Assembly (NCBI GenBank): GCA_947588655.1
Contig: CANPYS010000019.1
Location: 1 to 37,061, forward strand
Direction of reading: 5' to 3'
Source of the DNA: an uncultured Alphaproteobacteria bacterium
Lineage (GTDB): Bacteria; Pseudomonadota; Alphaproteobacteria; RF32; CAG-239
Length of the DNA stretch: 37,061 nt
Both the position numbers and the translations under genes were made by a program. Below are positions 1 to 37,061 of this stretch, in pieces. Each line of letters starts with the position of its first letter. Position 1 is the first letter of the stretch. A model generated the notes under the pieces. It searched no databases and was not told the DNA's origin. It worked only from the letters and a program-made list of their open reading frames with translations.

Positions 1-302
1 CCGTTATGCGCAAACTTATCCTCTTTGCTAACTCTTCCCTTAAGCCTTGTGCATAACTCTTTTATCTGGGTTGATGACGTTTTTTAGAATAAGGGAAAGG
101 TGGAGCCTATAAAAACAACAAAAGTAATTGTTGTTTTTTAGGCGACATCACGCGTATGTTAGCTTGCAAGGCGACGACAGACGCCGATGCAAGCGTTACA
201 AAGCAAGTGACCAAAACTTACGAGTAAGACCATAGAGGTACATGAGGAAACTTTCGGGCTTAAAATTGCTCTAGATGCCAGCTATACGCCTTCCCCTAAA
301 GG
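1..302. repeat. Intergenic repeat block at the left edge
   Basis: No convincing gene is visible here. Positions 105-143 form a short inverted repeat (arms 105-119 and 130-143, GCCTATAAAAACAAC against GTTGTTTTTTAGGC). Positions 119-167 are a copy of a dispersed ~49-nt unit also found at 17601-17649 and 31699-31747. Positions 236-290 match 5438-5492 at 54 of 55 bases, so they are the right arm of the ~125-nt palindromic element described at 5374-5497; the left arm is missing. The block sits downstream of yebC. Confidence 0.75.
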
Positions 303-1058
303 TTATACGCCTTTCAGCGCATTTACAACCTCTTCCCCTATCTCAGCATTATGATAAACACGCTGTACATCATCGTCATCATCAAGCGCGTCAATAAAAT
401 CAAGCAATTTTTGTGCGGTTTCAACATCGGTGATGTCGGTTTTGACGAGAGGTTTCCAGTCAAGCCGAGAGGCGGACGGCGTGCCGAACACTTTTTCCAA
501 AGCTTCGGTCACGGTTGCCAAATCGTCCGGCAAAGTTTCAATTTCGTGATATTCGTCATCGGAAGAGACATCATTTGCGCCGGCTTCCAAAGCTGTTTCA
601 AACATTTTATCAGCATCGGCGGTTGATGCCGGATATTGAATATAGCCGATGCGTTCAAAATTAAAAGCGACGGAGCCACTTTCGCCCATTGTGCCGCCGC
701 GTTTGCCGAAAATGGTGCGAATATTGCCGGCTGTGCGATTTTTATTATCGGTTAAAGCCTCAACAATAACCGCCACTTTTCCAGGGCCAAACCCCTCATA
801 ACGCGCTGAAACATAATCAGCCCCGCCGGCGGTTTGTGTTGCTTTAGCAATAGCGCGTTCAATGTTATCTTTGGGCATACTTTCGGCGCGTGCTGCCTGA
901 ATAGCCAAGCGCAAGCGCGGATTTTTATCTGGTTCGGGCAAGCCTGATTTTGCGGCAATGGTAATATCACGCGCCAATTTTGCAAAAACGCGTGCTTTTT
1001 TGGCGTCTTGCGCCCCTTTACGATACATAATATTTTTAAATTGCGAATGTCCTGACAT
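303..1058 (-). CDS. yebC: YebC/PmpR/TACO1-family protein
   Basis: A 251-aa protein of typical length for the YebC/TACO1 family. These proteins have been described both as DNA-binding regulators and as factors that help ribosomes translate difficult stretches such as polyproline. The start MSGHSQFKNIMYRKGAQDAK is the family's hallmark N-terminus, and the middle carries the usual RYEGFGPG and EALTDNKNRTA segments. The ATG at 1056-1058 follows a clear AGGAG (1066-1070). The gene lies 13 bp behind the DEAD-box-like gene, and its SD abuts that gene's stop, so the two are likely co-transcribed. The family assignment is secure; the exact regulatory or ribosomal role in this organism is inferred. Confidence 0.95.
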   Translation of the reverse strand: MSGHSQFKNIMYRKGAQDAKKARVFAKLARDITIAAKSGLPEPDKNPRLRLAIQAARAESMPKDNIERAIAKATQTAGGADYVSARYEGFGPGKVAVIVEALTDNKNRTAGNIRTIFGKRGGTMGESGSVAFNFERIGYIQYPASTADADKMFETALEAGANDVSSDDEYHEIETLPDDLATVTEALEKVFGTPSASRLDWKPLVKTDITDVETAQKLLDFIDALDDDDDVQRVYHNAEIGEEVVNALKGV

Positions 1059-1071
1059 TTATTTACTCCTT

Positions 1072-1845
1072 TTAATTTTCATTTTCCGCCAAAGTTCCTT
1101 CCAAAAGCAAAAACGCCGGTGTTTTGTCGCCGAATGTGTGATATTTTTCAACCAATTCAACGGCCTCGGCATCTGTTTTGGGCGCTTGATATACCCGATG
1201 ACTTGCTTTAGGTGATTTCAAAGGCTCGGCGGCCTCATCTTCTTTGGCGCGGTCAACTTTAATTTCTGCCGGTGTTTTCAAGATTTTATCCAAAATATCC
1301 TGCGTTTCTTTGGAACGGCGATTCGTAAAAACAATATTTTGCTTGTCAGCGGGTAACATAGCAAGCACTTTTTCCAAATTTTCAAGCTGACGCATTTTTT
1401 TAATTAGGTTAATATCGTCAACCACCAAAATATTAATTTTGGAAAGATCAATCCGATTTTCCGCGGCAATTTCCAAAAGCAAATCGGGCGAGGCAATAAT
1501 GACATTAGCTTCAGAATTAACCTCTTGCGTGGTATCTTGAAGTGTTTCTTCATTAATTTCGTGATATTTGTTAAAGACGGCAAGCCTATCAGAAACCTTA
1601 ACGGATTGTTCAGAATCTGCCGTCACAATTAAAATATTTTGCCCTTGTTTTTTAGAAATAATATCAATCAAGGGAAAAACGTACGAACAAGTTTTGCCGC
1701 AACGTCCCGGCGCGATTGTAAAGACATCTTTACCCTCAAGCACGGAAGGAATAACATCTTTTTGAACAGTTGTTGGCTCAACAATGCCAAGTTCTTGCAT
1801 TGCTTGAATTGTTTCAGGGCTTAAGCCCAAATCTTGAAAAGTCAT
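1072..1845 (-). CDS. Degenerate single-domain DEAD-box helicase-like protein
   Basis: A 257-aa protein resembling only the N-terminal RecA domain of a DEAD-box RNA helicase. Residues 3-28 keep the F...GI.EPTTVQ Q-motif pattern. The Walker A position is APGRCGKT (45-52), with the Lys and Thr kept. A TPGR-like motif Ib reads ASPD (118-121). The DEAD box is replaced by DDIN (143-146), which loses the catalytic Glu, and the SAT motif is FTN (173-175). Nothing after residue ~180 resembles the second RecA domain with motifs IV-VI; the tail is Lys/Glu/Ala-rich. Helicase activity is therefore unlikely; it could be an RNA-binding or ribosome-assembly accessory protein. The frame is intact with a good SD (GAGGT, 1851-1855), so it appears expressed. 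First gene of a two-gene operon with yebC. Confidence 0.8.
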   Translation of the reverse strand: MTFQDLGLSPETIQAMQELGIVEPTTVQKDVIPSVLEGKDVFTIAPGRCGKTCSYVFPLIDIISKKQGQNILIVTADSEQSVKVSDRLAVFNKYHEINEETLQDTTQEVNSEANVIIASPDLLLEIAAENRIDLSKINILVVDDINLIKKMRQLENLEKVLAMLPADKQNIVFTNRRSKETQDILDKILKTPAEIKVDRAKEDEAAEPLKSPKASHRVYQAPKTDAEAVELVEKYHTFGDKTPAFLLLEGTLAENEN

Positions 1846-1874
1846 TTTTCACCTCGTTTTAATTCTTTGCCGAT

Positions 1875-1902
1875 ACTATAACTTTCTCTTAGCTTAAGTC
1901 AA
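1875..1902 (-). promoter_or_regulatory. Sigma70-type promoter for the DEAD-like/yebC operon
   Basis: On the minus strand there is TTGACT (1897-1902), a 16-bp spacer and TATAGT (1875-1880), followed about 30 nt later by the start codon. Predicted by eye only. Confidence 0.6.
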
Positions 1903-2023
1903 GCACAATGTTTTATCAAATTTTAACTTTTTAAAGTCAAATTTAAAAAATCTGCATATCAGATTGTCTTTTTACTTGCGAAGAATTATTTGATGATGTA
2001 TGTTTTAAAGGTTATAACATTTT

Positions 2024-2575
2024 ATGGAGGTTAAAATAACAGCTGAAAATAATAATGCGTCAGTACACACAAGCGATGGACCACGCATAAACGAGGGCAT
2101 TAAAGCCAGACAAGTCCGCTTAATTGATGAAATGGGCGAAAACCGAGGGGTTGTTTCTATTGCCGAGGCGCTCCAAATTGCCGATAACGCCGGGCTTGAT
2201 TTGATTGAGATTTCACCGCAGGCCAATCCGCCTGTCTGCAAAGTTTTAGATTACGGCAAGTATAAATACGAAGTCCAAAAGCGCAAAAACGAAGCGAAGA
2301 AAAATCAAAAAGTTGTCAACATCAAAGAGCTCAAACTTCGTCCGGCGATTGATACGCACGATTACGAGGTTAAAATTAAGCAAGCCAAAAAGTTTTTGAC
2401 GCAAGGCGATAAAGTTAAGTTTACGATGCGCTTTAAAGGGCGAGAAATGTCGGCTAACGATATGGGAAAGCAGATTCTTGATAAAATCATCAGCGATTTA
2501 GACACTGTTTCAAAGGTTGATGCCGCGCCCAAAGTGGAAGGGCGGCAAATGAGCATGTTGCTTTCGCCCTTATAA
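2024..2575 (+). CDS. infC: Translation initiation factor IF-3
   Basis: IF3 binds the 30S subunit, blocks premature 50S joining and proofreads the start codon and initiator tRNA. The protein shows the canonical RINEGIKARQVRLIDE N-domain, the linker rich in Lys/Glu, and the C-domain with KELKLRPAIDTHDYEVK and the final EGRQM segment; E. coli IF3 is of similar length (180 aa). From ATG 2024 it is 183 aa. That ATG has only a weak AAAGG 12 nt upstream. A strong GGAGG (2026-2030) lies 5 nt before an in-frame ATA at 2036, so the true start may be the rare AUA codon, as expected for an IF3-autoregulated gene; the product would then be 179 aa. A strong terminator follows at once. No rpmI or rplT follows, unlike the common infC-rpmI-rplT order. 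Confidence 0.95.
   Translation: MEVKITAENNNASVHTSDGPRINEGIKARQVRLIDEMGENRGVVSIAEALQIADNAGLDLIEISPQANPPVCKVLDYGKYKYEVQKRKNEAKKNQKVVNIKELKLRPAIDTHDYEVKIKQAKKFLTQGDKVKFTMRFKGREMSANDMGKQILDKIISDLDTVSKVDAAPKVEGRQMSMLLSPL
2026..2038 (+). promoter_or_regulatory. SD and candidate AUA start of infC
   Basis: GGAGG (2026-2030) followed by a 5-nt spacer and ATA (2036-2038), in frame with IF3. In E. coli infC the rare AUU start mediates autorepression by IF3; an AUA here would be an analogous device. The ATG at 2024 overlaps the SD and is in the same frame, so it cannot be excluded. Confidence 0.5.
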
Positions 2576-2590
2576 TTTCTTTCGCCTTTA

Positions 2591-2622
2591 AAAAAAGCCT
2601 GAAAATTTTCAGGCTTTTTTTT
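2591..2622 (+). terminator. Intrinsic terminator after infC
   Basis: A perfect 30-nt palindrome (AAAAAAGCCTGAAA / its complement) is followed by a T run. It lies 15 bp beyond the infC stop. Confidence 0.9.
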
Positions 2623-2652
2623 GTTACATTTGCTTTGTTTACATACATATAC

Positions 2653-2686
2653 AAAAAAACGCGGTATAATTTTACCGCGTTTTTTT
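2653..2686. terminator. Bidirectional terminator between infC and the cysteine-rich operon
   Basis: Arms 2653-2666 and 2673-2686 (AAAAAAACGCGGTA and its complement) enclose a 6-nt loop, with A and T runs on both sides. It is placed to end the minus-strand operon at 2701 and to back up the infC terminator. Confidence 0.85.
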
Positions 2687-2700
2687 GAAACAGAAGCCTA

Positions 2701-4380
2701 TTAATTTTGTGGTGGCCATTTTGCAGCGTTAAGAGTTTCATAGGAGTGTTGTACTGGACACCCATCACTATAAATGATTAGATGCGGATAAATTATGCCA
2801 CTATTAGTTAAAGAAAAGTTTCCAGTATTACTATCATCTTGGCTCGTTGCGAAAAATTGTCCAGTTTCACATTCCGCACTTGAGGTTACATCACCACCAA
2901 CGCCTGACTTTTTCGTTTCTAGTATTGTTGGAACATACCAGTGCCCTCCACCAAAGCCAGGATTATAATTTGTAAGGTACCCAAGGGAATTACCTAGCCA
3001 TGAATATATCTCATAATTATAATCATGAGCAAACTTTTTTTCAGAATCTGGGTTAATCTTTAGCATATTTGTTACAACATTGCTACCTGTATTTTTTGTT
3101 ATTATTCTGCAATCCCTAGATAATGACATATTATGTTCCAGACAATATTTATCTTCAGTAACCTTTGCAACATTTGCAAGGCACTTATCTTCACGGTCGT
3201 TGTCCTTCTTGAGTGTAACCGTCGTGGAATTTAATGCAACCACTTTGGCATAACACCCTTCATCACAACGCTCATCATTAAAATAAAATCCAGAATCAAA
3301 GAAGAAATGAGATTTGTAGTGAGATACAAAGTAAACTTTACCAAAAGAATTGCCTTGCTTTGTTGGTGTAAACGTACCGTCCATATTAGCATAAAGCCCT
3401 TGAGACTTGCAGACATCTGTTGTCGCTGTTCCAGAGGAAGGTACTTCGGCGAAACAGTCACAATAATACTCATTAGGATCCTCTATCTGATCACCCGAGT
3501 CATTATAATATGCACAATGCGTACAAAGGCAATCTTCGTCTAGGCTTTTGCTTACACCTTTAGAGGTAACAGAAACAGGTGTATAACAAGCTCCGCTATA
3601 ACAAACATCTTTGCAGACATCTTTTTCAAGATTAGAATCCCAATCACATTCTTCATGACAGTCGTATGTTCCATTAGATTTGTTAAAAACAGAACTATGT
3701 ACAATTACCTCATCACTCAAACAATCTAGATATCCTTCATCATCAGCACAGTTACTATACTCCGAGTCTTCCCCTTCTTGACACACGGGAGAACAAAGAT
3801 CCGTATCGTAAGAGGTCAAAGTATGTCCTTCTGAACATAACTTATAAGTTTTTCCACCCTCTTGACAATAAACAAACTTATCGCATCCCCATATATTATC
3901 ACTATTTTCTTTAAAGCCTTTAGATTTACAATTTTCTGCTGATTTTTCGTCTAAGCACTGATATTTTACAGAACCATCAGAATCGGTGCAAGTTAATTGT
4001 TTTTGATTAGAGCCACAAGGCGTGGTTTGTGTAAAGCCTAAGCTTTGACAACTAACTTTGGGATATTTTACACAAATTTTATAGTTTTCATTATAAGGAC
4101 AGTGTTGATATTCCTCACATCCCTTCACATCTTCAGTTTTATAACCCAACTCATCACATGCTTTTTCCGGCGTTGTATAATCCACGCACTTCATATATTT
4201 TGTATTAAACGGGCATTTCACATAATGTTCACAATTCTCAACTTCATTTAGCGAATACCCTAAATCAGTGCATTTCTGAGCCGCCGTTGATTTATCGTTG
4301 CATTCATCAGAATCACCACATGTTATAGCCATTGCCGGTGTGGCAACAAACATCAAAAATAAAATTAAAAACTTTTTCAT
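2701..4380 (-). CDS. Exported cysteine-rich repeat protein with DUF1566-like C-terminal region
   Basis: A 559-aa protein starting at MKKFLILFLMFVATPAMA, a clear Sec signal peptide ending in AMA; the start ATG (4378-4380) follows GGGAG inside the upstream gene's last codons. The N-terminal part holds at least four tandem cysteine-rich units of about 40 aa with the pattern C-x2-LGY/F...C...CP-[FY]...C. A middle cysteine-rich segment of less regular spacing follows. The last ~230 residues resemble a divergent DUF1566-type module: GKVYFVS, later GGGHWYVPT and FFATSQ where the family usually has WYLP and YWSST. Function is unknown; a periplasmic or surface disulfide-rich protein is inferred. It is homologous to the genes at 4385-5035 and 31943-32995 and lies 4 bp behind the former, so they form one operon. 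Confidence 0.85.
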   Translation of the reverse strand: MKKFLILFLMFVATPAMAITCGDSDECNDKSTAAQKCTDLGYSLNEVENCEHYVKCPFNTKYMKCVDYTTPEKACDELGYKTEDVKGCEEYQHCPYNENYKICVKYPKVSCQSLGFTQTTPCGSNQKQLTCTDSDGSVKYQCLDEKSAENCKSKGFKENSDNIWGCDKFVYCQEGGKTYKLCSEGHTLTSYDTDLCSPVCQEGEDSEYSNCADDEGYLDCLSDEVIVHSSVFNKSNGTYDCHEECDWDSNLEKDVCKDVCYSGACYTPVSVTSKGVSKSLDEDCLCTHCAYYNDSGDQIEDPNEYYCDCFAEVPSSGTATTDVCKSQGLYANMDGTFTPTKQGNSFGKVYFVSHYKSHFFFDSGFYFNDERCDEGCYAKVVALNSTTVTLKKDNDREDKCLANVAKVTEDKYCLEHNMSLSRDCRIITKNTGSNVVTNMLKINPDSEKKFAHDYNYEIYSWLGNSLGYLTNYNPGFGGGHWYVPTILETKKSGVGGDVTSSAECETGQFFATSQDDSNTGNFSLTNSGIIYPHLIIYSDGCPVQHSYETLNAAKWPPQN

Positions 4381-4384
4381 TGAT

Positions 4385-5035
4385 TTACTCCCAAACAACA
4401 TACTTGATATCACCAAAGCGAATAACTGGAGGATTTACCTTTTTCTCCCGAACAGCTCCACATAAAGTATATGTAACGCCATTTTCTTCACAACTTCTGA
4501 TACTTGAACACCATTCACTTTTATCAAAGATTGTAAAGCCAAGCTCGGTGCAAGTTTTTCCTTTGATCTCACCGCAAGCGTATTTTTGTGGTGTTTCTTC
4601 AATTGGGCATTTCATTGAATTAACGCCCTCATCGCAAGATGTTTCCGTAAAGCCTAGCTCTTCGCATGTCCTGACGGGCGCCGTTATATCAACACATAAG
4701 AGTTTTGTTTGATCAAACGGGCATTTAACGGATGTTTCGCCGTCAGCACAACTTGCCGATGTATAACCTAACGCAGTGCAATCACCCTTTTCCGATAAAG
4801 GATTTTTTTCAATACATCTGCCTTTGCTTTCATCAAACGGGCATTTTAAGAACGATTCGCCGTCAGCGCAACTTGTGGCAGTATCGGTATAGCCAAGCTT
4901 AGCGCAATCGCCGGCCGTTTCCCCATATGTGCGCCCTTCAACGCAACTATTGTTTCCGCCATAATCGTTAACGCATGTTTCGGCAAAAGCAGGATTGGCG
5001 ATAAACATCGCCATCAATAAAATTATTAATTTCAT
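4385..5035 (-). CDS. Exported cysteine-rich repeat protein, short form
   Basis: A 216-aa protein with signal peptide MKLIILLMAMFIANPAFA, cleaved probably after AFA. The mature part is almost entirely repeats: about four units of ~40 aa, each C-x2-LG[YF]T...C-x-[DE]G...KCP[FI]...C, so four cysteines per unit and an even number overall. It lacks the DUF1566-like C-terminal region of its downstream partner. The ATG at 5033-5035 is chosen over a TTG one codon earlier because AGGAG (5043-5047) then has a 7-nt spacer. No known family is recognised with confidence. The regular cysteines and export signal suggest a disulfide-stabilised envelope or secreted protein. First gene of a two-gene operon. 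Confidence 0.85.
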   Translation of the reverse strand: MKLIILLMAMFIANPAFAETCVNDYGGNNSCVEGRTYGETAGDCAKLGYTDTATSCADGESFLKCPFDESKGRCIEKNPLSEKGDCTALGYTSASCADGETSVKCPFDQTKLLCVDITAPVRTCEELGFTETSCDEGVNSMKCPIEETPQKYACGEIKGKTCTELGFTIFDKSEWCSSIRSCEENGVTYTLCGAVREKKVNPPVIRFGDIKYVVWE

Positions 5036-5064
5036 CAATGTTCTCCTAAAAAATTGATAATTTA

Positions 5065-5093
5065 AATGTACCTTAAAATTATGAAAATGTCAA
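5065..5093 (-). promoter_or_regulatory. Promoter for the cysteine-rich operon
   Basis: Minus-strand TTGACA (5088-5093), 17-bp spacer, TACATT (5065-5070), about 30 nt upstream of the ATG at 5035. Confidence 0.6.
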
Positions 5094-5145
5094 GTTTTTT
5101 TTACACAGGAAAACCAAATATATAACTTTTTAAAAATGCCCCCAA

Positions 5146-5373
5146 AACAACAATTATTTTTGGTGTTTTTATAGGCTCTTCTTGCTCATAAGTTTTGCGT
5201 TCATCGCAAAACTTACGAGCAAGAAGTGGTGTAGATAGCGTTGTTTTTTTATTAAAAGTACCGCAGCGTACATAGAGTTAAAAAGAAAATGCGGAGAATG
5301 AGGTGGATAGAGTGATTTCTTTGGGCTTGGACAATTTTAGCGTACAAGGATAATTTTTTGCACCCAAGCCCGT
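5146..5373. repeat. Intergenic repeats with a 22-bp hairpin and a truncated palindromic element
   Basis: Positions 5146-5176 contain a variant of the dispersed TTTTTATAGGC unit. Positions 5178-5226 form a hairpin with 22-nt arms (5178-5199 and 5205-5226) and one mismatch around a 5-nt loop, with no T run. Positions 5262-5350 resemble the left arm of the ~125-nt palindromic element (GCGGAGAATGAGGTGGATAG, then GACAATTTTAGCGTACAAGG), with no matching right arm before the next copy begins. No coding potential was seen. Confidence 0.75.
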
Positions 5374-5497
5374 GGAAAGGCGGATAGCGTGTGCAGATAG
5401 AGTGATTTTAAGCCCGAAAGTACCGCAGTGTACATAAAGGTACATGAGGAAACTTTCGGGCTTAAAATTGCTCTAGGTGCCAGCTATACGCCTTTCC
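5374..5497. repeat. Dispersed ~125-nt palindromic element, copy 1
   Basis: A 124-nt imperfect inverted repeat bounded by GGAAAGG and CCTTTCC. The inner arms TAGAGTGATTTTAAGC.. and ..GCTTAAAATTGCTCTA pair almost perfectly, and GTAC occurs on each side of the centre (5430-5433 and 5440-5443). Related full copies lie at 17839-17963 and 33554-33680, with a half copy at 236-290. It ends 6 nt before the tRNA-Leu 3' end. There is no open reading frame; a non-autonomous, MITE-like element or a structured RNA repeat are both possible. Confidence 0.8.
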
Positions 5498-5502
5498 CTG
5501 AT

Positions 5503-5588
5503 TGGTAGGGGTGAGGAGACTTGAACTCCTACTCGCCAAGCGAACAAGATTTTGAGTCTAGCGCGTCTACCAGTTCCGCCACACCCCC
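5503..5588 (-). tRNA. tRNA-Leu (anticodon CAA)
   Basis: Read on the minus strand, the GTGGCGGAACTGGTAGACGC D-arm region is typical of bacterial tRNA-Leu. The anticodon loop is CTCAAAA, giving CAA. There is a long class-II variable arm, then a T-arm with GTTCAAGTC, the acceptor CACCCCT, discriminator A and an encoded CCA (5503-5505). The first acceptor pair would be G-U, and the anticodon stem appears to contain one U-U mismatch. The CCA end abuts palindromic element copy 1. Confidence 0.93.
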
Positions 5589-5669
5589 ATTGAAAGTATG
5601 GGTAGGTTTATAACAAATAATTTCTGCTGTCAACACTTTTTTGAATTTTATATTTTTTTTAATTTTTTG

Positions 5670-5678
5670 TGTTATAAT
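5670..5678 (+). promoter_or_regulatory. Extended -10 promoter for the TPR-methyltransferase gene
   Basis: TGTTATAAT matches the extended -10 consensus TGnTATAAT, 30 nt before the chosen TTG start. No good -35 box is seen at the usual distance. Confidence 0.5.
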
Positions 5679-5708
5679 TTATTTAAATTCAGAATAAAAG
5701 GAGCGGCT

Positions 5709-7235
5709 TTGTTAAGTTTAGAGCAGACAGCGGCCGTTTTGTACGGCGAACAAAAATATCCTCAGGCTTTGGATATTTACCTCTCTCTTTACAAAAAAAG
5801 TCCCAAAACTGAAAAATATTCCATTTTTTGTGGCAACTGTTATGATGCCTTAGGTAAACCGGCGCAAGCTATTCGTTTTTATAAAAAAGCCTCAAAGCTT
5901 AATCCTGCTTCAACGACATCTCTTATGGCTTTAGCAAACCTTTATTATCAGCGGGGCGATTACAAAAATTCAGAAAAATTTTCCTTAAGAGCCTTAAAAG
6001 CCGAACCCAAAAATCAATCGGCGCTCATTAATTTGGGCAACATTGCTTATTGCCTTTCAGACTATGAAAAATCGTACAAATATTATCAAGCCGTGTACAA
6101 CGAAAATAAGGCGAGTTACATTGCGCTGATTAATATGGCAAACGTAAGTTTTGACCTCAAGCATTACGCGCTTGCCTTAGAACACGCGGAGCAAGCGCTT
6201 CATCTTTATCCGTCAAGTGTTGACGCATACATCATTCGCGGCAACGCTTATTTAGAGTTAGGCAAGTTCAAAAAATCAGAAAAAGCGCTGATAAACGCTT
6301 TAGATTTAAACAATCAAAACCCTTGGATTTATAATACCTTAAGCAGGCTTTATCAAAAGCTTGAGCGTTGGGACGAGGCTTTGGCGGCGGGTTGGAAAGC
6401 CGTTGTTTTGGAAAAAAATGCCCAAGACGAGCAACACATAAATTTCGGTTATTTATTATACGAATACACCGCCGAGAAAAAAGGACCTTTGGCGCAAACT
6501 TATGCCGCCAAATGGTTTGAAAAATATTTTGACAACGAGCTTGTAACTTATATGGCAAGCGCAATTTTATCAAACAAGCAACTCAACCGCGCCAACGCCC
6601 ATTACATTGCCAAGCTTTTTGATTCTTTTGCCGCCGATTTTGATTCAACGCTTGCCGAGCTAGATTATCAAGTCCCTGCGCAAATTGCCACGGCGTTAAA
6701 AAAGGTATATCATTTGCCTTTTTATGTTCGCGCGCGTGTTTTAGACTTGGGTTGTGGCACAGGTTTATGCGCTGAAAAAATAAAGCCTGCCTTGGGTTGG
6801 AGCAACATTGAAGGGGTTGATTTATCAGAAAAAATGCTCAAACAAGCCGAGGCAAAAGGGGTATATTCAGCCCTTCATCAAGCCGATATTTTGGAGTATC
6901 TCAAAGACTTAAGCCCAAAATATCATTTGATAACGGCGGCCGATGTCCTCACATATTTTGGCGATTTGAAAGCTTTGTTTGAAAACATCACGCATGCTTT
7001 GGGGCAAAACGGCATTTTCATTTTCAGCATTTCCGAAAATATGACCGACGATTCCAATTACACGCTCACGCCGTCAGGACGCTTTGTGCATCAACCGGCT
7101 TATGTCTTAAATCTGCTCAAAAAGTGCGGTTGCAAGCCAATTCTCTCAGAACGCAAAGTTTTGCGAACCGAGGGCGCGTCGCTTGTTTATGGTTATATCA
7201 TTGCCGCCCAAAAAGAATTTATTATTGCAAAATAA
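5709..7235 (+). CDS. TPR-repeat protein with C-terminal SAM-dependent methyltransferase domain
   Basis: A 508-aa protein with a TPR N-terminus (about residues 1-250; recurring A..LG..Y...A......P pattern) followed by a class I SAM methyltransferase domain. The SAM motif DLGCGTG is at about residues 346-352, followed by GVDLSEKML and the late motif GIFIFSISE. This architecture matches the predicted TPR-containing methyltransferases of COG4976; the substrate is unknown. The start is taken as TTG 5709 because AAAAGGAG (5696-5703) lies 5 nt upstream; an upstream in-frame ATG at 5598 would give an implausible Phe/Asn-rich extension reaching toward the tRNA. Its 3' end overlaps the convergent transketolase gene by 14 bp. 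Confidence 0.85.
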   Translation: MLSLEQTAAVLYGEQKYPQALDIYLSLYKKSPKTEKYSIFCGNCYDALGKPAQAIRFYKKASKLNPASTTSLMALANLYYQRGDYKNSEKFSLRALKAEPKNQSALINLGNIAYCLSDYEKSYKYYQAVYNENKASYIALINMANVSFDLKHYALALEHAEQALHLYPSSVDAYIIRGNAYLELGKFKKSEKALINALDLNNQNPWIYNTLSRLYQKLERWDEALAAGWKAVVLEKNAQDEQHINFGYLLYEYTAEKKGPLAQTYAAKWFEKYFDNELVTYMASAILSNKQLNRANAHYIAKLFDSFAADFDSTLAELDYQVPAQIATALKKVYHLPFYVRARVLDLGCGTGLCAEKIKPALGWSNIEGVDLSEKMLKQAEAKGVYSALHQADILEYLKDLSPKYHLITAADVLTYFGDLKALFENITHALGQNGIFIFSISENMTDDSNYTLTPSGRFVHQPAYVLNLLKKCGCKPILSERKVLRTEGASLVYGYIIAAQKEFIIAK

Positions 7236-9180
7236 GCCTTTCCGCCACCTCCGCAACGGCTTCCGCCGTAATGGAAAAGTGCGCATAAAGCGCCTCGCCT
7301 TTACCGGACGCGCCAAAGCCTTCCATACCGACAAATGCTTGCGCATAACGCTCCCAGCCAAACCGCACGCCGGCCTCAACCGCCACACAAGGCACATTGC
7401 CTAAAACCGCTTTTTGATAAGCCTGCCCTTGCTTTTCAAAAAGCTCCCAACAAGGCATGGAAACAACCGCCGCCGCAATGCCTTTTTCAGCAAGCAACTT
7501 TTGCGCCTCAAGGCCAAGCGAAACCTCAGAGCCTGTCGCCAAAAGCGTCACTTGCCGCAACTTGTTAGAGCCAACATCTGAAATCACATACGCGCCTTTG
7601 GCACATAAGTTTTCTTTTGCTGTCGTGCGCAAAAGGGGCAGATTTTGCCTTGAAAGCGCCAAGATACTCGGGCCCGATTCGTTTTCAAGCGCCAACTGCC
7701 AACATTCTGCCGTTTCAACCGCGTCGCATGGCCGAAAAACATTCATGTTCGGCATCGCGCGATAAGATGCCAAATGCTCCACCGGCTGATGCGTAGGGCC
7801 GTCTTCCCCAACACCAATGGAATCATGCGTCATCACATAAATAACCCGCAAGCCCATCAGCGCCGCCAAACGCATGGACGGCCGCATATAATCTGAAAAC
7901 ACAAAGAACGTGCCACCGTAAGGAATAACACCGCCATGTAGCGCCATGCCGTTCATAAGCGCGCCCATCGCATGCTCTCTGATGCCGTACATCACGTTGT
8001 TGCCGGCATAATCTGCCGCCGTCACGGTTTTCATACCCTCAACAAACGTCAGGTTTGAAGCCGCCAAATCAGCGGAGCCACCCACAATTTGAGGAATATG
8101 CGGCACAATTTTTTCCAAGCACATTTGCGAGGCTTTGCGGCTTGCGACCTTTGTCTTTTGGTTAATCATCTCCGCTTTTAAATCTTGCAAAGCTTTATCC
8201 CAATTTTGAGGCAAAACATTTTCTATAAAATCTTTGAAATTTTGCCCTGCCGCTTTTGCCGATTCGCACCAATCCTCATAAGCTTTTTCAGAGCGTTTGC
8301 CGGCATCGCGCCAAGCCGATAAAATATCTTGAGGAATTTCAAACGGCGCACTTTGCCACTTCAAATTTTGACGCAAAAGCGCTGTTTCTTCCGCGCCTAA
8401 AGGCGAACCATGACACTTGGACGTGCCTTGTTTGTTAGGCGCGCCAAAACCAATGATTGTGCGAACCGAAATCAAATTCGGCTTATCAGAATGTTGCACC
8501 GCTAAAATCGCCTTTTCAATTGATTCGGGATTATGCCCGTCCGCCTCAAAAGTGTTCCACCCCATAGCCTGAAAACGCTTGAGCTGATCGGTAGAATTAG
8601 CTTTATCCACCGTGCCGTCTATCGTGATGTTGTTATTATCCCATAAAACAATCAGCTTGTTTAATTTCAAATGCCCTGCCAAAGACGCCGCCTCTTCGGA
8701 AATGCCTTCCATCAGGCAACCGTCGCCGTTAATGACATAAGTGTAGTGATTGCAAAGCTTGTCGCCAAAGCGCGCGTTAATCAGACGCTCCGCCAAAGCC
8801 ATGCCGACCGCGCTTGAAATGCCCTGCCCCAAAGGACCGGTTGTCATATCAATGCCCGCAAGATGACCATATTCAGGGTGTCCGGCAGTTTTTGAGCCAA
8901 GTTGCCGAAAAGACTTGATGTCATCAAGCGAAATATCTTCATACCCCAAAAGATAAAGGAGCGAATATAAAAGCATAGAGCCATGCCCCGCCGAAAGCAC
9001 AAACCTGTCGCGATCAAACCACTTGGGCGCGCGCGGATTGATTTTTATAAACTTCGTAAACAAAACCGTTGCCGCGTCAGCCATGCCCAAAGGCATGCCG
9101 GGATGTCCGGAATTTGCTTTTTCAATAGCGTCCACACTCAAAAACCTTAAAGCATTCGCCATATTTTCAAAAGTTGTCAT
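7222..9180 (-). CDS. tkt: Transketolase
   Basis: A 652-aa thiamine-diphosphate enzyme of the non-oxidative pentose phosphate pathway, moving two-carbon ketol units between sugar phosphates; E. coli TktA is 663 aa. Motifs seen include the N-terminal SGHPGMPLGMAD, the ThDP-binding GDGCLMEG...NN segment, GPLGQGIS, the pyrimidine-domain GIREHAMGA, and DSIGVGEDGPTHQPVEHL. The ATG at 9178-9180 with AGGAG (9190-9194) is preferred to upstream starts, which would run into the methyltransferase gene. It is the last gene of the minus-strand operon headed by the GGDEF gene, 13 bp behind the methyltransferase stop. Confidence 0.96.
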   Translation of the reverse strand: MTTFENMANALRFLSVDAIEKANSGHPGMPLGMADAATVLFTKFIKINPRAPKWFDRDRFVLSAGHGSMLLYSLLYLLGYEDISLDDIKSFRQLGSKTAGHPEYGHLAGIDMTTGPLGQGISSAVGMALAERLINARFGDKLCNHYTYVINGDGCLMEGISEEAASLAGHLKLNKLIVLWDNNNITIDGTVDKANSTDQLKRFQAMGWNTFEADGHNPESIEKAILAVQHSDKPNLISVRTIIGFGAPNKQGTSKCHGSPLGAEETALLRQNLKWQSAPFEIPQDILSAWRDAGKRSEKAYEDWCESAKAAGQNFKDFIENVLPQNWDKALQDLKAEMINQKTKVASRKASQMCLEKIVPHIPQIVGGSADLAASNLTFVEGMKTVTAADYAGNNVMYGIREHAMGALMNGMALHGGVIPYGGTFFVFSDYMRPSMRLAALMGLRVIYVMTHDSIGVGEDGPTHQPVEHLASYRAMPNMNVFRPCDAVETAECWQLALENESGPSILALSRQNLPLLRTTAKENLCAKGAYVISDVGSNKLRQVTLLATGSEVSLGLEAQKLLAEKGIAAAVVSMPCWELFEKQGQAYQKAVLGNVPCVAVEAGVRFGWERYAQAFVGMEGFGASGKGEALYAHFSITAEAVAEVAERLILQ

Positions 9181-9193
9181 TAAGAATTCTCCT

Positions 9194-10327
9194 TTATTCA
9201 TCTGTAAAAAACGCCACCAACTCGGCGTGATTGGTAAAAACAAACTGGTCAACCATCGTCACTTCCAAAAGCTTGTAACCGCTTGCCAAAAGCACCTTGG
9301 CATCATGAACAAAACTGTGCGGATTGCACGAAACATAAACAATTTTTTGAAACCGCGCCCCTTTTGCTGCAAGCCCGATTTTTTGAACCTGCGCCAAAGC
9401 GCCGGCACGCGGCGGATCAATAACCGCGGCATCAAAGCCTTTAAGCTCATCAGCTGAAAACGGATATTTAAATAAGTTTTTTTGCACAATTTCAACGTTT
9501 GGAATCATCAATCTGTGAAGCACCTGCCGAAAACATTGAAGCGAGCCGGCGCTGATATCTGATGCCACAATTTTAACAGGCTTGTTTTGTAACAACGGAT
9601 ATGAAAACGTACCGATGCCGCAAAACAAATCCGCAATTTTGCCACGCACACCGTTAAGATAATGCTTTACCAAATCAACAAGGGCTTTTTCGCCGGCTTG
9701 AGAGGGTTGCAAAAACATTGCCGGCGCCACATCAACCGAAACACCTGCAATCAAAATCTGCGGAACAAGCTTTTGAACAATCGGCTCCACCAAATCAGAT
9801 TTCGGACGTTTGAGCGAAAAGCGCAAAACATTTTCATTTTGCCGCATAAAATCTGAAACAATCTCACGTTGCGGCAAATCAAAAGCGCCTTCGGTTTCCA
9901 AAACAACGTCTATGCCGTTATCCGCCGCCAAAACCAAAATATCGCCCGAAGTTATGGGCTTTAAGGCTTTATTTTTCCGCCCGTAAACAGGGGCAAGGCA
10001 TAATGCTTCAAGCAACGTTTTAAGCGCAGGCAACAGGGCATTAATGGAATCCAAAAGCGCCACACATTTTTCACAAGGCGCAATTTGGTGGCTTTTTTCA
10101 GCATTAAACCCAAACACAATACGCCCTTTTTGAAAACAAAACGCAAAAGCCGCGCGTCGCCGTTGCCCGTCCGGTATAAAAACAGGCGCGCGCCATATAA
10201 AATCCACACCCTGAAGACCGGTATCCAAAATGCGCTTGACGGTTTGCTCTTTTTGATGTTGATACGCACTTAAGCTCAAATCTCTAAACACGCAACCGCC
10301 ACAATTTTGAGAAAACACGCACCCCAT
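9194..10327 (-). CDS. TrmA/RlmCD-family RNA (uracil-5-)methyltransferase
   Basis: A 377-aa enzyme of COG2265, which methylates C5 of a uridine in RNA using SAM. The N-terminal iron-sulfur cluster cysteines are visible (C3, C9 and C12 in CVFSQNCGGC, plus the later PCEKC). There is no TRAM domain, and the length is near that of E. coli RlmC. The SAM site reads DLFCGIGTFS; the catalytic motifs are DPPRAG and the nucleophile-containing SCNP. The target, probably a 23S rRNA uridine, cannot be fixed from sequence. ATG 10325-10327 follows GGAGG (10331-10335), which lies within the last codons of the GGDEF gene; the two genes abut with no spacer, suggesting translational coupling. Confidence 0.9.
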   Translation of the reverse strand: MGCVFSQNCGGCVFRDLSLSAYQHQKEQTVKRILDTGLQGVDFIWRAPVFIPDGQRRRAAFAFCFQKGRIVFGFNAEKSHQIAPCEKCVALLDSINALLPALKTLLEALCLAPVYGRKNKALKPITSGDILVLAADNGIDVVLETEGAFDLPQREIVSDFMRQNENVLRFSLKRPKSDLVEPIVQKLVPQILIAGVSVDVAPAMFLQPSQAGEKALVDLVKHYLNGVRGKIADLFCGIGTFSYPLLQNKPVKIVASDISAGSLQCFRQVLHRLMIPNVEIVQKNLFKYPFSADELKGFDAAVIDPPRAGALAQVQKIGLAAKGARFQKIVYVSCNPHSFVHDAKVLLASGYKLLEVTMVDQFVFTNHAELVAFFTDE

Positions 10328-11953
10328 TTATTCCTCCGGCAGATTAGTTAAAGAAGGTTCATCCAAAAGTGAAATTTCCTCTATTTTTTCATCTCTAAAA
10401 ATAGGATGCGTATCATCTTTTGCGCGGTTTTGTGGCACTTTTCCCTTCTTTGAGGCTTCATAAAGCGTTACGACATTCCGTCCTTTGTTTTTAGAGGCAT
10501 AAAGCGCTTCATCGGCCATTTCAAGCAAAGCCTCAAGACTATGACGCGGCGCAAAAGGAGCAACGCCAATACTAACAGTAAGCTTAATTTCATCGCCGTC
10601 TTCGGTTAAAACACTGTTATGCTCCACATTAAAACGGAGTCTTTGCGCGGCAATTTCAGCGGCATCGGGCGTAACCTGCGAGAGCAAAACCACAAACTCA
10701 TCGCCGCCGAAACGCGCCAAAACATCTTCATGACGAAAAGTCCGCTCGCAAATGGTCGCCACTTCCATAAGCACCTTATCGCCAACCTTATGCCCATAAG
10801 AATCATTAATATTTTTCAAGTGATCCACATCAAACATCAAAACAGCAAAAGGCTGATGCGTGTGCTTATGCTTAGAGATAACTTCTTCAGCTTTTTGTTC
10901 AAACGAGCGCCTGTTATAAAGCGAGGTCAAAGGATCACGCTCCGAAACAGATTGCATCAAACTTTCAAGTTTTTTGCGTACCATCACGTCTTCAAAAATA
11001 GCATAAACAACCTTTTGCTCGCCATAAGGCATTAAACTAAAAGAACCTGAAGCCCAAAAAGGCAAAGATTCATCAGCGGTTTTGACCAAAACTTCATAAT
11101 CCAAAACCTGTTGCGCGGTTTTTAATTGATTTTCAAGCTGTGCATACGCTTCTTCATCAGCAAAAAAATCAGATAAATGATAATGTTTAAGGGTATTTTG
11201 CGACAATCTGAACATTTGCAAAGCCCCTTTATTCGCAAACAAAATTTCCCGATTCTGCAAGCCGATAATAAAAGTCGGGAGAGGTAAATTTTCAACATTA
11301 AAAACTGTTTTTTCCAAAGATTCGCGCGCATTTTTCAAATTTTCAGAAAGTTCCTCTATACGCATAAGCATATCCGCAAACGCCAAGAAAACAACGCCCA
11401 AAGCCGGCACAGCATAAGAAAAATCAGCCCCCAAAACCCGACAAACCTGCACGCCGCCAATTAAAAAGACCGCCACCGCCGCTAAAATATTGCCCCATTT
11501 CATAACAGATACAAAAGCTAAAAACACAACAAACAAGCCCGCAAGCAACAAAACCTCTTCCAAATAACGCACATACACAAGTTGCTTATCTACAAACATA
11601 AACCAAGCGGCGCTGAACAAAACCACCGTCATAATGTAAAATAAGAGCGAAGGCGGCACATTTTCTTTTTGGCGCAAATGCCATGCCGCCGCGAAAAGCA
11701 ATAACGCATTCAAAAGAGCGACTGAAAGGCGCGCCATCACATAAACTTCTGAGGAAACATCTGCCGAAACAGGCAAATAATCTACCCCATGAAGACAAAA
11801 GAAAAACACATACAAGCCCAAACCACCCAAAAGAAACGTATGTCCTTTTGCAAACGCCAACTTTGTTGGAAAAAACGTGGCAAGAGCCAAAAAGACAAAG
11901 CCACACATCAACGCCAGCGCATACGGCTCGGCAAATAACAAATTCAAAAACAT
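10328..11953 (-). CDS. Membrane diguanylate cyclase (MASE-like TM region, PAS, GGDEF)
   Basis: A 541-aa protein that probably makes cyclic di-GMP. About six hydrophobic segments span the first ~200 residues, followed by a PAS-like domain (around TFIIGLQNREILFANKGAL) and a C-terminal GGDEF domain. The active site RFGGDEF is intact, and RHED exactly five residues upstream is a textbook inhibitory I-site (RxxD), so product feedback is expected. DHLKNINDSYGH is also present. The ATG at 11953 is preferred: the ATG 13 codons upstream has no SD, whereas 11953 has AAGAGTGG nearby. No EAL domain is present. First gene of an operon with the RNA methyltransferase and transketolase. Confidence 0.9.
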   Translation of the reverse strand: MFLNLLFAEPYALALMCGFVFLALATFFPTKLAFAKGHTFLLGGLGLYVFFFCLHGVDYLPVSADVSSEVYVMARLSVALLNALLLFAAAWHLRQKENVPPSLLFYIMTVVLFSAAWFMFVDKQLVYVRYLEEVLLLAGLFVVFLAFVSVMKWGNILAAVAVFLIGGVQVCRVLGADFSYAVPALGVVFLAFADMLMRIEELSENLKNARESLEKTVFNVENLPLPTFIIGLQNREILFANKGALQMFRLSQNTLKHYHLSDFFADEEAYAQLENQLKTAQQVLDYEVLVKTADESLPFWASGSFSLMPYGEQKVVYAIFEDVMVRKKLESLMQSVSERDPLTSLYNRRSFEQKAEEVISKHKHTHQPFAVLMFDVDHLKNINDSYGHKVGDKVLMEVATICERTFRHEDVLARFGGDEFVVLLSQVTPDAAEIAAQRLRFNVEHNSVLTEDGDEIKLTVSIGVAPFAPRHSLEALLEMADEALYASKNKGRNVVTLYEASKKGKVPQNRAKDDTHPIFRDEKIEEISLLDEPSLTNLPEE

Positions 11954-12044
11954 ATTAACCACTCTTAAACCTATCTGCGTGTATGCTAACATAAAAACAT
12001 AAAATAAAAATTAAATTTTATTTTTGAACACAGGGATTTTTCTG

Positions 12045-13232
12045 ATGGAAACACTCAAGCAAAAACATTACGGGCATCGTTTTATTTTAAAAATGGATAA
12101 ACTGCCGGCAAAAGCTATCAATCGTTCTTCACGTTTAAAGGTGATGCTCGCGCTTTTATTGGGTATACTTTTAATTGTGTTTGGCGCTTTTGTTTACCAA
12201 GCAAACAGCGCCCTTGATTACACCGCGCTTAAAAGCGCATTGCCACCCGAGCATGTTCCGTTACACAATTTTTTGCCCCCCTCATTGTTTCCGATAATCA
12301 TCATTATAATCGGTTTGTCTTTAAGCATTTACGCCCTTATAAAATGCACGTTTTATAAAGTTATTTTCTTTGACGGGCAAGACATCACGCTCAAGCATTA
12401 TCAATTTGGGACTTTGCGCCAAAGTTTTACAGAGCCTTTGTATAATTACGAGGGTGTGCTTTTGCGGGTAGAATTTTATCAATCCGGACTGATAAACAAA
12501 AACAAGTTTATTATTGAATTATACCATAACGATCCTGAAAAAATTGTGCCTTTATACATCAGCACAAGTTCACGCTCAATCCGCCGACGCTGGAAAGAAT
12601 ATGCGCAAATGCTCAAGATGCCGGCTTTAAAAATATCAGACAAAGGTTTGGTTTCATACAACGCTCTTAATTTAGACTTACCTTATAAAGAAAACATTGA
12701 ACAATGGCACTTAAACCCTGATTTTGTTTCAATCAAGCAAAAGCCCGCCTACATTCAGTTGCGCTATAAAAACACGGGCGAAAAAATGATTAAAATCAAC
12801 AAAGTTTTTCTAGACGCTTTCAACATTTTAACGCTTGGTTTAATGCTTGTTTTAACGGCTTTATTTTATGTGTTGTGGCAAAACAAAGAAGACGTTTTAG
12901 CTTTTATTCCATTGACCTGGTTTGTGCTTTTAACCGCTTTAACAGGCGTGTTTTTTATATTTGTTTTGCTTGAAATGCTCACCAAAGATATCTTAATTAT
13001 TGCCAAACGAAAGATTGTTCTTTTCCGCAAAAACCCGCTTTACCGCACATTTGAGGGCATCATTCATTTAAACGACATCAAAGGCGTTGACATCAATTTT
13101 ACGCCCACTTTAAATCGTTATAATTTAGTCATACTCTCTAATCAAGAAACGCTTGTCGTTGGGCAAAAGTTGCCTGTGAGCGACTTACGTTGGATACGCA
13201 GTGTTTTAATTAAAGAAATTATTGGTAATTAA
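12045..13232 (+). CDS. Membrane protein of unknown function with four TM segments
   Basis: A 395-aa protein I do not recognise. It has two N-terminal membrane segments (around MLALLLGILLIVFGAFV and FPIIIIIIGLSLSIYALI), a soluble region of roughly 150 residues, two further membrane segments (around ILTLGLMLVLTALFYVLW and WFVLLTALTGVFFIFVLL) and a soluble tail. The paired hairpin-plus-domain layout, with similar IILFDG- and IVLFRKN-type strands after each pair, suggests an internal duplication of a PH-like module, but this is tentative. The ATG at 12045 follows CAGGGA; an in-frame TTG lies seven codons upstream. It is transcribed divergently from the GGDEF gene across a ~90-bp AT-rich gap. Confidence 0.8.
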   Translation: METLKQKHYGHRFILKMDKLPAKAINRSSRLKVMLALLLGILLIVFGAFVYQANSALDYTALKSALPPEHVPLHNFLPPSLFPIIIIIIGLSLSIYALIKCTFYKVIFFDGQDITLKHYQFGTLRQSFTEPLYNYEGVLLRVEFYQSGLINKNKFIIELYHNDPEKIVPLYISTSSRSIRRRWKEYAQMLKMPALKISDKGLVSYNALNLDLPYKENIEQWHLNPDFVSIKQKPAYIQLRYKNTGEKMIKINKVFLDAFNILTLGLMLVLTALFYVLWQNKEDVLAFIPLTWFVLLTALTGVFFIFVLLEMLTKDILIIAKRKIVLFRKNPLYRTFEGIIHLNDIKGVDINFTPTLNRYNLVILSNQETLVVGQKLPVSDLRWIRSVLIKEIIGN

Positions 13233-13244
13233 TCAAGATTTTGA

Positions 13245-13273
13245 TTGATAATTTAAGAAAACGTGCGTATATT
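13245..13273 (+). promoter_or_regulatory. Promoter for the yfgM-bamB-der-sirtuin operon
   Basis: TTGATA (13245-13250), 17-bp spacer, TATATT (13268-13273), 30 nt ahead of the ATG at 13303. Confidence 0.55.
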
Positions 13274-13302
13274 ATGCCTAAATTAAAGAAAGGATATATA
13301 CC

Positions 13303-14031
13303 ATGAAGAAACAGCACCCTGTCAAAAAAGAGAACAAACGCTCGTTGCCCTCTGTCAAAAAGACTTCGCCAGCCACCGCGGACGATGCGATGACTGACGC
13401 TTTCATCAATGAAGTCACGGACGATGTCAAGAATGATAATCTTAAAGCTTTTTGGAAGCGCTACGGCGTTTATGTGGTGCTCGCGGTGGCAATTGGCGTG
13501 AGCGCGGCGGTAAGTTTTGAATCGGTTAAGAGCTGGTACAACGCCAAGTTTCAGCGCCAGACTGAAAATTATATTGCCGCGGTGTATACTCCTGATTTGA
13601 ACGATGCTAAAAATACGCTTGAAAAAATTGCAAGCGATACAAACGGCATTTATAGCGAGTTAGCGCGTATTCAAATTGCCAACATTTTGTTTGAGCAAAA
13701 CAAAAATGATGAAGCCGTTGCGGTTTTGGAAGAGTTAAGCGCCGATTCTTCACTTGATGAAACAATTCAGAGTTTAGCCACCTTAAAATTGGCGGCTTAT
13801 AAGGTTGATTTTGCCCCGCAGGCTGAAATTCAAACTTTGTTAGCCCCGCTTGCTGGTTCGGATTCGGTATTTAAACCCCTCGCGCAAGATTTACTTGCGA
13901 TGTCTGCCATTCAAAACGGCAACATTGAGCAAGCGCGCACGATTTACGCCGACCTCTTGCAAAGCGAGCATATTTCTGAAAATTTCAGAACACGCATTCA
14001 AGATATGTTATCCGCCCTTTCTGACTTGTAA
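13303..14031 (+). CDS. YfgM-like tetratricopeptide membrane protein
   Basis: A 242-aa protein with a charged cytoplasmic N-terminus of ~50 residues, one membrane segment (about residues 53-72, YGVYVVLAVAIGVSAAVSF) and a TPR-like periplasmic domain. This matches the TPR_21/YfgM type of ancillary SecYEG-associated protein, thought to hand secreted proteins to periplasmic chaperones. The order here, followed by bamB and der, is the same as yfgM-bamB-der in E. coli, which supports the call. AAAGGA precedes the ATG. Confidence 0.85.
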   Translation: MKKQHPVKKENKRSLPSVKKTSPATADDAMTDAFINEVTDDVKNDNLKAFWKRYGVYVVLAVAIGVSAAVSFESVKSWYNAKFQRQTENYIAAVYTPDLNDAKNTLEKIASDTNGIYSELARIQIANILFEQNKNDEAVAVLEELSADSSLDETIQSLATLKLAAYKVDFAPQAEIQTLLAPLAGSDSVFKPLAQDLLAMSAIQNGNIEQARTIYADLLQSEHISENFRTRIQDMLSALSDL

Positions 14032-14042
14032 GAGGAGGTTTT

Positions 14043-15344
14043 ATGTTTAAAAAGTTTTTAGGTATGGTTTTAAGCGTTGGCGCAATCGCCGCGTGTACCA
14101 ATAAAGAGCTGCCGCAAGGCACGCGCCACCCTTTGTTTGAGCCAAAGTTTGAACAAACGGACATCGTAACGCATCAAAAAGCAACGCAAATTCCAACCGC
14201 GGTTTATAATTACCAATGGGCGCAAGCAGGCATTAACGGCGCGCATTTAGGCAACAATTTAGCCGCACCTACAAACCTCAAAAAAGTTTGGACGGCCGAT
14301 TTTGGAGACGGAAGTTCTGAAGCTGATATTTTGCTTGCCACGCCAATTATTGTTGGTCAAATGGTTATAACTGAAGATTCCAACGCCACTGTTAGCGCTT
14401 TTAATTTGGCGGACGGTTCAAGGATATGGCGGCAAAAACTTAAGCCCCAAAGCGCCAACGAAAAAAAATCAACGCTTAAAAGCGCGGGCTTAGCCGCAAG
14501 TGGCAACACCATATTTGCCGCGACGGGTTACGGCGTTATTTATGCCTTAAAAGCCGACACGGGCGAAATTTTATGGCAATATTCGGTTCAAACACCGGTT
14601 CGTAGTGCGCCGACTGTGTGTGGTCAAACGCTTTATGTTTTAACGGTTGATAACAAAATTTTAGCCTTAAACACGGCAGACGGTTCGTTATCTTGGCAAT
14701 ACAACATTTCAGCGGAAGATACGCTTTGGGCAGGTTCTGCCGCGCCGGCATGCAGTGCCGAGAAAAATATGCTTGTCACAGGTTTTTCAAATGGCGAAGT
14801 TCAAGCCTTTAACGCGGGCATAGGTTTTCCGTTGTGGACGTTATCGCTCATTAACACAGACACGGCAGATTTCAAAACGGAAATCAACGCCCTTAAAGCC
14901 GCGCCTGTCATTGATGAGTCTTACGTTTTTGCCACAGGCAACGAATTAACCACCGCGGCTGACGCACGCACCGGCGACAGAGTTTGGGCGCAAAATATTG
15001 GTGGCTCAAATATGCCTTGGGTGGTCGGGCCTTATGTTTATATCACATCGGCTGACAACAAGCTTTATGCTTTAAATAAGAAAGACGGGCAGATTCTTTG
15101 GTCAGTAGATTTAGCCGCGTTAGATGAAGATTTTGACGAGGATTCGCGTTTTTTTGCGCCAATTATGTTAAGTTCCAAAATTTTAGCAGCAAGCAGCAAC
15201 GGCAATGTTTATGCTTTTTCGGCTGAAGACGGCACTTTGCTTTATCAAATGTCTTTAAACAAAGATCTTGCCGCCGCACCGATTTTTGCAAACGGTTATC
15301 TTATTTTTATGACGGATAACGCCAAGCTTGTGGCTTATCAATAA
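14043..15344 (+). CDS. bamB: BamB-like outer-membrane assembly lipoprotein (PQQ beta-propeller)
   Basis: A 433-aa lipoprotein precursor: a short hydrophobic signal ends in the lipobox IAAC (Cys at about residue 18). The rest is a series of beta-propeller blades with the PQQ-like pattern ([49 protein letters not shown]). BamB is the propeller subunit of the BAM complex that inserts outer-membrane proteins. The SD GAGGAGG is strong. The gene lies 11 bp after the yfgM-like gene and 9 bp before der, as expected for this conserved cluster. Confidence 0.9.
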
Positions 15345-15353
15345 GGAAGGACG

Positions 15354-16700
15354 ATGCCTTTAAAAGTTGCTATAGTCGGACGACCAAACGTCGGCAAATC
15401 CACTCTTTTTAACCGCTTAACAGGGCGCAAAACCGCTATTGTGCATAATCGCCCCGGCGTCACGCGCGACCGCAAAGAGGCCAAAGCCAAACTTTTTGAT
15501 TTAGACTTAACAATCATTGACACGGCAGGTTATGAAGATGCCAAAGGCGATAATACCGAAACGCGCATGACCGCTCAAACGCTCCGTGCCATTAAGGAGG
15601 CTGATGCTTGCCTGTTTTTAACGGACGCGCGCTCGGGGCTTCATCCGCATGATGAAACATTTGCCGCCCTTGTGCGCCAAAGCGGCAGACCTACCATTTT
15701 GCTTGCCAACAAATGCGAGGGGAAAGCGCAGGAAGACGCCATATTTGAGGCTTATAAACTCGGCCTTGGCGAGCCGATTGCTTTTTCTGCCGAGCATGGT
15801 TTGGGGCTTGATACGCTTTATGAGGCTTTGCAACCCTTTGTAAAAGAGGAGCCAAAAGAACAAACATCAGATGAAAAGCCCATTCAGGTGGCGATTGTCG
15901 GTCGCCCGAACGTGGGCAAATCCACCCTTGTTAATGCGCTTTTAAAAGACGAGCGTATGCTCACAGGTCCTGAGGCAGGTCTCACGCGCGATGCTATTGC
16001 CAGCCGGTTTACTTATCAAAACCGCGCGTTTATGCTTGTGGATACGGCAGGGCTTCGGCGGCAAAGCCGCATTGAGGGTTCGTTAGAGCGTATGGCCGCG
16101 GCGGATACAAAGCACGCCGTCTCTATGGCGCAAGTGGTGGTGTTGGTTCTTGACGCGGACGCCGTTCTTGAAAAGCAAGATTTAACCATTGCCCGAAACG
16201 TGATTGATGAGGGGCGCGCGCTTGTGATTGCCGTCAACAAATGGGACATCGCCAATAAAAAAGCCGCGCTTGAGCGCTTAAACGACAAACTTCAAACCTC
16301 ATTAACGCAAGTCACGGGCATTCCGACGGTAACCATTTCCGCCTTAAAAAGCGAGGGCTTGGACAAGCTGATGCAAGCGGTTTTGAAAGTTTACGAACGT
16401 TGGAACACGCGCATTCCGACAGCACCTTTAAATCAGTGGTTTGCCGATGTGCAGGAAAAAAACACCACGCCTTTGGGCAAAAATAAGCGCCGGATAAAGC
16501 TTAAATACATCACGCAAGCGAAAAGCCGTCCGCCGTCATTTTTCATTTTTTCAAGCAACCCTGAGGGCTTGCCCGATTCGTATTTGCGTTATCTGATCAA
16601 TGACTTGCGCGAGACTTTTGGCTTGGGTGGCATCCCGATTCGCATTCAGGTGCGCAAGTCTGATAATCCTTATGCTGATAAAAAGGCAAAGCGCGCATGA
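15354..16700 (+). CDS. der: Ribosome assembly GTPase Der (EngA)
   Basis: A 448-aa protein with two tandem GTPase domains, unique to Der, and a C-terminal KH-like domain; it acts in 50S subunit maturation. Domain 1 has GRPNVGKST (residues 8-16), DTAGYED and NKCE; domain 2 has [21 protein letters not shown] and NKWD. The KH-like region includes [24 protein letters not shown] precedes the ATG. The stop overlaps the sirtuin start by 4 bp (ATGA), so translation is probably coupled. Confidence 0.97.
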
Positions 16701-17398
16701 ACAAAGTGCCTGATATATTTATATTAACAGGCGCGGGCATTTCCGCGGAATCCGGCTTGGCGACATTTCGCGCGCAAAACGGGCTTTGGAACAATCATAA
16801 AGTGGAAGATGTGGCGTCTGTGGAAGGCTTTGCCAAAGATCCTGATTATGTGCGCGCCTTTTATAACGACTTAAAGCCCGAGGTGCAAAAGGCAGAACCA
16901 AACGCCGCGCATTTATGCTTGGCAAAGCTTGAAAAACTTTGGAAAGGCAACGTCAACATCATCACGCAAAATGTAGATACATTGCATGAAAAAGCCGGCA
17001 GTAAAAATGTTTGGCACATTCACGGCCGCATTGATGAGGCGCTTTGTTTAAGTTGCGGCTATGTTTTAAACACCTGGCAAGATGTGAATGCTCAAACAAT
17101 TTGCCCACATTGCCAAACAAAGGGCAATTTTAAGCCAAATATTGTGTTTTTCGGCGAAAATCTGCAATATATGGACACGGTGGAACGCTTGCTCCGCACG
17201 GCAGATTTGTTTATTTCCATTGGCACATCGGGCGTGGTTTATCCGGCGGCGGGCTTTGTGCAAACGGCAAAATATTACGGCGCGCGAACTTTAGAATTTA
17301 ACTTGGAAACCACCTCAAACAACTTTTATTTTGATAAACATATCACGGGCAAATGCACCGAAACCCTCCCGCCATTTATCACCGAACTCTTGGGCTAA
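16697..17398 (+). CDS. cobB: Sir2-family NAD-dependent protein deacylase (CobB-like)
   Basis: A 233-aa bacterial sirtuin, expected to remove acyl groups from protein lysines using NAD. Visible motifs: GAGISAESGLATFR (NAD binding), TQNVDTLHEKAG, the catalytic HIHGR, two CxxC zinc pairs (CLSC and CPHC), and GTSG. The family's class III signature Tyr-x-x-Arg, which binds succinyl/malonyl groups, is incomplete: Tyr56 is kept (AFYNDL) but the Arg position is Leu59, so simple deacetylation may be favoured; this is inference. It overlaps der by 4 bp. Confidence 0.93.
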   Translation: MNKVPDIFILTGAGISAESGLATFRAQNGLWNNHKVEDVASVEGFAKDPDYVRAFYNDLKPEVQKAEPNAAHLCLAKLEKLWKGNVNIITQNVDTLHEKAGSKNVWHIHGRIDEALCLSCGYVLNTWQDVNAQTICPHCQTKGNFKPNIVFFGENLQYMDTVERLLRTADLFISIGTSGVVYPAAGFVQTAKYYGARTLEFNLETTSNNFYFDKHITGKCTETLPPFITELLG

Positions 17399-17838
17399 AG
17401 ATTGACATACCGAGACGGACGCAAACTCCTTACGTCATCTTGAACGAAGTGAAAGATCCGGGACAACAATTAAATCCTTGTTGTCATCGTTCTTCCGCCT
17501 TTTTCTTTTTTACTCCTTTTTATTCCTTTTGTATAGTCCTTTTCTTTCTAAAAATCCCGAAACCACCCCCAAAAGTCATCCCGTAGAGTTTTCCAAACAC
17601 CAAAAGTAATTGTTGTTTTTTAGGCGAGATAACGTATATGTTAGCTTGCTTTGGTACCGCCCTCCTCGGTACGTCATGCTGAGCTTTGGCGGTTTACCGC
17701 CATTCGCGAAGCATCCAGGAAAAAAGTAGCTATATTTTTTCACCTGGATTCTTCGGCAATAAATTGCCTCAGAATGACCTCACGGGGCGGCCACACATTT
17801 AGAAATCAAGAACAAATCCTTATTCCCTCATAGTCCTC
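17399..17838. repeat. Intergenic repeat block downstream of the sirtuin gene
   Basis: No supported gene. Positions 17431-17462 hold a GTCATCTTGAACGAAGTG-type unit. 17601-17649 is a copy of the ~49-nt unit seen at 119-167 and 31699-31747. 17672-17785 is a repeat cluster: 17743-17778 is the exact reverse complement of 33373-33408 (36 of 36 bases). Short reading frames across the block are translated repeat sequence. Confidence 0.75.
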
Positions 17839-17963
17839 GGAAAGGCGGAGAACCGTTTAGATAGAGGTGTTTTAAGGGCGAGGGAAATTTTAGCGTACAA
17901 AAGAGGTACGTGAATTTCCCGAGACCCGCAAAAACGCCTCTAGATAGGCGGTTATACGCCTTT
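17839..17963. repeat. Dispersed ~125-nt palindromic element, copy 2
   Basis: A 125-nt imperfect palindrome from GGAAAGGCGGAGAACCG to CGGTTATACGCCTTTCC. Inner arms pair as GATAGAGGTGTTTT against AAAACGCCTCTAGAT and as GGGAAATTTTAGCGTAC against GTACGTGAATTTCCC. It has the same length and end sequences as copies at 5374 and 33554, but the inner sequence has diverged with the pairing kept. It lies just upstream of the gatC promoter. Confidence 0.8.
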
Positions 17964-17987
17964 CCTCACGCCTTTCCCTTAAAAAAT

Positions 17988-18016
17988 ACTTGATATAGAT
18001 AAAATTTCTTGCTACA
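17988..18016 (+). promoter_or_regulatory. Promoter for the gatCAB operon
   Basis: TTGATA (17988-17993), 17-bp spacer, TACAAC (18011-18016), 35 nt before the gatC ATG. Confidence 0.45.
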
Positions 18017-18051
18017 ACATCGTCAGATTTAAGTTTATCAAAGGTAAAAAA

Positions 18052-18339
18052 ATGGCTGTTGATGATAAAACGGTTCGGGAAATTGCAGAATTGGCTCATT
18101 TAAAGATTGACGAGGGCAAGCTTTCTGAAACCAAAGAAGAATTTAATAAAATTTTGGCTTGGGTGGAGCAATTAAATGAGGTGAATACCGAAAATATTGA
18201 GCCTCTTTCATCTGTTCATGAAACGGCGCTTATCTGCCGACCTGATGAAGTAACGGACGGCAACCTCAAAGAGGCTGTTTTACAAAACGCGCCGGCAACA
18301 GAGTTTGGCTATTTTACCGTCCCGAAAGTTGTGGAGTAA
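18052..18339 (+). CDS. gatC: Asp/Glu-tRNA amidotransferase subunit C
   Basis: A 95-aa GatC, the small subunit that wraps around GatA and stabilises the GatCAB complex, which converts Glu-tRNA(Gln) and/or Asp-tRNA(Asn) to the amidated forms. Visible family features are [38 protein letters not shown] and the C-terminal RPDEV. It has the usual length. The gene is preceded by AAAGG and followed 4 bp later by gatA. Confidence 0.95.
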
Positions 18340-18343
18340 ACGC

Positions 18344-19798
18344 ATGACAGATTTGACTGACTTAACATTAACCGAGGCGCTTGACGGCCTTTCGCAAAAA
18401 AAGTTTAGCGCGGTGGAGCTCACAAAGGCTTACATTGCCAAAATGGAAGCCAACCGCAAGCTGAACGCTTATGTTTTAGAAACACCCGAAAAAGCGCTTG
18501 AGATTGCCCAAACCGCCGATAAAAACTATCAAAACGGCACAAACCGCGCGCTTGAGGGCATTCCGCTTGGCATCAAAGATTTATTCTGCACCAAAGGCAT
18601 ACGCACCACAGCTTGCTCGCGCATTATTGATAACTTTGTTCCGCCTTATGAATCAACCGTCACGCAAAAATTACTTGATGCCGGCGCAAGCTTTTTGGGC
18701 AAGCTGAACCTGGACGAATTCGCGATGGGCGGAAGCAATGAAACAAGCCATTTTGGCGCCGTCATTAATCCGTGGAGCAAACAAACGCCGCTTGTCCCTG
18801 GCGGATCATCAGGTGGCTCGGCAGCGGCCGTTGCCGCCAAAATGTGCGCCGCGGCAACCGGTACCGACACAGGCGGTTCAATCCGTCAACCGGCGGCATT
18901 TTGCGGCATAACAGGCATAAAGCCGACTTACGGCCGTTGCTCGCGCTACGGCATTGTAGCGTTTGCATCATCTTTAGATCAGGCAGGCCCCATGGGCAAA
19001 AACGTGCGCGATTGCGCCAAACTTTTAACCGTTATGTCCGGCTTTGATAAAAAAGATTCAACCTCTGCCAACCGCGCCGTGCCTGATTTTGAAAAAGTCT
19101 TGGGCTTGGGCGTGAAAGGCTTAAAGATAGGCATACCGGCAGAATATCGCCCCGACGGCTTAAATCAAGAAATCTCAAAAGCTTGGGATAATGCCGCACA
19201 AATTTTAAAAGAAAACGGCGCTGAAATTGTGCCGATAAGCTTGCCACACACCAAATATGCCCTGCCTGTTTATTATATTATCGCGCCAGCAGAGGCCTCG
19301 TCAAACCTTGCGCGTTATGACGGCGTGCGTTACGGCGAACGCGTTGAGGGCGAACACTTAAATGACCTTTATGTCAACACGCGCACGGCAGGCTTTGGCA
19401 AAGAAGTCAAACGCCGCATTATGATTGGCACTTATGTGTTATCCGCCGGCTATTATGACGCTTATTACCTCAAGGCGCAAAAAGTCCGCCGCCTGATTAA
19501 GCAAGATTTTGAAGAATCTTTCAAAAACTGCGACCTTATTTTAACGCCCACCTCGCCTGTTGAGGCTTTCCCGATTGGCGACAAAACCATGCAAGAAAAC
19601 CCGATTAATATGTACTTAAACGATGTCTTTACCGTCTCGGTCAATCTGGCAGGTTTGCCGGCGTTGAGCTTGCCAGCGGGGTTGTCGGCAAATGGGTTGC
19701 CTTTGGGCATGCAGTTGATTGGCCGCGCTTTTGATGAAGAAACAATTTTCAAAGCCGCCCAAACTTTGGAAGAAAACATCGGCTTTAAGGGGATATAA
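18344..19798 (+). CDS. gatA: Asp/Glu-tRNA amidotransferase subunit A
   Basis: A 484-aa amidase-signature enzyme that releases ammonia from glutamine for tRNA-bound Glu/Asp amidation. The catalytic Ser-cisSer-Lys set is visible: Lys in GIKDLF, the cis-Ser in [13 protein letters not shown] and the nucleophile Ser in [13 protein letters not shown]. The ATG at 18344 with GGAG is used; an upstream TTG start at 18305 would overlap gatC. gatB follows 2 bp later. Confidence 0.97.
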
Positions 19799-19800
19799 AC

Positions 19801-21258
19801 ATGGCACAATATTTGATTGAAACACCTCAAGGCAAATGGGAAATTGTTTGTGGCTTGGAAATTCACTGCCAAATCATTTCAAAGTCCAAAATTTTTAGTG
19901 GCGCGTCCGCCTCTTTTGGCGATGACGCTAATGAAGACGTTTCGTTTATTGACGCCGGCATGCCGGGCATGCTCCCCAGCTTAAACGAACAATGCGTTCA
20001 TCAGGCCGTCAAGACGGCTTTGGGCTTAAATGCCACAGTCAACAAGCGCTCCGTTTTTTCACGCAAAAACTATTTTTACGCCGACTTGCCGCAAGGTTAT
20101 CAAATCACGCAATACGAATACCCGATTATGGGCAAAGGCAAAATCAGCATTGATCTTGAGGACGGCACCGAAAAAGAAATCGGCATCACGCGAATGCACA
20201 TTGAGCAAGACGCCGGCAAATCCATTCACGACCTGAACCCTAAAAAGAGCTATATTGACCTTAATCGTTCAGGTGTCGGCTTAATGGAAATTGTGAGTGA
20301 GCCTGACTTTCGCTCGCCCGCCGAGGCAGGCGCATATTTGCGCAAGCTCCGCTCTATTGTGCGTTATTTAGGCACCTGCAACGGCAACATGGACGAAGGC
20401 TCTATGCGTTGTGACGCAAGTGTTTCGGTGCGTCCTTACGGGAGTTCGGAACTCCGCCCCCGCGCTGAGATTAAAAACGTCAACTCTGTTAAGTTTGTGA
20501 TGCAGGCAATTGAATCTGAGGCCAAACGTCAGGTGGAAATTTATGAAGCAGGCGGCACGGTGCGCCAACAAACTTGCCGTTTTGATCCCTTAACAGGCAA
20601 AACAAAATTTTTGCGCTCTAAGGAAAATGCCAACGAATACCGCTATTTCCCCGAGCCGGATTTACCGCCTTTGATTTTAACGGACGAATATATTGAATCC
20701 GTTCGCGCTGAAATGGTGGAACTCCCTGACGCTAAAAAGAAACGCTATATTGAGCAATTGGGCTTAACGGCTTATGACGCCGCCGTTTTGTGTGAAAACA
20801 AAGAAACAGCCGAGTTTTTTGAAAAAGCCGCGTGCGGACAAGATGCCAAAAAGGTTGCAAACTGGCTGATGGGCGACTTTTTCGCGATGTTAAACGCCAA
20901 GCGCTTAACCATTGAACAAAGCCCCATTTCGCCTGAACAACTCGGCAAATTGGTTGGGCTTATTACGTCTAATGCCATCAGTGGCAAAACCGCCAAAGAT
21001 GTCTTTGCGATTATGTCTGAAAAAGGCGGCGATCCTGAACAAATTGTGGAACAAAACGGCTGGAAACAAGTGACGGATTCGTCTGCTATTGAGGCGGTTG
21101 TTGACGCTGTTTTGGCATCAGCGCCCGATAATGTTGCGGCGTATAAAGCCGGCAAAACAAACCTTTTGGGTTGGTTTGTCGGGCAGGTGATGAAGCAATC
21201 CAAAGGCACCGCGAATCCTGTGATTGTCAACGAACTTTTGAAGAAAAAGCTGGGGTAA
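19801..21258 (+). CDS. gatB: Asp/Glu-tRNA amidotransferase subunit B
   Basis: A 485-aa GatB, which binds and phosphorylates the misacylated tRNA and receives ammonia from GatA. It shows the N-terminal VCGLEIHCQI, the SRKNYFYADLPQGYQITQ stretch, EIVSEPDFRS and MRCDASVSVRP, and ends in a YqeY-like tail domain. The usual size. The presence of gatCAB implies an indirect route for Gln-tRNA and possibly Asn-tRNA in this organism. Confidence 0.97.
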   Translation: MAQYLIETPQGKWEIVCGLEIHCQIISKSKIFSGASASFGDDANEDVSFIDAGMPGMLPSLNEQCVHQAVKTALGLNATVNKRSVFSRKNYFYADLPQGYQITQYEYPIMGKGKISIDLEDGTEKEIGITRMHIEQDAGKSIHDLNPKKSYIDLNRSGVGLMEIVSEPDFRSPAEAGAYLRKLRSIVRYLGTCNGNMDEGSMRCDASVSVRPYGSSELRPRAEIKNVNSVKFVMQAIESEAKRQVEIYEAGGTVRQQTCRFDPLTGKTKFLRSKENANEYRYFPEPDLPPLILTDEYIESVRAEMVELPDAKKKRYIEQLGLTAYDAAVLCENKETAEFFEKAACGQDAKKVANWLMGDFFAMLNAKRLTIEQSPISPEQLGKLVGLITSNAISGKTAKDVFAIMSEKGGDPEQIVEQNGWKQVTDSSAIEAVVDAVLASAPDNVAAYKAGKTNLLGWFVGQVMKQSKGTANPVIVNELLKKKLG

Positions 21259-21260
21259 AA

Positions 21261-22232
21261 ATGAACAAGAAAAAAGCACCAAAACTACCGCAAGTTTTGC
21301 TTTTTACCGACATCAACATTTACCCTGATGATTTGGCTTCTCTTGTGGTATTAAGTTGGTTGCACAAAAACAAGCTGATAAATCTAAGAGGCGTGATAAC
21401 CGAAATGGGCGATTTTATCACGCGCCGCCGCCGTGCACTTTATGCCAAAGGGGCGCTTAGCGCGCTTAATATGCCCTTTATTCGCGTTGTGCCAGGGGGC
21501 GATTATGAACCTGTTGAACCCGATCACAATATTTATCGGCAAACCTTAAAATCAGATTTTTTTGAGCGCAACGGCTCGGCGATTTTGCGCAGTGGCAATC
21601 TTTTTATTCAGGAATTTTTTAAATCCGTCAAAGATAAAGAAATTGTCGTTTTGTTAAATGCGCCTTTTCCAGACTTTGCACATTTTATGAAAATGACGCC
21701 TGATGTGGTTAAGAAAAAGGTCAAGAAAATTGTGGCTTTCGGTTCTGCTTTACCGCATAAAAAAGGCGAGCCTTACCAACCTGACACAAACTGTTTTAAT
21801 TTCAAAAACTGCCCTGAGGCGGCAGAAATTCTTTTTAAAACCGTACAAGAAAAAAACATCAAACTGGTGCTGTCTTGCAAAGAAAGTTTAAAAGAAATCG
21901 CCACGGACACAAGCTTTTTAGATGTTGTAAAAAATAGCAAAAACCATGTTTTGCAGGAGCTTCTAAGCTTGCGTGAATCGGAAAAAGAGAGCCTGCTCTA
22001 TGATATGTTTTCGGCGCTTGCCGTTGCTGACAAAACTTTTTGGTCATCGGGCGGCGCTTTTGAAAAGGATGAAGGCGTTGAAGCACCCCTCACTTTTGCA
22101 AAAGTGCAAGATAAAGAACTTTTGAAAAACAAGCTTATAGAAATTTTTAAGGAAATGTTTGAAGTCAAAAAAATTTCGCTAGAACACTTAAAGCGTCCTC
22201 AAGAGGTAAAAGATGTTAACCCTGTGGCATAA
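21261..22232 (+). CDS. Nucleoside hydrolase (IUNH)-like protein with altered metal site
   Basis: A 323-aa protein with the overall pattern of inosine-uridine nucleoside hydrolases, which cleave ribonucleosides to base and ribose. Similar blocks are the N-terminal LLFTDINIYPDDLASLVVL (canonical DTDPGxDDA), LRGVITEMGD, the VVLLNAPFPDFAHFM region (canonical ATGPLTNLA), KIVAFGSALP, and NCFNFKNCPEAAEILF. The Asp-Asp pair is kept, but the leading DxDPG is replaced and two residues are inserted, so Ca2+ binding and activity are doubtful. A GGGG SD precedes the ATG, 2 bp after gatB. It overlaps the ZIP gene by 20 bp. Confidence 0.6.
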   Translation: MNKKKAPKLPQVLLFTDINIYPDDLASLVVLSWLHKNKLINLRGVITEMGDFITRRRRALYAKGALSALNMPFIRVVPGGDYEPVEPDHNIYRQTLKSDFFERNGSAILRSGNLFIQEFFKSVKDKEIVVLLNAPFPDFAHFMKMTPDVVKKKVKKIVAFGSALPHKKGEPYQPDTNCFNFKNCPEAAEILFKTVQEKNIKLVLSCKESLKEIATDTSFLDVVKNSKNHVLQELLSLRESEKESLLYDMFSALAVADKTFWSSGGAFEKDEGVEAPLTFAKVQDKELLKNKLIEIFKEMFEVKKISLEHLKRPQEVKDVNPVA

Positions 22233-22998
22233 CTCGGCATTTTTAGAAGGCTTTTTGGCGGCTTTGGTGGCTGGTTTGTTTACCGGCTTAGGTGGCTTTG
22301 CCGTTTATTTCAAAAAGCATTATTCTCAAAAAGACATCAATATGCTTTTAAATATTGCAGCGGGCGTGATGTTAGCGGCGGCTTTTTTTGCGCTTTTAAC
22401 ACCCGCGATGCACGAGATTATTCAAGCAAGCCCAAGTCTTTATTTAGCCGCGCTCAAGTTTTGTTCTGCCGTGACGTTGGGGTTGGCTTTGGTTTGGTTT
22501 TTAAACGAGGTTTTGCCTCATGAACATCATCACGCGCATCACGGCCCGATGCTTAGCCTTCGCAAGGCGTGGTTATTCATTATAGCGATTTCATTACACA
22601 AACTACCCGAGGGCTTGGCGGTCGGCGTGGCATACAGTGCGCACGATTTACTTAACCCCGCAAGCCTTGTCATTGGCATTGCCCTTCATAACATTCCTGA
22701 AGGGCTGATTATGGCGGTTTCTTTAATTGGCGCGGGGCAAAGCAAATTTAAGGCGGCATTAACGGCGTTTGGCATTGGATTCGTTCAGCCTTTAGGCGCG
22801 CTTTTAGGTCTGCTTTTAATTGGATTCTCGGGCTTTTTGATTCCGTTTGCAATGGCTTTGGCGGGCGGCACGCTTTTGTTTGTTGTCATAAACGAGATTT
22901 TACCTGAAACTTATGGCATTCAAAAGTCCGAAAAATCTGCTTTTGCGGTATTTGCCGGTTTTATTTTGATGACCTTTTTATTCATAACCTTAGAATAA
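22213..22998 (+). CDS. ZIP-family divalent metal transporter
   Basis: A 261-aa integral membrane protein with about eight hydrophobic segments. The paired signature helices are present: SLHKLPEGLAVGVA and IGIALHNIPEGLIMAVS, with a following QPLGALLG, as in ZupT/GufA-type ZIP proteins that import zinc and other divalent metals. The variable loop is His-rich (HEHHHAHHG), a common metal-sensing feature. It begins inside the nucleoside-hydrolase-like gene with AAGAGG upstream, so it is the last gene of the gatCAB transcript unless an internal promoter exists. Confidence 0.93.
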   Translation: MLTLWHNSAFLEGFLAALVAGLFTGLGGFAVYFKKHYSQKDINMLLNIAAGVMLAAAFFALLTPAMHEIIQASPSLYLAALKFCSAVTLGLALVWFLNEVLPHEHHHAHHGPMLSLRKAWLFIIAISLHKLPEGLAVGVAYSAHDLLNPASLVIGIALHNIPEGLIMAVSLIGAGQSKFKAALTAFGIGFVQPLGALLGLLLIGFSGFLIPFAMALAGGTLLFVVINEILPETYGIQKSEKSAFAVFAGFILMTFLFITLE

Positions 22999-23044
22999 AA
23001 TTTAATACATCAAAGGTTCAGGATTCCTTGAATATAGATTTTTT

Positions 23045-23069
23045 GTACAAAATTTTTAAATTTTGTGCA
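23045..23069 (+). terminator. Possible terminator after the ZIP gene
   Basis: GTACAAAATTT pairs with AAATTTTGTGC around a short AT-rich loop, followed by ATTTTTCT. A weak stem made mostly of A-T pairs. Confidence 0.4.
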
Positions 23070-23077
23070 TTTTTCTA

Positions 23078-23106
23078 TTGCAACCACTTAAAATTTATGA
23101 TATATA
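23078..23106 (+). promoter_or_regulatory. Possible promoter for the repeat lipoprotein
   Basis: TTGCAA (23078-23083), 17-bp spacer, TATATA (23101-23106). The leader downstream to the ATG (23162) contains no Shine-Dalgarno sequence. Confidence 0.4.
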
Positions 23107-23161
23107 AATAGTCTGACAAAAATTATGAAGAAAATTATTATTAACTTAAAAAAATTACAAT

Positions 23162-26080
23162 ATGAAAAAGAACAAAAAGAGTATAGCAAAGATTTTGCTA
23201 TTAGCTTTGTTTGGGTTTACCCTTACCAACTGCACCAAAGAAAGCGATTTCATTGGTGGGTTAGTAGAAATGCCGATTATACCGACACCACCGCCAGTAA
23301 GTGACACGCTTGTTACGGAGGTTGCGCAAGACAGTGTTGTTGCTAGATTCGCAACACGGACTTGTGAGCTCTATACCGTAGAGCAAAAAGTCTGCGGCAA
23401 ATTCCTCAAGAAAATGGGTGACGACGTATTGGACAGCACAGAGTTTGAGCGTAAGCTGGACCTCAATGCAATGTTCAACGCGCCGCAACGGATTTATGTC
23501 CCGACGGCAGATGACATTGCAAATGTGTCTCTGTCAACCATCAAAAAAGGCGAGGCAGCCGTTACAAGCGAAGAGGACGGGAGCGAATTTGTTCGCTTTA
23601 AGTCTGAAACACCCTTTACCTTTGTGATGAATAAAGGCGAAGAGGTCGTGGCCCAAGCTTACTTTGAAAAGGACGTGGCGTTGTGTTCGCAGAAAGATCT
23701 CTGCTACACAGCTATTACAAACGTGCAGCTCAAAACCGCAAACGCCGCAAAGAATGATTCGCTCTCAAACGAGGATTCGCTCGTTTATGACGTTAAGGCA
23801 ATCTATAATGTAGATTTGCTCCGTCATATCAAGGACACTACTTCTTTGGAAAAATATGAAGTGACTGTACCTTACCAAAGAGTTCACCTCGTCGGCGATG
23901 CCTTTGTTGGAAAACGTGTTGGAAAAGTAGAGCGGAAAATCATTTCCGATTCGTCGGAAAGGATTATCATCACCACTTATGAAGAGTGGTCGCTCTCCGG
24001 CAAAATAAATGAGGTTAAAGACTCCATTGATTTGCCGATAAGCTTCTCCGCACCAACCTTACAGTATGTTGTATCAGCTGACAAAGCTTATGCAACCTCT
24101 ACCGAAGGTCTGCAAGAGGAAGAAGAAACCTCTGAAAACGTCGGTAACTGGACGCTGAAAACCAAACCGTTCACCTACACCTCTGTAGCTCAGAATGAAG
24201 CTGGTGAAACATTTACCAATGTTTATACTGGTTCAAGCTCTGCCGCCACCTACCAAAAGGACGACATCACGCTTGATTTTGGCTACGGAACGTGGAACAT
24301 AAGTGAGGGCGAAACGACAATTGCTGATGTGCCTCAAGATGTAGAGTATAATGGAACAGTCTATGACGGTTACCTTTATACAAACAATATCAGAGGAAGA
24401 TACACACTTCCTGATGATACAACTGCCGTAGCCGGTGCTTCTGAAAAAGAAGTATCTGAACAAGCAACGGCTTACATCTTGCTAACGCAAATTCCTGATG
24501 AAAAACTCTCAACTGAAATTGAGAGCATTAAGCGGGAAATTGTGTCGCCAACTTTGGAGCGCGTATCCATTACGACGTATGAGACTTGGAGCAAGGCTGG
24601 CATAAAGAACAAAGAGACCGAATCCATTGATTTGCCGATTGTACTAAACGCACCGCAAAAACAAATGGTTTTGGCTGAAAATGCTAACTTTGTAACAGCA
24701 AAAGCTACCATCTCGTACGGTGATGAAACCTCCAAACAAGAGGGCAATTGGACGGTAAAAACCAAACCGTTCACGTACACGTCCATAGCTCAAAACAATG
24801 CTGATACATCCTTTAATAACGTTTACAGTGGTTCAAGCTGTGCCGTTACTTATCAAAAGGATACAATCAAAATTGAGCTTGGTTATGGAACGTGGACTGT
24901 GGCTCAAGAGCAAACCACCATCGCAAGCGCGCCCCAAGATGTTGAGTATAAGGGCGAAACCTATGACGGTTACGCTTATGCCAACCATCTTGAGCTAAGC
25001 TACAACGTGCAAGAGGCTGAAACGACCTTACCGGTTACGTCAGAAGCAACAATTTTAATCACAAAGGACAAACTTCTCGGCAAAGAAGGAAAGAATGTCC
25101 AAAACCAAGTTGTTGATGACAACACGGACAAGGTTACATGGGAAGAGGTGGAACACTGGAGCAAATCCGGTGACAAGACCATTCAAAAAGAATGGATTCG
25201 TCAACGCCATTTCTACGCCCCGAATGAGCAAACCGTAACAACGCTAAACAAGGAATATTCCGAGAGCGTTGCTGGTTCTGCTACCATTCGTGAAGAAAGA
25301 AGTACCCAAGGTGCTTTAATGGTAACCACGCGTTACATGTCGTATACTGTAAACTTTGATAATAGGCTTAACCCATTCTCAGTTGTTTACAATTACGATA
25401 TGCAGTCGGCCGTTTACACGGATCCGGATAATTTCTATACTTTGACTTTTGACTTTCCTAAATGGGACGTAACAGAAAACAGTGTAGAAATATCGGAAAG
25501 CCCGGCTAGAGAAGGTGCGTACAATGTGTATAAGCATACCCACAAGGTTATGCATACTTATACCGTTGGAAATGCCTCTCAAGGTGGTAATGCTCAAGCT
25601 CTGACGAATCTCAAACTTCTGGCAAAGAACATTCCAGATGCTTGGGGTACAATTCGGAATTTCGGCGTGAGCGTTGTTCCTGCTGACGATGTCAATGGAC
25701 ATTTTGCCAAGAAAGCGTTTTGTCTTGTCACTGACAGTGGTGCCGTCGCCGTCGTACTTGATTACAACCGTGACCTGCCCACAGTAGACGAGATTAATAA
25801 AGGACATTTTGTAAAAGGTTCTTATGATGCCTCGTATAACAGTGCTTATTGGGACAAGACGCAAAATCTCTGGAAACCAGCAGTTGCCAGAGATGAACAA
25901 AAAGGTATTTACTATTATGATCACAACGTGAAAAAAGCGATTGTGACTTATGTAGACCTTGGCATCTGGAATGGCTGGCAACACGGCAAAACAACCGTTG
26001 TCACCGGCTACAGCATATCCGTTCAAAATGGTGTGTTGTCAGTAAAGGCACCCAATGGTTCAACCTTGCAGCTCTTTTAA
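23162..26080 (+). CDS. Large repeat-containing lipoprotein, probably acquired
   Basis: A 972-aa protein I cannot assign to a family. It starts with a lipoprotein signal (KILLLALFGFT, then LTNC with Cys24) followed by TKESD, an arrangement reminiscent of Bacteroidota surface lipoproteins. Residues ~255-415 and ~456-615 are tandem repeats 200 residues apart: both have TTYE.WS..G, ESIDLPI-type, NW..KTKPFTYTS.AQN, .NVY.GSS, Y.K..I...GYGTW and PQDVEY.G..YDGY. A third, divergent unit spans ~640-800 (EVEHWSKSG, RYMSYTVNF, VVYNYD). The C-terminal ~170 residues are distinct. The bases before the ATG are A/T-rich with no SD, unlike its neighbours. A cell-surface beta-rich role is inferred. A strong terminator follows. 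Confidence 0.8.
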   Translation: MKKNKKSIAKILLLALFGFTLTNCTKESDFIGGLVEMPIIPTPPPVSDTLVTEVAQDSVVARFATRTCELYTVEQKVCGKFLKKMGDDVLDSTEFERKLDLNAMFNAPQRIYVPTADDIANVSLSTIKKGEAAVTSEEDGSEFVRFKSETPFTFVMNKGEEVVAQAYFEKDVALCSQKDLCYTAITNVQLKTANAAKNDSLSNEDSLVYDVKAIYNVDLLRHIKDTTSLEKYEVTVPYQRVHLVGDAFVGKRVGKVERKIISDSSERIIITTYEEWSLSGKINEVKDSIDLPISFSAPTLQYVVSADKAYATSTEGLQEEEETSENVGNWTLKTKPFTYTSVAQNEAGETFTNVYTGSSSAATYQKDDITLDFGYGTWNISEGETTIADVPQDVEYNGTVYDGYLYTNNIRGRYTLPDDTTAVAGASEKEVSEQATAYILLTQIPDEKLSTEIESIKREIVSPTLERVSITTYETWSKAGIKNKETESIDLPIVLNAPQKQMVLAENANFVTAKATISYGDETSKQEGNWTVKTKPFTYTSIAQNNADTSFNNVYSGSSCAVTYQKDTIKIELGYGTWTVAQEQTTIASAPQDVEYKGETYDGYAYANHLELSYNVQEAETTLPVTSEATILITKDKLLGKEGKNVQNQVVDDNTDKVTWEEVEHWSKSGDKTIQKEWIRQRHFYAPNEQTVTTLNKEYSESVAGSATIREERSTQGALMVTTRYMSYTVNFDNRLNPFSVVYNYDMQSAVYTDPDNFYTLTFDFPKWDVTENSVEISESPAREGAYNVYKHTHKVMHTYTVGNASQGGNAQALTNLKLLAKNIPDAWGTIRNFGVSVVPADDVNGHFAKKAFCLVTDSGAVAVVLDYNRDLPTVDEINKGHFVKGSYDASYNSAYWDKTQNLWKPAVARDEQKGIYYYDHNVKKAIVTYVDLGIWNGWQHGKTTVVTGYSISVQNGVLSVKAPNGSTLQLF

Positions 26081-26087
26081 CTCTTTT

Positions 26088-26119
26088 AAGGAGAGGGGAA
26101 TTATCCCCTCTCCTTTTTT
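26088..26119 (+). terminator. Intrinsic terminator after the repeat lipoprotein
   Basis: A 12-bp perfect stem (AAGGAGAGGGGA and its complement), 4-nt loop and a T run. Confidence 0.92.
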
Positions 26120-26129
26120 ATTTTAATAT

Positions 26130-26158
26130 TTGACAAAATTATATTTCAATGCTAAAAT
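26130..26158 (+). promoter_or_regulatory. Promoter for the lysozyme-domain gene
   Basis: Consensus TTGACA (26130-26135), 17-bp spacer, TAAAAT (26153-26158), 20 nt before the ATG at 26179. Confidence 0.65.
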
Positions 26159-26178
26159 CAAAATAAAAAGAGGCAAAA

Positions 26179-27708
26179 ATGGATAACAATGTTCAAAATT
26201 TTTTAAAAAAACAATATCCTCAAGGAAAAAATCCGTCATATTTTGAAATATCCGGTGTGTCTTACATTATCCCTTATTCTTACACCAAAGAACAAGACGG
26301 TTTCAAAACCTTTAAAGCCGATTTTTTTGATTTAATGCGCCGTGAGGAAGAAAAATACACCAAAAGGGGTAAAAATCCGCAATATATTTCTTCGGTTGAG
26401 GGCAAAAAACCAAAGATAATTATTCCTTATAGTTGGCAAAGCAAAACCTTTACTTATGATATGGTTTGCAAATATTTTTTAGAAAAAGGACTTAAAAAAT
26501 ATAATCACGCGACCAGACTGTGCATGGAACTTAGCCAAAAGCACCCTGACGAAACTTTTTCATCCCTTGTATCACGCCAAAATTTAAGAGCTTTGCAGCT
26601 CAGAGATTTAAAAGACGAAGTTCAAAAAACAGTGGCTGATTTTAAGGCTTGTGTTCAAAAAGCGGAGCATATTTTGGCTTCAGCCGTGCAAAAAACCACC
26701 AACAACCCCAAATGGGATGTTACCAAACTACGTGTTAAAGCCAAAAGATATTTAATCAACACCTTAATTGCTGGCGCAACAATTGGCGGTATTGCAAAGT
26801 TTGCCGGTCATCGGGAAAGCGCATCTGAAACACCCAAAGAAAACATTAAGCTTGAAATTGCCAAAGAACAAACAACCGAGTTTATTGAACAACTGGCTGA
26901 AAACACCGAACAAAAAGCTTTAAGTGTTGCGGAACACAATTTAAACGTTTTTAACGCCGCATTTAATGATATGATTTGCGTGATACCTTTTGTGGAAGAT
27001 TACCGACACGCTTGTTATAATGACGGTTATGGTGTACCGACAATTGGCTTTGGGACAACGATTTACTTAGATAAAGACGGCAAAAAATCAGGGCGCGTTC
27101 GCTATGGCGACAAAACAACCCCCGCCAAAGCCACCGAGCAAGTTGAGCGTTACCTCAAGTCTGTTGTCAAGCCACTATTTCAAGAGCAAGTGCATGTCAA
27201 AATGGATAATAAAACCGCCACGACAACGGCGATGATTTGTTACCTGCTTGGCGAAACAAAATTTAAAAAATCGGGCTTTTTTCAAGCTTTGAATGAAGGC
27301 AAAACAGGCGCAGAACTTTCTAAAGAGCTAACAATTTATCGCATGCAAGAGGGCGTTATCTGCCGCAACTATGTCGCGGCGCTCATTTGCGAAGGCATAA
27401 TATCTCCCTCTGATCTTTTAGATTTGCCGATAGCCTCTTGCTATAGCCTAAATCGCAAAGACGCTTTGGTGCATAATGAACACAATCAATTACAAAAAGA
27501 AGCAAACAATTTGGCGCGCTTTAAAACTTCAAAGGAAGATGTTCAAAAAAACCTTGAAAAAATGCGTAAAAATCGCAACAAACCCTTGCGCGATTACTTA
27601 CCACCAGAAATTTTGCAAAAAGTGAGGACTAAAGTTGCCTCAAACGCGAGCGCATCACGCACATCAACGGCATTCTTAACGCTTATGAACGAGCACTCTC
27701 AATCTTAA
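26179..27708 (+). CDS. Protein with T4-type (GH24) lysozyme domain and unknown N-terminal region
   Basis: A 509-aa protein. Residues ~262-420 resemble phage T4-type lysozyme, which cuts peptidoglycan glycan strands: E273, D282 and T288 have exactly the E-(8)-D-(5)-T spacing of the T4 catalytic residues E11/D20/T26, in FVEDYRHACYND..GVPTIGFG; a later ALIN-like block reads MICYLLGETKFKKSGFF. Before it lie ~190 residues with no recognised family, containing a short internal duplication (GKNPSY..ISG...IIPYS at ~17-35 and GKNPQY..VEG...IIPYS at ~65-85), and one weakly hydrophobic segment (~192-210). No classical signal peptide is seen. AAAAAGAGG gives a good SD. It could be a domesticated phage endolysin or a cell-wall remodelling or toxin-like enzyme. 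The 3' end overlaps zapA by 26 bp, tail to tail. Confidence 0.8.
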   Translation: MDNNVQNFLKKQYPQGKNPSYFEISGVSYIIPYSYTKEQDGFKTFKADFFDLMRREEEKYTKRGKNPQYISSVEGKKPKIIIPYSWQSKTFTYDMVCKYFLEKGLKKYNHATRLCMELSQKHPDETFSSLVSRQNLRALQLRDLKDEVQKTVADFKACVQKAEHILASAVQKTTNNPKWDVTKLRVKAKRYLINTLIAGATIGGIAKFAGHRESASETPKENIKLEIAKEQTTEFIEQLAENTEQKALSVAEHNLNVFNAAFNDMICVIPFVEDYRHACYNDGYGVPTIGFGTTIYLDKDGKKSGRVRYGDKTTPAKATEQVERYLKSVVKPLFQEQVHVKMDNKTATTTAMICYLLGETKFKKSGFFQALNEGKTGAELSKELTIYRMQEGVICRNYVAALICEGIISPSDLLDLPIASCYSLNRKDALVHNEHNQLQKEANNLARFKTSKEDVQKNLEKMRKNRNKPLRDYLPPEILQKVRTKVASNASASRTSTAFLTLMNEHSQS

Positions 27709-28060
27709 GAATAAGGTTTTTGAGTTGTTTATCAACTTCTGAAACGCTTTGCGCCAACTTTTCATCTAAAGGCGAAAGATCGGGCTCAACTTCTTTTTCC
27801 ACCACGCGTTCCACAACCTTTTCAACAGTTTCAACGCGTGGCTCTGGATAAACGCCGTTTCTCGCGTCAACCAACTCATCAGCAACCAAAAGCCCAACCA
27901 TCGCAAGGAGCATATTTTCATTAATTTGCGCGCCGTTGGAAGTGAGCGTTTTAGCTTTTTCATCCAAAATGCGTGCCAATTTCAGAATATGAGCTTCTTC
28001 GCCGTCATCGCAGGCAACAGCATATTCGCGCGAATTAATTATGATTGTGACTTCAGCCAT
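27683..28060 (-). CDS. zapA: Cell division protein ZapA
   Basis: A 125-aa protein matching ZapA, which binds and bundles FtsZ filaments at the division site. The N-terminus (AEVTIIINSREYAVACDDGE) and the following LARILDEKAK segment are typical; the C-terminal half is a charged coiled coil. It starts inside the end of the zauP-like gene (8-bp overlap, ATGGCTGA), indicating translational coupling. Confidence 0.9.
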   Translation of the reverse strand: MAEVTIIINSREYAVACDDGEEAHILKLARILDEKAKTLTSNGAQINENMLLAMVGLLVADELVDARNGVYPEPRVETVEKVVERVVEKEVEPDLSPLDEKLAQSVSEVDKQLKNLILKIESARS

Positions 28061-28268
28061 TTTCGTTTAACACCGTATCAATTTTTTGGATGGTTTGTTC
28101 AATTTTTTGAACAGCCTCATCAATTTTTTGCGCGTCAACAGGCGTTTCGTGCGACTGTTGCGCTTTTAAGCAAAGTTTATCAACACTTTCATGAAGAGCC
28201 AAAACGGTCGCGTTCAGGTTTTCTAAGGCGGCAAAAGTACGTTCAAAAGAATGTTTATCCATTGACAT
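28053..28268 (-). CDS. ZauP-like small coiled-coil protein upstream of zapA
   Basis: A small protein of about 71 aa predicted to be largely helical (heptad-like EAVQKIEQTIQKIDTVL at the C-terminus). In Caulobacter the gene just upstream of zapA encodes ZauP (DUF4164-type), a coiled-coil partner needed to focus the Z-ring; position, size and coiled-coil character fit. Sequence similarity was not tested. Start choice is uncertain: ATG 28268, ATG 28262 or TTG 28280 are in frame, none with a strong SD; 28268 follows GGATTGG. Confidence 0.7.
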   Translation of the reverse strand: MSMDKHSFERTFAALENLNATVLALHESVDKLCLKAQQSHETPVDAQKIDEAVQKIEQTIQKIDTVLNENG

Positions 28269-28291
28269 TAACCAATCCAATTTGTTATAAT
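28262..28291 (+). promoter_or_regulatory. Strong consensus promoter for the ThiE/TenI-like gene
   Basis: TTGACA (28262-28267), 18-bp spacer, TGTTATAAT extended -10 (TATAAT 28286-28291). The -35 box overlaps the start codons of the divergent zauP-like gene. Confidence 0.75.
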
Positions 28292-28341
28292 GCGCTTATC
28301 ATAATCGTTTTTAATTGAAATACAAGTCACAAAAGAAGCTT

Positions 28342-28863
28342 ATGCAAAAGTTTATCATCAACATCACACAAGAAGATTTTTCGCCCTTAGACGATAACGC
28401 GCTTGAATGCTTCATTTTGCCCGATTCGCTTTCAAAAGTTTTTATCAGTCGTTTCGCGGAGCGCGCCAAAGATTTAGGCAAACTCACGCTAGCGACATCG
28501 CCTGAAATATGCCGGCTTTACCATTTAGACGGCGTGGTGGCTGATTTTTCAAAATCTGAAAACATTGCGGCCGATTTTGAAATGTTGTGCCAAGGTTTAG
28601 AGGGTAAATTTTTCGGGCTGATTTGCCGCAATCGGCGTCACGAGGCAATGCTTGTAAGCGAATGCGAGCCTGATTTTGTTATTTTTAGGGCGTTTCGGGA
28701 CGGCGCTGAAAATATCTTGGAACTCACATCGTGGTATAATGAGATGTTTTTGCTTCAATCAGCGCTTTTACCTTGCGAAGACGGGGTTGATTTTAGCGCC
28801 TATAAAACCGATTTTGTGATTTTAGACGATACAAAATATAAAATTTTTGTTGCCAAAGCATAA
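28342..28863 (+). CDS. Short ThiE/TenI-like protein
   Basis: A 173-aa protein, shorter than typical ThiE/TenI (~200-215 aa). The segment GLICRNRRHEAMLVSECEPD, followed by FVIF, resembles the RSRHDAME.GE..ADYVMFG block of alphaproteobacterial thiamine-phosphate-synthase-like proteins. The phosphate-binding GG..G loops of active ThiE are not visible, so catalysis is doubtful. ATG 28342 follows AGAAG; an upstream TTG at 28315 is less likely. It precedes efp on the same strand. Confidence 0.5.
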   Translation: MQKFIINITQEDFSPLDDNALECFILPDSLSKVFISRFAERAKDLGKLTLATSPEICRLYHLDGVVADFSKSENIAADFEMLCQGLEGKFFGLICRNRRHEAMLVSECEPDFVIFRAFRDGAENILELTSWYNEMFLLQSALLPCEDGVDFSAYKTDFVILDDTKYKIFVAKA

Positions 28864-28879
28864 AGTTTGGTTTATGTTG

Positions 28880-28896
28880 CCCTCAACCCTTGAGGG
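28880..28896 (+). other. Small hairpin upstream of efp
   Basis: CCCTCAA and TTGAGGG form a 7-bp stem with a CCC loop between the ThiE-like gene and efp. No T run follows, so it is more likely an mRNA structure than a terminator. Confidence 0.4.
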
Positions 28897-28933
28897 GAAA
28901 TCCTTTATAAAATTGTAAATACGGAGAAAAATT

Positions 28934-29497
28934 ATGAAACAACTTGCAGGATCAATTAGAATTGGCTGGGTTATTGAATATAAAGGCAAGCCCTGGACCA
29001 TCACCAAAGCACAACACATCAAGCCCGGCAAAGGCGGCGCGTTTATGCAGGTGGAAATGAAGTCGGTTGAAGAAGGCACAAAAACAAACGAGCGTTTTCG
29101 GACCGAAGACAGCATTGAAAAGATGATGGTTGAAGATAAAGACTGCCAATTTTTGTTTGAAGACGGCAACGGCTTAACATTTATGGAGTCTGAAACTTTT
29201 GAGCAATTTACCATGCCGGCAGACATTTTAGGCGATTCGCGCCCATTTTTAACAGACGGTATGAGCGTGCGTATTGCGCACATCAATGGTCGCCCAATTT
29301 CGGTTGAATTGCCTTTGCAGGTCATTTGCGCGGTGGTTGAAACAGAGCCTGTTGTAAAGGGGCAAACGGCAGCTTCTTCCTATAAGCCGGCAATCTTAGA
29401 CAACGGCGTACGCGTGATGGTTCCGCCCTTTATTGACGCGGGCGACAAAATTGTGGTTGGCACGGCTGAAGCCAATTATGTTGAAAGAGCTAAATAA
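28934..29497 (+). CDS. efp: Translation elongation factor P
   Basis: A 187-aa EF-P, which enters the ribosomal E site and rescues stalling at polyproline stretches. The tip loop reads KPGKGGAF with Lys33 at the position that is beta-lysylated in E. coli (Lys34). The three-domain protein ends in the usual VPPFIDAGDKIVVGTAEANYVERAK-type block, seen here as VPPFIDAGDK, VVGT and YVERAK. GGAG precedes the ATG. It overlaps the next gene by 1 bp (TAATG). Confidence 0.96.
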   Translation: MKQLAGSIRIGWVIEYKGKPWTITKAQHIKPGKGGAFMQVEMKSVEEGTKTNERFRTEDSIEKMMVEDKDCQFLFEDGNGLTFMESETFEQFTMPADILGDSRPFLTDGMSVRIAHINGRPISVELPLQVICAVVETEPVVKGQTAASSYKPAILDNGVRVMVPPFIDAGDKIVVGTAEANYVERAK

Positions 29498-30303
29498 TGC
29501 TTTATATCAACCCGTTTTTAACTTCACTGGTCGGGGCTGTCCGAAAGGCGGCCTCGTACCTTGACCGCGATTTTAATGAGATTGAAAAACTTCAAAGCTC
29601 GGTTCGCGGGAGCAAAAATTTTGTTTTCAACACCTACGCAAGGCTTGAAACACGCTTAAAAGAAGAAATCGGCAAACTTTGGCCTGATACACCGATGATA
29701 ACGCAACAAAGCAAAATCAACGGCGACACATATTTTGCCTTAAGCCCGATTGAGGGCATCATCAATTTTGCGCACGGCAACCCCAATTTTGCACTAACAG
29801 TGGCTTATATTGAAAAAGGCGAGATTATGGCGGGTGTGGTTTATAATCCTGTCCTTGATGAAATGTTTTTTGCTTTTAAGGGCAACGGCGCTTACAAAGA
29901 GGGCGCGCGCAGTCACGAAAGGTTGCGTGTTTCCGCCACCAAAGAGCTTGAGGGGGCGAGTCTTTCGGCTTTAGCATTTTTTGATAAAGAACCAAAGCAA
30001 GCGGCTGATTTTTATGCGCAAGGGATGCTCAAAACAGGCAATTTGCATATTAGCGGCTGTTTACCGGTTGACTTAGCTTATTTAGCGGCGGGCAAACAAG
30101 ATGTGGCTTTATGCTTAAACGCGCACATTTGCGCCCTGGCGGCGGGCATTTTACTTGTGAAGGAATCCGGTGGCGTGGTGCGTGCCTTAAGCCAAAAGGA
30201 CAACCGTAGTGAAAATTTGGCGGAAATCTTTCAAACAGGGTGCTTAGCGGCATCAAATTATGAATTGCGCCAAAAGGTTTTTGAAAATTTTAAAAAATTG
30301 TAA
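29497..30303 (+). CDS. Inositol-monophosphatase-family protein lacking metal ligands
   Basis: A 268-aa protein with the SuhB/IMPase fold pattern (NFALTVAYIEKGEIMAGVVYNP-type core; DLAYLAAGKQD; LAAGILLVKESGG). The catalytic metal-binding residues are altered: the canonical D-P-[IL]-D-G-T reads S83-P-I-E86-G-I, the GEE motif is replaced by TQQS (69-72), and the WDxAAG aspartate is missing (CALAAG). It is probably a pseudoenzyme; E. coli SuhB also has a non-catalytic role in rRNA antitermination, so a structural or RNA-polymerase-linked role is conceivable. Overlaps efp by 1 bp. Confidence 0.8.
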   Translation: MLYINPFLTSLVGAVRKAASYLDRDFNEIEKLQSSVRGSKNFVFNTYARLETRLKEEIGKLWPDTPMITQQSKINGDTYFALSPIEGIINFAHGNPNFALTVAYIEKGEIMAGVVYNPVLDEMFFAFKGNGAYKEGARSHERLRVSATKELEGASLSALAFFDKEPKQAADFYAQGMLKTGNLHISGCLPVDLAYLAAGKQDVALCLNAHICALAAGILLVKESGGVVRALSQKDNRSENLAEIFQTGCLAASNYELRQKVFENFKKL

Positions 30304-30311
30304 AAAAACTC

Positions 30312-30340
30312 TTGATAATTAATTTTGTTTAGGTTATAAA
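30312..30340 (+). promoter_or_regulatory. Promoter for rpmE
   Basis: TTGATA (30312-30317), 17-bp spacer, TATAAA (30335-30340), 40 nt before the rpmE ATG. Confidence 0.6.
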
Positions 30341-30380
30341 GGCGTAACTTTTTGAAAAGTTTTTAATTTGGAGAAGAAAA

Positions 30381-30611
30381 ATGAAAAAAGGCATTCATCC
30401 CGATTATCACGAAATCACTTATGTGATGACCGATGGTTCGGAGCATAAAGTCCGCTCCACATGGGGCAAAGCCGGCGATAAGATGACCTTGGAAATTGAT
30501 CCGAAATCTCATCCTGAGTGGACGGGTATTCACCGCATGGTTGATTCTGGCGGTCAAGTTTCCAAGTTCAACAACAAGTTCGGTGCTTTTGGCATTAAGA
30601 GCGGCGACTAA
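30381..30611 (+). CDS. rpmE: 50S ribosomal protein L31 (bL31)
   Basis: A 76-aa bL31, a small protein bridging the two ribosomal subunits at the central protuberance. It starts [20 protein letters not shown] and ends with [12 protein letters not shown]. No CxxC pair is present, so it is the zinc-independent form. GGAGAAG precedes the ATG, and the gene is flanked by its own promoter and terminator. Confidence 0.96.
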
Positions 30612-30629
30612 TTTATATATTTTCTTTTT

Positions 30630-30657
30630 AAGGAGAGGTTTTCCTCTCCTTTTTTTA
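30630..30657 (+). terminator. Intrinsic terminator after rpmE
   Basis: A 9-bp stem (AAGGAGAGG and its complement), 4-nt T loop and a run of T. Its arm sequence resembles the terminator at 26088. Confidence 0.92.
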
Positions 30658-30675
30658 ACGAAACGCAAAAAATTG

Positions 30676-30703
30676 TTGCATAGGCAATATTTTTTATTAT
30701 AAG
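30676..30703 (+). promoter_or_regulatory. Promoter for trcR
   Basis: TTGCAT (30676-30681), 16-bp spacer, TATAAG (30698-30703), 33 nt before the ATG. Confidence 0.5.
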
Positions 30704-30736
30704 ATACATTCATCAGTTTATTTGAAAGGAAAAACC

Positions 30737-31618
30737 ATGACAGCACCTTTAATGCCTAAAGCAACCGCCGTTTGGTTGGTTGAGAACACAACCTTAACAT
30801 TCCGCCAGATTGCTAAATACTGCGAATTACATGAACTTGAAATTCAGGCCATTGCCGATGGCGATGTGGCTTACAACATCATTGGCATCAGCCCTGTTTC
30901 AAACGGTCAGCTTTCGTTAGATGAAATCCGCCGTTGCGAAAACGACAAATCGGCAGACTTAGTCCCGAATGTTTTGGAACGCAACGTTAAAGAATCCAAT
31001 GCCAAGAACAAAAAGGTTCTTTCGCCCTCGCAACGGAGCGACAAACCTGCCGCGATTTTGTGGATTATAAGGAATTGTCCAGACATTACAGACGCGCAAA
31101 TTACAAAGCTGATTGGCACAACCAAGCCGACTATTTTAGCAATCAGAAACGGCACGCGTCCGGATATGTCAACCTTAAGAGCCAAAAATCCGGTAGCTAT
31201 TGGGCTTTGTTCTGAAAAAGACTTGGATAAAGCGATGACAACCGCCAAAGAACGGCTTGAAAAAGCGGCGCAACCGAAAGTAAAAAAGGCTAAAAAAACC
31301 GCCAAAAAGACAACAAAAAAGACAACGACGAAAAAAACAACCAAAAAAGCCGTTAAAAAAGTTGCAAAAAAGGCCGCCAAGAAAACAACTGTCAAAAAGG
31401 CATCCAAAAAATCGGCGAAAAAGGTAGCCACTCAAAAGGCAACGGCAAAAAAGACGACTGCTAAAAAGGCAGCTGCCAAGAAAGCTCCGACAAAAAAGGT
31501 AACGGCAAAAAAGGCAACCGCTAAAAAGACAGTCGCTAAAGCCTCCAAAAAAGCACCTGTAAAGAAAGCACCAGCTAAAAAGGCAACTTCCAAGAAGAAA
31601 ACCGCGAAAAAGAAATAA
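30737..31618 (+). CDS. trcR: TrcR-like (DUF1013) cell-cycle regulator with histone-H1-like tail
   Basis: A 293-aa protein. Residues 1-~175 match the alphaproteobacterial DUF1013/TrcR family, a helix-turn-helix transcriptional regulator linked to the CtrA-type cell-cycle network: MPKATAVWLVENTTLTFRQI, GISPVSNGQLSLDEIRRCE, and the second HTH-like RNCPDITDAQITKLIG. From ~181 to 293 the protein is an unbroken Lys/Ala/Thr repeat (KKxxKK, AKKAT) like histone H1 or bacterial AlgP/PhaF tails, expected to bind DNA non-specifically. The frame is open and codons vary, so it is not simple slippage. ATG 30737 follows GAAAGGA; an upstream in-frame TTG is rejected. Confidence 0.88.
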   Translation: MTAPLMPKATAVWLVENTTLTFRQIAKYCELHELEIQAIADGDVAYNIIGISPVSNGQLSLDEIRRCENDKSADLVPNVLERNVKESNAKNKKVLSPSQRSDKPAAILWIIRNCPDITDAQITKLIGTTKPTILAIRNGTRPDMSTLRAKNPVAIGLCSEKDLDKAMTTAKERLEKAAQPKVKKAKKTAKKTTKKTTTKKTTKKAVKKVAKKAAKKTTVKKASKKSAKKVATQKATAKKTTAKKAAAKKAPTKKVTAKKATAKKTVAKASKKAPVKKAPAKKATSKKKTAKKK

Positions 31619-31638
31619 ACGTTGTTTTTATGAACAAT

Positions 31639-31670
31639 AAAGGGGTAGAAAATTTTCCACCCCTTTTTAT
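31639..31670 (+). terminator. Intrinsic terminator after trcR
   Basis: AAAGGGGT pairs with ACCCCTTT around an inner GAAAATTTTC palindrome with one mismatch, followed by T's. Confidence 0.8.
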
Positions 31671-31674
31671 TTGC

Positions 31675-31942
31675 GATTAATATTTTTCTTTCTCATAACA
31701 AAAGTAATTAGTGTTTTTATAGGCGATATCACGCGAGTGTTAGGTCGCTTTGGCGGCGTCCCGCTCTTAACGTCATTCACGAGGAATCCAAGAAAAAAGC
31801 TAATTTGTTATCCTGGACTCTTCCTCCCCCTACGGTCGTCAGAGTGACGTAAAATAAAAAAATGTCATTCTGAGGCGGGTTACCGCCGAAGAATCCAGGA
31901 CAACAAATTCATCCGAATCGTCATTTCCTAGAGTTGTGCGCT
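31675..31942. repeat. Intergenic repeats between trcR and the third cysteine-rich gene
   Basis: 31699-31747 is a copy of the ~49-nt unit at 119-167. 31770-31850 and 31862-31905 carry the GTCATTCTGAGGC...GCCGAAGAATCCAGG-type unit in two forms, also seen at 17672-17785 and 33354-33465. No gene is seen. Confidence 0.75.
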
Positions 31943-32995
31943 TTAAAATGCTAATACAGGTCGGACATAAGAATCTTTAAAACCGCCAAAATGATAATGT
32001 AATGTACCATGATATAAATAAACACTTACATAGCCGGTTCTTTCTACATAACCTATGGTGGAAGACCAATGCTGAGCATTTTTTAAAGGTTGGATATCTA
32101 TATTTTTAGTTTTTAATTTTTCTAAAGAATTGTTAATCTGCTGGTAAGAATAAGCCAACCCTCTATAACCAAATCCTGTAACTTTGCTTAAATCATATCC
32201 CCACATCTGCATTAATTCGCCGATAGACGGGAAATACCATTGGCCCGCGCCAACTTTTGGGTTATCCGCAGAAACGCCTAAAGGGTAAAAAGCCGTACAT
32301 GCTTTTGCCGCAATAGGTGTGCAGAGTTTTTGATTGTTAGTATTTTGATTAAGGCATTCTGTTAAATCAGCGGCAAGCATTTTTTGAGTGTTGCCTTTAC
32401 CGTCAAAGACTTCAGGCTCACCATTTTGCAAAGCTTGAGCTAAAGTTTGTGAAGTGTAGGGCGTTAAACCTTGTACAATAGAATTTTGAAAGCCGACCGA
32501 TAGAAATTCTTGCGTATTATGGAAAGGATTTTGAGGATCAAAGTCTGAATTGTCATCAACCGTTAAAGTGCTTAACGCCATAACTTTACCATGAACACCG
32601 CCATTCGTGGTTAAAAACACGATTCCAACAGGAATTTTGTTTTCATGAGTGGAGTCATAATCATCGGCATAACCACACGTCCCGTCTGAGTAATAAACAT
32701 CACCGATTTCACAAAGGTCTTTACAAAGCGTGTATGTGTTATCTGTTGGACATTTTGAAATTTTACCACACCAAGCGGATTTATTGGATTGTGTAAAGCC
32801 TAACGATTCGCAATTATAGCGAACACATTTTTTATATGATTGGTCATAAGGGCAAAGAATATAACCATTTTTATCACATTTTGGATTATCTTCTTTGGAA
32901 TAATTTAACTCCTCACAGGTCGGTTGCTTTTCACAATTCAGCGCCATCGCTTGATTTGAAAACAAAACTATCATCAAAAATAAAATATACTTCAT
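31943..32995 (-). CDS. Exported cysteine-rich repeat protein with DUF1566-like C-terminus (third paralogue)
   Basis: A 350-aa protein with signal peptide MKYILFLMIVLFSNQAMA. Two to three cysteine-rich units follow (C-x2-LNY/LGF...C...LCPY/KCPT...C), related to the proteins at 2701-4380 and 4385-5035. The remaining ~240 residues form a recognisable DUF1566-like module: GIVFLTTNGGVHGKVMAL, GAGQWYFPSIGELMQMW, HWSSTIGY and the terminal YVRPVLAF. Such modules occur in exported proteins of gut bacteria; their role is unknown. ATG 32995 follows AAAGGAT; the longer frame up to 33085 runs into repeat DNA and is rejected. Single-gene unit flanked by repeats. Confidence 0.85.
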   Translation of the reverse strand: MKYILFLMIVLFSNQAMALNCEKQPTCEELNYSKEDNPKCDKNGYILCPYDQSYKKCVRYNCESLGFTQSNKSAWCGKISKCPTDNTYTLCKDLCEIGDVYYSDGTCGYADDYDSTHENKIPVGIVFLTTNGGVHGKVMALSTLTVDDNSDFDPQNPFHNTQEFLSVGFQNSIVQGLTPYTSQTLAQALQNGEPEVFDGKGNTQKMLAADLTECLNQNTNNQKLCTPIAAKACTAFYPLGVSADNPKVGAGQWYFPSIGELMQMWGYDLSKVTGFGYRGLAYSYQQINNSLEKLKTKNIDIQPLKNAQHWSSTIGYVERTGYVSVYLYHGTLHYHFGGFKDSYVRPVLAF

Positions 32996-33553
32996 TATCT
33001 TTATCCTTTCGCCCAAATTCTTCCGAATCGTCATCCTGAAACGACCCCAAATGTCATGCTGAACTTGTTTCAGCATCCCCTCCAAATGTCATGCTGAACT
33101 TGTTTCAGCATCTCTTTTTATAAGATCCCGAAACGAGTTTGGGATGACGTTTGAGGGAGTTTTTCCCTTTCTTAAAAAAAGGTACGTTTAAATGTGCATT
33201 TTTTTGCAAAAATAAGTTGTTGAAAATCCCAATTTTTTCTACTTGACAAGTTGTAAATAATGACGTACCTTTTTTTGAGATACTTCTTATTTGCCCGCTC
33301 ATTGTTGATTTTCCTTGCTTTTTTAGCTTTTTGAAACCCATAAAGTCCTCAGAGTGACGTAAAATAAAAAACGTCATTCTGAGGCAATTTATTGCCGAAG
33401 AATCCAGGAAAAAAGTAGCTAATTTATTCTTCCTGGACTCTTCCTCCCTACGGTCGTCAGAGTGACGGGCGGTGAATATCAGCGCCTTTGCACCCAAACC
33501 GAGGGAACGCGGAGAATGAAAAAACGAATCCATATTATTTTGCACCCAAGCCG
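32996..33553. repeat. Intergenic repeat array upstream of the str operon
   Basis: 33047-33077 and 33082-33112 are direct copies of a 31-nt unit containing the palindrome TGCTGAACTTGTTTCAGCA. 33354-33465 holds the GTCATTCTGAGGC unit (33373-33408, exact inverse of 33743-type copy at 17743-17778). 33489-33520 and 33540-33571 are near-identical direct repeats of TTGCACCCAA followed by CCGAGGGAACGCGGAGAATG. A 179-aa minus-strand reading frame across this block is translated repeat DNA without an SD. No gene is supported. Confidence 0.75.
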
Positions 33554-33680
33554 AGGGAACGCGGAGAATGAGGTGATTAGAGTAATTTTGAGCGTGAAGA
33601 CAATTCCAGCGTACTAAAAGCGTACGTGAATTGGACAAGACCAAAAAATCGCTCTAGGCGCCCATTATACGCGTTCCCCT
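33554..33680. repeat. Dispersed ~125-nt palindromic element, copy 3
   Basis: A 127-nt imperfect palindrome from AGGGAACGCGGAGAATG to CATTATACGCGTTCCCCT. The inner arms carry GCGTAC and GCGTACGTGAATT around the centre and TAGAG/CTCTA on the flanks. It has the same architecture and size as copies at 5374 and 17839, with the outer GGAAAGGCG replaced by GGGAACGCG. It ends 11 bp before the rpsL -35 box. Confidence 0.78.
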
Positions 33681-33691
33681 CAAAAAAGTGC

Positions 33692-33719
33692 TTGACTTCT
33701 GATTTTTTTTAGCTATTAT
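33692..33719 (+). promoter_or_regulatory. Promoter of the str operon
   Basis: TTGACT (33692-33697), 16-bp spacer, TATTAT (33714-33719). It leaves a leader of about 70 nt before rpsL. Confidence 0.7.
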
Positions 33720-33798
33720 CCCCCTTACTTTGCTTGAAAGGGAAGATTCTCTTTTGAGCGGGTATTTTTTGTAATAACTAACTTTAAGGAAATTTGTG

Positions 33799-34652
<854 letters not shown>

Positions 34653-34667
34653 AAAAAGGTTTGAAAA

Positions 34668-36743
34668 ATGGCTCGTACACACAAATTGGAATTGTACCGC
34701 AATATCGGCATCATGGCACATATTGATGCCGGTAAAACCACAACAACAGAACGTATTTTGTATTACACAGGTATCTCGCATAAAATCGGCGAAGTTCATG
34801 ATGGCGCCGCCACCATGGACTGGATGGAACAGGAGCAAGAGCGCGGCATTACCATTACATCTGCCGCCACAACCTGCTACTGGAAGGGACACCGCATTAA
34901 CATCATTGACACCCCCGGCCACGTTGACTTTACGGTTGAGGTGGAGCGCTCTTTGCGCGTTTTGGACGGTGCCATCACGGTTTTTGATTCGGTTGCGGGC
35001 GTTGAACCGCAGTCTGAAACAGTTTGGCGTCAGGCGGATAAATACCGCGTGCCGCGCATTTGTTTCTGCAACAAAATGGACCGTATCGGTGCAAACTTTT
35101 TCCGTTGCTTGGATATGATTGTGGATCGCCTTGGGGCGCGTCCTTTGGCTATGCAACTCCCGATTGGCGTTGAGGCTGATTTTAAGGGTGTTGTTGACCT
35201 CTTGAAGATGAAAGCCATTATCTACACCGGCGATACCGCCGATTCCCCGATTGAGGAGCGCGAAATTCCAGCTGATTTAATGGATAAAGCCAACGAATAT
35301 CACGCCAAATTGGTTGAAACGGCTGTTGAACAAGATGAACAAGCAATGGAAGACTATCTTGAAGGCAAAGAAGTTTCGGTTGAAACGCTTAAAAAATGTA
35401 TCCGCAAGGGTACTTTGGCGCAAGATTTTGTGCCTGTTTTCTGCGGAACAGCTTTCAAAAACAAGGGTGTTCAGCCTTTGCTGGACGCGGTTGTTGATTA
35501 TTTGCCCTCACCGATGGATGTTCCCGCGATTGAAGGCGTTAAGCCCGGCACGGATGAAAAGATTGTCCGTCACCCCGGCGATGACGAGCCTTTGTCGGCT
35601 TTAGCGTTCAAAATTATGAACGACCCGTTCGTTGGTTCTTTAACATTTACGCGTATTTATTCAGGCACAATGACTGCTGGTTCGTACATTTACAACTCGG
35701 TCAAAGACAAGAAAGAGCGCGTCGGTCGTATGCTTTTGATGCACGCCAACAAACGTGATGACCTCAAAGAGGCGCACGCCGGCGACATCATTGCCTTGGC
35801 TGGTTTGAAAGATACCACCACGGGCGATACGCTTTGTGATGCAAGCAATCCGATTGTATTAGAAAATATGGAGTTCCCCGATCCGGTTATTGAATTGGCG
35901 GTTGAACCCAAAACCAAAGCCGATGTTGAAAAAATGGGCTTGGCTTTGTCGCGTTTAGCGATGGAAGATCCGTCTTTCAAAGTTTCATCTGATCCTGAAA
36001 GTGGTCAGACCATTATTCGCGGCATGGGCGAACTTCACTTGGAAATCATTGTTGACCGCTTGAAACGCGAGTTTAAAGTTGAGGCCAATGTTGGTGAGCC
36101 GCAAGTGGCTTATCGTGAAACAATTACCAAACCTTGTGACATTGAATATACGCACAAAAAGCAATCCGGTGGTGCCGGTCAGTTTGCGCGTGTTAAAATC
36201 AAATTTGAACCGATGGAAGGTCACACAGGGTTTGAGTTTGTCAATACCGTTGTCGGTGGTAATGTTCCGAAAGAATATATCCCCGGCGTTGAAAAAGGTT
36301 TACGCAGTGCTATGGAAAGCGGTGTTTTAGCCGGTTACCCTGTCACAGGCGTAAAGTGCACCCTCTATGATGGTGCTTATCACGAAGTTGACTCTAACGT
36401 GATGTGCTTTGAAATTGCCGGTCGCGCCGCCTTCCGTGAAGGTATGCGTCAGGCTGATGCAAAGCTTTTGGAACCGATTATGAAGGTTGAAGTTGTTACC
36501 CCTGAAGAATACATGGGCGACATCATTGGCGACCTCAATTCTCGGCGCGGTTTAGTCGGCGGTATGGATCAAAGGGGCAACGCGCGCGTTGTTGATGCGT
36601 TTGTGCCTTTGGCAAATATGTTTGGCTATGTCAACACATTGCGTTCGCTTTCTCAAGGGCGCGCTCAGTTCACAATGCAATTTGATCATTATGCTGAAGT
36701 GCCGAAAGATATTGCGGAAACAATCAAGAGCAAAAATGCTTAA
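34668..36743 (+). CDS. fusA: Elongation factor G
   Basis: A 691-aa translocation GTPase. Motifs: G1 [26 protein letters not shown] (switch I), DTPGHVDFT and NKMD. Domain IV contains the [14 protein letters not shown] region, and domain V the [21 protein letters not shown] block. The length is the family norm. AAAGG precedes the ATG, 15 bp after rpsG. Confidence 0.98.
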
Positions 36744-36752
36744 ACTTTAACC

Positions 36753-36786
36753 GAAAGGGCAGTTGCCCTGCCCTTTCAAATTTTTT
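36753..36786 (+). terminator. Hairpin between fusA and tuf
   Basis: A 10-bp perfect stem (GAAAGGGCAG and its complement), 5-nt loop, followed by AAATTTTTT. It could terminate part of the transcription or act as an attenuator or processing site before tuf. Confidence 0.75.
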
Positions 36787-36810
36787 AATTTAATTTTGGA
36801 GTAATTTAAA

Positions 36811-37061
36811 ATGGCAAAAGAGAAATTTGAGCGGACAAAGCCGCACTGCAACATTGGGACGATTGGTCACGTGGACCACGGCAAGACAACGTTGACAGCG
36901 GCAATTACAAAAGTATTGGCGGAGCAAGGCGGTGCAAGCTTTACAGCTTATGACCAAATTGATAAAGCGCCAGAAGAAAAAGCACGTGGTATTACCATTT
37001 CAACCTCGCACGTTGAATATGAAACAGCCAACCGTCACTATGCGCACGTTGACTGCCCTGG
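36811..37061 (+). CDS. tuf: Elongation factor Tu, 5' part (cut by the window end)
   Basis: The first 83 codons of EF-Tu, the GTPase that carries aminoacyl-tRNA to the ribosome. [20 protein letters not shown], then [13 protein letters not shown] (P-loop) and the switch I RGITIS are unmistakable; the frame runs off the edge inside the DCPG motif. GGAG precedes the ATG. Confidence 0.98.

Follow-up and report, generated by a model that had tools for sequence, protein, structure and literature searches.

We put at roughly 0.6 the probability that the uncultured alphaproteobacterium studied here encodes a lineage-specific repertoire of Sec-exported proteins, in which a four-cysteine base mostly carries a C-terminal tip, the heads are homogenized and the tips bind surface ligands. 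Most likely the proteins are adhesins, displayed on the surface or extracellular, with one disulfide-bonded base and many ligand-binding tips, the location, disulfides and ligands of which we infer. The window (the whole 37,061 nucleotide stretch analyzed) contains a tandem pair of such proteins, w1 and w2, and a third member, w3 (Table 1). The original prediction described the pair but underestimated the size of the family: the same genome encodes at least 50 two-unit proteins, of which the pair forms a side branch. More than 3% of this small alphaproteobacterial genome is thus spent on one exported family that is unnamed in any library.

The w1 and w2 ORFs are genuine and are arranged head to tail. 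The lengths of 217 and 571 amino acids in the ORF list result from TTG starts upstream of the likely ATGs, which are preceded by good ribosome-binding sites. The genes are separated by 4 nt, with GGGAG 8 nt before the w2 ATG. Because a promoter-like site precedes w1 and a T-tailed stem-loop follows w2, the two genes probably form one transcript. The predicted signal peptides are visible by eye as Sec-type leaders of about 18 residues (MKLIILLMAMFIANPAFA followed by ETC in w1, MKKFLILFLMFVATPAMA followed by ITC in w2), and no lipobox was seen by eye in either. A tRNA-Leu (caa) at 5503-5588, directly upstream of the pair, is a possible insertion site. tRNA-linked insertion was rejected as a rule, as few of the family's loci lie close to a tRNA. 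Also adjoining the pair, on the plus strand at 5598-7235, is a gene whose product joins TPR repeats to a methyltransferase domain.

The repeat unit follows the pattern C-x9-14-C-x5-8-C-x8-10-C. An HMM whose training units all came from outside the window scored 57.2 bits on w1 and 54.3 bits on w2, whereas the maxima over 1,000 shuffles were 11.0 and 8.1 bits, and a tandem exported pair of four-cysteine repeats is therefore borne out. The HMM located eight units in the two proteins, where seven or more had been claimed, plus a leading cysteine pair in each. The rest of w2 carries a second, different cysteine spacing pattern. Unit 4 of w1 most resembles unit 2 of the proteins in the expanded family. 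All four cysteines are kept in 155/155 non-redundant full-length units, a count that is biased, as the HMM itself favors cysteine. Disulfide pairing could not be read from cysteine co-loss, since none of the 155 units loses a cysteine.

Table 1. Features of the tandem pair, of w3 and of giant relatives. Positions refer to the window unless a locus is named.
Feature	Position	Strand	Description	Basis
w1	4385..5035	(-)	exported, 216 aa: leader, Cys pair, four 4-Cys units; ATG 5035, stop 4385	
w1 unit 1	4814..4906	(-)	C44-C74; HMM match residues 42-76	HMM
w1 unit 2	4694..4780	(-)	C86-C114; HMM match residues 84-116	HMM
w1 unit 3	4574..4666	(-)	C124-C154; HMM match residues 122-151	HMM
w1 unit 4	4460..4552	(-)	C162-C192; HMM match residues 160-194	HMM
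w2	2701..4380	(-)	exported, 559 aa: four 4-Cys units, further Cys-rich stretch, divergent tail; ATG 4380, stop 2701	
w2 unit 1	4186..4272	(-)	C37-C65; HMM match residues 35-67	HMM
w2 unit 2	4072..4158	(-)	C75-C103; HMM match residues 74-105	HMM
w2 unit 3	3955..4050	(-)	C111-C142; HMM match residues 109-131	HMM
w2 unit 4	3835..3930	(-)	C151-C182; HMM match residues 149-184	HMM
w2 motif NPGFGGGHWYVPTILE	2914..2964	(-)	resembles Lcl_C-like domains of the family	hhalign 61%, 17 columns
Promoter-like site	5065..5093	(-)	TTGACA-17-TACATT; precedes w1	consensus match only
Terminator-like site	2653..2686	(-)	stem-loop, then T-run; after w2	by eye
w3	31943..32995	(-)	two-unit family member, Lcl-like C-domain, 350 aa	genome search
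w3 unit 1	32825..32917	(-)	C27-C57	HMM
w3 unit 2	32723..32812	(-)	C62-C91	HMM
Palindromic repeat ATGCTGAAACAAGTTCAGCAT	33050..33110	(-)	two copies before w3	
Giant relative	L075:187-4179		1331 aa, 126 Cys	
Giant relative	L087:96-5057		1654 aa, 106 Cys	
Giant relative	L082:912-5594		1561 aa, 132 Cys	

A search of the window's own genome (G000; 1.55 Mb in 55 contigs) with w1 gave 86 matches. The family size of at least 50 combines 48 proteins extracted by one pattern with two further loci (L038, L032), and such copy numbers are lower bounds because contig breaks fall inside family members. The 48 extracted proteins occupy 49.6 kb, or 3.2% of the genome. Members have an MKY-type leader, two near-identical units, and then usually one of two unrelated C-terminal domains; the leader features are clear by eye in every full-length member. 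The 45 members of at least 200 amino acids divide into 30 with an Lcl-like C-domain and 15 whose C-domain is beta-helix-like. By C-domain class, the median identity within the genome is 38% and 32% for the C-domains and 62% and 77% for the two-unit modules. Window-type proteins with four or five units recur, and contig C15 carries another tandem pair of them. The unit is also found at the N-terminus of larger relatives of 890-1650 amino acids. In the giant, Cys-rich, exported-type proteins of Table 1, from this genome and from relatives, other repeats lie behind it. A single ancestral locus was not recovered by synteny; the stand-alone two-unit gene lies beside nth/pntB in this genome and apparently beside pyrG in several genomes of genus g14.

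The only other genome of the genus examined, that of a sister species (G001; a draft in about 100 contigs with 93% completeness), yielded 61 matches. It has an orthologue of the w3 C-domain; no full-length match to w2 was found in it. At E 0.001, matches occur in 26 of the 49 genomes sampled from the taxonomic family; within the order, 33 of 153 match at E 1e-6, spread over 9 of 17 genera. A class-wide sample gave 3 matching genomes of 289, all three from the same taxonomic family; thus, we did not find the protein family beyond its own order among the sampled Alphaproteobacteria. Viral contigs held no relatives, and a search of named genome contigs returned one, L061, from an uncultured alphaproteobacterium. 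No literature on DUF1566 or cysteine-rich families in this lineage was found in the sources covered, which include few of the subscription journals. The family offers a concrete starting point for learning how these little-studied bacteria deal with their environment.

Large exported families of this kind have a precedent in the Fibrobacter succinogenes major paralogous domain (PF09603/TIGR02145), a lineage-specific expansion whose domain recalls DUF1566. Neither model appeared in the Pfam or NCBIfam scans of the present family. PF07603 (Lcl_C) is matched at E < 0.01 by 16 of 29 Lcl-like members, with 2 of 21 Lcl_C matches in the genome above the Pfam cut-off of 34.9 bits (35.8 and 35.3) and the rest below it; w3 has no Lcl_C hit. 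The profile of the Lcl-like C-domain matches 8q4e (deposited as HbP1) at 6e-5, which is taken to be the C-terminal domain of Legionella Lcl. The Lcl paper mentions 8Q4E and reports that the DUF1566-containing C-terminal region of Lcl recognizes glycosaminoglycans (PMC11162425). A DUF1566-like part had been predicted for w2 itself. The 17-residue motif speaks for it, but the w2 tail has no Lcl_C (DUF1566) hit in Pfam, and by sequence the tip may be called Lcl-like only weakly. In the second class, 3 of 15 members match the Pectate_lyase_5 'adhesive domain' weakly (E up to 0.1), the match examined scoring below its cut-off, and our beta-helix assignment, made from sequence, is a weak one.

Among the closest known systems is Lcl (PF07603/NF046116): an Lcl_C-like domain forms the C-terminus of about 30 members of the family, and in Lcl as here an exported protein combines a stalk-like part with a C-terminal tip. 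The stalk is made of collagen-like repeats in Lcl and of the four-cysteine module here, the Lcl C-terminal domain is without disulfides (PMC11162425), and one Lcl stands against at least 50 paralogues. The member at L045 scored 12.6 bits against NF046116 (Lcl adhesin), below its cut-off of 500. Myxococcus TraA may be likened to the family by description, as an analogy only: it has cysteine-rich repeats and a cell-surface recognition domain (PMC13184517), but in the reverse order, and it has a MYXO-CTERM, none of which was seen in this large paralogous family.

A different origin of tip variety, diversification of the Lcl-like tips by a diversity-generating retroelement (DGR), was rejected, as the DGR of the sole reverse transcriptase found has a TR/VR pair that matches no family member. 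That element (L060; G000:C3:55968-59573) has phage-like neighbors, with the reverse transcriptase at 1273-2424, the VR at 769-873 and the TR at 1043-1147; all 8 of its VR/TR mismatches fall at template adenines.

Heads and tips have evolved differently. We compared 44 members of the window's genome with 41 of the sister species, taking the head as the leader plus the two-unit module (residues 1-92). Of the 85 heads, 84 have their best match within their own genome; the median identity of the best match is 86% within the genome and 60% across. For C-domains this holds in 32 of 85, and they form 23 reciprocal best pairs across the species. In all 18 orthologous pairs with C-domains at least 60% identical, the C-domain is more similar than the head (median 83.5% vs. 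53.8% amino acid identity). Together, these results argue that the head has been homogenized within each species. As judged from nucleotide identity, the flanks show that several of the cross-species pairs are the same locus: L036/L126 are syntenic, with flanks 92% identical on both sides, and the flank is 97.9% identical over 1.5 kb downstream in L027/L126, 98.5% over 718 nt in L050/L123 and 90% over 720 nt in L024/L118. With paralogues closer than orthologues at syntenic loci, the head sequences show concerted evolution. The clean separation of a homogenized head from conserved tips makes the family a natural experiment in how exported proteins evolve in concert.

Gene conversion is the most likely means of this homogenization. 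In a PHI-like test of the heads of the window's genome, none of 1,000 permutations gave a value as low as that observed. The breakpoints between head and C-domain scatter around the end of unit 2. They span residues 75-137, with many in 88-96, and vary by locus, which suits homologous conversion and not a site-specific recombinase. Divergence at fourfold sites is 0.09-0.22 in the leader, 0.48 in the module and 0.58-0.64 in the C-domain. Alignment columns that distinguish the two species cluster in the leader; as this part is removed by cleavage, DNA-level copying is more likely than selection on a binding surface. The palindromic repeat ATGCTGAAACAAGTTCAGCAT lies upstream of 28 of the 48 family genes, often 75-104 nt before the start codon, with no copies elsewhere in the window or in an 18-kb control stretch. 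We tentatively suggest, though it is doubtful, that a 5' cassette of repeat, ribosome-binding site, leader and two units is actively copied from gene to gene across dozens of dispersed loci and so overwrites the heads of the repertoire in a single species, while the ligand-binding tips are kept. If true, the head would be a species- or strain-specific identity placed on otherwise shared adhesins.

Homogenization would also be expected if the two-unit head were a dockerin-like docking or sorting tag for a shared cell partner, with copying keeping the tags matched. The same head does occur on two unrelated C-domain types, and stand-alone two-unit proteins exist (L020 in this genome, and proteins of about 100-150 amino acids in genus g14). 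We nevertheless regard a docking role as unlikely: the species differences are strongest in the removed leader and can be explained without partner matching, the heads of a single genome continue to vary widely (mean identity 0.69 including the leader), and no partner was found.

The tips themselves are under purifying selection (pooled dN/dS 0.36), and positive selection on them was rejected on this ratio; the pooled ratio of the flanking genes is not relied on, as that comparison set includes several overlapping spurious frames. The purifying selection on the tips also bears on antigenic variation, in which heads would be exchanged to escape phage or immune recognition. Mosaic heads, their complete turnover between sister species and the repeat upstream of so many genes would all suit such exchange, but the C-domains are stable orthologues, and the genes appear intact and individually spaced, unlike an expression site with silent copies. 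This makes antigenic variation a rather improbable account, and we retain the adhesin repertoire as the preferred reading.

The original prediction also held that the unit matches no recognized domain and may define an undescribed family of envelope or secreted proteins rich in cysteine, and both views are supported. The unit has no family match in Pfam, NCBIfam or PHROGs, a search of PDB sequences gave nothing significant (the best being fibronectin, E 0.7), and the HMM did not map onto a known domain. AlphaFold2, from a shallow alignment of eight rows, predicted one short hairpin per unit with middling confidence (pLDDT 73, pTM 0.43). The model of the whole of w3 was poor (pLDDT 48) and was not used. 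Foldseek with the unit model found no match at E up to 0.001 (lowest E 2.3), and the sole VIA-align neighbor with Z of at least 2 was a barley Bowman-Birk inhibitor (Z 2.1). EGF-like, granulin, fibronectin type I and Bowman-Birk modules are similar to the unit, with its predicted hairpins, in size and cysteine number, but none gave a significant profile or fold match (Z at most 2.1). That the units are secreted inhibitors that bind host gut or microbial proteases, the C-domain merely targeting them, would agree with small, repeated, disulfide-type modules and with this one neighbor. It is very improbable, as a Z of 2.1 is at noise level, the Foldseek E is 6.4, and the alignment shows no hypervariable reactive loop. 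Metal sequestration by the invariant cysteines is scarcely credible for a unit without CxxC or CxC, with cysteines spaced 6-15 residues apart and no His-rich pattern.

For the adhesin repertoire, we envisage that the Sec leader exports each protein and that the cysteines would form disulfides in the periplasm. The four-cysteine base may serve as a stalk or cell-surface base, and the C-domains may bind glycans or other surface ligands by analogy with the related Lcl domain. In the window, w1 would be a subunit consisting of the base alone and w2 would bear a divergent tip on a long base, both being translated from a single transcript. The leaders point to localization in the envelope. We did not find an anchor or outer-membrane domain in the family, so a periplasmic location or free secretion would also be compatible with the sequences. 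The genome encodes two DsbA-like proteins and many proteins with dozens of cysteines; neither DsbB nor VKOR was found in it, and the oxidizing route is thus not closed. Elsewhere in the genome, at L099:2769-14000 (G000:C2), is a cluster of secretin, ATPase, GspF-like and pilin-like genes with a response regulator, which by eye is type IVb pilus-like.
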